Of a stretch of 41,159 nucleotides of DNA, positions 1 to 41,159 are shown one piece after another; position 1 is the stretch's first letter, and every line of letters begins with the position of its first letter. The notes beneath the pieces are model-generated. The model worked only from the letters and a program-made list of their open reading frames with translations, was not told the DNA's origin and ran no database searches. The DNA comes from a virus, in IMG/VR virus record IMGVR_UViG_3300050134_000023, positions 1 to 41,159 of that record. One strand, 5' to 3'. The position numbers and the translations under genes were made by a program.

Positions 1-223
1 TCCACTATGTGGCACTTTAGGCCCGCCAGTTACCAACTCGCCACTGATACCGCTTTGGTGATACCACCGTCCTCGTAAAGTCCTTGTTCTCAACGCCGCA
101 GGAGAACAGGGAATTCTCCGCCAATGAGCATGAAACTTTTTGCGGGAAACTAGGTTGTTTTCAGCGGTTTAACTGGAAAATGGCAAAATTAGACCTACAG
201 AAAACTGTTGTAGAGGACAACAA
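1..223 (+). promoter_or_regulatory. Leader region with two competing hairpins, no clear gene
   Basis: No convincing gene is seen. One frame is open from base 1 to a stop at 76-78 and could be the end of an upstream gene. Two mutually exclusive hairpins share bases 102-106: TGTTCTC (85-91) with GAGAACA (102-108), and GGAGAA (101-106) with TTCTCC (114-119). A nine-codon ORF starts at 124 without a good ribosome-binding site. This may be a 5' leader for the gene at 224; the regulatory role is inferred. Confidence 0.35.
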
Positions 224-544
224 ATGAGCACTGCTACCGCCCACACCCCTGATCTGGTCGAGGACCTGCTGGATGAAAAAATCAGTGGAGAATGGGGAGG
301 TTTCCCCGATGAAACTCCCAAGTTGCGTCAAAAATCCAGTAGTGATACACTAGGGACTACCATGTATACGGCAGAAACAATGAAGCGTGCAGCCCCCGAA
401 CAGGGCACGGGGCGTGCTCCCGAACCTATCCTTGTCACCAAGGAAAACGTGAAGGAACTCTTCGGCAAATTCAAGACCTTGCCGTCGAATGACCCTCTTT
501 ATAACCCATTGGGCGATGCTCTCCACGAATACATGCTTGGCTAG
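224..544 (+). CDS. Hypothetical protein, 106 aa
   Basis: Not recognised. The ATG follows a GAGGA ribosome-binding site at 213-217. The product is hydrophilic and acidic at the N-terminus, with no membrane segment or cysteine motif, and is probably a small cytoplasmic phage protein. The next gene starts 13 bases downstream, so the two are likely co-transcribed. Nothing here indicates a function. Confidence 0.7.
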   Translation: MSTATAHTPDLVEDLLDEKISGEWGGFPDETPKLRQKSSSDTLGTTMYTAETMKRAAPEQGTGRAPEPILVTKENVKELFGKFKTLPSNDPLYNPLGDALHEYMLG

Positions 545-557
545 AAAGACCCCCCTC

Positions 558-920
558 ATGCCCCGATTAGCCAAGTGGAGCGAGTACCCAGAGGGCGACA
601 TCACCTACGGTAAAATCCATCTCAAAGCCCGCATGAATCGGCTTCCAGACGATGGGCTTGATCGCGTCAAAAAAGAACTCCCCACTGGGGGCGAAGTCCC
701 CAAAGAAGACTGGTATCTCGACTTTGGGGACTTTATCGTTCCGGGTAGAGGGGGATTCATCCGCACGTACCTCGGCCCCGATGAGATGGGTAAGGTTCGC
801 GGGTACGAACTCCGTTGTTGGCGAAACAGCAAAAACAACCCCGCAAAGCTGAAGAAATGTTGGCGGAATCGATCATCTTTGCTCAATCCTGCAACCGCCC
901 TCCTCGGCGAAGAAGAATAA
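558..920 (+). CDS. Hypothetical protein, 120 aa
   Basis: Not recognised. The frame is open further upstream, but the ATG at 558 is preferred because an earlier start would run through the end of the preceding gene. The protein is rich in Gly, Pro, Arg and Lys, with a Trp/Tyr/Phe-rich middle (residues about 45-80). No signal peptide or known motif is visible. Confidence 0.65.
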   Translation: MPRLAKWSEYPEGDITYGKIHLKARMNRLPDDGLDRVKKELPTGGEVPKEDWYLDFGDFIVPGRGGFIRTYLGPDEMGKVRGYELRCWRNSKNNPAKLKKCWRNRSSLLNPATALLGEEE

Positions 921-968
921 AACCTCCCTTTTCCTGAAACCCCAGTATTATCAGACTGGAGGGTTCTC

Positions 969-1223
969 ATGCCCACAACAAACAAGCTTTATCTTCGTAT
1001 CCCCGTGACCTATGCGGTCTGTATCGACAACGAACAGACTGCCAATGGTGAGTATCAAGGCGTTTTTCTGGACAACTCTGGTCGGACAGACGGGTCGCCC
1101 ATGCCGGAGGTACGCTCCGTAGTTTCGCTCATCTTCAAACGCGCCACGCACGAGCAAATCGACGAACTGGCGGCAACACTCCGTGATTTCGGCCCAGTTG
1201 AAGCCGTCATCGAGGAAATCTAA
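969..1223 (+). CDS. Hypothetical protein, 84 aa
   Basis: Not recognised. An ACTGGAGGG ribosome-binding site precedes the ATG, and a promoter-like CAGTATTAT lies at about 943-951. A hydrophobic beta-rich N-terminal half is followed by a helical segment. Its stop overlaps the next start by one base (TAATG), so translation of the pair is probably coupled. Confidence 0.7.
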   Translation: MPTTNKLYLRIPVTYAVCIDNEQTANGEYQGVFLDNSGRTDGSPMPEVRSVVSLIFKRATHEQIDELAATLRDFGPVEAVIEEI

Positions 1224-1630
1224 TGATCTTCCAATCGGGAGTACATTACGGCGATCTCAAGGGCTCAGCCTCGGCTGATTGGATCGACTTCGAGCACGGC
1301 GAGAAGTTCTTGGCGGGCTTGGGTGTGACGCTCGCTGACGGGGAACATATCGTCGGCATCTCTATGTGGACTGGGGAGAAAACGACCCGCGCATCAGTTG
1401 ACATCTTTATCGTCGGCAGGGAGAACTACAAAGCAGGACAAGAAGAAGGCGTATGGGAAGGCGTGCGGAAAGTTAGCAAAGACCTTACTCGTGAAGAATT
1501 TTTCGGATTGTTCAAGCAGTTCAGCCTAACCATTTCTGTGAAGAAATGGGAAGCACATTACGGGACACTTGAGGGGAAAGAGTTCGAGCCTGTTGAAGAA
1601 CTCGACCTCGATGATGTTGAGGTAGAGTAA
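1223..1630 (+). CDS. Hypothetical protein, 135 aa
   Basis: Not recognised. It starts at the ATG overlapping the upstream stop and ends on the A of the next ATG, so three genes in a row are joined by TAATG junctions. The sequence alternates beta-like stretches with charged helices and ends in an acidic tail (ELDLDDVEVE). No catalytic motif is visible. Confidence 0.7.
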   Translation: MIFQSGVHYGDLKGSASADWIDFEHGEKFLAGLGVTLADGEHIVGISMWTGEKTTRASVDIFIVGRENYKAGQEEGVWEGVRKVSKDLTREEFFGLFKQFSLTISVKKWEAHYGTLEGKEFEPVEELDLDDVEVE

Positions 1631-1800
1631 TGAGCACAATCGAGACCGTAATCGGCAAACCTTGCGGCGTAGGCGTTCCACCATGTGGTAAACCTGCCGA
1701 GGGGTGGTGCGAAGGGCCAAACGGCGAAAACCGCATCCCCATCTGTCGCTACCACGTCAATATGCTGAAGATGGCAGAGGTAATGTCAGGGAGAAAGTAG
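1630..1800 (+). CDS. Small cysteine-containing protein, 56 aa
   Basis: A short gene translated by hand from the ATG overlapping the preceding stop. Cysteines at residues 12, 19, 27 and 39, with the nearby RYHV, could bind a metal ion. The family is not recognised. The tight TAATG junction upstream and the TTG start three bases downstream support it as real. Confidence 0.55.
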   Translation: MSTIETVIGKPCGVGVPPCGKPAEGWCEGPNGENRIPICRYHVNMLKMAEVMSGRK

Positions 1801-1802
1801 CC

Positions 1803-2957
1803 TTGCGCCTTTCTGGTCGTAACTTCCAACCGTGGGCGGACTTCGAGCTAGAAATCGGCGGGCTTACCGTCCTGACAGGCCCTTCCAACAAGGGGAAGTC
1901 CAGCCTGTCCCGTGCCCTCAGGGGTATCCTTCGCAACGAACTCGACGCCGCTTTTATCCGTGACCCTAAGAAGGAACCCCTCGAACTCACCCTCAGTATC
2001 AACGGGATCACGATCAAGGCAACCCGCAACAAGGCGGGGAAGGTTAAGTACGTCCTCAATGGCGACGAGAAGAACGCCTACACCAGCTTGGACGGCCACA
2101 TCCCGCCGCCCGTCAAAGACCTGCTCTGCGGAGAGATCACTGTCGGGGACTTCGACTTTGACCCCATCTTCGGGGTACAGAATGACCCCCAATTCCTGCT
2201 CGACAAGAAAGCCTACAAGCCTGCCGACCTGAATGCCATCCTCGGTGCCTTTGGCGGCACGGAGAAATTGGAAGCTGGCAAGAAGGAGGCCGGGTCACGG
2301 ATAAGTGACAAAAACGGTGAAGCCAAAACCCTAGCTGCGGAGATTCGTGAGGCTGAGGAACGGAAGTCCAAGCTCATGCCCCTGAGCGCCAATGGCGGCT
2401 GCCTCCTGAGCACCCTCCACGAACTGGAGCTTCGCATTAGGGCGCTGGATTTCAAGTCCGTATGGCTTGGGGAGGCTCTGACACGCCTTAGCCGTCTGAA
2501 GCCCCTAGAACGGCTCCAGAACGCTCTGGCGGTGCCAAATACGACCCCAGTTGAGCGATTGACGCAACAAATCGCCTACCTCAATCAGGCGGCGGAATCC
2601 CGCATCCTGTCGAAGTGGCTTGGTAAGGTCACCACGGTTATAGACGGCGGCTCCGAGGCATGGGTGCCCGTCCTACCGATCTGGCGGAAGTTGGTCGCTG
2701 TCGAGACCTTACGTGTCCTGAAAGCCAACCGCCGCGTGTTCCCCGACATCGACGCCGTAGAGCCACAGTACGCCTCTTCGGTGCGACTCTATTCCAGTAT
2801 TAAGACCATAGGGCAGGTGATTGAGCTTCGTCGCAGCCTGAAGGCCAAGACAGCCGAGTTGACTGAAACTGACTCAAAATTGACTGAAGCGCAGGAAGAA
2901 TTGAAGAAGAGTCTTTGCCCAAAGTGCGGCAGAGCTATCGAGCATACGTGTGAGTAG
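1803..2957 (+). CDS. Rad50/SbcC-like half ATPase with C-terminal zinc hook, 384 aa
   Basis: Resembles the N-terminal lobe of the Rad50/SbcC/T4 gp46 family, which works with an Mre11-type nuclease in recombination and DNA-end processing. The Walker A motif GPSNKGKS is at residues 26-33. A helical, coiled-coil-like region follows, and a CPKC zinc-hook motif lies about ten residues from the C-terminus. The TTG start at 1803 is preferred because AGGGAG sits nine bases upstream and the upstream stop ends at 1800; a GTG at 1704 would overlap the previous gene. The family normally returns through a second coil to a C-terminal lobe with signature and Walker B motifs, and these are absent here and in the neighbouring genes. 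The likely nuclease partner is at 5262. Confidence 0.7.
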   Translation: MRLSGRNFQPWADFELEIGGLTVLTGPSNKGKSSLSRALRGILRNELDAAFIRDPKKEPLELTLSINGITIKATRNKAGKVKYVLNGDEKNAYTSLDGHIPPPVKDLLCGEITVGDFDFDPIFGVQNDPQFLLDKKAYKPADLNAILGAFGGTEKLEAGKKEAGSRISDKNGEAKTLAAEIREAEERKSKLMPLSANGGCLLSTLHELELRIRALDFKSVWLGEALTRLSRLKPLERLQNALAVPNTTPVERLTQQIAYLNQAAESRILSKWLGKVTTVIDGGSEAWVPVLPIWRKLVAVETLRVLKANRRVFPDIDAVEPQYASSVRLYSSIKTIGQVIELRRSLKAKTAELTETDSKLTEAQEELKKSLCPKCGRAIEHTCE

Positions 2958-3405
2958 CAAAGGCACTTACAAACGAGTGGCGATTGATCGAAGGTTTCGT
3001 GGGCCGGGAATCGCTACTCGGAACAAAATCATAGGTCAATACAGGTACGCAGCGAAGGAACGTGGTCTAGTCTGGGGGTTGTCAACCGAAGATTTTACGG
3101 TGTTGAGCCAGCAAAACTGTCACTATTGCGGTGCACCGCCAGTCGAACGGAGCTACACGAAACTTGACTCCTCTACAGCTAAATACAACGGTGGGTGGGT
3201 CTGCAACGGTATAGACCGAAGGGATAACGATCTCGGGTATACCCCGCAGAATTGTCTTCCTTGCTGCACGATTTGCAATTATGCCAAGAGCAAGATGGGG
3301 TATGCCGAATTCATCCAGTATTTGCAGCGAGTAGCAGAATTCCAACGGGGACGGGGAGTGAGTAATGGAACTGGAACAGACACAGGAACGATTGAAGCAG
3401 CTTAA
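2950..3405 (+). CDS. HNH homing-type endonuclease, 151 aa
   Basis: A phage HNH nuclease with CHYCG at about residues 57-61, NGIDRRDNDLGY in the middle and CCTICN at the metal-binding end. This is the same subtype as the nuclease at 36431. The GTG start overlaps the end of the Rad50-like gene, and the 3' end overlaps the coiled-coil gene, so it sits tightly between two genes, as expected of a self-spreading free-standing endonuclease. The nuclease call is secure; homing is inferred. Confidence 0.85.
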   Translation: MSSKGTYKRVAIDRRFRGPGIATRNKIIGQYRYAAKERGLVWGLSTEDFTVLSQQNCHYCGAPPVERSYTKLDSSTAKYNGGWVCNGIDRRDNDLGYTPQNCLPCCTICNYAKSKMGYAEFIQYLQRVAEFQRGRGVSNGTGTDTGTIEAA

Positions 3406-3664
3406 AGCCCGGGTGACCACCCTTCAGAGCGGTCGCGATCAGATCAACCAACAGAAGGGTCTCGAACAGGGCAAGCTGGAAGAAGCCTATCGGAAGTTGC
3501 GGGAACTCGGGATCGAGAACCCCGAAGCTATGACAGCCAAAGAGTTGCAAGCCCTCGCAACCAGCTTGGAAGCCAACCTCGCCGAGCAGCTTGCGGTCTT
3601 GAACACCCAGTTGGAGCAGGGTGAGGACTTGATGGAGCAATATCGAGAGCTTCAACAGGGGTAA
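3365..3664 (+). CDS. Coiled-coil protein, 99 aa
   Basis: Almost entirely helical, with heptad-like Leu and many Glu, Gln, Lys and Arg residues, so a coiled coil is likely over most of its length. The ATG at 3365 follows a GGGGAG site. It lies directly after the nuclease that follows the Rad50-like half protein, so it could once have been part of that coil or be a separate partner. No Walker B or signature motif is present. Confidence 0.7.
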   Translation: MELEQTQERLKQLKARVTTLQSGRDQINQQKGLEQGKLEEAYRKLRELGIENPEAMTAKELQALATSLEANLAEQLAVLNTQLEQGEDLMEQYRELQQG

Positions 3665-3680
3665 TTCTCCCAAAACTCAG

Positions 3681-3686
3681 TATTGA
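3681..3686 (+). promoter_or_regulatory. Promoter-like TATTGA in a repeated 17-base block
   Basis: The block CCAAAACTCAGTATTGA around this site is repeated exactly before the nuclease gene at 15569. It lies about 20 bases before the ATG at 3707, with a GTAAGGAG ribosome-binding site between. Promoter function is inferred from the repetition and position. Confidence 0.4.
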
Positions 3687-3706
3687 TAGGGTAAGGAGAT
3701 AACCAC

Positions 3707-4189
3707 ATGTTCAAAGTCTACTTAGCTGGCCCGATTTCAGGACTGACCTTCGCCGGGGCGCAAGAATGGCGGAACGAGTTTACTCGCCGTGTGGACTCCC
3801 GCATCAAAGCCTATTCCCCACTTCGCGGCAAGGATTATCTCGCGGGTCTGGGGGTTCTGGAACAGTCCTACGAGAATTTCCCCTTGTCCACCGATCAGGG
3901 CTTGACCACGCAAGACCGCTACGATTGCATGGGCGCTGACTTGGTGGTATTCTACCTTCTGGGCGCACAGCGGATTTCCGTTGGTCCGATGATCGAGATG
4001 GGTTGGTGCGATGCTGCTCGAAAGCCTGCGGTTCTGGTCATAGAAAAAGAGGGCAATCCTCACGACCACCCGATGGTGCGGCAGACCGTTCCATTCCGCG
4101 TAGACAATCTGGATGACGCCCTCAAGGTCACAGAAATCATTCTGTTGAACAAGCGCGAGGCAGCCAGTGAGTCAGCTTCAGCCCGTTAG
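3707..4189 (+). CDS. Nucleoside 2-deoxyribosyltransferase-like protein, 160 aa
   Basis: Matches the nucleoside 2-deoxyribosyltransferase family, which exchanges bases on deoxyribonucleosides or hydrolyses nucleotides. VYLAGPISG at residues 4-12 is the substrate-binding loop, ADLVVFYLL is a typical strand, and SVGPMIEMGW carries the expected catalytic Glu. Its length is normal for the family. A likely role is nucleotide salvage or modified-base metabolism. AAGGAG precedes the ATG. Confidence 0.8.
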   Translation: MFKVYLAGPISGLTFAGAQEWRNEFTRRVDSRIKAYSPLRGKDYLAGLGVLEQSYENFPLSTDQGLTTQDRYDCMGADLVVFYLLGAQRISVGPMIEMGWCDAARKPAVLVIEKEGNPHDHPMVRQTVPFRVDNLDDALKVTEIILLNKREAASESASAR

Positions 4190-4577
4190 TTTCGGTTTCC
4201 CGTATGGCCTATCCGCACCACTGCGGTTCGGCTACGCTCAATGCCCCATTTGCGGTTGTCGCCTCAAAGACGGTTACCGCGATTACATCTCTGAGGGCAC
4301 CCTCTGCGAATCGTATTCCAATTGTCCCAACGGCTGCTGGGACTATGCGTATGCCTACGGCAACACGGATTACACGATCACAATTCGCGGACACCAAATC
4401 CGCATGGGTCACTGCTGGTCGCAGACGGCACAAGAGGGAGTCGATGGCAGCAACGCTCTCGATCTCGTGATCGCCGCCGCCCAGCAATGTCTGCTCGAAG
4501 ACTACTGGAAGGGCGCGTTTGCCGCCCAACCTGTCCAGCCGAGCGGCCTGCGTCAAAACCGCTGGATGCGAGAGTAG
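4167..4577 (+). CDS. Zinc-ribbon-like hypothetical protein, 136 aa
   Basis: The GTG start lies inside the end of the preceding gene, with GAGG just upstream. A CPICGC pair at about residues 26-31 and a second pair around CESYSNCPNGC suggest one zinc-binding domain. The C-terminal half has no known motif. It ends one base before the 3' end of the opposite-strand GIY-YIG gene, so the two are convergent and touching. Confidence 0.65.
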   Translation: MSQLQPVSFGFPYGLSAPLRFGYAQCPICGCRLKDGYRDYISEGTLCESYSNCPNGCWDYAYAYGNTDYTITIRGHQIRMGHCWSQTAQEGVDGSNALDLVIAAAQQCLLEDYWKGAFAAQPVQPSGLRQNRWMRE

Positions 4578-5258
4578 CTAGTGACACAACTCGCAACCCA
4601 CATCTACGATTCCTTTAGCTTGGTGCCAGCGGGTGTGATTCACTCGAATCGCTATTTGTTTCTGGGCATCTAAACGTTCTGGAGTCCAACTTTTTGCGAC
4701 CTTGTTCGCTTGGGCCTGTTTTCTCTTCGGGTCTTTCCACATTTCCGAACGATTCGCTTTGATCTCCTTTAGCTTTTCTGGAGTTAGATTCTCCCACTGT
4801 TTAATGTGACTTAAGCTTTGTTTTGCCTTGGCATTCGGGCTCCCGTTAGCCGCCGCGTGGGTCGCATGGTGTTCGGGCTCATTCCACTTCTTTTGAACCG
4901 CCCTACGTATGGCCTCTCTTCGACTTTCTCGATTATCACGCCAATGTCGTGATACAACACCAGCTTCGTTTACGTAGTCCCAGCCAGCCTCACCGCCTTT
5001 GGCGATATTGTAGCATTTAGGGTTGTCTCGTTCTTCGTACACGAGTTCAATTTCCTTGAGATCGGCGGCTTCTTTGGTGCCGAATACAAACAACACTTCT
5101 TTGATGAATTTTTCTCGTCCATGCTTCTTTACGGCTTTCCGTAGTACCGTACCCGACCCAAGATACCCGTCGTTCACGTTCGTTGTTTTGTGCCTGCCAA
5201 TGTAAAAATGAGTATTAACTAAACAGGTGGTTCGATATACAGTCCAAAATTGAGTCAT
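4578..5258 (-). CDS. GIY-YIG homing endonuclease, 226 aa
   Basis: The N-terminus has the GIY-YIG core (WTVY at about residues 5-8, FYIGRH at about 18-23) followed by YLGSG and a conserved Glu region (KEIELVYEE). The basic C-terminal half has Trp-containing repeats (KKWNEPE, EMWKDPKR, KSWTPERL) like NUMOD-type DNA-binding modules. The ATG at 5258 has AGGA seven bases upstream, better than the ATG at 5303. It is one of few minus-strand genes, and its start abuts that of the phosphoesterase gene on the other strand. Confidence 0.88.
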   Translation of the reverse strand: MTQFWTVYRTTCLVNTHFYIGRHKTTNVNDGYLGSGTVLRKAVKKHGREKFIKEVLFVFGTKEAADLKEIELVYEERDNPKCYNIAKGGEAGWDYVNEAGVVSRHWRDNRESRREAIRRAVQKKWNEPEHHATHAAANGSPNAKAKQSLSHIKQWENLTPEKLKEIKANRSEMWKDPKRKQAQANKVAKSWTPERLDAQKQIAIRVNHTRWHQAKGIVDVGCELCH

Positions 5259-5261
5259 GAT

Positions 5262-6284
5262 ATGTCCTATGATAGGGGTTTGGAAGTTGTAAAACTTCCC
5301 CATCCACGAGTAAATTTAGTCTGGATCACCGACCTCCACATGTCTGCGATTCCGCCCGGACGAAGGGGGGACGACTATGCGGGGGCGATATTTGATAAGC
5401 TTCGGTTCGTTCTAGACCTGACAGAAAAACTAAATGGGGTATGTTTGGTCGGCGGGGACGTGTTTCACAATAAAGTGGCGAAGTCCCCCGGAAATTCTTT
5501 AGCAACGATTGAACGCCTTATTCGGGTATTCGGCTCTTACCCGCTCGGTAGGGTCTGGGGAGCGGTTGGAAACCATGACCTCTTTGCCGACCGTATGGAT
5601 TCTCTACCGTCTCAGCCGCTAGGGTTGCTGATTGCCGCAGGTTGCTATCGTGACCTGAACCGCGAGCCCGTCCTGTTCTCCAATGCCGATGACAGTGTTA
5701 CGGTGAGCGTCGAGACCTTTCCTTATGCCACGGGGGATAAAACCCTTCAAGCCCTGCTGAACGCCCCGCCGCGCCATCCTGAAGCCAAGTATCGAGTGGG
5801 CGTTGTCCACGCTTACGGTGAGCCCGGTAATGGCGGCACCCTGTACGGTGAACCGAAGATCGGCTACAACCAAGTGGCTCATCTGGATTTCGACTTCCTG
5901 CTCTGGGGGCACGACCACAGCCGCAAGGAGACGGAGACTGTCGGCAACATCACTCACGTGAATCTCGGCTCCATGGCTCGGGCCGCGTTCTCCTACGATG
6001 AGAAGGATCGCCCCGTGGTCGCCGCCATCCTCTCCTTTGCTCAGGATGGAATTCGTTACAAGGAGAAAGACATCCCAGTCAAGCCGTTGGAAGTGGTCTT
6101 CGTGCACGCCGACAAGGGCGTCGAGCGAGCGGGCAAGGCGAGCAACGTTCTGGACTTCTTCTCGCAGATGGATGAAGCGGTGGATGGGCTCGAAACATCC
6201 GAGCCTCGCGAGATCGCGAAACAACTTTGTGGCGATGATCTTCAATTGTTGCAACTACTTCTTGAACTATGCAATCTCTCATGA
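5262..6284 (+). CDS. Mre11/SbcD-like metallophosphoesterase, 340 aa
   Basis: All metal-binding motifs of the calcineurin-like fold are present: D24-x-H26, GGD (D66), GNHD (N104-H105), H183 and GHDH (H217, H219). The long C-terminal part after GHDH fits Mre11/SbcD/T4 gp47 nucleases. The natural partner is the Rad50-like half ATPase at 1803. The start is uncertain: a TTG at 5250 would give 344 residues, and neither start has a strong ribosome-binding site. The adjacent opposite-strand GIY-YIG gene may have displaced the original one. Confidence 0.85.
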   Translation: MSYDRGLEVVKLPHPRVNLVWITDLHMSAIPPGRRGDDYAGAIFDKLRFVLDLTEKLNGVCLVGGDVFHNKVAKSPGNSLATIERLIRVFGSYPLGRVWGAVGNHDLFADRMDSLPSQPLGLLIAAGCYRDLNREPVLFSNADDSVTVSVETFPYATGDKTLQALLNAPPRHPEAKYRVGVVHAYGEPGNGGTLYGEPKIGYNQVAHLDFDFLLWGHDHSRKETETVGNITHVNLGSMARAAFSYDEKDRPVVAAILSFAQDGIRYKEKDIPVKPLEVVFVHADKGVERAGKASNVLDFFSQMDEAVDGLETSEPREIAKQLCGDDLQLLQLLLELCNLS

Positions 6285-6296
6285 TAGAGTCAGTAC

Positions 6297-6608
6297 ATGA
6301 GAGCCTTCCTTAAGGGATTCATCCTCCCGATGGCGATCTTCATCGCGGCGTTAGAAGTCCTGATCCGTATTCCCCACGACAGTATTTGGTACGATGTGAC
6401 TATGGGAACGTTGGTTGTGGGAGCAACTGTCGGGTCTATTGTTTGTGGCTGCAAGATGTCGAAACATTTTCGAGATATTCGGATTTACAAGCAAGTTCGA
6501 GCAGAGATGCCCCTCGGTGTTTGGCCTCTGGTGCCAAAGCCGCTGGAACCCAAGAACCTCCCCCGATGGATAATGAAAGTGGCGGCGAAATTGACCGCTA
6601 GACCTTAA
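6297..6608 (+). CDS. Small membrane protein, 103 aa
   Basis: Two hydrophobic segments (about residues 5-25 and 35-52) separated by a short polar loop, then a basic C-terminal tail with several prolines, predict a two-pass inner-membrane protein. The family is not recognised. It follows the phosphoesterase by 12 bases. Confidence 0.65.
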   Translation: MRAFLKGFILPMAIFIAALEVLIRIPHDSIWYDVTMGTLVVGATVGSIVCGCKMSKHFRDIRIYKQVRAEMPLGVWPLVPKPLEPKNLPRWIMKVAAKLTARP

Positions 6609-6616
6609 AGGGAAAA

Positions 6617-6856
6617 ATGATCCCCAAAGTTGAACGTAGAGACGAGCGTGCCATCAAGTCACTCTGGCATGTGATGATCGCTACGGTGGGCATCTACGAG
6701 CTTTTCGACTACAAACCTCGAACCAAGGCTGTCCGCAGGTTGCGAAAGGGTCTTGCCGTTGGCTTAGTCGCCTTCCACATTGATGCCGCGATATGCGATG
6801 CGCTCGATAGGCCCACCTTGTTTCAACGCATACTTTACCGCGTAAACGGTGAGTGA
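6617..6856 (+). CDS. Hypothetical protein, 79 aa
   Basis: Basic N-terminal half with one moderately hydrophobic segment (about residues 44-60, LAVGLVAFHIDAAI) that may be a membrane or buried helix. It begins eight bases after the preceding membrane-protein gene and may work with it. Not recognised. Confidence 0.6.
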   Translation: MIPKVERRDERAIKSLWHVMIATVGIYELFDYKPRTKAVRRLRKGLAVGLVAFHIDAAICDALDRPTLFQRILYRVNGE

Positions 6857-6972
6857 ACATAAGGCGGGTTATCGGACGTTGGCTGTGTTTTCAACGACTT
6901 GGAGTGGTAACAGTATTGAGTAAGGTACGGCACGAAAGTGTTGGTAATCAGCCAAAATTTTTACTAACTAGG

Positions 6973-6996
6973 CAACCCCTTTCTTAGGGGAACCAC
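6973..6996 (+). promoter_or_regulatory. Hairpin masking a ribosome-binding site
   Basis: CCCCT (6976-6980) pairs with AGGGG (6986-6990) around a five-base loop. AGGGG is also the ribosome-binding site for the ATG at 6997. A promoter-like CAGTATTGA lies at 6911-6919. The hairpin could limit translation or act as a temperature or protein-sensitive switch; this is inferred. Confidence 0.45.
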
Positions 6997-7770
6997 ATGC
7001 CGGGATTTGAGACTTTTAGCTCCGATGAGATCACAGCCGACCTGCTCAAGGTCGCCGCAGACCTACAAAAAGAAGCGGGAATCAAGCAGATCGCTCAATC
7101 CCTTGTCGCAGCTTTCGCTATGCTCGTTGGACAAGCTGGTGGAGAGATCGCTGCTAAACCGTCTGGCACACAGTATAAAATTTTGGAGCGAGAGCATCAA
7201 ACAGGGTACGAAAAATACATCCTTCAACAAGGAAACACTGTTATTACAGCCGTTTGCCCTCTTGCTCTAGATGATAAAACTATCGCTGAAATGCACAACG
7301 ATGGTGGTGAGGCAACTCATCGCTTACAGATACTTCAGGACTTGGACTATTCCCCAGCAGTCGGGGCGTATTTCGAACAATTGCGTTTTAGCTGCGATAT
7401 TGATGTTGGAACTTTTCACGCTTTGATCGGTAGAGGACATAATGCCCTCTTTTTAGAAGACGGGTTAGCCGTTGTGCCCCTTCAGATTACCGGAGAAAAA
7501 CTCACTCAGTCCACTTCAAAACTCCCAGCGGAATCAATCGTGACTGTATCCAAAACTTCCCCTCGATTCTCCAGTTACCAACAAGTCAAAGATCAGACAG
7601 CGGACGGAGCATTCCGTACAGGCACAGACGCAAAACTCGTCCAGTACGACAGCACAGGCAAGTGGGCTTTCATCGTGATGCTGGACGCTCAAGGACGCAC
7701 GGCTCCCGGTGCCGACTACTCTCCCGACCGTGGCTGGATCGCTGCATCGGCTATCGCTAAAGCGAAATAA
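6997..7770 (+). CDS. Hypothetical protein with possible SH3-like C-terminus, 257 aa
   Basis: Not recognised as a whole. The N-terminal 50 residues are helical. The last 70 or so (GTDAKLVQYDSTGKWAFIVM through DRGWIAASAIA) resemble the spacing of bacterial SH3-like domains. It stands alone behind its own leader hairpin and has somewhat more A and T than its neighbours, suggesting separate expression. Confidence 0.65.
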   Translation: MPGFETFSSDEITADLLKVAADLQKEAGIKQIAQSLVAAFAMLVGQAGGEIAAKPSGTQYKILEREHQTGYEKYILQQGNTVITAVCPLALDDKTIAEMHNDGGEATHRLQILQDLDYSPAVGAYFEQLRFSCDIDVGTFHALIGRGHNALFLEDGLAVVPLQITGEKLTQSTSKLPAESIVTVSKTSPRFSSYQQVKDQTADGAFRTGTDAKLVQYDSTGKWAFIVMLDAQGRTAPGADYSPDRGWIAASAIAKAK

Positions 7771-7807
7771 ATTTTTCAATCACTCCCCCGCTTTCGTATT
7801 AGTCAGT

Positions 7808-7972
7808 ATGCGACTAATCCGCCAAGTAGACTACGCCACTCTGTTGAAAATCTTCGCGGAGGAGAACGCCGTCAAGGATAGCTGGACACCAGACAACCCC
7901 GACGACTGGCCCCGTGCCCGTTTCGTTACCGCTGATAAACAGTTTGGGGGAGTGTGGGTGAGTACGAATTGA
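7808..7972 (+). CDS. Hypothetical protein, 54 aa
   Basis: The ATG lies five bases after TATTAG (7797-7802), so the transcript may be leaderless. An in-frame GTG at 7709 is unlikely because it overlaps the previous gene. Not recognised; the sequence has several Trp and Asp-Pro pairs. Its 3' end overlaps the next gene's GTG start. Confidence 0.5.
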   Translation: MRLIRQVDYATLLKIFAEENAVKDSWTPDNPDDWPRARFVTADKQFGGVWVSTN

Positions 7973-8316
7973 CACGCGAGGAGTTGCCCTCAGTCGTTCG
8001 ACTCCATTGGAATAAAGAAATGGGGATTCTTCAAGGGCAGCGTCCTACGGTCGAAGCTGCTCTACAATTACCCAACGTGCAAAAATGGTTTGAGGAGAAA
8101 AAAGATGAGAAATACCGTGATTTGGACTCTCACCTTATTTTGGCGAATGGGCTTTTCAACCACGGAGCCGTGACACACAATGATGGTGAGTACGAGGCGG
8201 GGTGTAGCGAGGATTTTCTAGCAACGATTGACGGGATACATCGGTCATTGGCTTGGGCTAAACAGAGAAGAACCAGTATCCGTGTCATCATCGCTGGTAA
8301 CCCGCTAACAAAATAA
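7954..8316 (+). CDS. Hypothetical protein, 120 aa
   Basis: The GTG start is inside the end of the preceding gene and follows TTGGGGGAG. The protein is mostly helical with a central charged EEKKDEKYRD stretch. No catalytic motif is certain, though the two His residues in LANGLFNHGAVTH are notable. Not recognised. Confidence 0.6.
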   Translation: MGEYELTREELPSVVRLHWNKEMGILQGQRPTVEAALQLPNVQKWFEEKKDEKYRDLDSHLILANGLFNHGAVTHNDGEYEAGCSEDFLATIDGIHRSLAWAKQRRTSIRVIIAGNPLTK

Positions 8317-8333
8317 CCCGCCCCACCGCGTGC

Positions 8334-8363
8334 TTGCATTCGACGCTCGGAGAGCGGTAGAAT
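8334..8363 (+). promoter_or_regulatory. Candidate sigma70-type promoter
   Basis: TTGCAT (8334-8339) and TAGAAT (8358-8363) are separated by 18 bases, close to the usual spacing, and lie just before the ATG at 8378. Confidence 0.45.
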
Positions 8364-8377
8364 GGATCATTGAAGCC

Positions 8378-8572
8378 ATGAAACAAACCATCCTCATCAA
8401 CAAGAACAACCCGCGTGCAACGGTCTCAGTTGCCGAAGTCTGCGCCGTAAATCATTCAGATGATCCTCAGACTAAATTCTTTCAAGGGGAAGAGTTTGAC
8501 GATGTAGTGAAGAAGTTCACTGACAACGGCTGGGAGCCGATGGTTTCTCACAACGTCACCAAGACAAAATAA
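8378..8572 (+). CDS. Hypothetical protein, 64 aa
   Basis: The ATG at 8378 is preferred over an in-frame GTG at 8330 because a promoter-like TAGAAT lies at 8358, between them. This gives a very short leader and no clear ribosome-binding site. A small mixed alpha/beta protein, not recognised. Confidence 0.5.
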   Translation: MKQTILINKNNPRATVSVAEVCAVNHSDDPQTKFFQGEEFDDVVKKFTDNGWEPMVSHNVTKTK

Positions 8573-8642
8573 CCCACCTTCCCCGCCATCCCGCGCCACA
8601 GCGTTCGCCAGCCGCGATGCAGCGGGTTTGCCGATTTTGGGG

Positions 8643-8648
8643 TATTAT
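8643..8648 (+). promoter_or_regulatory. Promoter-like TATTAT
   Basis: GGGGTATTATAG lies in a 93-base gap, 17 bases before the ATG at 8666, with an ACAGGAG ribosome-binding site between them. It resembles other GTATTA sites in this window. Confidence 0.45.
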
Positions 8649-8665
8649 AGTAACAGGAGATTCCC

Positions 8666-8953
8666 ATGCTCGGAGACTCAATCTATTCCGAAACAGAACT
8701 GAGGCTGATTAAGCATTTCGGCTTCGAAAATGCCGTGGGTCATGTGTTACCCGCCCTGCTTTACCCGATGATGGCGAGCAAGGCGTTCATGATGGACGAC
8801 CGAACGGAGTACGCCTCGGCTCTGCGTCGGTGCCTTGCAGCGTTTGAGAAGGGTGCTTATCGCGGCACTCCTGAGTGGGACGCGCTCATCGGCGACCCGT
8901 ATGTCCCCAGCACGAACGACCCCGAAGACTACGATGATTTTGGCGGAAAATAA
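8666..8953 (+). CDS. Hypothetical protein, 95 aa
   Basis: Helical protein with a Met/Ala-rich centre and an acidic tail. AGGAG precedes the ATG. The stop overlaps the next start (TAATG), so it is probably translated together with the release-factor-like gene. Not recognised. Confidence 0.65.
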   Translation: MLGDSIYSETELRLIKHFGFENAVGHVLPALLYPMMASKAFMMDDRTEYASALRRCLAAFEKGAYRGTPEWDALIGDPYVPSTNDPEDYDDFGGK

Positions 8954-9285
8954 TGGCTAAGGAAATGAAACTGCTGTTCAGCCTGACCAAGAAGGATTTT
9001 GAGATTCAGACATTCTGCACTGGTGGACCGGGCGGGCAGCATAAAAATGCGAAGCAGAACGGCGTCCGAGTCATCCACAAGGCTTCAGGAGCGCGGGCAG
9101 AGCACCGCGACGGGCGGGATCAGGCGAAAAACAAAGAAGCGGCGTTCCTCAAGCTGGCAAAGAACGACAAGTTCTTGAAGTGGCACAGGGCTGAGGTCGC
9201 CCGTCGTTTGGGGCAACTCGCCAACATCGACCATCTGGTAGACGAGCAGATGCGTGCACACAACCTGAAGATTGAGGAATTCTAA
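8953..9285 (+). CDS. GGQ release-factor-like (RF-1 domain) protein, 110 aa
   Basis: Carries the catalytic loop of class-I release factors, GGPGGQHKNAKQ, with GGQ at residues 27-29, followed by the usual basic stretch. The family hydrolyses peptidyl-tRNA on the ribosome. There is no codon-recognition domain, so it resembles rescue factors such as ArfB or PrfH rather than RF1/RF2. A role in freeing stalled ribosomes fits a phage carrying many tRNAs, but that link is inferred. It is coupled by TAATG at both ends. Confidence 0.85.
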   Translation: MAKEMKLLFSLTKKDFEIQTFCTGGPGGQHKNAKQNGVRVIHKASGARAEHRDGRDQAKNKEAAFLKLAKNDKFLKWHRAEVARRLGQLANIDHLVDEQMRAHNLKIEEF

Positions 9286-9455
9286 TGCGAGACTTTGAGC
9301 TTTTCTGTGCGGGTTGCGCGAGGCCGATGTCCTATCAACGGGCGTGGCGGGAACCACTGAGCAAATCCTTGGTCTGTGGTAAAGAGTGCCTCGACAAGGT
9401 GCAGCTTGACTACTGTGGTATGATAGTGGTGAAACCACAGGAAGTTAATGGCTAA
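9285..9455 (+). CDS. Small zinc-finger-like protein, 56 aa
   Basis: Translated by hand from the ATG overlapping the preceding stop. CAGC (residues 8-11) and CGKEC (31-35) form two cysteine pairs typical of a small treble-clef or ribbon finger. The end overlaps the next ATG by eight bases. Not assigned to a family. Confidence 0.6.
   Translation: MRDFELFCAGCARPMSYQRAWREPLSKSLVCGKECLDKVQLDYCGMIVVKPQEVNG
9416..9424 (+). promoter_or_regulatory. Extended -10 promoter TGGTATGAT
   Basis: A good extended -10 element 23 bases before the ATG at 9448, followed by an ACAGGAAG ribosome-binding site. It lies inside the end of the preceding small gene and lacks the TTTCCTAKC box found at four other promoters here. 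Confidence 0.45.
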
Positions 9456-10254
9456 CATCAACACAATTTCGGACATCTTTTTCACGTCGGACTACCACCT
9501 AAACCACGGCAAAATCCTGTGGCTCGGGAAGGGACGCCCGTTTGGCCCGCAAGCCCAACTCATGGAATTGGGCAGGAAATGGTCTGCCGCCGAGAACTAC
9601 CTGAACGTCGCCAAAGGTCTCCTGAAGGAGGGTAAGGTCGCCGAGGAGTCCGTAAAGGTTTTCGCGGATGACGAAGCCGCCCTGAAGCACGAACTCAAGG
9701 CGTTGGAAGCCATCGGACTTGCGGAGATGAACGAGGCGATCATCGAGCGGCGTAACTCCGTGGTCAAGAAGAGTTCCCGCATCTACAATCTGGGTGACGT
9801 TTTCCTGAACTGCACGCTGGAGCAGGCTTTGGCTTGGCAGAAGCGCCTCATCGGACAGAACTTTCTGCTTGAAGGCAACCACGACAGCATTGCCGTGCAG
9901 ATGGCTAAGCACGGAGCGTGGATTTGGGTTAAGGACAGGAAGCGCATTGATGTCGTGATTCCTCCGGGCATCATGGACGCCAACCAGACCAAGCACAAGG
10001 TCATGCTAAGCCACTATGCTCACCTGACGTGGCACGGTTCCAATAAGGGCGTATGGCACCTATATGGGCATTCTCATAGCCAGTTAGAGAACTGGAAGAA
10101 CCGAGTGTTGAGCAACATGCTTTCGTTCGACGTGGGCGTGGATTGCTGGGATTTCTACCCGGTCTCTCTTGAGCAGGTCATCGAGAAGATGAAGCCCAAG
10201 ATTGAAGCGTGGAAGGCGTGGCGTGCAAGTCTGCAAGAGGAGATGGACTTTTAA
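9448..10254 (+). CDS. Calcineurin-like metallophosphoesterase, 268 aa
   Basis: Metal-binding motifs are FTSDYHLNH near the N-terminus, NLGDVF, EGNHD, LSHYAH and YGHSHSQ. An insertion of about 80 helical residues separates the first and second motifs. It is shorter than the Mre11-like protein at 5262 and lacks a long C-terminal part, so it is more likely a small-molecule or RNA phosphodiesterase than a recombination nuclease. The substrate is unknown. Its stop overlaps the next start. Confidence 0.85.
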   Translation: MANINTISDIFFTSDYHLNHGKILWLGKGRPFGPQAQLMELGRKWSAAENYLNVAKGLLKEGKVAEESVKVFADDEAALKHELKALEAIGLAEMNEAIIERRNSVVKKSSRIYNLGDVFLNCTLEQALAWQKRLIGQNFLLEGNHDSIAVQMAKHGAWIWVKDRKRIDVVIPPGIMDANQTKHKVMLSHYAHLTWHGSNKGVWHLYGHSHSQLENWKNRVLSNMLSFDVGVDCWDFYPVSLEQVIEKMKPKIEAWKAWRASLQEEMDF

Positions 10255-10577
10255 TGTACTATCACGTCACACCGACCGAGAACGTGTCACGTATCATGAG
10301 TGAGGGTCTCGTCCCCCAACGAGGCCCTCGATCCGTCCAGATGGAGACCGAGGACGGCATCTATCTTTTCAAAACGATGGAAGGCGTCGAAAACGCTCTC
10401 TCCAATTGGCTCGGCGAAGAGTTTGAGGATGATTCCCTCACTTTGTTGGGGGTAGAACTCCCTCCTGAGGCTCAGAAGAGGCTCAATGAACAGGGGGACG
10501 ACCACGCCAGCTATGAAATCGTCGTGACCACCACTATCCCATCGCAGTACATTCAAATCCTGTCCGAAGACATCTAA
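10254..10577 (+). CDS. ADP-ribosyltransferase-like fold protein, 107 aa
   Basis: The N-terminus YYHVTPTENVSRIMSEGLVP is the pattern seen at the start of Tpt1, DarT and related ART-fold proteins (H-x-T, then an I-x-x-x-G-L-x-P turn), and EDGIYLF could be the following strand. Such proteins transfer or remove ADP-ribose or phosphate groups. At 107 residues it is minimal for the fold, so activity is uncertain. A NADAR protein at 19592 may be linked in function. Confidence 0.5.
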   Translation: MYYHVTPTENVSRIMSEGLVPQRGPRSVQMETEDGIYLFKTMEGVENALSNWLGEEFEDDSLTLLGVELPPEAQKRLNEQGDDHASYEIVVTTTIPSQYIQILSEDI

Positions 10578-10590
10578 AATCGGGTATTAG
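10578..10590 (+). promoter_or_regulatory. Promoter-like AAATCGGGTATTAG
   Basis: AAATCGGGTATTAGACA here and at about 26545-26561 are identical over 17 bases, and both lie just before a gene start. A transcription start near 10597 would leave a short leader with GAGAGGTAAG before the ATG at 10607. Confidence 0.5.
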
Positions 10591-10606
10591 ACATGAGAGG
10601 TAAGAC

Positions 10607-10957
10607 ATGTCTGAAAAACTCTATGACGCGGCTGCTCCGCAGCCCATACCCGTTGGCGACGGCATCGATGTAGCCGTTGTTGCAGCCGAGCGGCTCAAAG
10701 AATTGGGCCTTAACGAAATCGCAGAAGATATCGAAGCCCGCATTCGTCTCGGTGAACGCAAGTACGGCACCCGCCTGAAGGCGTTCAACGGTCGAGATGC
10801 ATACATGGATGCTTACCAAGAAATTTTGGACTTTCTGAACTATACTATGCAGGGAGTTGTGGAGAGACGGGAGGGGTGTCAAAACCTTTTTGATCGTGCC
10901 GTATCCCTAGCCGTAGATGTTCAAGGGCTCATGAATGGAAAAGGAACGAATTTGTAA
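10607..10957 (+). CDS. Conserved phage protein, possibly MazG-like, 116 aa
   Basis: The segment RIRLGERKYGTRL, then NGRDAYMDAYQEILD, matches a common phage protein type that resembles all-helical NTP pyrophosphohydrolases of the MazG group, with acidic residues on helices. The assignment is by recalled resemblance only. A GAGAGGTAAG site precedes the ATG. Confidence 0.6.
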   Translation: MSEKLYDAAAPQPIPVGDGIDVAVVAAERLKELGLNEIAEDIEARIRLGERKYGTRLKAFNGRDAYMDAYQEILDFLNYTMQGVVERREGCQNLFDRAVSLAVDVQGLMNGKGTNL

Positions 10958-11567
10958 GAAGTGCGATACACCAAAACCCATTGGTGAATTTGCACTACAC
11001 ACACCAAGCGGGGGTGGGAGGCGTCAAGTCTGTAAAATATGTTGCGGCCAGCAAATGAAAGACTGGGCGGCGGCTAATCGTTCGAAGGGACTTTGCCATT
11101 GTGGAAAAGCCGTTGTGCTGGGCAGAAAACAATGCTCGGTACACACGAAGCGGGTAACTGCGGTTGCGAGGAAGAACAGAAAGCTAGGTCTGTGTCATTG
11201 TGGTAAACCACCCGCGCAAGGCGCAAAGTGCGAACAATGTGCTTTACGAAACAAAGAATGGCTTAAAAAGTTGCGGCAGGAAACGTTGCAAGCTTATGGC
11301 GGGAAATGCCAGTGCCCATGCGGGTGTACGGTTGATGAGCCCGAGTTCTTAAACGTTGACCATATAAAGGGTGGGGGCAGAAAGCAGCGAACAGAAGCTA
11401 AATGTCCCGCCAGCGGAGCGCCATTTTATTCGTGGCTGCGTAAACACGGATTTCCCAAGGATGAGTTTCGCCTGCTATGTTGGAATTGCAATTGTTCCCG
11501 AGGAATGTACGGGTACTGTCCACGAGAGGAGGTTCAGAAGCAGTGCAAGAAATCTACCAGCGTGTAG
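10935..11567 (+). CDS. HNH-type endonuclease with repeated zinc fingers, 210 aa
   Basis: A CKKC/CKICC finger near the N-terminus is followed by two similar LCHCGK units (about residues 53-58 and 85-90), then the nuclease core: CQCPCGC, VDHIKGGGRKQR and LCWNCN. The D-H-x-x-G-G-G variant is shared with 19126 and resembles 21094, so they form a subfamily. It overlaps its upstream neighbour by 23 bases and the next gene by 25, as expected of an inserted nuclease gene. Confidence 0.85.
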   Translation: MEKERICKKCDTPKPIGEFALHTPSGGGRRQVCKICCGQQMKDWAAANRSKGLCHCGKAVVLGRKQCSVHTKRVTAVARKNRKLGLCHCGKPPAQGAKCEQCALRNKEWLKKLRQETLQAYGGKCQCPCGCTVDEPEFLNVDHIKGGGRKQRTEAKCPASGAPFYSWLRKHGFPKDEFRLLCWNCNCSRGMYGYCPREEVQKQCKKSTSV

Positions 11568-12595
11568 CCGAGCTTTTCACGGCTAAGATCAATTCGGTAT
11601 TCGAGTCCGAAGCCTCCCTTGAGGCCGAGTTTAAGCGGTTCTTCGCTCTTCCAAAACCAGAGGTTACGTCCGAAGAGCTTTTCAAGAGCGTTGCCGCCGA
11701 AATGAAGAAGACCCCCACGGGGATCGAATTCAGCCGCACTGACTATTGGGCGGGCATCATCTGGAGTGTTCTCAAAGCCGCATGGCTCGAAGCGGGCCCA
11801 GAAGTCAAGTCCGATCCCACGGGCTACGATAAACTGCAAATCCTGAAGCTCACCCACCCTCTGCTGGATTACAATCTCTTCACGCAAGTGCTTCTGAACC
11901 TTCAGGGTTACACAGGGATGCAGTATGCCGTTGGGGATGCCCAGAAGGAAATGGCGGGCATCAAGGAAGGCTGGAAGCACCCAAAACTCGACCCATTTGC
12001 ACCCAAAGCCAAAAAGATCAAGGAAGCCAAGACCACAGATGAGCAGAAATTCAACCATCTCATCAGCCGCGTGCGTGCGGTCAACCTGATCGCCCAGTTC
12101 GACGGGCAGGTGAGCTTCCGCGTGAGTCCGATGGGAAGTACCCCAGCGTTTGCGGACAGCCGCAACCTGAGCATGATCGGCGTCGGCGGCGACAAATACC
12201 TGCGGGTGTTCCCGCATCTCAAGCCGTACTACATCTCTTGGCAGCCGGGAACGACGCCACAAGTTACGACACTCAAAGGCAACTACCCAGAGGGAGCCGT
12301 ACTGACGGCCGAAGGAATCCCGTACCTGTTCACGTCGAAGTCGGGCGGTGACATCCTCAACGAGGTCCTGTTCTCTCGCAAAATCATGTACGAGGTCTTC
12401 CGCGATTTCGACATCACCAAAGAGACCTGCATCATGATTCCTCGCATGAATTCCGTGCTGGTAGTGACGGCGGTGGACGGGGATCACATCAAGAAAACTT
12501 TCGAGCGCCTCAAAGCGGTTTACCCTGTACTCGAACTGTACGAAGGTGCTAGAATCAAGGAGCTAACAGATGAAGTGGAAGGTGTTTCGCAATAG
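11543..12595 (+). CDS. Hypothetical protein, 350 aa
   Basis: The GTG at 11543 is chosen because AGGAGG lies ten bases upstream inside the nuclease gene; an earlier start would overlap the HNH core. The helical N-terminal third is followed by a mixed region rich in Lys and Tyr. No motif is recognised. It is one of the larger proteins here and may be structural or DNA-associated; there is no direct evidence for either. Confidence 0.7.
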   Translation: MQEIYQRVAELFTAKINSVFESEASLEAEFKRFFALPKPEVTSEELFKSVAAEMKKTPTGIEFSRTDYWAGIIWSVLKAAWLEAGPEVKSDPTGYDKLQILKLTHPLLDYNLFTQVLLNLQGYTGMQYAVGDAQKEMAGIKEGWKHPKLDPFAPKAKKIKEAKTTDEQKFNHLISRVRAVNLIAQFDGQVSFRVSPMGSTPAFADSRNLSMIGVGGDKYLRVFPHLKPYYISWQPGTTPQVTTLKGNYPEGAVLTAEGIPYLFTSKSGGDILNEVLFSRKIMYEVFRDFDITKETCIMIPRMNSVLVVTAVDGDHIKKTFERLKAVYPVLELYEGARIKELTDEVEGVSQ

Positions 12596-12734
12596 TCGTT
12601 CGGGGGAGCGTGATGCTACGCAACATTCGAACCAAGATAAAGCGCATCTATTCTGCCATGATCCGAGGGGCTGCCAATGCATTTGCACGTTGTGCAAACA
12701 TGCGGCACGTCGGGTGAGGAAGTTGCGTCCGTGA
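12570..12734 (+). CDS. Small Cys/His-rich protein, 54 aa
   Basis: Found by hand translation. AAGGAG lies seven bases before the ATG. The segment CHDPRGCQCICTLCKHAARR packs five cysteines and two histidines into 20 residues and probably binds zinc. It overlaps both neighbours. Not assigned to a family. Confidence 0.6.
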   Translation: MKWKVFRNSRSGERDATQHSNQDKAHLFCHDPRGCQCICTLCKHAARRVRKLRP

Positions 12735-12916
12735 TCGAAAAGTTAGAATTCGCCGAGCAAGTTCTGACAAAGCAAGCTAACATGTTGGACACGTTGGCGA
12801 GCAAGCTGGAAAGCGGTACGCCGCCTCTCCTCGTAGCGGATTTGCTTCGTCAAAGTGCGGTTCTGGCTCGGGAATCCGCCAAAAATGTATGGCAAACTGG
12901 GGGTAAGGTGCAGTGA
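12731..12916 (+). CDS. Helical hypothetical protein, 61 aa
   Basis: The GTG at 12731 overlaps the upstream stop (GTGA) and has GAGGAAG upstream, so it is preferred over an in-frame upstream ATG. The product is almost all helical and Leu/Ala-rich. Not recognised. Confidence 0.6.
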   Translation: MIEKLEFAEQVLTKQANMLDTLASKLESGTPPLLVADLLRQSAVLARESAKNVWQTGGKVQ

Positions 12917-13155
12917 AGGTAACTTACGACCTTTGCCCAACGGCAGTGAATTGTCCCGACCGTCCCGCTCAAAAGGGTAAGTGGATGGTGTTCTTCGTTC
13001 TGAATGGCGTGGAATTTACGACCACAGCGATCTACAACGAGGAAGAGGCGAAAGAGATTTGTCAACGAGTCCACGGTCGGGTTACGGAGTGGGCACGGGG
13101 CGATGCTTGGGTGGAGGAGACTGATGAAAAAGCACATATTCAAGATCGACGCTGA
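12913..13155 (+). CDS. Hypothetical protein, 80 aa
   Basis: GTG start overlapping the preceding stop, with GGTAAGG just upstream. A small beta-rich N-terminus with two Cys (CPTAVNC) and a charged C-terminus. Not recognised. Confidence 0.6.
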   Translation: MKVTYDLCPTAVNCPDRPAQKGKWMVFFVLNGVEFTTTAIYNEEEAKEICQRVHGRVTEWARGDAWVEETDEKAHIQDRR

Positions 13156-13294
13156 GGGCGACACCGTTTACATCGAGGCCGAAGACAAGAAGGCGGCTCT
13201 GGCTCGCCTGACTGAGGTCATGGGACCGATTCCCGCATCTCTTCTCAAGTGGGGCACGGTTGACAAGTTGCCGAAGGGTGAAGAACTACTGTGA
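13124..13294 (+). CDS. Hypothetical protein, 56 aa
   Basis: The ATG at 13124 follows TGGAGGAGA. The predicted pattern of two strands and a helix (IFKIDAEGDTVYIEAEDKK) resembles a small ferredoxin-like fold, with no family assignment. It overlaps the preceding gene by 32 bases and the next by four. Confidence 0.6.
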   Translation: MKKHIFKIDAEGDTVYIEAEDKKAALARLTEVMGPIPASLLKWGTVDKLPKGEELL

Positions 13295-13764
13295 ACGAAG
13301 CAAAGAGACTGATCGTCCAACGGCAGAAGTTCGTGGAGAAGGTGATTCAATTCGTCCACGACCTCCTGCGGGCAAAGGGCAGTACGATCAAGTACGAGCA
13401 GCACAGCGCACACACGTATCACCTTCGCGAGATGGAGTTCGATGGGTTCAAGTTTCAAGACGAAGGCTCCTTCACGATGTTCGGCGGTGACGGGGTGACG
13501 ATCTGGTACAAGGGTTGGAAGGTGTTTGAAGTTGAGTACCACGATCTCAAGGAAGTCACGGTTAAGGAATTTGACCTCACCATGCCATGCCCCGACTGGC
13601 AGGCACCGTTGAGAGGTCTGATGCGGTCTGGCGTCACTCGAATAGCGGCGAAGATAGACAGGGAGAAGAAACGAGCCGATGTTCGGTTCCTTAAGGATAT
13701 GCAAATCGGCGCGGCCCAGAAACAGCTTCGGAAGGAAATGGAAAGACTCAGGTTGGTGAACTAA
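13291..13764 (+). CDS. Hypothetical protein, 157 aa
   Basis: GTG start overlapping the upstream TGA. Helical ends flank a beta-rich middle (FKFQDEGSFTMFGGDGVTIW). Lys/Arg-rich, so nucleic-acid binding is possible. Not recognised. Its stop touches the next ATG. Confidence 0.65.
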   Translation: MNEAKRLIVQRQKFVEKVIQFVHDLLRAKGSTIKYEQHSAHTYHLREMEFDGFKFQDEGSFTMFGGDGVTIWYKGWKVFEVEYHDLKEVTVKEFDLTMPCPDWQAPLRGLMRSGVTRIAAKIDREKKRADVRFLKDMQIGAAQKQLRKEMERLRLVN

Positions 13765-14402
13765 TGGCTGGCCTCAAATACCGTAAAACCATCGGCAATG
13801 GAATATGTCCCGTAGGGGACAAGGCATGGTGTGTTCATTGTGATGAGTGGAGGTTTGAACCCAACCCAAATTACGATCCCAGTAAACCCCACCACGATTC
13901 GGACAACCCTGAGGATATATCCGTGGGCCGTGTTCCATGCGACCCGTCCAAGTGCGATTGCAAATGCCACACCAAACTCCATAAGTCGAAATGCTTGTGC
14001 GCCGTGGTGGAACTCGATGGCCCGTGGGATTCTCCAGTCGGTTGTTGCAGGGATTGTGACTGTTTTTGTCATATCGCCGAGGAGAAGGAAGCTGACCGCA
14101 CCGAAAAAGCACGCAAGGCCCTGTGGGAAGCGGAGTTGAAACGGCGAGATCGGGAGAAGTTCAAAAAAGAGGGTGTGCGTGATTGGGAGAAGAAAGTGTT
14201 GGAATACATCATGTGCGACCCCAGCAGCGTGAACTACAAATACCGCATCTTCGTAGAGGTACTGTCTTTCCAGTCCGATATGAAGAAAGCGATGGCTGAG
14301 GTGTCAGAAACGGGCGCTCAATTCATGGAGCGGATGTTATTAACGCCTTGGGGACACACCTACATCAAAACCCAATCACTCTCTCGTGCTAAGGAGGCAT
14401 AA
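13764..14402 (+). CDS. Cysteine- and histidine-rich protein, 212 aa
   Basis: The N-terminal 100 residues hold many cysteine clusters (CPVGDKAWCVHC, CDPSKCDCKCH, CLCAV, CCRDCDCFCH), probably two or more zinc sites. The C-terminal half is charged and helical. The family is not recognised; a DNA- or RNA-binding role is a guess. Confidence 0.65.
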   Translation: MAGLKYRKTIGNGICPVGDKAWCVHCDEWRFEPNPNYDPSKPHHDSDNPEDISVGRVPCDPSKCDCKCHTKLHKSKCLCAVVELDGPWDSPVGCCRDCDCFCHIAEEKEADRTEKARKALWEAELKRRDREKFKKEGVRDWEKKVLEYIMCDPSSVNYKYRIFVEVLSFQSDMKKAMAEVSETGAQFMERMLLTPWGHTYIKTQSLSRAKEA

Positions 14403-14692
14403 TGGCACACATACTGCATTGCGACGGCTGCTCCGCTCAGGACGGCAGCATCGACGGCAACACCAAGGTCGCTACGAATCAAGCTTCGCCGACCATCAGG
14501 GTCACTCGGGACACGCAGATTTTTGGGATGAAGAGAGACCTGTGCAACCGCTGTATCGCCAAGATCATGACGGTTTTACAGCTACCCATTGACACGCCAG
14601 CTATCCCCGAGGCTCGGAAAGTGCCGCCCGTTGTCGAGCCTCGGTTCGACCACCCGCACTCGACCACGTTGCCGCTGGCTGGAGCACACTAA
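14402..14692 (+). CDS. Zinc-finger-like hypothetical protein, 96 aa
   Basis: CDGC at residues 7-10 and CNRC near residue 48 form two cysteine pairs. The C-terminal tail is Pro-rich and probably disordered. AAGGAGG precedes the ATG. It is the last gene before tRNA cluster I. Confidence 0.65.
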   Translation: MAHILHCDGCSAQDGSIDGNTKVATNQASPTIRVTRDTQIFGMKRDLCNRCIAKIMTVLQLPIDTPAIPEARKVPPVVEPRFDHPHSTTLPLAGAH

Positions 14693-14705
14693 AAATAATT
14701 TTTGA

Positions 14706-14741
14706 TTTTCCTATCGAAAATTCCGACTTTCGTGGTAGTAT
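14706..14741 (+). promoter_or_regulatory. Conserved-box promoter, copy A (tRNA cluster I)
   Basis: TTTTCCTATC (14706-14715), exactly 17 bases, then extended -10 TGGTAGTAT (14733-14741). The same box, spacing and extended -10 occur before tRNA cluster II, the gene at 17037 and the minus-strand operon at 39648. The box covers about -41 to -33 and does not resemble the usual -35, so it may need a phage activator or other sigma factor. The predicted start is near 14748. Confidence 0.7.
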
Positions 14742-14747
14742 GTAGTA

Positions 14748-14761
14748 GGTGAGCAATCACC
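14748..14761 (+). promoter_or_regulatory. 5' hairpin with GCAA tetraloop
   Basis: GGTGA, loop GCAA, TCACC sits at the predicted 5' end of the cluster I leader RNA. Such hairpins often protect RNA ends from decay. It lies just before the leader ORF at 14772. Confidence 0.5.
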
Positions 14762-14771
14762 GAAAGACATT

Positions 14772-14855
14772 ATGACCCGTTTAACCCTATCATCGTTGCG
14801 ACTGTATAGCTACCTTAGTGGCTTCAGCGGCGGTGTGTTCGAGGGGTTGAACTAA
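14772..14855 (+). CDS. Candidate Leu/Tyr leader peptide of tRNA cluster I, 27 aa
   Basis: Residues 4-15 read LTLSSLRLYSYL: five Leu and two Tyr in twelve codons, with a sixth Leu at residue 26. The Leu codons are TTA, CTA, TTG, CTG, CTT and TTG, and Tyr uses TAT and TAC. The tRNAs just downstream are Tyr and Leu, with anticodons matching all of these except TTA. The ORF lies between a promoter and a terminator and ends inside an antiterminator arm, the layout of classical amino-acid attenuators. The ribosome-binding site is weak (GAAAG). Confidence 0.7.
   Translation: MTRLTLSSLRLYSYLSGFSGGVFEGLN
14808..14823 (+). promoter_or_regulatory. Possible pause hairpin within leader I
   Basis: AGCTAC (14808-14813) pairs with GTGGCT (14818-14823) around a CTTA loop, with one G-U pair. 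It contains the Tyr TAC and Leu CTT codons of the leader ORF, like the polymerase-pausing hairpin in amino-acid attenuators. Confidence 0.4.
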
Positions 14856-14881
14856 TTAGACCCGAGTTCGAACAAGCCGCC
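14829..14881 (+). promoter_or_regulatory. Antiterminator of tRNA cluster I
   Basis: GGCGG (14829-14833) pairs with CCGCC (14877-14881), and TGTTCGA (14836-14842) with TCGAACA (14868-14874), enclosing GGGT/ACCC. The 3' arm contains the 5' arm of the terminator at 14874, so only one can form. The leader ORF's stop codon lies in the loop. Confidence 0.65.
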
Positions 14882-14899
14882 TGAAAAGGCGGCTTTTTT
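14874..14899 (+). terminator. Intrinsic terminator before tRNA cluster I
   Basis: AAGCCGCC, loop TGAAAA, GGCGGCTT, then T residues to 14899: a perfect 8-bp stem and U-tract 20 bases before the first tRNA. Its placement between the leader ORF and the tRNAs makes it an attenuator candidate. Confidence 0.85.
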
Positions 14900-14918
14900 C
14901 ATTTGTACTGAGAGTTTT

Positions 14919-15007
14919 GCATGGTTGGGTGAGCGGTTAAAGCCAACTGCCTGTAAAGCAGTCCCTCCTAGCGAGGTTCGTAGGTTCGAATCCTACACCA
15001 TGCACCA
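14919..15007 (+). tRNA. tRNA-Tyr (GTA), canonical
   Basis: Acceptor GCATGGT/ACCATGC, anticodon stem ACTGC/GCAGT, loop CTGTAAA, long variable arm (CCTC/GAGG), T arm GTAGG/CCTAC, A73 and encoded CCA. All arms pair well. It is the first gene after the terminator. Confidence 0.92.
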
Positions 15008-15012
15008 AGTTT

Positions 15013-15102
15013 GGGTGATCGACGTAGTTGGAGAGACGTGGCAGGCTGTAACCCTGCGGCCCCTAGCGGGCCTAGGGGGTTCGAATCCCTCCTCACCCAC
15101 CA
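15013..15102 (+). tRNA. tRNA-Tyr (GTA), second divergent copy
   Basis: Anticodon stem GCAGG/CCTGC with loop CTGTAAC, long variable arm GGCCC/GGGCC, D stem ACGT/ACGT and encoded CCA. Oddities are a T7-C66 mismatch, C instead of T at position 8, and C38. It shares the GTA anticodon with its neighbour but little other sequence, so it is not a recent duplicate. Confidence 0.8.
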
Positions 15103-15146
15103 AAGATCGACACGAGTTCCCGATAATCGGAAAATCGGACAGAGAT

Positions 15147-15236
15147 GTGTTCATGGCGAAACTGGCAGACGCGACGGGCTGAGAGTCCGTTGGGGCTGAT
15201 ACCCCCGTGGAGGTTCAAGTCCTCTTGGGCACACCA
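15147..15236 (+). tRNA. tRNA-Leu (GAG), divergent
   Basis: Acceptor GTGTTCA/TGGGCAC has two G-U pairs, anticodon stem ACGGG/TCCGT, loop CTGAGAG, T arm GGAGG/CCTCT, and CCA is encoded. The anticodon is GAG if the loop has seven bases. It duplicates the decoding of the canonical copy at 15371. Confidence 0.8.
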
Positions 15237-15242
15237 ATTTTG

Positions 15243-15365
15243 ATGTGCTTTATTACATCAGGTCGGTGGTTTGATGCAATAAAGTATATCGAAGATGACA
15301 GGGAACTGGTATACCAGTCCGTAAATGTCATTTTCACTGAAATAGGATTTTCAACAGGTTGTTGA
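15243..15365 (+). CDS. Small ORF between two Leu tRNAs, 40 aa
   Basis: Hand translation from ATG 15243 gives 40 residues beginning MCFITSGRWFDAIKY. It fills the gap between two tRNA genes, six bases after one CCA and five before the next tRNA, with no ribosome-binding site; its message could be released by tRNA 3' processing. A perfect 14-base palindrome lies at 15304-15317. TGATGT...ACATCA and CTTTATT...AATAAAG compete near its start. Coding status is uncertain. Confidence 0.4.
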   Translation: MCFITSGRWFDAIKYIEDDRELVYQSVNVIFTEIGFSTGC

Positions 15366-15370
15366 AACAT

Positions 15371-15454
15371 GCGGCTGTGGTGGAATGGTATACACGTATG
15401 CTTGAGGTGCATATCCCGCGAGGGATGGAGGTTCGAGTCCTCTCAGCCGCACCA
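15371..15454 (+). tRNA. tRNA-Leu (GAG), canonical
   Basis: Acceptor GCGGCTG/CAGCCGC pairs perfectly. Anticodon stem TATGC/GCATA with loop TTGAGGT, the same loop as the E. coli GAG tRNA. CCA is encoded. The hairpin TTTCAACA-GGT-TGTTGAAA lies directly upstream. Confidence 0.93.
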
Positions 15455-15461
15455 AAGTTTT

Positions 15462-15548
15462 GCCGGGATGGTGGAATTGGTAGACGCACCGCGTTCAGAG
15501 CGCGACGAGGGAAACCTCATGGGGGTTCGAGTCCCCCTCCCGGCACCA
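15462..15548 (+). tRNA. tRNA-Leu (CAG)
   Basis: Acceptor GCCGGGA/TCCCGGC, anticodon stem CCGCG/CGCGA (outer pair mismatched), loop TTCAGAG, long variable arm, T arm GGGGG/CCCCC and encoded CCA. It reads CTG. Confidence 0.92.
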
Positions 15549-15556
15549 AAACTCAG

Positions 15557-15562
15557 TATTGA
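15557..15562 (+). promoter_or_regulatory. Promoter-like TATTGA, second 17-base copy
   Basis: CCAAAACTCAGTATTGA overlaps the CCA end of the preceding tRNA and repeats the block at about 3670-3686 exactly. It lies just before the ATG at 15569. Confidence 0.35.
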
Positions 15563-15568
15563 ACCTAT

Positions 15569-16033
15569 ATGGTATGTGAAAATTGTGAAGGTTCAAATGA
15601 CGGGTTGTACGGCAGCGGTCGATTCTGTTCACAGAAATGCGCTCGTGGGTTCGCTACGAAATCGAAGCGAGCGGACATTAGTCAGCGAGTTTCCGCGAAG
15701 CTCCGTGGGCGATTGATAGGAACTGCACAGATGAGAGTGGGGCCTGACGCAAGACGTGACAAACTCTTTCAGAACGGGCATTTCTCATCAGAGGCTCAGA
15801 GCAAACGCCGTAAGGATCAGATCGCGACTGAAACGTCGATGGCGGTTCAGATGGAGGCAGAAGGCTTCAAGATGTACCCGCCTTCGGTCGTCTGTGATCG
15901 GGTCGCCGTCAAGGACGGAAAAGTTTTCTTCGTGGAGTTTAAGAAGCACTCAGGACAACGGCTGAGGCCCGGGCAACAAAACGTGCGTGATCTCGCACCT
16001 GAGATGTACTTGATTCGGTATTTGCAACTTTAA
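15569..16033 (+). CDS. Zinc-finger plus PD-(D/E)XK-like nuclease, 154 aa
   Basis: The N-terminal finger (CENCEGSNDG, then GSGRFCSQKCARGFATK and KLRGR) is shared with the HNH protein at 16488. The C-terminal half (SVVCDRVAVKDGKVFFVEFK) has a D, then E-x-K pattern of the PD-(D/E)XK/VRR-NUC nuclease class. It lies inside the tRNA array and its stop codon directly abuts the next tRNA. There is no ribosome-binding site. It is probably a homing nuclease. Confidence 0.7.
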   Translation: MVCENCEGSNDGLYGSGRFCSQKCARGFATKSKRADISQRVSAKLRGRLIGTAQMRVGPDARRDKLFQNGHFSSEAQSKRRKDQIATETSMAVQMEAEGFKMYPPSVVCDRVAVKDGKVFFVEFKKHSGQRLRPGQQNVRDLAPEMYLIRYLQL

Positions 16034-16119
16034 GTCGGAATGGTGGAATTCGGCAGACACACCTGTCTCAAAAGCAGGCGTCGAAAGACGTGAGGGTTCA
16101 AGTCCCTCTTCCGACACCA
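16034..16119 (+). tRNA. tRNA-Leu (CAA), canonical
   Basis: Acceptor GTCGGAA/TTCCGAC, anticodon stem CCTGT/GCAGG, loop CTCAAAA, long variable arm, T arm GAGGG/CCCTC and encoded CCA. It begins on the base after the preceding gene's TAA. It reads TTG. Confidence 0.93.
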
Positions 16120-16133
16120 AATTTACTCGAAAC

Positions 16134-16245
16134 GCCATGTTTACTGGGCAGTGGATATCGCCCTCGGAGTGAACATGGCTTAATCGGCACATTTTGACCG
16201 ATTAGACAACGAGTTACAGGTTTAATCGGCACAAAGATGCCGATT
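16134..16245 (+). repeat. Three stacked hairpins and a 12-base repeat before tRNA-Leu(TAG)
   Basis: GCCATGTT (16134-16141) pairs with AACATGGC (16172-16179) around an inner GGGC/GCCC. Two further hairpins follow, TAATCGG/CCGATTA (16181-16204) and AATCGGCA/TGCCGATT (16224-16245), both built on the direct repeat TTAATCGGCACA. They fill the whole gap and may be processing sites or tRNA remnants. Confidence 0.6.
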
Positions 16246-16247
16246 AT

Positions 16248-16326
16248 GCGTGGGTGACGGGAATTGGCATACCTCAGTGATTTAGAATCACTGGCTTTAG
16301 GGGTTCGAAGCCCCTCTCACGCACCA
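16248..16326 (+). tRNA. tRNA-Leu (TAG) with a short variable arm
   Basis: Acceptor GCGTGGG/CTCACGC, anticodon stem AGTGA/TCACT, loop TTTAGAA, T arm AGGGG/CCCCT and encoded CCA. The variable region is short although leucine tRNAs normally have a long arm, so charging may be unusual. Confidence 0.85.
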
Positions 16327-16384
16327 ATTTTGTACAACCTTCGCGGGTTTCCGAGAAACATGAACACGCGGAAATCTTGTACAT

Positions 16385-16463
16385 GCCCGAGTGGTCAAAT
16401 TGGCAAAGGCGCTCGTCTCAAAAGCGAGAGATTCTGTGGGTTCGATCCCCACCTCGGGCACCA
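16385..16463 (+). tRNA. tRNA-Leu (CAA), second copy with a short variable arm
   Basis: Acceptor GCCCGAG/CTCGGGC, anticodon stem CTCGT/GCGAG, loop CTCAAAA, T arm GTGGG/CCCAC and encoded CCA. Same decoding as 16034 but with a short variable region. The gap upstream (16330-16384) folds with TGTACA at both ends and GTTTC/GAAAC inside. Confidence 0.85.
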
Positions 16464-16487
16464 ATTCGAACTTCCAAACCCTTTAAT

Positions 16488-17003
16488 ATGCAATGCGAGG
16501 GTTGTGACGGTTCAAATGACGGTAGTTACGGAAGCGGGCGGTTCTGTTCCAAACGGTGTGCGTGCTCTTTTGCCACGAGAAATAACCGCGAACAAATCAA
16601 CGCCGCCGTCTCTAACAAATTGAGGGGTCGTAAGGTCGGCGGTCATGGGTTTAAGGTCGGCTATGACCCCAATCGCGGCATTACAGGTCCATCCGCTGAG
16701 GCTGTAAAAGCAAAAATCTCCGAAAGCGTTCAAGCGTATTTTCGAGAGAAAATAGCGTCAACCCCGTTCGACCAACTTTCCCGCGTCGAGAAAAAGAAAG
16801 CCGTGCTCGCGGAGCAAGGCGGCGTCTGTCTGCGGTGTGGGCTAAACGAGTGGCTCGGGGAACCGTTAACGTTAGAGTTAGATCACGCGGACGGTAACCA
16901 TTCAAACAATGACCGCTCTAACCTGCGAGTTCTTTGTCCGAACTGCCATTCCCAGACTCCAACGTATTGTAAACAAAAACGATTGCTTACCGTGATTTCC
17001 TAG
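16488..17003 (+). CDS. HNH endonuclease with the same N-terminal finger as 15569, 171 aa
   Basis: The first 50 residues (CEGCDGSNDG, GSGRFCSKRCA, KLRGR) closely match the N-terminus of the nuclease at 15569. The C-terminus is a standard HNH core: CLRCG, LELDHADGNHSNN, NLRVLCPNCHS. The ATG lies 24 bases after a tRNA CCA with no ribosome-binding site. The shared finger suggests similar targets or an exchanged catalytic domain. Confidence 0.88.
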   Translation: MQCEGCDGSNDGSYGSGRFCSKRCACSFATRNNREQINAAVSNKLRGRKVGGHGFKVGYDPNRGITGPSAEAVKAKISESVQAYFREKIASTPFDQLSRVEKKKAVLAEQGGVCLRCGLNEWLGEPLTLELDHADGNHSNNDRSNLRVLCPNCHSQTPTYCKQKRLLTVIS

Positions 17004-17030
17004 CCGAATCCTCCCCCAGCATGGTAGAAT
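16996..17030 (+). promoter_or_regulatory. Conserved-box promoter, copy C
   Basis: TTTCCTAGC (16996-17004), 17 bases, TGGTAGAAT (17022-17030). The -10 ends six bases before the ATG at 17037, so the transcript should be leaderless or nearly so. It overlaps the end of the HNH gene. Confidence 0.65.
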
Positions 17031-17036
17031 AGTGGC

Positions 17037-17234
17037 ATGTACAGGCCAATCACCGCCCGTTGCTGGAATATCCCCGCCTCGGCGAATTGTCCGGTGCAGT
17101 TGTGCATCATCAGCGACGAGCGCGGGCTGGTCTCCCTCGACAACACGTCTCGCGGCTGGCACCCGATCAACAACCCGGAACTTCTTCGCTTGACGCTGTT
17201 CAAAATCTGGTTGAATAAAATGGAGCTAGACTAA
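17037..17234 (+). CDS. Hypothetical protein, 65 aa
   Basis: Begins at an ATG six bases after a strong extended -10, without a ribosome-binding site, consistent with a leaderless start. Three Cys in the first third, no family recognised. Its stop touches the next ATG, so it heads an operon that runs to about 20.6 kb. Confidence 0.6.
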   Translation: MYRPITARCWNIPASANCPVQLCIISDERGLVSLDNTSRGWHPINNPELLRLTLFKIWLNKMELD

Positions 17235-17473
17235 TGAGACTCATAAGACTGGCAGTTAGCAATTGTTGCGATCACCCCGCCATTAAAGCGATTGTGGTGG
17301 ACAACGACGGGCCTCTTGGCGTCGAAATACGATCACTCACCCCCGAGGAACTCAAGAAAGTGGTTGACACCTACAACGCGGTCGCCGACGCTGCCGAGGG
17401 CTCGAACCACCTGCCGTACCAGATGACGTTCCAGCTTCTCAAGGAGAGCGACATTGCGGAGCCTGTCGTCTAG
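17234..17473 (+). CDS. Hypothetical protein, 79 aa
   Basis: ATG overlaps the preceding stop. A CC pair near the start and a helical C-terminal half are the only visible features. The end overlaps the next gene by 20 bases. Not recognised. Confidence 0.6.
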   Translation: MRLIRLAVSNCCDHPAIKAIVVDNDGPLGVEIRSLTPEELKKVVDTYNAVADAAEGSNHLPYQMTFQLLKESDIAEPVV

Positions 17474-17780
17474 TCAGATCGAGGATGTCGTTGCTAGGTT
17501 GAAAGCCCAGCACCCCGAGGTCTGCGTGGGTAAAGTCCCCGTTCAGTTCTCGCCCGATCAAGTTCGCAAGATGTTGGTCGAGGTCAGCAAGGAACGACCG
17601 AAGATCAAGGTCGAATTCGACTGCGGGGCGAAGCGGTGCGACAGCACGTCCTGCTCGCATAAGAAGCGAGCGATGGGGATGTACGTGATTTTTCCCGATG
17701 GCACCGAGCAACCCCTGAAAATCGGCTTCATGCGGGTGGGGGAAATGGCGGGACTGGAGAGGTTGTTAAACGAATTATGA
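17454..17780 (+). CDS. Hypothetical protein with a Cys cluster, 108 aa
   Basis: The TTG start has AAGGAG seven bases upstream. FDCGAKRCDSTSCSHKKR holds three Cys and a His that may bind zinc. The rest is helical then beta-rich. Its stop overlaps the next ATG (ATGA). Confidence 0.6.
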   Translation: MRSLSSSQIEDVVARLKAQHPEVCVGKVPVQFSPDQVRKMLVEVSKERPKIKVEFDCGAKRCDSTSCSHKKRAMGMYVIFPDGTEQPLKIGFMRVGEMAGLERLLNEL

Positions 17781-18457
17781 CGAGCAAAACCTGTCCCCGA
17801 TGTGGTCAACCCCTTCCGTTGGGGGAGTTCGCTTCGGATAAAAGCCGCAAGGATGGGCTGGCGGTGTATTGTCTGATCTGTGATCGGACCCGTAAACACA
17901 ACATCACCAGAAACGAATTTCTGGCTCTCTTAAATCGTCAAGGCGGGAAGTGCGGGTTTCCAGACTGTGATCGGCCCCCTCTTGAGGTTGACCACGACCA
18001 CAGATGTTGCCCCACGGGTAAGAAAAGCTGCGGAAAATGCATACGAGCCATCCTATGCAGTAAGCACAACATGGCTCTCGGGCAATTTGCGGACAACATT
18101 GAAAACCTCAAAGATGGGATTGAGTATTTGAAGAATTTTGATCGCTGTCTTTGGGAGATTCTCGTGCCCGCCTGTCGCGCTGATGGACAAGAGATTGACG
18201 TGCCGTTCCACCAATTGTGGGATGAAAAAGTCAGGACCGTATCGGGCGGACTTACTATCACCCGCTCCGTTCGTGGGCAGTGGATTTTCGAGGAGAAATT
18301 GTTTAGCGAGCGGGTCATTCCGTGCAGGGTGATGGCTACACGGTGGGAGATGGATCAGATTGCAAGGATAACCATAGCTCATTACAGCGACCAACTCGCC
18401 GTGATGTTTTATAGGCTTTCGGAATCCGCCATCATTCTGATGCAGAATGAGTATTAA
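17777..18457 (+). CDS. Endonuclease VII-like nuclease with C-terminal extension, 226 aa
   Basis: CPRCG and CLIC form an N-terminal finger (residues 5-36). The endonuclease VII core follows: KCGFPDC, LEVDHDHRCCPTG, AILCSKHNMALGQF and IEYLKN. About 90 extra residues at the C-terminus match nothing recognised. In T4 this family resolves branched DNA; free-standing copies like this usually act as homing nucleases. Confidence 0.85.
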   Translation: MTSKTCPRCGQPLPLGEFASDKSRKDGLAVYCLICDRTRKHNITRNEFLALLNRQGGKCGFPDCDRPPLEVDHDHRCCPTGKKSCGKCIRAILCSKHNMALGQFADNIENLKDGIEYLKNFDRCLWEILVPACRADGQEIDVPFHQLWDEKVRTVSGGLTITRSVRGQWIFEEKLFSERVIPCRVMATRWEMDQIARITIAHYSDQLAVMFYRLSESAIILMQNEY

Positions 18458-18737
18458 CCAGATGGACGACGTTCAAACATTCTGTCGAAACTGTGCTGTA
18501 AGGCACATGGAGTTGATGGTCGTCGTCAAGGCGATGATGATCGCGTCCGCCCGTGGCGATGATGAGGCGTACAATCAGTTGGTGCGGCAAAAGAATGCAC
18601 TGATCGCCTCGTCGCTGGATTACATGTACGAGCACTGGGAACTCATGGACGAGCCCACTCAAAACGATTGGCTCGAATGTGCGGCAGAGTTGCCGATGTC
18701 GATGGAAGAGGATGAAGATGGCGAAGTACACGGTTGA
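18447..18737 (+). CDS. Hypothetical protein, 96 aa
   Basis: A helical protein with CRNC near the N-terminus and an acidic tail. It overlaps the nuclease gene by 11 bases and the next gene by 20. Not recognised. Confidence 0.55.
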   Translation: MSINQMDDVQTFCRNCAVRHMELMVVVKAMMIASARGDDEAYNQLVRQKNALIASSLDYMYEHWELMDEPTQNDWLECAAELPMSMEEDEDGEVHG

Positions 18738-18861
18738 GTTCAGTGGTACGGTAGAAGTCGAAGCCGAGTGTGAACTGGAAGCTGAGTGTATGGCGGCTAC
18801 GGAATGCCGTCCTGACAACTGCCGCGTGATATCTGGCGGCGAGGATGAAGATGCCAGTTAG
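18718..18861 (+). CDS. Small acidic Cys-containing protein, 47 aa
   Basis: The ATG at 18718 follows AGAGGA. The sequence is a run of alternating Glu and hydrophobic residues (VEVEAECELEAEC) with four Cys. Not recognised. It overlaps both neighbours. Confidence 0.5.
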   Translation: MAKYTVEFSGTVEVEAECELEAECMAATECRPDNCRVISGGEDEDAS

Positions 18862-19093
18862 AATAACTGAAACACCGAACGGCTACGTTTGCAGCAATCA
18901 CCCCGATAAGAAAATCGTTTTCATGCTGTCATCGGTGCCGATCCCCCGAGGCTGTGAGGAATGTACACGTGCGGCGTTTGCGGAAGCCCTCGAACGAACG
19001 TTGGCAGCGAGAGTCATTGCCAAAACCCTAATCCGAAGTTCCAGATCAGAGGCACGAAAACGCCGCCAACCAAAATCGATAGCCCGCCAGTGA
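18845..19093 (+). CDS. Hypothetical protein, 82 aa
   Basis: GGCGAGG precedes the ATG; an ATG two codons later is also possible. The N-terminal half has three Cys and one His (CSNHP, CEEC) that may bind zinc. The C-terminal tail is strongly basic. Not recognised. Confidence 0.55.
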   Translation: MKMPVRITETPNGYVCSNHPDKKIVFMLSSVPIPRGCEECTRAAFAEALERTLAARVIAKTLIRSSRSEARKRRQPKSIARQ

Positions 19094-19125
19094 CACGACT
19101 ATCAAGCCCTTGGTAGGGGGCAGTT

Positions 19126-19617
19126 ATGGGCGGACGGAAAGACCTTGTTGAACGCAGCGAGTACAATCAAGATTATTACGAAAAGCACAAAACAGAACTC
19201 TTGCCTAAAATCCGTAAGCGTACCAAGATTTGGCAAGCAAGCCATCGAGAGCACTGCAATGAGTACCAACGTGATTCTCGCAAAGAAAATCCCGCACCGT
19301 GGCGGGAGGTTACGAGGCGGTATCGAGCTAAGCTAAAGGCCGATGGTATTGCGGCGTATGGCGGTTGTTGTCAGTGTTGCGGCGAAACTGAGCTTGACTT
19401 TCTAACTTGTGACCACGTTAAAGGCGGGGGAAACAAGCATCGTGCGGAACTAAAGAAGCAAGGGCAATTCGGCGGTGGGGGAATGTGGTTAGTCGCCAAG
19501 AAAGAGAAGTACCCGCCCACCTATCGTGTTTTGTGTTGGAATTGTCAATGGGGTGCTCGTCTCCATAATGGAGTTTGTACACATAAGCTAAATGAAACTT
19601 CCGATCAAAATCGATAG
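19126..19617 (+). CDS. HNH-type endonuclease (DHxxGGG subfamily), 163 aa
   Basis: The basic N-terminal half with Tyr-rich helices is probably DNA-binding. The core has CQCCG, CDHVKGGGNKHR and RVLCWNCQW. It is the same subfamily as 10935. Its 3' end overlaps the NADAR gene by 26 bases. Confidence 0.82.
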   Translation: MGGRKDLVERSEYNQDYYEKHKTELLPKIRKRTKIWQASHREHCNEYQRDSRKENPAPWREVTRRYRAKLKADGIAAYGGCCQCCGETELDFLTCDHVKGGGNKHRAELKKQGQFGGGGMWLVAKKEKYPPTYRVLCWNCQWGARLHNGVCTHKLNETSDQNR

Positions 19618-20158
19618 TTTTACGGGTTCTTGGGCCTTCCTTTCGAATTTCTCACCCTGTGAGGTTTTGTTGGATGGTATGAAATACGCAAGCGTGGAAG
19701 CGGCATATCAGGCAGCAAAGACGCTCGATGCGGGGCAGCGGGAGAAGTTCCGTTTCCTCGGCATCCCACCCGGAAGAGCGAAGAAGATGGGACGATCTTT
19801 GAAGTTGCGTCCCGATTGGGAAGAAGTCAAAATCGACATCATGCGTGGTCTGCTCATGCAGAAGTTCAGGCCGAGCATTCTCAAGCGAAAGCTGCTGAGC
19901 ACATTTCAAGCTGAATTGATCGAGGGCAACTACTGGCACGATACGTTCTGGGGCGTGTGCATGGGCAAGTGCGACTTTCCTCATGCAGCCCTCGGCGAGA
20001 ACTGGCTTGGCAGGCTGCTGATGGAAGTGCGGCAGTTTTATGGGCTGGGGATTACGGAACCGATGTGCAAGCACGGCAAGACCAAGCGTCAGGAATGTGG
20101 ATCGTGCGCGGGCGGTTTCGATAACGCCTCACCGCAAATCGTGGAGGATGAACTGTGA
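19592..20158 (+). CDS. NADAR (YbiA-like) domain protein, 188 aa
   Basis: Matches NADAR: FLSNFSPCEV, YASVEAAYQAAKT, GRAKKMGR, DWEEVKIDIM, then the C-terminal WHDTFWGV and NWLGRLLMEVR. Family members act on ADP-ribose-like N-glycosidic bonds, and some bacterial ones remove ADP-ribose from guanine in DNA as antitoxins to DarT-like enzymes. A phage copy could therefore counter such a defence, but that is inferred. An extra C-terminal Cys cluster (CKHGKTKRQECGSC) may bind zinc. Confidence 0.85.
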   Translation: MKLPIKIDSFTGSWAFLSNFSPCEVLLDGMKYASVEAAYQAAKTLDAGQREKFRFLGIPPGRAKKMGRSLKLRPDWEEVKIDIMRGLLMQKFRPSILKRKLLSTFQAELIEGNYWHDTFWGVCMGKCDFPHAALGENWLGRLLMEVRQFYGLGITEPMCKHGKTKRQECGSCAGGFDNASPQIVEDEL

Positions 20159-20415
20159 AAGCCGTGAAGAAATCCGCCAAGGCTAGAGTTTGGACGGGTC
20201 GGAAGAATGTCGTTGTGGAAGGCACGCGGGAGCCGCTGATCGTAGATGGCGTGCAGCCAAAGTACACGAACCGCGAAGGCACCATCGTCGATCTTCCCAT
20301 CCAGTTGTTCCATGCGGGGCGGGTGTGGTGGTTGTACTACGGATACGATCATCAGACGGGCGGATTCAAATCCAAGAAAGCTGCTGTGTCGTGGTGGACA
20401 CACGGAGGACGATAA
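20155..20415 (+). CDS. Hypothetical protein, 86 aa
   Basis: GTG start overlapping the preceding TGA, with GGAGGATG upstream. Basic N-terminus, then a beta-rich Trp/Tyr segment (VWWLYYGYDH). Not recognised. Its stop touches the next ATG. Confidence 0.6.
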   Translation: MKAVKKSAKARVWTGRKNVVVEGTREPLIVDGVQPKYTNREGTIVDLPIQLFHAGRVWWLYYGYDHQTGGFKSKKAAVSWWTHGGR

Positions 20416-20615
20416 TGTACCGAAGACCTGAGAACCTCGACAAACGAATTGACGACATGTTGTTTGAGAAGCTGATGGACATCGCCGCCTCAGAAGCGGA
20501 TGGATTCATGGAGTTCGGTGGGCCGGGACTTCACTTTGAACGTGCGGTGCTATCCGCCGCGAGGCGCACGCTGGACGCGATTGATGCCAAGGCGAAGACA
20601 AAGCGGCGAAAATAA
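20415..20615 (+). CDS. Helical hypothetical protein, 66 aa
   Basis: ATG overlapping the preceding TAA. Charged helices and a Lys/Arg-rich tail; not recognised. It is the last gene of the operon from 17037 and ends eight bases before the box of the cluster II promoter. Confidence 0.6.
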   Translation: MYRRPENLDKRIDDMLFEKLMDIAASEADGFMEFGGPGLHFERAVLSAARRTLDAIDAKAKTKRRK

Positions 20616-20622
20616 TTTCCGA

Positions 20623-20658
20623 TTTTCCTAGCTAAAATTCAAACTTCCATGGTATTAT
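20623..20658 (+). promoter_or_regulatory. Conserved-box promoter, copy B (tRNA cluster II)
   Basis: TTTTCCTAGC (20623-20632), 17 bases, TGGTATTAT (20650-20658). About 56 bases around it align closely with copy A before cluster I, including the AAAATAATTT stretch upstream, so the two clusters are probably expressed together. Confidence 0.7.
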
Positions 20659-20666
20659 AGTAGAGA

Positions 20667-20713
20667 ATCGGGACGGGCGCAGATTACAGAGCTAAGACAC
20701 TGTGCCCCGACCA
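20667..20713 (+). promoter_or_regulatory. 5' leader hairpin of cluster II with tRNA-like ends
   Basis: GGGCGCAG (20675-20682) pairs with CTGTGCCC (20700-20707). The outer TCGGG and CCCGACCA resemble a shortened tRNA acceptor with CCA. It lies between the promoter and the leader ORF, like the 5' hairpin of leader I. Confidence 0.45.
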
Positions 20714-20724
20714 CACAGACTTTT

Positions 20725-20799
20725 ATGAACACAATGCGACCAACTCCGATGTTTCGACCGTGCATCTACCCTATGGTGCGTGGGGGAGACGTTCTGTAA
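20725..20799 (+). CDS. Candidate Pro/Met leader peptide of tRNA cluster II, 24 aa
   Basis: Residues 4-17 read MRPTPMFRPCIYPM: four Pro and three Met in 14 codons, plus the start Met. The Pro codons are CCA, CCG, CCG and CCT. The downstream tRNAs are Pro with anticodons TGG, CGG and GGG, plus one Met, so every Pro codon used has a matching tRNA in the cluster. An in-frame ATG at 20734 is an alternative start. The ribosome-binding site is poor. The stop codon lies in the loop of a small hairpin. Confidence 0.6.
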   Translation: MNTMRPTPMFRPCIYPMVRGGDVL

Positions 20800-20838
20800 G
20801 AACGCTTTATACCCCGCGCTGCCAAGCGATTTCGGGGT
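20778..20838 (+). promoter_or_regulatory. Competing hairpins before the first Pro tRNA
   Basis: Form 1: GCGTGGGG (20778-20785) with CCCCGCGC (20812-20819), enclosing CGTTC/GAACG. Form 2: ACCCCG (20811-20816) with CGGGGT (20833-20838) plus CGCT/AGCG inside. CGGGGT is the 5' acceptor strand of the first Pro tRNA, so form 2 should stop that tRNA folding. There is no clear U-tract. Confidence 0.5.
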
Positions 20839-20919
20839 GTAAATCGGTAGTTGGGAGCCGACCCGCTTTGGAAGCGGGAGATAAGATCACTGGGAGTTCG
20901 AATCTCCCCACCCCGACCA
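20833..20919 (+). tRNA. tRNA-Pro (TGG)
   Basis: Acceptor CGGGGTG/CACCCCG, anticodon stem CCCGC/GCGGG, loop TTTGGAA, T arm GGGAG/CTCCC and encoded CCA. C1-G72 with A73 matches bacterial Pro identity. The variable region is somewhat long. Confidence 0.92.
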
Positions 20920-20961
20920 AAATTTAGATGTACCCGCTCTGCGAAAGCATCGGGCCTGTTT

Positions 20962-21051
20962 CGGTGTATAGAACGGTAATCCGGTAGCCGTCTCGCTTCG
21001 GATGCGAGTGTCAATACGACCCTAGAGGTTCAAATCCTCTTACGCCGACCA
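20962..21051 (+). tRNA. tRNA-Pro (CGG)
   Basis: Acceptor CGGTGTA/TACGCCG with one G-U, anticodon stem CTCGC/GCGAG, loop TTCGGAT, T arm AGAGG/CCTCT and encoded CCA. C1-G72 as in the other Pro tRNAs. A hairpin CCCG...CGGG lies directly upstream. Confidence 0.9.
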
Positions 21052-21070
21052 AATTTTTCGACTTCGACCG

Positions 21071-21076
21071 TATTAG
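21071..21076 (+). promoter_or_regulatory. Promoter-like TATTAG before the HNH gene
   Basis: CGTATTAGTATAGAGG lies 17 bases before the ATG at 21094. It resembles other GTATTAG sites in the window. Confidence 0.35.
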
Positions 21077-21093
21077 TATAGAGGTACGGTCGA

Positions 21094-21561
21094 ATGGAAA
21101 TATGCAATTGCGGTAACGAGGTTGAAAAGCTCATCGTCGAGCTTTGCCCGCGTTGTTATAAACGGGCCTCGAAGCAAAGAGAACGTAATAAACCCGGAGC
21201 TAAAGAACATCGTCGGGCGCTAGATCGAGTATGGTGTGCAGTACGAAAGGAAGAATTAGCGTCATACCGACAGCAACGAACGCAGAACTTGAAGATGAAA
21301 GCTTTCGCCCTGTTAGGAAGCAAGTGCTCGTGGGCTGGATGTACGTGGGATGATCCGCGAGCTTTGCAGATAGATCATGTCAACGATGACGGGAGTGAAG
21401 AAAAACGAACACTCGGCAATAATCAACCATCGTTGTATATTCGAGTGATTAAAGCGACTTCGCAGCATGAGGAACCGCAATTGAAATACCAGCTTCTCTG
21501 CGCCAACCATAACTGGGTGAAAAGGTGCGAGAAGGAAAGTGCTAGGCGGAAAATCGCCTAA
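21094..21561 (+). CDS. HNH-type endonuclease inside tRNA cluster II, 155 aa
   Basis: A finger CNCGNE...CPRC at the N-terminus, then a basic helical linker, then CSWAGC, LQIDHVNDDGSEEKR and YQLLCANHNW. It is related to the nucleases at 10935 and 19126, with the last Cys replaced by His. It sits between Pro tRNAs and its 3' end forms a CGCCTAA/TTAGGCG hairpin. Confidence 0.8.
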   Translation: MEICNCGNEVEKLIVELCPRCYKRASKQRERNKPGAKEHRRALDRVWCAVRKEELASYRQQRTQNLKMKAFALLGSKCSWAGCTWDDPRALQIDHVNDDGSEEKRTLGNNQPSLYIRVIKATSQHEEPQLKYQLLCANHNWVKRCEKESARRKIA

Positions 21562-21593
21562 GGTGGTTTTAGGCGGTAAACCGTATAAAGATT

Positions 21594-21668
21594 CGGTGTG
21601 TAGCGCAGCGGTAGCGCACTTGTCTGGGGGACAAGGGGTCGCGAGTTCGATCCTCGCCACGCCGACCA
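21594..21668 (+). tRNA. tRNA-Pro (GGG)
   Basis: Acceptor CGGTGTG/CACGCCG, anticodon stem CTTGT/ACAAG, loop CTGGGGG, T arm GCGAG/CTCGC and encoded CCA. It reads CCC and CCT. Confidence 0.92.
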
Positions 21669-21673
21669 TTTAG

Positions 21674-21741
21674 TGGATGCTTTGCGGTCGTCAGACCGCG
21701 AGGAGTGGACAGGGGGTTCAGAATTCTCTCCCCGCATCCCA
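21674..21741 (+). pseudogene. tRNA-like remnant
   Basis: GGATGC/GCATCC closes the element, GCGGTC/GACCGC forms an internal arm, and a T-arm-like GGGGG/CTCCC has an enlarged 11-base loop. There is no usable anticodon arm and no full CCA. It is probably a decayed tRNA between two intact Pro tRNAs. Confidence 0.45.
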
Positions 21742-21747
21742 GAGTTT

Positions 21748-21824
21748 CGGCGATTAGCGCAGCCCGGTAGCGCACCTGCCTTGGGCGCAGGGGGTCGGGG
21801 GTTCAAATCCCTCATCGCCGACCA
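21748..21824 (+). tRNA. tRNA-Pro (TGG), second copy
   Basis: Acceptor CGGCGAT/ATCGCCG, anticodon stem CCTGC/GCAGG, loop CTTGGGC, T arm GGGGG/CCCTC and encoded CCA. It duplicates the anticodon of 20833 but differs elsewhere. Confidence 0.93.
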
Positions 21825-21840
21825 ATACCGAGGAAGGCGT

Positions 21841-21909
21841 ATGAATGCTGGGGCGGTGTTCGAACAGGTGAGTTCAATGCTCACTTCATACGCCATCGGA
21901 ATTTACTAA
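21841..21909 (+). CDS. Possible 22-residue peptide with its start in a hairpin
   Basis: GAGGAAGG lies just before the ATG. The ATG is within GGCGTATGA (21836-21844), which pairs perfectly with TCATACGCC (21886-21894) inside the same ORF, and a GTGAG/CTCAC arm with a seven-base loop lies within. The shape also resembles a tRNA acceptor plus T arm, so this may be a decayed tRNA rather than a gene. Confidence 0.35.
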   Translation: MNAGAVFEQVSSMLTSYAIGIY

Positions 21910-22099
21910 TTTTTCGAGAATGCTCGCAGTAGCGGGCTCGTAAGATGGCAGCTTGTCAGTAGGGTCGCCCGCAGGGGCGGTGGGAGTAGTACCGAACGCA
22001 GGGTGGTCACCATCTTCTCGAAACCGTTGGCTACGTCGGATTCGTCCCCGGCAGGGGATGATTGGGAGCACGACTGGCGTTCACTGGCGGTAAGAGTTT
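21910..22099 (+). ncRNA. Structured RNA region between two Pro tRNAs
   Basis: TCGAGAA (21914-21920) pairs with TTCTCGA (22015-22021); AAGATGG (21942-21948) can pair with CCATCTT (22010-22016), sharing bases; CGCCC-GCAG-GGGCG lies at 21966-21979. Only ORFs of 5-11 codons are present. No known RNA family is recognised. Confidence 0.4.
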
Positions 22100-22176
22100 C
22101 AGGGTGTAGCTCAGCTTGGTAGAGCGCACGCTTCGGGAGCGCGAGGTCGGAGGTTCAAATCCTCTCACCCTGACCA
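22100..22176 (+). tRNA. tRNA-Pro (CGG), second copy
   Basis: Acceptor CAGGGTG/CACCCTG, D stem GCTC/GAGC, anticodon stem CACGC/GCGCG with one mismatch, loop TTCGGGA, T arm GGAGG/CCTCT and encoded CCA. Confidence 0.9.
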
Positions 22177-22276
22177 TTTTATGGGGTTTTTGAGAAAACT
22201 CGTGGCTCTTTTCCAGCGAAAGCAGTATCGTCCTATAGGGACTTGGTAAATACCGAACCCTATATAAGAGGGACAC

Positions 22277-22630
22277 ATGGCAAAGATTCGTGTCGGCGTG
22301 GACGGTCACGAGAAGGTTGACGTAAAGACCTTTGACCCGTGGAAGAAAGCCGCAGAGAAGGGCGAGAAGATTTCGTTCATCGACGTGTGGCTGGCCGAGA
22401 GCCCGGTGACCTTGGAAGAGAAAGCCGATGCTGCACGTGAGGTCGAGCATCTCACCAAGCTGGCGGGCGGTAACGACCTCTACCAAGGATTTGAAGCGGA
22501 GCTTGCCGAGATCAAGAGCAAGCCGTTTGATGAAGTTCTGAAAGAGCAGGGACAGATTGAACTTTCGGAAGATACCGCTGATGCGGCACCGAAGGCAAAG
22601 AAAGCAACTGCATTCTTCCCTGATTTTTAA
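22277..22630 (+). CDS. Hypothetical protein, 117 aa
   Basis: GAGGG precedes the ATG. A charged, mostly helical protein with a Lys/Ala-rich segment (DAAPKAKKATA) before a short FFPDF tail. Not recognised. It lies between the Pro tRNAs and the Met tRNA, and a GGGGAGTCG/CGATTCCCC hairpin follows at 22659-22681. Confidence 0.65.
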   Translation: MAKIRVGVDGHEKVDVKTFDPWKKAAEKGEKISFIDVWLAESPVTLEEKADAAREVEHLTKLAGGNDLYQGFEAELAEIKSKPFDEVLKEQGQIELSEDTADAAPKAKKATAFFPDF

Positions 22631-22686
22631 GATTCACCTACCACGTGTAGGAGGAACTGGGGAGTCGATCTTCGATTCCCCTCAAT

Positions 22687-22763
22687 GCCTGCGTAGCTCA
22701 ATTGGCTAGAGCAGCGGTCTCATAAGCCGAAGATGTGGGGTTCAAATCCCCTCGCAGGCACCA
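22687..22763 (+). tRNA. tRNA-Met (CAT), elongator-type
   Basis: Acceptor GCCTGCG/CGCAGGC, anticodon arm with loop CTCATAA, T arm GGGG/CCCC and encoded CCA. G1-C72 pairs fully, unlike bacterial initiator tRNA, so it is elongator Met, or Ile if the C34 were modified to lysidine. Confidence 0.9.
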
Positions 22764-22771
22764 AATTTCTT

Positions 22772-22842
22772 TAGCGTGACGCCCAGCGGAACGGCACCCT
22801 CTTTCAAGAGGAAGGACGTGGGTTCGAATCCCTCCACGCTAA
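22772..22842 (+). pseudogene. Degenerate tRNA-like element (TTC or TCA anticodon)
   Basis: Acceptor TAGCGTG/CACGCTA, D stem GCC/GGC and a T arm (GTGGG/CCCTC, one mismatch) are present. The anticodon arm is CCTC-TTTCAA-GAGG with only six loop bases, and no CCA is encoded. Depending on how the loop is read, the anticodon is TTC (Glu) or TCA (UGA). It is most likely a decaying gene. Confidence 0.5.
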
Positions 22843-23209
22843 AGCGCAACATCGCTGCTGCGGTAACGGAACCGACTCCTGTTATCAGTTAGCTTAATTG
22901 GCTCGGCCAGCAGCAAAAGTTTGAGCAGAACACATCGCTCCTGTTCTTTGCGTAATTTCCCGCTCGACTAGCCGTGAACGTAGATGCACTGCGGAGACGT
23001 TCGTTGTAAGCCGCCTAGTCCGGGTTGGCAGGGATGCTACGAAGCCCGATGAGCAGCCGCAAGGCTAAAGTCCACTGCCATTTCAAGTTTTAGGGAAGTC
23101 GGGAGTCTGCGGACCCTTCCGAGGCTATAGCGCCGAAGCAAGCAGAGGCGATTAACTGCCCAAACACAGTATCGGATACCCGACAATTCAAACCAAGGAG
23201 GACGAGCAG
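22843..23209 (+). other. Non-coding stretch with strong stem-loops
   Basis: No convincing gene. GCTGCTG pairs with CAGCAGC around a D-arm-like TTAGCTTAATTGG. GACTAG (22966-22971) pairs with CTAGTC (23015-23020) around GAACGT/ACGTTC. TGGCAG (23026-23031) pairs with CTGCCA (23075-23080) around AGCC-GCAA-GGCT. These look like tRNA remnants or an unknown RNA. A 22-codon ORF from 22984 overlaps them without a ribosome-binding site. Confidence 0.45.
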
Positions 23210-23248
23210 ATGGCTACTAACCCTAGCAAGACCGCACATACCGCATAA
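23210..23248 (+). CDS. Possible 12-residue leader peptide
   Basis: An almost ideal AAGGAGG eight bases before ATG starts a 12-codon ORF (MATNPSKTAHTA). Its end lies in a GACCGCACA/TGTGAGCGGTC hairpin with a two-base bulge, and the next gene's ribosome-binding site follows immediately. This looks like a translated leader controlling the gene at 23276; inferred. Confidence 0.4.
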   Translation: MATNPSKTAHTA

Positions 23249-23275
23249 GGTGTGAGCGGTCGGGGAGTGAAAGCC

Positions 23276-23590
23276 ATGTCTCATCCAACGACTCGTGACG
23301 AGCGTCGTCACCAGCGCGAACGTGTAATCGCCCGTCGCAAGTTCATCGCGACGAAAATTTGGACCCACTACAACGAGGAGCCGCACGAGGGTTCTCCGTT
23401 TTACCAGCAGCAAATGGGGTGGTACACACCCACGGAGTGGGGTCGCTACGCAAAGTTCAACCTCAACTGCGGCTGTCGTCAGTGCCACTCGGCAAAGTAT
23501 TTTTCTTGTGCTCATAAACGCCGTAAGGCGCTTCGCCAATCGTGGACGCAAGCTGAATTTCGTCGGCGCGATAAAGTTGAAGGTAGATAA
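23276..23590 (+). CDS. Small basic zinc-finger-like phage protein, 104 aa
   Basis: An Arg/His-rich N-terminus (RRHQRERVIARRK) and a C-terminal CGCRQCHSAKYFSCAH cluster resemble a small conserved phage protein type with basic helices and a C-x-C-x2-C finger. The function of that type is unknown. The ATG at 23276 with GGGGAG upstream is preferred over an earlier GTG. Confidence 0.6.
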   Translation: MSHPTTRDERRHQRERVIARRKFIATKIWTHYNEEPHEGSPFYQQQMGWYTPTEWGRYAKFNLNCGCRQCHSAKYFSCAHKRRKALRQSWTQAEFRRRDKVEGR

Positions 23591-23726
23591 TCTTTCGAAA
23601 CTAGCGTATTACTGTAATGTGGCCTGTTAATCTGTAGCTTCGGAGTCATTCCGACAGGTCAGTACCTCGGCATCCGCTCCGCAGCGGGACGCTAACAAGC
23701 AGGAAGGGAGTTGGGGCTTTGCGGAT

Positions 23727-23810
23727 ATGCCCGACTCCCGGATGACAGCCGACGTGGTGCCCGACTCTGTTTGGTCGTCGTTTCCTCGGCCCCGAAAGTG
23801 GGCTCGTTGA
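23727..23810 (+). CDS. Possible 27-residue leader peptide before a terminator
   Basis: The ORF contains four Pro codons (three CCC, one CCT) and two Trp codons and ends inside the terminator at 23784-23837. A large hairpin (GGGAGT/ACTCCC, GGGC/GCCC) overlaps its start. The layout resembles leaders I and II, but the downstream gene is a small protein and there is no good ribosome-binding site. Speculative. Confidence 0.3.
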   Translation: MPDSRMTADVVPDSVWSSFPRPRKWAR

Positions 23811-23837
23811 GGGAAAGTGCACTTGCCGAGGTTTTTT
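23784..23837 (+). terminator. Terminator-like hairpin with T6
   Basis: CCTCGGC (23784-23790) pairs with GCCGAGG (23825-23831) and is followed by six T. The long loop holds CCC/GGG and the palindrome AAGTGCACTT. It lies just before the gene at 23853, so it may attenuate it. Confidence 0.6.
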
Positions 23838-23852
23838 CTTTCTGGAGGCTGT

Positions 23853-24047
23853 ATGGCTATTGCACTGGACAAGAAGTTGTGTTTGAATGGTAACGCGACC
23901 GACCACATTTGGATCATGGTCGATGGCGATGAGCCCAACGTGATCGGCGTCCGTATGGACTGTGGAGATTCGGGAACGGTCTACATGAGTCGCGATCAGG
24001 CGAAAGAGTTGGCAGAACAGTTGCAGGACGTTTTGCAAAAGATTTAG
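23853..24047 (+). CDS. Hypothetical protein, 64 aa
   Basis: GGAGG precedes the ATG, which is chosen over earlier in-frame starts inside the terminator. Beta-rich N-terminal part, then a helix (SRDQAKELAEQLQDVLQKI). Not recognised. Confidence 0.6.
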   Translation: MAIALDKKLCLNGNATDHIWIMVDGDEPNVIGVRMDCGDSGTVYMSRDQAKELAEQLQDVLQKI

Positions 24048-24404
24048 CCGAGTGGCCCGTGATTCAACTGGTTCTGTGGTCTCAGTAAGTGGGCGCAAGC
24101 CTGTCGGGGAGAAATAAATAATCTCCGAGCGTAGTACAGACCGCCATCCCCAGTATAAAAAACGCAGCAGCGGGGGGCGGATACCGTAAGGTCCGCTGGA
24201 GGCACTCACGATCAGGTACTCGACAACCTGTGGGTAGCCGTATCGGGATTCGAGCACAACCGAAACGTGCTCGGCTAAAGTTTAGAAAGGGGCATTCATC
24301 CAGTGCCCCAGTATCACAGGCCCGAGTTCGGGGTGCATCGTAGTCGCCAGAGAAGCGAAGAGCTTCGTAGAAGGTGGGTGTGGGCTCGGGCCGATTAGAA
24401 TTTG
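24048..24404 (+). other. Non-coding stretch with multiple hairpins
   Basis: No gene seen. Hairpins include CAGCGG/CCGCTG with ACC-GTAA-GGT inside (about 24149-24182), CGAGCAC/GTGCTCG (24250-24273) and GGGGCA/TGCCCC (24292-24313). Fragments such as CGGGATTCGAGCA resemble tRNA T arms, but no complete tRNA can be folded. Confidence 0.45.
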
Positions 24405-24413
24405 TGCTATAAT
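24405..24413 (+). promoter_or_regulatory. Extended -10 TGCTATAAT, leaderless start
   Basis: A consensus -10 (TATAAT at 24408-24413) with an extended TG, six bases before the ATG at 24420. There is no ribosome-binding site, so the mRNA is probably leaderless. Confidence 0.6.
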
Positions 24414-24419
24414 GGTTGG

Positions 24420-24776
24420 ATGACCGATGTTCAACTGGCGTATGTTGCGGGCTTGTTCGACGGTGAGGGGCACTGTCGGGTAGTAAAGGCGAAATCCTCG
24501 AAGAACGGGGCTCGCTACTATCGGGCACACGCCATGATCTACAACTCGGATCGGCGCTGTTTGGATTATGCAAAAGAGATTCTCGGATTCGGTTGGGTCG
24601 GGCTCAACAGTCGAAAAGAGACGCACAAAGCGACCAAGCACAAGAAAAACGGGTTTAAGTGGCAAGCTGGAAATTCAACAGCCATAAAGTTTTTACAGAT
24701 GATTCGACCGTTCGTGAAGATCAAGGGTGAACAGATCGACGCGGTGCTTGCGGGGCCGAATCACGGTAGAGTTTGA
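24420..24776 (+). CDS. LAGLIDADG-type homing endonuclease, 118 aa
   Basis: YVAGLFDGEGH at about residues 8-18 is a LAGLIDADG helix with its acidic end. A beta-rich middle follows, then a second helical part with Lys. One motif and 118 residues fit a homodimeric member. It probably cuts a site in the nearby non-coding or tRNA region; inferred. Confidence 0.8.
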   Translation: MTDVQLAYVAGLFDGEGHCRVVKAKSSKNGARYYRAHAMIYNSDRRCLDYAKEILGFGWVGLNSRKETHKATKHKKNGFKWQAGNSTAIKFLQMIRPFVKIKGEQIDAVLAGPNHGRV

Positions 24777-24826
24777 CGCAGGGTGGAGCAGTCTGTAGTC
24801 AGTTCGACTCTGACGCTCCGCACCCA
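24777..24826 (+). pseudogene. Chimeric tRNA remnant (initiator-like 5' part plus T arm)
   Basis: CGCAGGGTGGAGCAGTCTG resembles the 5' acceptor and D arm of bacterial initiator tRNA. It joins directly to a perfect T arm (GTCAG-TTCGACT-CTGAC), and GGAGC pairs with GCTCC. The anticodon arm is missing. The T arm is identical to that of the Phe tRNA at 26256. Confidence 0.5.
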
Positions 24827-25191
24827 ATTGTTGTCAGGTCATGATAGGTGCATCGCTCCTGTGTAAATCCTCAGGGCCAAAGCCGACAGCCGCCTGACAA
24901 CAGTAAGGTTGCCGCGTAATAGCGGCTGTGATTAGCAGGTCCTCATTGGACTTTGACTTTGTGCCTGAGTGGAGTCATTGTTCGGGGAACCGCCATAACG
25001 TAAAAGCGTGCGGCGTGAAACCTGTGAAATCGCTTCTCAGGCCGCTTTCCGGTTGTAGCTTAAAGAGATTGACGGGTTGGGTGCTCCCATCCCTGAACAG
25101 GTGAGCCCAATAATTGGGGAACTTCACTGGGGATACTAAAACTGCGTACCCTAAGCAGAACACGCGCCACGGTCCAGCGGAGGTCCCAGCG
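24827..25191 (+). other. Non-coding stretch with a 9-bp closed hairpin
   Basis: GTTGTCAGG (24830-24838) pairs perfectly with CCTGACAAC (24893-24901). An 18-codon ORF (24841-24897) lies exactly between them, with its stop in the 3' arm. Further hairpins are GCCGC/GCGGC, GGGTTGGG/CCCATCCC and CCCAAT-A-ATTGGG. No gene or intact tRNA was found. Confidence 0.4.
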
Positions 25192-25350
25192 ATGCAAATA
25201 CTGCTAGAACAGTTGGGGGCAAATGTGTTACAGTGTTTCAGGGTGCTTGATACGGAACGACCTCGGGTGGATGAGCCCGCAATCCTGCGTAGCCAGTCGC
25301 AGTATAGCCCTGATTATGGTTCTCGAAAGGACGGGCAAGAAGAGATTTGA
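25192..25350 (+). CDS. Possible small protein, 52 aa
   Basis: The ATG follows GGAGG, and the stop overlaps the TTG start of the HNH gene (TTGA), which supports coding. The sequence has no motif. It lies in a region otherwise rich in non-coding structure. Confidence 0.4.
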   Translation: MQILLEQLGANVLQCFRVLDTERPRVDEPAILRSQSQYSPDYGSRKDGQEEI

Positions 25351-25655
25351 GGATCACACAATCAGAAAGAAACAAGGCAACCAGACTTAGACTCAGGCAT
25401 TTTGTCTGGGAGCAACTAAGAGGAAAAGTTTGCGTAGACTGCGGTGAGGGCGATCCTGTTGTGCTACAGTTCGATCACGTAGACCCCGATACTAAGGAAA
25501 TGGCTATCGCCGAAGCGACGAACCGAGGTTGGAAGGTAGAACGTATAGCCGAAGAGATTTTGAAATGCGTAGTACGCTGTGCAAACTGTCATCTAAGAAA
25601 AACAGCCGCACAGTTCGGCTGGGGAGAAAAGAAGACAGCGTTTCTTGCATCGTAA
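25347..25655 (+). CDS. HNH endonuclease, 102 aa
   Basis: A compact HNH domain: CVDCG, LQFDHVDPDTK and CVVRCANCHLRK. A basic N-terminal helix with several Arg probably binds DNA. The TTG start overlaps the preceding stop; AAGAAGAG precedes it. Confidence 0.82.
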   Translation: MRITQSERNKATRLRLRHFVWEQLRGKVCVDCGEGDPVVLQFDHVDPDTKEMAIAEATNRGWKVERIAEEILKCVVRCANCHLRKTAAQFGWGEKKTAFLAS

Positions 25656-25835
25656 ATGCAAGTGGTGGAGGGGGCCTCGCTCCCCCGTTCTCGGACGTAA
25701 ACCGAGTGGCTGGCTCCTGACCAACGGTGGGATGCTTGCCCGTGTGTAGCAGACGTGAAACGCTAATAATGCGGGAACGGTCTAGCTAGAATCTCCGGGT
25801 AGGCACCCTACCGCCGCTTTTGAAAGAGAGAACCG
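25656..25835 (+). other. Structured non-coding spacer
   Basis: GGGGG/CCCCC (around CCTCGCT), CTCGG-ACGTAAA-CCGAG (a 5-bp stem with a 7-base loop, shaped like an anticodon arm but lacking T33) and GGTAGG/CCTACC. No complete tRNA or gene. Confidence 0.4.
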
Positions 25836-26084
25836 ATGGGTTGTGACACTTGTATTTTTCTGAACAACGTGAAAAATCACGCGGAACAGAAGGGCACCAA
25901 GTTGGAACCGTGCAGTATGGAGTATGGGTGCAACCCGTACTTCAAAGAGGGAATCAACAGCAGTATTTTGATTTCCGAATCCTTTTGTGGAACGTGTTTA
26001 GCGTTGCAGAAGGATTGCCAGTGCGCCGAGGGCGTGCGGCAGATCAGGAACCGCAAGGTTCAGTTAGCAAAGAAACGATATTAA
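25836..26084 (+). CDS. Cysteine-rich small protein, 82 aa
   Basis: Eight cysteines (CDTC, C, C, CGTC, CQC) suggest two metal sites. GAGAGAACCG precedes the ATG. The C-terminal tail is basic (RQIRNRKVQLAKKR). The family is not recognised; nucleic-acid binding is possible. Confidence 0.6.
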   Translation: MGCDTCIFLNNVKNHAEQKGTKLEPCSMEYGCNPYFKEGINSSILISESFCGTCLALQKDCQCAEGVRQIRNRKVQLAKKRY

Positions 26085-26085
26085 A

Positions 26086-26139
26086 ATGATCCGTATCCAC
26101 CGCATTCTCGACTTGTTTACCAGCCCCTCTCGGGGCTAA
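26086..26139 (+). CDS. Possible 17-residue leader peptide before Phe tRNAs
   Basis: MIRIHRILDLFTSPSRG starts almost on the preceding stop. It contains one Phe codon, three Ile and two Leu. Its last codons form AGCCCC-TCTC-GGGGCT (26132-26147), 8 bases before the first Phe tRNA. This is a weak parallel to leaders I and II, as Phe is not enriched and there is no U-tract. Confidence 0.25.
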   Translation: MIRIHRILDLFTSPSRG

Positions 26140-26155
26140 GTAGTCGTGTGTCTGT

Positions 26156-26232
26156 GGGTCGGTAGCTCAGCCCGGTAGAGCGCAGCCCTGAAGAGGCTGG
26201 CGTCGGGGGTTCAAATCCCTCCCTTCCCACCA
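26156..26232 (+). tRNA. tRNA-Phe (GAA), acceptor with mismatches
   Basis: Anticodon stem CAGCC/GGCTG, loop CTGAAGA, D stem GCTC/GAGC, T arm GGGGG/CCCTC and encoded CCA. The acceptor GGGTCGG/CCTTCCC has mismatches at 4-69 and 5-68, which may reduce function. Confidence 0.82.
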
Positions 26233-26255
26233 AATTTCCACATACAATTGAATAT

Positions 26256-26331
26256 GGGAACGTAGCTGATGGGGTCTTAGCACCCGCCTGAAAACCGGGA
26301 GATGTCAGTTCGACTCTGACCGTTCCCACCA
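26256..26331 (+). tRNA. tRNA-Phe (GAA), second copy
   Basis: Acceptor GGGAACG/CGTTCCC pairs perfectly. Anticodon stem CCCGC/CCGGG has one inner mismatch, loop CTGAAAA, T arm GTCAG/CTGAC, CCA encoded. It complements the acceptor-defective copy upstream. Confidence 0.85.
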
Positions 26332-26451
26332 TTATTCTCCAGTGAAAAGCCTCACCACCGCGTACCCTAGCGCGATCACGTACATCACCAGCACGTACAA
26401 GATGAACAGCGGCCATTCGTACCACTTCTCAGGAAACCCGTGACAATCCAT
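26332..26451 (-). CDS. Single-pass membrane microprotein, 39 aa
   Basis: Read on the minus strand: TAGGAGGACAAC precedes the ATG, a near-ideal ribosome-binding site. A short polar N-terminus (MDCHGFPEKWYEW) is followed by one hydrophobic segment of about 22 residues (PLFILYVLVMYVIALGYAVV) and a short charged tail. The stop lies directly against the 3' end of the plus-strand Phe tRNA. Such size and shape fit phage microproteins acting at the inner membrane; the function is unknown. Confidence 0.6.
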   Translation of the reverse strand: MDCHGFPEKWYEWPLFILYVLVMYVIALGYAVVRLFTGE

Positions 26452-26544
26452 GTTGTCCTCCTACTCTACTCTTATATTGTGGTTGAGGGGCTCTACTGGC
26501 TGAAAAAATCTTCGTAGGCTCAAAAACCTCTGACTATTCCCCAA

Positions 26545-26557
26545 AATCGGGTATTAG
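26545..26557 (+). promoter_or_regulatory. Promoter-like AAATCGGGTATTAG, second copy
   Basis: The same 17-base block as at about 10578-10594. TATTAG lies 14 bases before the ATG at 26571, with ACAGAGGG between. It probably drives the primase-polymerase operon. Confidence 0.5.
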
Positions 26558-26570
26558 ACACAGAGGGCAG

Positions 26571-27254
26571 ATGTCAGACAAATACACCGAAGCACCCGAC
26601 GTTCTGGATGTAGATTTCCAGAAGCGTGCGGCGGACAAGCTCTATCGGGCGGGAGCCATACGCGGCATCAATCCGCGCCGGATTGAACGCATCCGTGAGG
26701 ATATTCGATTCGACGATGTAGTCGCCCAATTTATCCCCCGCGTTGGGGACAAGATCAGTTGTCCCTTCCATGGCACCGACTCTACGCCATCCTTCCAAGT
26801 CTATCGTGGGTCCAACGACGGCTTCTGCTTCGGCTGTCCCGCAGGCAAAGGTTACTACGATCATATCCGTTTCGCGAAAGAATCACTCGGATGCACGTGG
26901 GTGCAGGCCCTCAAGTGGATCGAGAAAACGTTCGAACTCCCCGCACTCCCCGATGTCCTCATCGAACAGGACGAAGACGAAGAGATCACAACCGAGGTCA
27001 CCTTCACCGACCTGTCTGAGCCATTCCTCGTCCGTGCGGTCAAGGATGTTCGAATGACGAAAGACTATGAGTTGGCTCTGGAGTACATTCACGTTTATTT
27101 TGGTGCTCTCGCTTTCGAGGATGGGGCGGACGAGGCAAAGAAAGCTCGCGAGCCCGAAGAAGCAACAAAGCTACATTTCAAAGCCGCAATGCGTCTGGCT
27201 AGAGTATTAGGACAAGAGGCGGTAAATCGAATCTTGGACGACAAGGAACTCTAA
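26571..27254 (+). CDS. CHC2-type zinc-binding primase fragment, 227 aa
   Basis: C64-P-F-H67 and C86-x2-C89 form the CHC2 zinc finger of DnaG-type primases, with the usual STPSF between. The C-terminal half has no TOPRIM catalytic motif, so this is only the DNA-recognition part or a separated domain. The polymerase gene lies two genes downstream and the genes are joined by TAATG junctions, which supports a replication role. Confidence 0.8.
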   Translation: MSDKYTEAPDVLDVDFQKRAADKLYRAGAIRGINPRRIERIREDIRFDDVVAQFIPRVGDKISCPFHGTDSTPSFQVYRGSNDGFCFGCPAGKGYYDHIRFAKESLGCTWVQALKWIEKTFELPALPDVLIEQDEDEEITTEVTFTDLSEPFLVRAVKDVRMTKDYELALEYIHVYFGALAFEDGADEAKKAREPEEATKLHFKAAMRLARVLGQEAVNRILDDKEL

Positions 27255-27520
27255 TGCTAAAACCACGCTGCATCTACTGCGGTAAGATTTTCGCCGACAA
27301 AGAGAAGTACGAAACCATCACTAAGCCCGTAGCTACCACGGGTGCCAACGGCGGATCGAAGATCATCCAGAAGCCCGTTGGATTCAACTGCATCAAGCGG
27401 TGCTTCAAGGGTCAGGCACGGGCGATGTTCGAGCTTTACGCCGACGTTGAGATGAAGGACGGCAAGCTGACGGAAGTCAAACGACCGGGCATGAGTGGGC
27501 TGGCGTTAAGAAGGTTCTAA
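27254..27520 (+). CDS. Zinc-finger-like small protein, 88 aa
   Basis: CIYCG (residues 6-10) and CIKRC (about 46-50) give two Cys pairs likely to bind zinc. ATG overlaps the primase stop, and its own stop overlaps the polymerase start, so it is translated with the replication genes. Not recognised. Confidence 0.65.
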   Translation: MLKPRCIYCGKIFADKEKYETITKPVATTGANGGSKIIQKPVGFNCIKRCFKGQARAMFELYADVEMKDGKLTEVKRPGMSGLALRRF

Positions 27521-30500
27521 TGGCAAAGATTCAACAGGATACGGGCGAAGTCAAGATCAAGCGGACGAAGAAGGTTAAGAAACCTAAGCCGCCGTCCGAT
27601 CTCCGTTCCATGTATCGGGCTCGTCTCCGCGAGCTAGACATCGAGAAGATCAAGAAGCCGTGGATGGCTGAGAAAGCCTTCAAGCTGCTGGACACGGAAG
27701 AAGCTCTCCAAGCGTGGGCAGACAACCTGCTCGCAGACACGTCCCGTCACTGTACTTACGGCAAAGAAACATCCCCCGCCCTCGCGGTAGACACCGAAGG
27801 CAACGGCCTCGACACCCGCATCCTGATCGACATGCAAGAGCAACCAGATGGCTCGTATGAGTTGACTTACGAGGTCAAGGTTGAGATCGCTGGCGTCTGC
27901 TTGAGTGCGGACGGTCTTGAAGGCATCTACATTCCGATCAATCACGAGAGAGGCAGGAACGTTCCTCGTGAAGCCGCACGTCGCATTCTTCAGTACCTCT
28001 TTGACCGCTGCCATCTGATTTTCTACAACGCGAAATTCGACCGTGAAGTCATACGCCTGTGCTTGGGCATCAATTTACGCGGCTATCCGCATTTCGAAGA
28101 TGTGCAGTCCCTCGCGTACATCAACGACCCCAAAGCCGATCTGGGCGACAAGAAGCAGAAATACACGGGCTCCGCTGGTGGTTTGAAAGCGTTGTCGAAG
28201 ACCGTGCTGGGCATCGAACAGATTGAGATCGAAGAAATCTCCGTAGTTAAGGCCGTGGTGTGCCCACTGAGTAAGAAGCCACTCTGTGAGTGTTCCGAAG
28301 AAGAGATAAAGTCTCTCTCCCAACAGGACAAGAAGCACACCAAGAAGAACGTGTACGCCCCGTTCACGTGGGTGCCTACGAACATCGCGCTCTGGTACGC
28401 CGCTGGTGACGCCATCTGCACGTGGCTCCTGTGGCAGAAGATGAAGGACTTGGCTCGTAGCCGCCGCCTGCCCCACCGCATTGACCATGAGTTGGTGGAC
28501 AGCATCATCTTCGTCGAGCGGCAGCGATTCCTGATCGATACCGAGCGTCACGGTCGCACCGCCAAGTGGCACCAAGGGCTGTTGGATCAACTGTACAACA
28601 AGCTCCGTGATCTGGCTCTCGAAGCTGGGTTTAAGGAACCAGCCGACGAAGAGGGCAAGGTCAACGAGGATGACAAGTTCAACCCGGGCAGCGGCCCGCA
28701 GTTGCAGAAGCTCCTGTACGGAGTCAAGGGCTACAAGGTTGAGCACTACACGAAGAAAGCTGGGAATCCATCCTGCGATAGCGATGCCATCGAAGACTTG
28801 CTGAAAGACCATCCTGACGATGAGTTCCTCAAGACTCTCGTAGAGTTCAAGAAGTACGGAGCACTCCACCCCGCCAACCTGCGGTATGACCCGAAGGACT
28901 TATCTGCTCGTATTCACTTGCGGCAGAGCACGGTCGCTGGCGGTCGTCTGTCCGCTTCAGGCGGTGACTTCGAGGAAGACGGCGGATTCGGTATGAACCC
29001 GCAGGGCGTCAAGAAGGTCGAGCCCGAAAAGCAGTGGCGTGTACACGGCAACGTCCTGTCGCCCGATTCAATCCCAGTGGATGAGATCGAAGAGTACACC
29101 GAAGCCGATCTGGACCCGTCCTGTTTCCACCTTGAGAAGGGTGTCATCAAGAAGGCCAAAGGCATTATCAAGAATCACATCGGGCAGTACACGGGCTACG
29201 CAATCTGCCTCGTTCCGAAGTGTACGTCTTGCGCGGAGAAACACGGCATCCTCATCAAAGATACGCAGATGGATGCCAACGAAGTCGTCAACCTACGTGT
29301 GCTGATGTGCTCGCCCAAGGGTTGGACGTGGTTCTCCGTTGACTATTCGAACATCGAAATGCGTGCCGCCGCCAACATGAGCGGTGAGCCAAAGTTCATT
29401 GATGAATTCCTTAAGGGCAAGGGCGACTTCCACACCCTGACAGCATCCAACGTCTTCCCGGAATTCAACGACCCCGCTACCTCAGCCGACAAGAAGAAAG
29501 GCTTCCGCGATATCGCCAAGATCATCAACTTCGCCCTCCTGTACGGCGGCACCGAACATGCAATCTACCTCAACATGAGGGAAAAAGACCCCAGCATTAC
29601 CAAAGAAGATTGCAAGAAGATGGTCGATAAATATTGGGAAGGTGTGCCGAAGTTCGCCGAGTTCGTGGCGATGAAACAGGCGAAGGCGAAGACCGACATG
29701 ATCTGCGAAACTTCGACGGGTCGCGTCATCAACTTCAATTCGGCGTTGGAAGCTCTACACCTGCACAAGCCGTTTGATGAAGAGCGTCAGAACCTCTACG
29801 AATACTACGGGAACAACCGCGAAGCGGAGCAGGCGAAGAAAGCGGGGAACGACGCGGATTACCAGAAGTACAAGGGTCGTGCCGACCGTCTGTGGAAGGA
29901 CCCGGATTCGGGCGTCCGCAATGCGATGGAGTACAACAAATTCATCGGCAAGGTTACACGTATCGCTGTCAACGCTCCCATTCAGGGTATCTGCGGCGAC
30001 TTCATGCGTATCGCTTTGAACCGCCTCCGCAAGTGGGTGGAGAGTGACCCGCTGATCCAGTCGGTGTTCCGCCTGCATACGTCGGTGCACGATGAGGTTG
30101 ACTTCTCGGTGAAGAACGAGTACGTTCCGTTCATCCTGCCGCGTGTCACCCGCCTCATGAAGCTCCGCAAGTACCACGAGCAGATGAAGTGGCCTGTGCC
30201 AATTGAGTGCGATGCGGAATACGGTCATAGCTGGGACGTTGACTGGAATGCCACAGACCCGAAGAAAGCCTACGCTTGGACGCACGTTGAGGGCATGGAG
30301 AGATACCTACCTGACCTGTTTGATTCCAAGTCTGTCAAGGCTATGCTCAACTCCCTGACATCGGGCGATCCGATCAAAGTTGGAAAAGTCAAAGCTTGGA
30401 TGATCGCGAACCTGCATCCACGCGCCATCGGTCGAGTGCATGATACGGATGTGTACGAGACGATCAACGCTCTCGATAAGGCAAAGAGCCCCAAGGAAAC

Positions 30501-31140
30501 TCAACGTATCCTGATCGCCATTCTCCAGTTGCATGAATACTGGACGATTGACCACGTGCCCGATGGACAGGACGCCACGATGGAGACGTTGGTGCAGTAC
30601 GAGCAGCGAGTCGGCCTCACCGCGAAGGATCGCGGCATGATGCCGTCGTTCGGATACTCGGGCGCAATCCCGTTGGATGCAAAGATCATCCGTCCGACGT
30701 TACTCATCCTCGGCGAGGAAGTCCAAGCCGAGCTTCCGCTCATCACCGTAGGCGAGAATGAAATTACCGCTACGATTCCTGCAACGATAGATCAGGCAGC
30801 TATCGCCGAGGTCGCTCATCGGATGAACGAAGAGACCATGCGAGAGATGGAAGCTGATCGAGCAGCCAAGGACAAGATCAGGGCCGCGCAACACGCCCGT
30901 GTCGCTGCTGACTTGCCGAAGGTTCTGGCGGAATTGCATGAGTTCGAGCCCGTCTTCGAATTGATCGATGAAGTACAGACCAACGCGGAACTCAGACAGC
31001 AACTTAAGGAAGCTCTGGGTAAGGGACCGAACACTCTCAGAATCAAGATCGGCGGCAACACTGTGACCGTGACAGGTAAGAAGCTCGATTACGTCCCGAA
31101 GGAATTCCTGAAGGCTCGTGAGGAAGTCCATGCCTCGTAA
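27520..31140 (+). CDS. Family-A DNA polymerase with C-terminal extension, 1206 aa
   Basis: Replicative polymerase of the Pol I family. The exonuclease domain has LAVDTEGNGL (about residue 86 on), FYNAKFD and YAAGD. Polymerase motif A is VDYSNIEMR (D608), motif B RDIAKIINFALLYGG (R663, K667), motif C VHDEVDF (H857, D858, E859), so the catalytic set is complete. After about residue 930 there are roughly 270 extra, mostly helical residues with no recognised domain; 1206 residues is long for a phage family-A enzyme. The start overlaps the upstream stop. Confidence 0.93.
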   Translation: MAKIQQDTGEVKIKRTKKVKKPKPPSDLRSMYRARLRELDIEKIKKPWMAEKAFKLLDTEEALQAWADNLLADTSRHCTYGKETSPALAVDTEGNGLDTRILIDMQEQPDGSYELTYEVKVEIAGVCLSADGLEGIYIPINHERGRNVPREAARRILQYLFDRCHLIFYNAKFDREVIRLCLGINLRGYPHFEDVQSLAYINDPKADLGDKKQKYTGSAGGLKALSKTVLGIEQIEIEEISVVKAVVCPLSKKPLCECSEEEIKSLSQQDKKHTKKNVYAPFTWVPTNIALWYAAGDAICTWLLWQKMKDLARSRRLPHRIDHELVDSIIFVERQRFLIDTERHGRTAKWHQGLLDQLYNKLRDLALEAGFKEPADEEGKVNEDDKFNPGSGPQLQKLLYGVKGYKVEHYTKKAGNPSCDSDAIEDLLKDHPDDEFLKTLVEFKKYGALHPANLRYDPKDLSARIHLRQSTVAGGRLSASGGDFEEDGGFGMNPQGVKKVEPEKQWRVHGNVLSPDSIPVDEIEEYTEADLDPSCFHLEKGVIKKAKGIIKNHIGQYTGYAICLVPKCTSCAEKHGILIKDTQMDANEVVNLRVLMCSPKGWTWFSVDYSNIEMRAAANMSGEPKFIDEFLKGKGDFHTLTASNVFPEFNDPATSADKKKGFRDIAKIINFALLYGGTEHAIYLNMREKDPSITKEDCKKMVDKYWEGVPKFAEFVAMKQAKAKTDMICETSTGRVINFNSALEALHLHKPFDEERQNLYEYYGNNREAEQAKKAGNDADYQKYKGRADRLWKDPDSGVRNAMEYNKFIGKVTRIAVNAPIQGICGDFMRIALNRLRKWVESDPLIQSVFRLHTSVHDEVDFSVKNEYVPFILPRVTRLMKLRKYHEQMKWPVPIECDAEYGHSWDVDWNATDPKKAYAWTHVEGMERYLPDLFDSKSVKAMLNSLTSGDPIKVGKVKAWMIANLHPRAIGRVHDTDVYETINALDKAKSPKETQRILIAILQLHEYWTIDHVPDGQDATMETLVQYEQRVGLTAKDRGMMPSFGYSGAIPLDAKIIRPTLLILGEEVQAELPLITVGENEITATIPATIDQAAIAEVAHRMNEETMREMEADRAAKDKIRAAQHARVAADLPKVLAELHEFEPVFELIDEVQTNAELRQQLKEALGKGPNTLRIKIGGNTVTVTGKKLDYVPKEFLKAREEVHAS

Positions 31141-31255
31141 ATGGTGGGTCAGAAAAATCAACGGAAAATGGACAGCAGTCTCGCCCGAGGGCGGCTGGCA
31201 CATCACGTTCGCTAATTGGGAGCGGGCAATTCTGTGGGCGGCGGACTGGAGCTAA
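31130..31255 (+). CDS. Tryptophan-rich microprotein, 41 aa
   Basis: GAGGAAG precedes the ATG inside the polymerase end. The product MPRKWWVRKINGKWTAV... has seven Trp in 41 residues. The next ATG follows its stop by one base. Not recognised. Confidence 0.55.
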   Translation: MPRKWWVRKINGKWTAVSPEGGWHITFANWERAILWAADWS

Positions 31256-31256
31256 G

Positions 31257-31763
31257 ATGCTTAAAGCTTTCGATTGCAATGTCAAGGGGTCTACTTTCCC
31301 GCCGACCACTATCTATCACGTCACCGCTGGAAAAGCGAAGTACAAATTTTGGATGGACATGACGGATTGCTACCCCGACATAAAGTACACAGATATAACG
31401 GTTTGCAGGGGATCAGACCATCCGAGTTTGGCGGTTTCTGCTAACTCGAACAATACAGAACTTGTGTACGAAGGACGAACAATGACCGAAAAGCAAAAGA
31501 AACTCGCTAGGCACGCACTCGGGTTGCCTAATAAAAAGAACACTTCCTACCGTAATCATTTTTGTGTTGGAATCGGGGAAGATGGGTACGCGGAGTGGGA
31601 AGCAATGGTGATTCAAGGTGATGCTGTTAAGCGCACGGGGCCTCACTGGGGCGGCGACGACATGTTCTACCTCACATTGAAGGGGGCACTAGCGGTACGT
31701 GAACCAAAGGAACATATCAGCCGCGAAGATGCGGTTCAGGTGCGAGAGATGGAGACGGTTTAG
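31257..31763 (+). CDS. Conserved phage-type hypothetical protein, 168 aa
   Basis: The C-terminal half (KLARHALGL, SYRNHFCV, then GPHWGGDDMFYLTLKGALAVR) resembles a small phage domain I have seen in hypothetical proteins; its function is unknown to me. The N-terminal half is unrelated and may be a separate domain. Confidence 0.6.
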   Translation: MLKAFDCNVKGSTFPPTTIYHVTAGKAKYKFWMDMTDCYPDIKYTDITVCRGSDHPSLAVSANSNNTELVYEGRTMTEKQKKLARHALGLPNKKNTSYRNHFCVGIGEDGYAEWEAMVIQGDAVKRTGPHWGGDDMFYLTLKGALAVREPKEHISREDAVQVREMETV

Positions 31764-31820
31764 AAAAACAAAAATGACCCCACTATTTTGACTACGGATG
31801 TATTTATAGAGGGGTTATTT

Positions 31821-32240
31821 ATGAAATGTGGACTATGCAAGATACCGTTCGAGAAAGTCGGAAGGAATCAAAGATTTTGTAGTCGTTTTTGTAGGAGAAA
31901 AGCTTACAGGTCTACACCCGACTATAGACTTAAGCATCTTAATTGGCAACGAACCTATAGAAGTGAGGAAGAGATTAGGCTCGCCTACAACGAGTACATG
32001 CGGTTACGCCGTTACAGTTTTACGAAAGAGCAGTTGGTCGAGTTGTGGGAACGACAAGAAAGAAAATGTGCGATTTGCTCCACCCCAATTTTGTTGGATG
32101 CACCGATAGACCACGACCATGAAACGGGCAAAGTTCGTGGGTTGCTATGTCACAAATGCAATCGTGGGTTAGGTCAGTTCGAAGACAGCTTGGTGCTCCT
32201 CCAAAAAGCGATTGTGTACTTAAAGGAATTCAACGACTAA
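31821..32240 (+). CDS. Endonuclease VII-like homing nuclease, 139 aa
   Basis: An N-terminal CGLC/CSRFC finger, a linker with Tyr/Arg helices, then KCAICS, IDHDHETGKVRGLLCHKCNRGLG and a YLKEF end: a full endonuclease VII core. The ATG with GAGGGG upstream is preferred over an earlier TTG. AT-rich sequence (TATTTATAG) precedes it. Its stop overlaps the next ATG. Confidence 0.88.
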   Translation: MKCGLCKIPFEKVGRNQRFCSRFCRRKAYRSTPDYRLKHLNWQRTYRSEEEIRLAYNEYMRLRRYSFTKEQLVELWERQERKCAICSTPILLDAPIDHDHETGKVRGLLCHKCNRGLGQFEDSLVLLQKAIVYLKEFND

Positions 32241-33055
32241 TGGCGAAGAAAAAGATAGCCCTCACAAAGGAAGACAAATTCCGCCAGTGCCCCAAGTGCT
32301 ACGGGCCGATTGACTATTTCAACACCTGCCGCCGCTGCGGGCGTCCATGGACCCCGGCGTTGACCAAGGCTGAGATACAGGAGATGGAAGCGGAGGCTCG
32401 CGGTGAAGGGTCGGAAGACCCCGAACCTGCCCTCGTCGGCGAACGCGAATCGGCTCTTGAACGTGAGAAAGAAGAAATAGTTGGCAAAGTTGCCAAGCCT
32501 GTCGGCAAGAAGAAACACGCCTCACCAGTATTCAAACACTGGGAAATCATCGACGGCGACGACGACACGACGATTGTTAAGAAGCGATCTTTGATGCGGC
32601 TCGACTCGCGGAGAATTTATGCCGCAATGGGTCTGTCTACCAAAGCTTATGGCAATTTGAAGAACGTAATGGTGCTGCTTACTCGTTTGTGGGAACATTT
32701 GGATGATAAAGAGCGGGAGGCATTTGCTCCCACTGCGGAATTTCTGAAGAAAGGGCTCCTTGGGCTTGCTGAATTGACCTCGAAGAAGGTTAATCTGGCA
32801 GCACAAATGGAAGAAACCCTTACGCGGGAATATCATAGGGCGCATCAAGTTAGACAGGCTAGAACTACGGCACAAATTGTGGCGAAGAAAGCAACTCGGG
32901 TAACAACTCCCGGTGCTGACACCGAGGGATTTGAGACCGTTAACTTGGTTAATCTTAATCCCGAGGAGCTTATGGAACAAATTCAAACAAACCTCAAACT
33001 TAAAGGATTACGCGGACAAAAACATGAGGAATCTGAATTCTCTGATGAAGAATAA
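32240..33055 (+). CDS. Zinc-ribbon protein upstream of the portal, 271 aa
   Basis: Four Cys (CPKC, CRRCG) in the first 40 residues form a zinc ribbon. Long charged helices follow, with a middle segment (RLDSRRIYAAMGLSTKAYGNL) and an acidic C-terminus. By position before the portal it might be a packaging or terminase small-subunit-like protein, but no motif shows this. Confidence 0.6.
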   Translation: MAKKKIALTKEDKFRQCPKCYGPIDYFNTCRRCGRPWTPALTKAEIQEMEAEARGEGSEDPEPALVGERESALEREKEEIVGKVAKPVGKKKHASPVFKHWEIIDGDDDTTIVKKRSLMRLDSRRIYAAMGLSTKAYGNLKNVMVLLTRLWEHLDDKEREAFAPTAEFLKKGLLGLAELTSKKVNLAAQMEETLTREYHRAHQVRQARTTAQIVAKKATRVTTPGADTEGFETVNLVNLNPEELMEQIQTNLKLKGLRGQKHEESEFSDEE

Positions 33056-33090
33056 TCTGACTTTCAAACCTCTTTTATAGGGGTATCAAT

Positions 33091-33780
33091 ATGCTTCAAA
33101 GAATTTGCTCGGGATGTGGTGGGGTTATAAATTACTCGAACCAAAGCAACTTCAATCGGGCGGAACAGGTTGGAAGCCTGTGTAAATCGTGTACGGGATT
33201 GGCACGATTTTCGTCTAGCCTTGTTGGGAAAATTGGGAGACTGACCGTAATTAGTAAAGTCGTGCCGTCCCCCAAGCCCCATTGTTCTTCGTGGCTAGTG
33301 CGGTGTGCTTGTGGGGTGGAATGGGTGGTTGCTGGCGGAAGTTTGAGGAGCGGCGGCACTACGAAGTGCTGGTCGTGTAAGTCCGTAGACGGCGGTAAGA
33401 AACGGCGGCGGTTCAACGACAAAGAGAAATGGTGCCCAAAATGTGAAAAATGGCTGCCGTTGGGTGATTTTGGGACAAACGTACACCGCCTTAGTGGTAA
33501 AACGGATCGGTGCAAGAATTGCCTTCATGACGGTTATTACGAGAATGAGTACGATCTTTCTCCCGAACAGTATGCTTCTATGCTAAATGGTCAAGGCGGG
33601 GGATGTGCTATTTGTGGGTCTCAATTGAGGTTGTGCGTTGACCATAACCACGAAACTGGAAAGATTCGTGGGCTGCTTTGTGTGCCCTGTAATGTGATGC
33701 TGGGACGCTTTAAGGACGACCCCGAAAAGTTTGAACGGGCGATTCAGTACCTTAAAGCTGAATTCGTTTTACCTATATAG
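33091..33780 (+). CDS. Endonuclease VII-like nuclease with extra zinc modules, 229 aa
   Basis: An N-terminal CSGCGG finger, then the module GRLTVIS...WLVRCACG...LRSGGTTKCWSC shared with 36431 and three times with 39994, then CPKC and KNC, then the endonuclease VII core: GCAICG, VDHNHETGKIRGLLCVPCNVMLGRF. ATAGGGG precedes the ATG. It is inserted directly before the portal gene. Confidence 0.88.
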   Translation: MLQRICSGCGGVINYSNQSNFNRAEQVGSLCKSCTGLARFSSSLVGKIGRLTVISKVVPSPKPHCSSWLVRCACGVEWVVAGGSLRSGGTTKCWSCKSVDGGKKRRRFNDKEKWCPKCEKWLPLGDFGTNVHRLSGKTDRCKNCLHDGYYENEYDLSPEQYASMLNGQGGGCAICGSQLRLCVDHNHETGKIRGLLCVPCNVMLGRFKDDPEKFERAIQYLKAEFVLPI

Positions 33781-33789
33781 GAGCTATAA

Positions 33790-36411
33790 ATGGCAAATAA
33801 GACAGCAGACGACGGCCAAGGGAAGCGGGTCACCACTCGCCAGCGGGGTGCAAACACACGCATCTCACCGTCCCTCGTGAAGCGGAAGATCGCCAAAGTA
33901 GGCGGCAAGGAATTCGCATCGGCTGGTAAATACACGCAGGTGAACTCCAAGGGTGAGATCGTCGAAGATTCGGCGATGAACAAGCTCCGCATCATTCAGG
34001 GAGCGGCACGTAGTGGCACCGTCAGTTCTAACCCCAACTCGGGCTGGGGTATGTACGAAGCAGCTAAGACGGCTGCTGGTCTTTTCAGCGACGGCGGCTT
34101 AGGCAATGCCGACATTCAAGATTCGAACAACATCGGCTACTACAGCTATGAGTTCCCAGTTGATGCACTTGAACTCCCCGCATCCCGCGCAGAAGAACTC
34201 CGTTTCTACCGTCTGGCGTATGACCGTGACCCAATCGTAGGACGTGCAATCGACATGCACACGGAACTCCCCGTCAGCAAGATGACGGCAGAGAAACCGA
34301 AGTGCTCCTCCGAAGAGTACGCCGACTACGTGTACGACGATTTCCAGCGGATGATGAACCGCACCCGCCTGTTCCAGATCATCATCGACGCAGCCCGCGA
34401 ATACTGGTGCATCGGTGAGACCTTTCTGTTCATCGAAGACCCTGAAGATATTGAGCCTTGCAAAGCGGCCCGAGATATCCTTGAGAAGGAAGGCAAGCGC
34501 GGCGGTGCAGGCGTTGAACCCCGCGATGGGGCTTTCCACCCACCCGAAGGCGGCACGGCTGATCGTATTCTCGAATACCTCCAGCCTGAGAAGCGTTCCT
34601 CGTGGATCAAGAAGCGTGCCTCCGTGTTTGATGAACTGAAGGCTGCTGGCATCGACTTTGACTTCGGTGCTGACAGCGTTATGAAGGACCTCGACAAGGT
34701 TGCAGCTAAGATCGAGGCGACCCGTAAGGAACTCAACAAGGGTGCCCGCAAGTTTGCTAAGGTCGTAGGCATCCCCGCGAAGAAGCTCGCCAAGATGATC
34801 TTGGCCTCAGAAAACAACGACAAGCTGGCGAAGCTTATCCGTGGTGAGAAGGGCGATGATTCTTACCCACTTCAAATTCTGGCTGAAATGACGAAGACTG
34901 CTCAGCCCCCTGCGGCTCCCGCTGCTCCTGCGGCACCCGCTGGCGATGCTGGCGGTGGTACGCCTCCGGGCGCAGACGCTCCTACGGACGCCCCTGCGGG
35001 CGCTCCCGGTGACCCAGCGGCTCCGGGCGGCGAAGGCGCTCCCCTTGGTGAGGGTGGGCTTGGTGATGTTGAAGGTATGGGCGGTGGTGCTCCGATGGGT
35101 GGAGGCGGCGGTGGGGGTGGTCCTCTGACTCCTGCGGACGCGGCTCCGGGCGTCAAGGACGCTATCGCCATGGGTGCCACGATCTCGGCTCAGCGCGAGT
35201 TGATGGAACTCAAGCACCTTTTGAAGTTGCTCGAAAAGAAGAAAGAACTGTTGGAGGAGTTGAAGGAAATCCGCGAGAAGAAACGCGAAGAACTGGAACT
35301 CTTCTCCCACATCGAGAACAAGGATTACGAAGGGCCGGATCGCATTCAGATTCTTCCTCCTGAGCAGATCGACATCACCAATGAAGGCACGATGGTGGAT
35401 GGTCCGACGATCTACTACAAACCACCCGAGGCTCAGAAACAAGCCTACATGGACGATCCAGATGTCCCGAACCAAGTGAAGGACGTGATCCAGACGGAAG
35501 GCAAGATTCCGCTGAACAACGATCCGTTCCAAGGTTCCTACGTCATCCATTTCGCCCGCAAGAAGAGCGGCTACGAACTGCACGGTCGCAGCATCCTGCA
35601 ACGCTGTATCCGCACGGTCATCTACCGTGAGAAGCTCCGTCAGGTGCAGAGCACGTTGGCATCCCGCAACATGACGCCGAAGCGGTTGATCGTGGCTCCA
35701 GATATTCCGGCGTCCGAAGTCATCGCTTTGCGGGCACACATCGACGAAGCCATCGCCGACCCTGATTACTCCGTGGTCGTGAACTACGAGTGCCGTTGGG
35801 ACGAAATTGGTTCCGAGGGACGTTTGCTCTCGCTCGACGCTGAGTGGCAGCACACAAACTCCGACTTGGCTATCGGATTGGGTCTGTCACCTGAAATCCT
35901 CATCGGTGAGGGTATGTACTCAGGCAACAGAATACAATTGGAAATTATGAATGTCTCCTATCTTCAATTTCGAGACCTTCTGACCTACGTCATCGAGGAG
36001 CAAATTTTCAAACCGTATGCAATGAAAAAGGGCTTCTATGAGATGGACAAGTACGGGCGTCCACGTTGGATTTACCCCAAGGTCACGTTCAGCCGCATGG
36101 CTCTCCGCGACTCTGGTGACCTTTACGACATGTTGTTTAATCTTTATTCAAAAGGCAGCTTGCCTGTCGATATCATTTACGAATTCCTGAACCTCGATCC
36201 AGAGGATTGCGAGCGCAAGTTGGAAGACGCGATGTTTACCGTCAAAGATTCCAAGTTTAATGAACTTTTGAGCAACATTTACAACTCGGTTGGTGATTGG
36301 CTGATGCAGAATACCGATCTTGGCAAGCGCATCACCAAGGGTCTCGACCTGAACGAGGTTGAGGCTGAAGGCGAAGACGAGGGACCTGAGGGCTCTGGCG
36401 AAGGCATGTAA
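33790..36411 (+). CDS. Portal-like protein with a low-complexity insert, 873 aa
   Basis: Resembles T4-type portal proteins: RFYRLAYDRDPIVGRAIDMH followed by a helical crown-like part, and a C-terminal half with GLSPEILIGEGMYSGNRIQ and membrane-like FRDLLTYVIEEQ. The portal forms the ring at one head vertex for DNA entry and exit. Between about residues 370 and 455 lies a Pro/Ala/Gly-rich stretch, probably flexible and exposed. TAGGAG precedes the ATG. Confidence 0.8.
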   Translation: MANKTADDGQGKRVTTRQRGANTRISPSLVKRKIAKVGGKEFASAGKYTQVNSKGEIVEDSAMNKLRIIQGAARSGTVSSNPNSGWGMYEAAKTAAGLFSDGGLGNADIQDSNNIGYYSYEFPVDALELPASRAEELRFYRLAYDRDPIVGRAIDMHTELPVSKMTAEKPKCSSEEYADYVYDDFQRMMNRTRLFQIIIDAAREYWCIGETFLFIEDPEDIEPCKAARDILEKEGKRGGAGVEPRDGAFHPPEGGTADRILEYLQPEKRSSWIKKRASVFDELKAAGIDFDFGADSVMKDLDKVAAKIEATRKELNKGARKFAKVVGIPAKKLAKMILASENNDKLAKLIRGEKGDDSYPLQILAEMTKTAQPPAAPAAPAAPAGDAGGGTPPGADAPTDAPAGAPGDPAAPGGEGAPLGEGGLGDVEGMGGGAPMGGGGGGGGPLTPADAAPGVKDAIAMGATISAQRELMELKHLLKLLEKKKELLEELKEIREKKREELELFSHIENKDYEGPDRIQILPPEQIDITNEGTMVDGPTIYYKPPEAQKQAYMDDPDVPNQVKDVIQTEGKIPLNNDPFQGSYVIHFARKKSGYELHGRSILQRCIRTVIYREKLRQVQSTLASRNMTPKRLIVAPDIPASEVIALRAHIDEAIADPDYSVVVNYECRWDEIGSEGRLLSLDAEWQHTNSDLAIGLGLSPEILIGEGMYSGNRIQLEIMNVSYLQFRDLLTYVIEEQIFKPYAMKKGFYEMDKYGRPRWIYPKVTFSRMALRDSGDLYDMLFNLYSKGSLPVDIIYEFLNLDPEDCERKLEDAMFTVKDSKFNELLSNIYNSVGDWLMQNTDLGKRITKGLDLNEVEAEGEDEGPEGSGEGM

Positions 36412-36416
36412 TCTCA

Positions 36417-36425
36417 TGGTATAAT
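36417..36425 (+). promoter_or_regulatory. Extended -10 TGGTATAAT, leaderless start
   Basis: Consensus TATAAT (36420-36425) with extended TGG, five bases before the ATG at 36431. There is no upstream TTTCCTAKC box. Confidence 0.6.
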
Positions 36426-36430
36426 GGGGC

Positions 36431-37012
36431 ATGGCTTACCATAAAAACCTGACGAAACAGCGATTCGGAAAACTCGTCGTCCGTTGTAAATACGGACGGC
36501 GGGACAAGTTCGGTCGGACGCTTTGGGTCTGTGACTGTGATTGCGGTCGAGAGGCTCGTGTTATAACCGCCAACCTACGATTCAATGCCGATGGCTCGCC
36601 ACGCCAAGGAAGCTGCGGCTGTGACCAAGGCATAAGACCTACAGGCCGGGTGCCCGCCCACAAATACCTCCTAACAGACTACAGAGGTTCTGCAAAAGCC
36701 AACAATCGTCCTTTCGAACTCACGGAGGACGTTTTCATCAAGTTGGTGACCTCCCCGTGTGACTATTGCGGTCGTCTACCAGAGCGCCAAGTATCGCCAA
36801 GCCGCCGTCGTAAGAATGCCGACTATGCCGCCTTCCGTTGGAATGGCATCGACAGAATCGACAGCAACGGGGGATACGTTGAAGGAAACGTCGTGCCATG
36901 CTGCCAGCCATGCAACGAGATGAAATCCGACAAGTCCCGTGATGAATTTTTACAGCTTATCGCCGCTATCTACCGCCACAGGATTGCCAAGAGCGCCAAA
37001 ACAGTGATTTAG
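36431..37012 (+). CDS. HNH endonuclease with zinc module, 193 aa
   Basis: The N-terminus FGKLVVRCKYG...WVCDCDCG...GSCGCD is the zinc module also found at 33091 and in triplicate at 39994. The core CDYCG, WNGIDRIDSNGGYV and VPCCQPCNEMKS is the same HNH subtype as 2950. It probably spread as a homing gene between the portal and methyltransferase genes. Confidence 0.88.
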   Translation: MAYHKNLTKQRFGKLVVRCKYGRRDKFGRTLWVCDCDCGREARVITANLRFNADGSPRQGSCGCDQGIRPTGRVPAHKYLLTDYRGSAKANNRPFELTEDVFIKLVTSPCDYCGRLPERQVSPSRRRKNADYAAFRWNGIDRIDSNGGYVEGNVVPCCQPCNEMKSDKSRDEFLQLIAAIYRHRIAKSAKTVI

Positions 37013-37050
37013 AATGTTGGAACTACTCACCCCGTCCTTTAGAGGGTGAC

Positions 37051-37899
37051 ATGGGTTTCGACATTCAATGCGACGACGTTCTAAAGGCCCTACCACGTTA
37101 CCCAGACAATACATTCAATGGGTGCCTCACCGACCCGCCCTACGAGCTTGGCTTTATGGGTAGGGACTGGGACAAGTCTGGCATTGCTTTCAGCGTCCCT
37201 ATGTGGCAAGAAATCTACCGCGTCTTGACGCCGGGAGCGTATGTGCTGGCGTTCGGATTCCCACGTACTCACCACCGTCTGATGGTTGCTATGGAGGACG
37301 CTGGGTTTGAGTTGAGGGATGTTTTCATGTGGTGCTACACCAGTGGCTTTCCCAAAGCAAAATCCTGCTTAAAACCTTCTTGGGAGCCCGTTATTTTGGC
37401 CTGCAAACGCGGTAAAAAGGTGGTGCCTTTGAACATTGACGCCTGTCGAATCGGAAATGAGAAGCGGTGGAATAAGACCGCCAACAACATCAAGGATTCG
37501 GGGTGGGGAATGCGCCCACAGTACACTGGAGGCAAGCAATCGGGTAAACAAGTGATTGGGCGTTGGCCCGGAAACCTCCTCTTCCAAGAGGATGATCGTC
37601 TGGGTAACTACTTCTTTTGCTCGAAGGCGTCTAAAAAAGAGAAGGACGCGGGGTGTCTCAACGGCAACATCCACCCCACCGTGAAGCCCCTTGATCTGTG
37701 CAAATGGCTGGCAACGCTCATTAAGCCCACAGGCGATACTAAGCTGCTGGTGCCTTTCAGCGGTAGCGGCAGTGAGTTGATAGGTGGGTTTCAGGCGGGT
37801 TGGGATGAAATTGTAGGGATTGAACTTGAATCCGATCACGTTGAACTGGCTAAGCAACGAATCGAACACTGGTGTTCATCCCAACCCGTCTTGGTTTAA
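37051..37899 (+). CDS. Beta-class DNA methyltransferase, 282 aa
   Basis: Motif IV TDPPYELGF near residue 28 precedes the SAM-binding FSGSGSE near residue 232, the order of beta-class N4-cytosine or N6-adenine methyltransferases. HPTVKP is a typical motif before the latter. No restriction gene lies beside it, so it is probably an orphan that protects phage DNA from host restriction or marks it. AGAGGGTG precedes the ATG. It meets the minus-strand gene tail to tail. Confidence 0.9.
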   Translation: MGFDIQCDDVLKALPRYPDNTFNGCLTDPPYELGFMGRDWDKSGIAFSVPMWQEIYRVLTPGAYVLAFGFPRTHHRLMVAMEDAGFELRDVFMWCYTSGFPKAKSCLKPSWEPVILACKRGKKVVPLNIDACRIGNEKRWNKTANNIKDSGWGMRPQYTGGKQSGKQVIGRWPGNLLFQEDDRLGNYFFCSKASKKEKDAGCLNGNIHPTVKPLDLCKWLATLIKPTGDTKLLVPFSGSGSELIGGFQAGWDEIVGIELESDHVELAKQRIEHWCSSQPVLV

Positions 37900-38039
37900 C
37901 GGTGGGCGTTGGCGACGTATGCTGCGACCGATGCTGGCTTGATGCCGTACTTCTTCGCAAGTTCATAGACGGTGCTTCCGTCCTCATGGCCGCGAATCAT
38001 CTTCCGCTTTTCGCTGTCGGATAGCTGGCTCTTTCTCAT
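37896..38039 (-). CDS. Small helix-turn-helix protein, 47 aa
   Basis: Hand translation on the minus strand. GGAAGGAG precedes the ATG. GSTVYELAKKYGIKPASVAAYV is a clear helix-turn-helix pattern, the type found in homeodomain-like transposase or repressor proteins. At 47 residues it is just the DNA-binding unit. It is the last gene of the minus-strand operon, downstream of the ParB-like gene. Confidence 0.7.
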   Translation of the reverse strand: MRKSQLSDSEKRKMIRGHEDGSTVYELAKKYGIKPASVAAYVANAHR

Positions 38040-38080
38040 GCTGGTCTCCTTCCTTTGATATTTTGACTACACAACACAGA

Positions 38081-39037
38081 TTAGTTCCCGGCTGCGGCTG
38101 CTTTTCCCTTCACCATACCGCCGCTGATGCGAATTTCAAAGCGTTCGCGGGCTGTTACCATCGTGTCCACGTTTTTTTGAAGTTGCTTAATGATGTGGTC
38201 GAATACATCAAGAACTTGGTCAGTCGGATAACCGTTGTCATAGTGCCCGTTCAGTTTGCTTGTCCAGTCCCGCACAAACTGAGAACGACGGTTGTGCATA
38301 CCACCAAGGTCTTTTTTGAGTTCACTCAACAGGGCTTGTGGTTTCCGCCCCGGTTCATGATTTATCGCCTTCCTGAGGGCCTTAACTGGGATGCCACAAT
38401 AATCGGCAGCCGCTTTCTCCCGTTCTTTTTGATCCGTAATTGAGCGAACGGGTTCAAGGTTTTTCAGGAGGATGTTCTTCGCCTCGCGAACGCCCGTCTT
38501 GTGGAGGTTGGAACGTACCTGACCGCACGCCAACTTGAGGTTTTTCATGCTCTCAACTTGGTTGAGCGAACTGTTGATAATGGCTTTTTCCTTCATGCCA
38601 CTCTGAATCAGCAGTTCAACCGTCTGTTTCAAGTCCTCAAATTTCGGGGGTTTAGGCCCCGTACAGTTGGCTTTATAGGCGTACAGCAGATATTCAGCTT
38701 CGGTTGCTGGAGCCAGCACCGCAACGCGGATTTTCTTGAAATGACTTCTTACTTCGCGTTTCAACTCAGAGTCGATGCTGTTCGCGGTCAAAGCGGCGTA
38801 TCGTGTGCGTCCTTCGATGAGGCGATAGTAGTCTTTACCCCCGTTCGGAAGGTGCAGCTTTTCTGCTAACTGCGGGGTGACGGGTGCAACCTTTATCAGG
38901 TCGATGTTTTTGCCATCAACATAGAGCCCCTGAAGAAGCACTACCCTCTCAGGGTCTTCAGCCCCAGCTTCGACGCGCACGTCCCAGTCCTTGACTATCT
39001 TGTCTAACGGTACTTCAAGTTCATGGTCGATCTTCAT
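38081..39037 (-). CDS. ParB-like domain protein, 318 aa
   Basis: YYRLIEGRTRYAAL at about residue 70 is the ParB/Srx nuclease-type motif (usually Y-x-L-I-x-G-x-R-R). A helical region including AEYLLYAYKANCTG and a possible HTH follows. Phage ParB-like proteins may be nucleases or regulators, and no ParA partner is seen. AGGGGGA precedes the ATG at 39037. Its start overlaps the stop of the upstream gene. Confidence 0.7.
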   Translation of the reverse strand: MKIDHELEVPLDKIVKDWDVRVEAGAEDPERVVLLQGLYVDGKNIDLIKVAPVTPQLAEKLHLPNGGKDYYRLIEGRTRYAALTANSIDSELKREVRSHFKKIRVAVLAPATEAEYLLYAYKANCTGPKPPKFEDLKQTVELLIQSGMKEKAIINSSLNQVESMKNLKLACGQVRSNLHKTGVREAKNILLKNLEPVRSITDQKEREKAAADYCGIPVKALRKAINHEPGRKPQALLSELKKDLGGMHNRRSQFVRDWTSKLNGHYDNGYPTDQVLDVFDHIIKQLQKNVDTMVTARERFEIRISGGMVKGKAAAAGN

Positions 39038-39648
39038 AATTTTCCCCCTAGTTGGAATGCGACCCACAGCATGGGGCTGGGGCCGTTTTGGTATGTGCGA
39101 GAAGTAATCACCTTTACGGTAGAACGTCCCCGCAAGCCATTGTTAAGCGCAGCAGCGAGCAGCGCAATACGATCAAACCTTTCGATAAGCTTGGATTTCT
39201 CTCGACCCTTTTCCACCGTTACGGCTATGCGGGCGTTATCAATAATTCCACAGCGGGCGATGTTTTCAAGTTCCTGCCTTACTGACCCATCCCGATATCC
39301 CTGCACGTTCCCGCAAAGATCGAAATGGGCGGCTTCAAGTTGGACTCCCTCTTTTGCCCACGTCGTGCAAGCAACGGACACCAAGGCACCACGGCGATGA
39401 ATACCGTCGCGTTCGGGTGCGGACAACGTGCGGGTAAAGGTTGCGATGACGGCGGGAGATTTATCAACGGTGTACACGCTGCGGGGTTGTACACCCGAGG
39501 AGAGGAGGACATCAAGTTCTTTGCGATTCTTTTCGGGAAGGATGAGAACGTCGCCGCCGCGATACGTTTCGAGCAGGATTTTCCAGATAGGAATCCGAGC
39601 CTCTTGTTGCTTCTGCTCGCATTCGTATTTTCCGCCGTTGCGCCTCAT
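39034..39648 (-). CDS. Rossmann-like (methyltransferase-like) protein, 204 aa
   Basis: DVLILPEKN, then VYTVDKSPAV, then a variable stretch and AAHFDLCGN, then RIAVTVEKGRE are spaced like the strands of a class-I SAM-dependent methyltransferase, but the glycine loop is not typical. The ATG at 39648 lies seven bases after the -10 of the promoter, a nearly leaderless start. Confidence 0.55.
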   Translation of the reverse strand: MRRNGGKYECEQKQQEARIPIWKILLETYRGGDVLILPEKNRKELDVLLSSGVQPRSVYTVDKSPAVIATFTRTLSAPERDGIHRRGALVSVACTTWAKEGVQLEAAHFDLCGNVQGYRDGSVRQELENIARCGIIDNARIAVTVEKGREKSKLIERFDRIALLAAALNNGLRGRSTVKVITSRTYQNGPSPMLWVAFQLGGKL

Positions 39649-39655
39649 GGAACCT

Positions 39656-39690
39656 ATTCTACCAAAAAGACGGGCGTTTTTGCTAGGAAA
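39656..39690 (-). promoter_or_regulatory. Conserved-box promoter, copy D (minus-strand operon)
   Basis: On the minus strand: TTTCCTAGC, 17 bases, TGGTAGAAT. The -10 ends seven bases before the ATG at 39648. Same box and spacing as at 14706, 16996 and 20623. Confidence 0.7.
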
Positions 39691-39696
39691 TTTCAA

Positions 39697-39993
39697 ATTT
39701 ATTTACTTGAAGAAGTTTAGCCAATTAAATCCTTTATTTTGTTGTATATATGTACGTAACGCGAGTCGCATCACTTGAAATTTTTCGTCCCTACCCAACT
39801 TCAAGTTGAGAAGACGAGTGACCGTCTATGTAAAGAAAGAATCGGCTTTTCTCCGTATTAGGTAGGGGATCAACCGACTTGCTTACCACACTCGACACAC
39901 AATCTTGAAAATACGGACTTTACGCCGTATTTTGCCTCCATCATCCGCGATGAGGTAAAACAACTTCTAAACTATTGGTAGGGAATGCACACA
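39697..39993 (+). promoter_or_regulatory. Intergenic region between divergent genes
   Basis: Contains CCGTATTAGG (TATTAG about 39856) and a 9-bp hairpin AAAATACGG/CCGTATTTT (39908-39933) that could act as a terminator or leader structure for the gene at 39994. A TAGGG site precedes that gene. No ORF stands out. Confidence 0.45.
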
Positions 39994-40908
39994 ATGTTCC
40001 ATACCGTTTACAAGACGACGAACCTCCAGAACAGTAAATTCTACATCGGTTGCCACAAAACCGATGATCCGAACGACGCCTACCTCGGGTCAGGAAAATA
40101 CCTCAAGAACGCCGTCGCTAAATACGGAATCGGGGGCTTCAGGAAAGATGTTCTGTTCGTCTACTCCGACGCTAAAGCAGCATTCCAGAAGGAGGCGGAA
40201 CTCGTTGACGCCCACGTCAGCGACCCGCTGTGTATGAACTTGAAGAAAGGCGGCGAAGGTGGGTTCGACTGGATAAATGCCACAATCCCAAGCCGACTGA
40301 ACTTGGTAGGAATGACGTTTGGGAAATTGTCGGTTTTGGGGTTTGCGGGCATACGCCCCTTTCCGTCATCCCCCTCGGGCCAGTCTACGTGGCTCGTGCA
40401 GTGCGCCTGCGGTAAGAAAATGACGGTGTTGGGCACTAGCTTGATAAGCGGCAAAACCATAAGTTGCGGCAGCGGTGTTTGCAGGGGAATTGTTTTAGAT
40501 TTGGTTGGAAAAAGGTTCGGCAAACTAGTAGTTGTTGCTTTCAAAGGTATCGGACGCCACCGAAATAGCGCATGGCTCTGCAAGTGTGACTGTGGCGCGG
40601 AGAAGGTGGTCATTAGAAAGTCCTTGCTGTCGGGAGATGCAAAGAGTTGTGGTAAAGGCACTTGTCATCCAAAGCACCCAAAAATTTCAATAGGACAAAG
40701 GTTTGGAAGGCTGGTGGTGGTTGCTCGCTCAGAAAATTCCTCGGGTAAACGTTCTCAGTGGGTCGTTCAATGCGACTGTGGTAGTTCAAGAAAGGTAGTT
40801 CTCGGGGCGAGTCTAAGGAAGTTAGCTACAAAAAGCTGCGGCTGTATTCGTAAGGAAACTACCGCGAAGCTAGCTAAGACTCGTACAGCGGGGGTGAGCA
40901 GTCTATGA
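39994..40908 (+). CDS. GIY-YIG endonuclease with three tandem zinc modules, 304 aa
   Basis: N-terminal GIY-YIG domain (HTVYKTT, FYIGCH, YLGSGKYL, then KEAELVD). Three copies of FGKLxVxxF...W-x-C-x-C-x-C-G...L...S-C-G follow, ending GLC, GTC and GC, starting near residues 108, 171 and 237. The module also occurs once in 33091 and 36431. ATG 39994 (with TAGGG ten bases upstream) is preferred over 39985. The stop overlaps the next ATG (ATGA). Confidence 0.88.
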   Translation: MFHTVYKTTNLQNSKFYIGCHKTDDPNDAYLGSGKYLKNAVAKYGIGGFRKDVLFVYSDAKAAFQKEAELVDAHVSDPLCMNLKKGGEGGFDWINATIPSRLNLVGMTFGKLSVLGFAGIRPFPSSPSGQSTWLVQCACGKKMTVLGTSLISGKTISCGSGVCRGIVLDLVGKRFGKLVVVAFKGIGRHRNSAWLCKCDCGAEKVVIRKSLLSGDAKSCGKGTCHPKHPKISIGQRFGRLVVVARSENSSGKRSQWVVQCDCGSSRKVVLGASLRKLATKSCGCIRKETTAKLAKTRTAGVSSL

Positions 40909-41159
40909 TTACCCAATTGGATCATCAAGTCTCGTGGTCTAAGGAGCTTTTGACTGGGGGGGCTCAGTTTATACAGGTCGCTGACGGTACGCTTTATGTC
41001 GTCAGCAACGTGCGTCAGGACAATTCCTTTGCTATCTTCAAGTCAGACCCCGTACCGCCCGCTCCGGGCCCCGGCGCGTCGTTCACTGTCGTGGCGACAT
41101 ACACCTTCCCTTTTCACGGCTCTCCTCCGCTACCGAACAGCGGTTTCGATCCCGTCGTC
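40905..41159 (+). CDS. Start of an unknown protein, cut by the window end
   Basis: Open from the ATG overlapping the nuclease stop to the last base, 85 codons. The sequence has Val/Tyr-rich strands (QVADGTLYVV) and then a Pro/Gly-rich segment, which might suit a virion or tail protein. No family can be named. Confidence 0.5.
   Translation, partial: MITQLDHQVSWSKELLTGGAQFIQVADGTLYVVSNVRQDNSFAIFKSDPVPPAPGPGASFTVVATYTFPFHGSPPLPNSGFDPVV

Follow-up and report, generated by a model that had tools for sequence, protein, structure and literature searches.

Leader peptides with the anatomy of transcription attenuators precede tRNA gene clusters in huge phages

The tRNA operons of the phage described here and of its relatives are, judged from their sequences, very probably controlled by ribosome-mediated transcription attenuation, in which leader peptides with a menu of codons would sense shortage of the operon's own tRNAs. 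The window (the whole stretch of DNA that was analysed) is a virus record of 41,159 bases, G000, containing three tRNA clusters. The jumbo phage Tunturi_5 of Acidobacteriota is a relative (DNA polymerase identity 45%). A search of bacterial genome contigs for the host yielded a single distant match.

The elements of the Leu/Tyr operon, all on the plus strand, were as follows.

14733 to 14741, plus strand: putative extended -10 promoter element (TGG TAGTAT), from sequence reading; the promoter scan was silent.
14772 to 14855, plus strand: Leu/Tyr leader peptide ORF, 27 codons and a stop, kept in relatives with in-frame indels.
14787 to 14816, plus strand: regulatory codons CTA..TTG.CTG TAT.TAC CTT, one per tRNA type in cluster I.
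14828 to 14849, plus strand: antiterminator 5' arm (segment 2), within the 3' end of the ORF (z -3.7).
14858 to 14881, plus strand: antiterminator 3' arm (segment 3), overlapping the terminator 5' arm.
14874 to 14899, plus strand: intrinsic terminator (segment 3:4), a hairpin at 14874-14895 and then a U tract.
14919 to 16463, plus strand: tRNA cluster I (Tyr, Tyr, six Leu), with an inserted ORF.

The leader ORF was located exactly where an earlier sequence-only reading had placed it, with six Leu codons (TTA, CTA, TTG, CTG, CTT, TTG) and two Tyr codons (TAT, TAC). It encodes MTRLTLSSLRLYSYLSGFSGGVFEGLN, followed by the stop. The anticodons of cluster I were GTA for both Tyr tRNAs and GAG, GAG, CAG, CAA, TAG and CAA for the Leu tRNAs; all leader Leu codons except TTA therefore have a cognate anticodon, as had been claimed. 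A promoter at 14706 had also been proposed. The promoter scan called none there and the site is uncertain, the putative extended -10 at 14733-14741 having a poor -35. Elements resembling TGGTATTAT were present upstream of many related leaders. Several leader start codons (G003c, G005a and others) lay only approximately 8-15 nt past a -10-like element, and translation from almost leaderless transcripts is therefore possible for these leaders. The leader region was also considered as a tRNA remnant, and this was rejected, no tRNA being called there by ARAGORN or Rfam. ORFs interrupt the tRNA clusters of the window (15569-16033, 21094-21561 and elsewhere), and some of those inserted between tRNA genes look HNH-type endonuclease-like by their Cys/His patterns, without profile support.

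Terminator and antiterminator had been described as mutually exclusive, and this was borne out, the terminator 5' arm being common to both. The antiterminator (14828-14849:14858-14881) was predicted at -28.6 kcal/mol, compared with -17.3 for shuffles (z -3.7, 0/300). Folding of the whole Leu/Tyr leader region was better than that of 200/200 shuffles (z -3.1). A ribosome was then imposed on the fold. At the stop codon it gave P(terminator) 0.75 and P(antiterminator) 0.00; at codons 11-15 it gave P(terminator) 0.04-0.26 and P(antiterminator) 0.68-0.87. Folding thus reproduced the proposal that a stall at codons 11-15 would free the antiterminator and that a ribosome at the stop would block it.

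A polymerase profile identified approximately 30 related records, of which 16 were fetched whole and all their tRNA clusters mapped. In total, 51 leaders were catalogued in 17 related phage records. Comparison with relatives had been named as a check on the Leu/Tyr leader; the relatives keep its ORF, Leu/Tyr codons, terminator and antiterminator. Promoter-like sequence, ORF, terminator and tRNA-Tyr follow in the same order in G003 and G002 (neighbour gene identity to the window 77% and 56%, respectively), whose leader peptides are MTHVTLSPSLRLYSLYLSYRRGGVFKG and MNRVFLASLRLYSYLSGGFGERVRWRGW. Insertions in the Leu/Tyr leaders of relatives are multiples of three. The antiterminator sequence differs in relatives with its pairing kept, TGTTCGA:TCGAACA becoming TGTTCAAA:TTTGAACA. 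Three further records matched the Leu/Tyr leader alignment with strong scores in a per-genome profile search.

The same architecture was found in the cultured phage Tunturi_5. A leader beginning MKTLCLSSYCLSSSLSLSDGWDL lies upstream of its Leu-Cys-Tyr-Ser cluster, and one beginning MQHVSTFRFAVPATAGNPAGQQGTNAC lies upstream of its Asn-Gln-Gly-Thr-Pro-His-Ala-Phe cluster (Asn is our interpretation of a tRNA whose anticodon ARAGORN called incompletely). In G019 the leader MRNRKPNPMQWQPKRHFSRPSFGGLPFAP lies upstream of a His, Arg, Asn, Lys, Phe, Met, Pro, Gln, Trp cluster and covers 16/16 of its isoacceptors. No recognisable leader was found for several Ala/Val/Gly/Asp clusters, for CTA-anticodon tRNAs or for the 40-tRNA cluster of G012.

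Across all related records the tRNA operons are sorted by amino-acid group, and the sorting is mostly conserved in the clade. The groups are Ile/Thr/Gln; Val/Ala/Gly/Asp/Glu/Cys; Leu/Tyr; Ser; Pro/Met/Phe; and His/Arg/Asn/Lys/Gln/Trp. Two or three CTA-anticodon tRNAs, possible amber suppressors, are carried by G002 (L011), G003 (L022), G005 (L017) and G015, apparently without a menu leader. An apparent intein-like insertion (start CLAPSTRLLT, end HNC) was noted in the polymerase of one relative (L010 2870-6967).

The match between leaders and tRNAs was assessed by permutation. For each cluster the best upstream small ORF was scored for the amino acids of that cluster, and the null was maximised identically. 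The match over 63 clusters was 143.9, compared with a null of 57.0 +/- 6.7 (0/100,000 permutations), and with one cluster per type it was 53.8 compared with 19.7 +/- 4.5 (0/200,000). ORFs chosen solely by their position before a terminator scored 101.9 compared with 26.3 +/- 6.6 (0/20,000). In the 51 curated leaders, 96.9% of isoacceptors had a codon in their own leader and 49.9% when clusters were swapped; these leaders were chosen partly by composition and the figure is therefore descriptive. Synonymous codons lean modestly towards the isoacceptors of the cluster (116/148 compared with 102.9 expected, z 2.7). Codon-position evidence for leader translation was weak, with 34 third-position changes compared with 23 first- and 21 second-position changes.

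Ten unrelated tRNA-rich phages (T4, a T5-like phage, KVP40, phiCbK, RpAliso, Mendera, Kaldavass, S-SRM01, Viktualia and PJN02) were used as controls. Their 40 clusters gave no leader signal (35.3 compared with 34.8 +/- 4.3), and the ORF-terminator geometry was present in only 3 of these clusters. Small ORFs are abundant in every frame, and one close to a tRNA cluster might resemble a leader merely by chance or compositional bias. This explanation carries next to no weight against permutations with identical maximisation, the choice of ORFs by geometry alone and ten signal-free control phages; a chance match was refuted by the permutation tests and the controls. Chance is excluded also because the same ORF, terminator and order of tRNAs are seen again in relatives and the leader-tRNA match is far beyond permutations. 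The attenuation logic of the sequence-only reading was supported, since leaders of other clusters match their own tRNAs and leaderless phages serve as negative controls. That reading had concerned the Leu/Tyr operon; in these phages the system is a general one, not peculiar to that operon.

All leaders are short conserved ORFs and some are hydrophobic, properties that would also be expected if they encoded small functional peptides, such as membrane peptides or toxins, and matched the tRNAs only incidentally. We regard this as very improbable. The peptides of different clusters have no common sequence, yet all match their own tRNAs, and the tail of the ORF encodes the antiterminator arm and not a conserved peptide.

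An intrinsic U-tract terminator was found between the leader ORF and the first tRNA gene in 38/51 leaders, including that of the window Leu/Tyr operon. Among these 38, the last part of the ORF can pair with the terminator 5' arm and the adjoining sequence (complementarity mean z -3.29 compared with dinucleotide shuffles), and the pairing segment finishes anywhere from 17 nt upstream to 9 nt downstream of the stop codon. The distance from stop to terminator was 19-26 nt in 33/38. From these positions relative to the stop, a ribosome at the stop would mask the antiterminator arm. By equilibrium folding, mean P(terminator) over all leaders was 0.87 with the ribosome at the stop and 0.63 with it stalled. 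The terminator prevailed in many leaders despite a stalled ribosome, and switching was not evident for each; many leaders must therefore depend on co-transcriptional folding.

The unrelated megaphages LR745206, LR756501 (735 kb), LR756502 and LR756504 have the same architecture, with U-tract terminators and antiterminators. Their antiterminator complementarity had a mean z of -3.30 (14 leaders), some of the 14 being no better than shuffles. In LR745208 (485 kb) the leader match was 22.5 compared with 11.1 +/- 2.2 (p 5e-5); its leaders lie 6-50 nt upstream of the tRNA and no U-tract terminator was found. Read by eye, MNQHLHHHCY precedes its Tyr-Cys-His cluster. Near copies of LR745208 added no diversity. 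No menu leaders were found in the huge phages LR756508 and LR756511, and together with the ten negative phages these rule out a general trait of tRNA-rich phages. AT-rich and GC-rich versions of the leaders have no evident common sequence, and descent and convergence are both possible. A DNA similarity search of named phages matched mostly tRNA bodies.

The two other tRNA clusters of the window are also preceded by leaders, with the following elements.

20725 to 20799, plus strand: Pro/Met leader ORF MNTMRPTPMFRPCIYPMVRGGDVL and stop (CCA, CCG, CCG, CCT and ATG codons).
20778 to 20785, plus strand: Pro-leader switch arm A (GCGTGGGG), which pairs with arm B.
20812 to 20819, plus strand: Pro-leader switch arm B (CCCCGCGC), which can pair with either A or C.
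20833 to 20837, plus strand: Pro-leader switch arm C (CGGGG), the first bases of tRNA-Pro in the window phage.
20833 to 22843, plus strand: tRNA cluster II (five Pro, Met, Leu).
26086 to 26139, plus strand: Phe leader ORF MIRIHRILDLFTSPSRG and stop, with conserved core LDLFT.
26122 to 26137, plus strand: GC hairpin directly after the Phe codon of the Phe leader.
26156 to 26331, plus strand: tRNA cluster III (Phe, Phe).

In the window, neither the Pro nor the Phe leader has a U-tract terminator before the first tRNA, and Pro leaders mostly lack a U tract. The Pro stems A:B and B:C are mutually exclusive, and both are kept by compensating changes in 10 phages (CCCCG:CGGGG, CCTCG:CGAGG, TCCCG:CGGGA). 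In the window as well as in G023 and G005, arm C coincides with the 5' acceptor strand of the leading tRNA-Pro, so the output of the Pro leaders there may be tRNA processing; the double role of this strand suggests that folding or processing of the tRNA is controlled directly. Menu leaders might accordingly sense tRNA shortage without using intrinsic termination, their alternative hairpins acting instead on RNA processing, on entry of Rho or on how the first tRNA folds. Such a reading is favoured by the perfectly kept Pro stems without a U tract, by the identity of arm C and by the terminator-less leaders of LR745208 close to their tRNAs. We think it unlikely, given U-tract terminators at a fixed distance in 38 clade and 14 megaphage leaders, including Leu/Tyr. 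Where the U tract is missing, leaders could still act by something other than termination.

The attenuation reading rests on features present in the DNA itself: the ORFs with their matched codons, the terminators and the pairing that excludes them, conservation in relatives and compensating substitutions in the stems. Promoter use and transcription start, leader translation, stalling and read-through are inferred in the absence of expression data. In the proposed mechanism, transcription would begin just upstream of the short leader ORF, whose early codons would form a menu of the tRNAs of the operon. With all aminoacyl-tRNAs present, the ribosome would trail RNA polymerase to the stop and cover the antiterminator arm; the terminator 19-26 nt downstream would form and transcription would end before the tRNAs. 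If any one tRNA were scarce, the ribosome would pause at its codon and leave the arm free to pair with the terminator 5' arm, and the entire tRNA cluster would be transcribed. The array would in effect be an OR gate, replenishing the tRNA pool as needed. The trigger might be an anticodon nuclease, the decay of host tRNAs or simply demand. The virus would probably sense which tRNAs run short and turn on just that cluster.

Classical amino-acid starvation sensors, with tRNA genes as incidental targets, would be a variant differing in signal. The mechanism is the same as in amino-acid operons, and sequence cannot separate charging from tRNA abundance, so this variant deserves some consideration; we nevertheless doubt it. 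Up to nine amino acids appear in a leader, with isoacceptors sampled separately (16/16 in G019), and the controlled genes yield tRNA and not amino acids. Because isoacceptors are sampled separately, tRNA supply fits better than supply of a single amino acid.

Ribosome-mediated attenuators are known for the amino-acid operons trp, leu, his, thr, ilv and pheA (Elf and Ehrenberg 2005, PMC1183508). The phage leaders resemble these (PMC1183508) in having a leader ORF with regulatory codons, an arm common to antiterminator and terminator, and ribosome position as the switch. They differ in that they control tRNA genes and not enzymes, take up to nine amino acids with separate isoacceptors, occur in phages as several different leaders per genome and have the antiterminator arm within the end of the ORF. 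In the E. coli pheST attenuator a leader peptide governs a component of the translation apparatus (Phe-tRNA synthetase), which we take to be a parallel to the phage leaders. It differs in that its product is an enzyme, a single amino acid is involved and the system is bacterial. T-box riboswitches likewise control aminoacylation-linked genes and sense uncharged tRNA, but do so by direct tRNA binding via specifier and T-box elements, without translation. A T-box was rejected here, as there was no Rfam match and cmscan of the window at gathering scores returned tRNAs only; Rfam attenuator leader families likewise had no match at gathering score.

Phage tRNA arrays have been treated as an answer to codon bias or to tRNA-cleaving defence (PMC10264068, PMC11555353). 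Those papers concern the same genes and tRNA supply in infection, and not conditional control; PMC10264068 does not mention a leader or attenuation, nor does the Tunturi paper (PMC11924767). No account of phage or bacterial tRNA genes attenuated through a leader peptide was found in the literature searched, which excluded most subscription journals and is no proof. The claim that no phage tRNA cluster with such control has been described met no earlier description to contradict it. The anatomy is that of trp/leu/his attenuation; as far as we found, the target, the multi-input sensing and the distribution are new.

The reasons why phages carry tRNAs have been debated for decades. It is likely that several unrelated lineages of huge phages have tRNA operons sorted by amino acid, each with a menu attenuator reading every isoacceptor, which would amount to genome-wide tRNA homeostasis and possibly counter-defence. 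If the leaders work as their anatomy implies, the phage itself reports when tRNAs are needed and which ones, and ideas of codon supply and anti-defence would become directly testable. As far as found, this would be the first case of tRNA genes under feedback control by the translation of the codons that they serve; the leaders would also be naturally occurring multi-input tRNA sensors, and Tunturi_5 offers a cultured example. They may also serve as a counter-defence, making good the loss of any tRNA that the host destroys.
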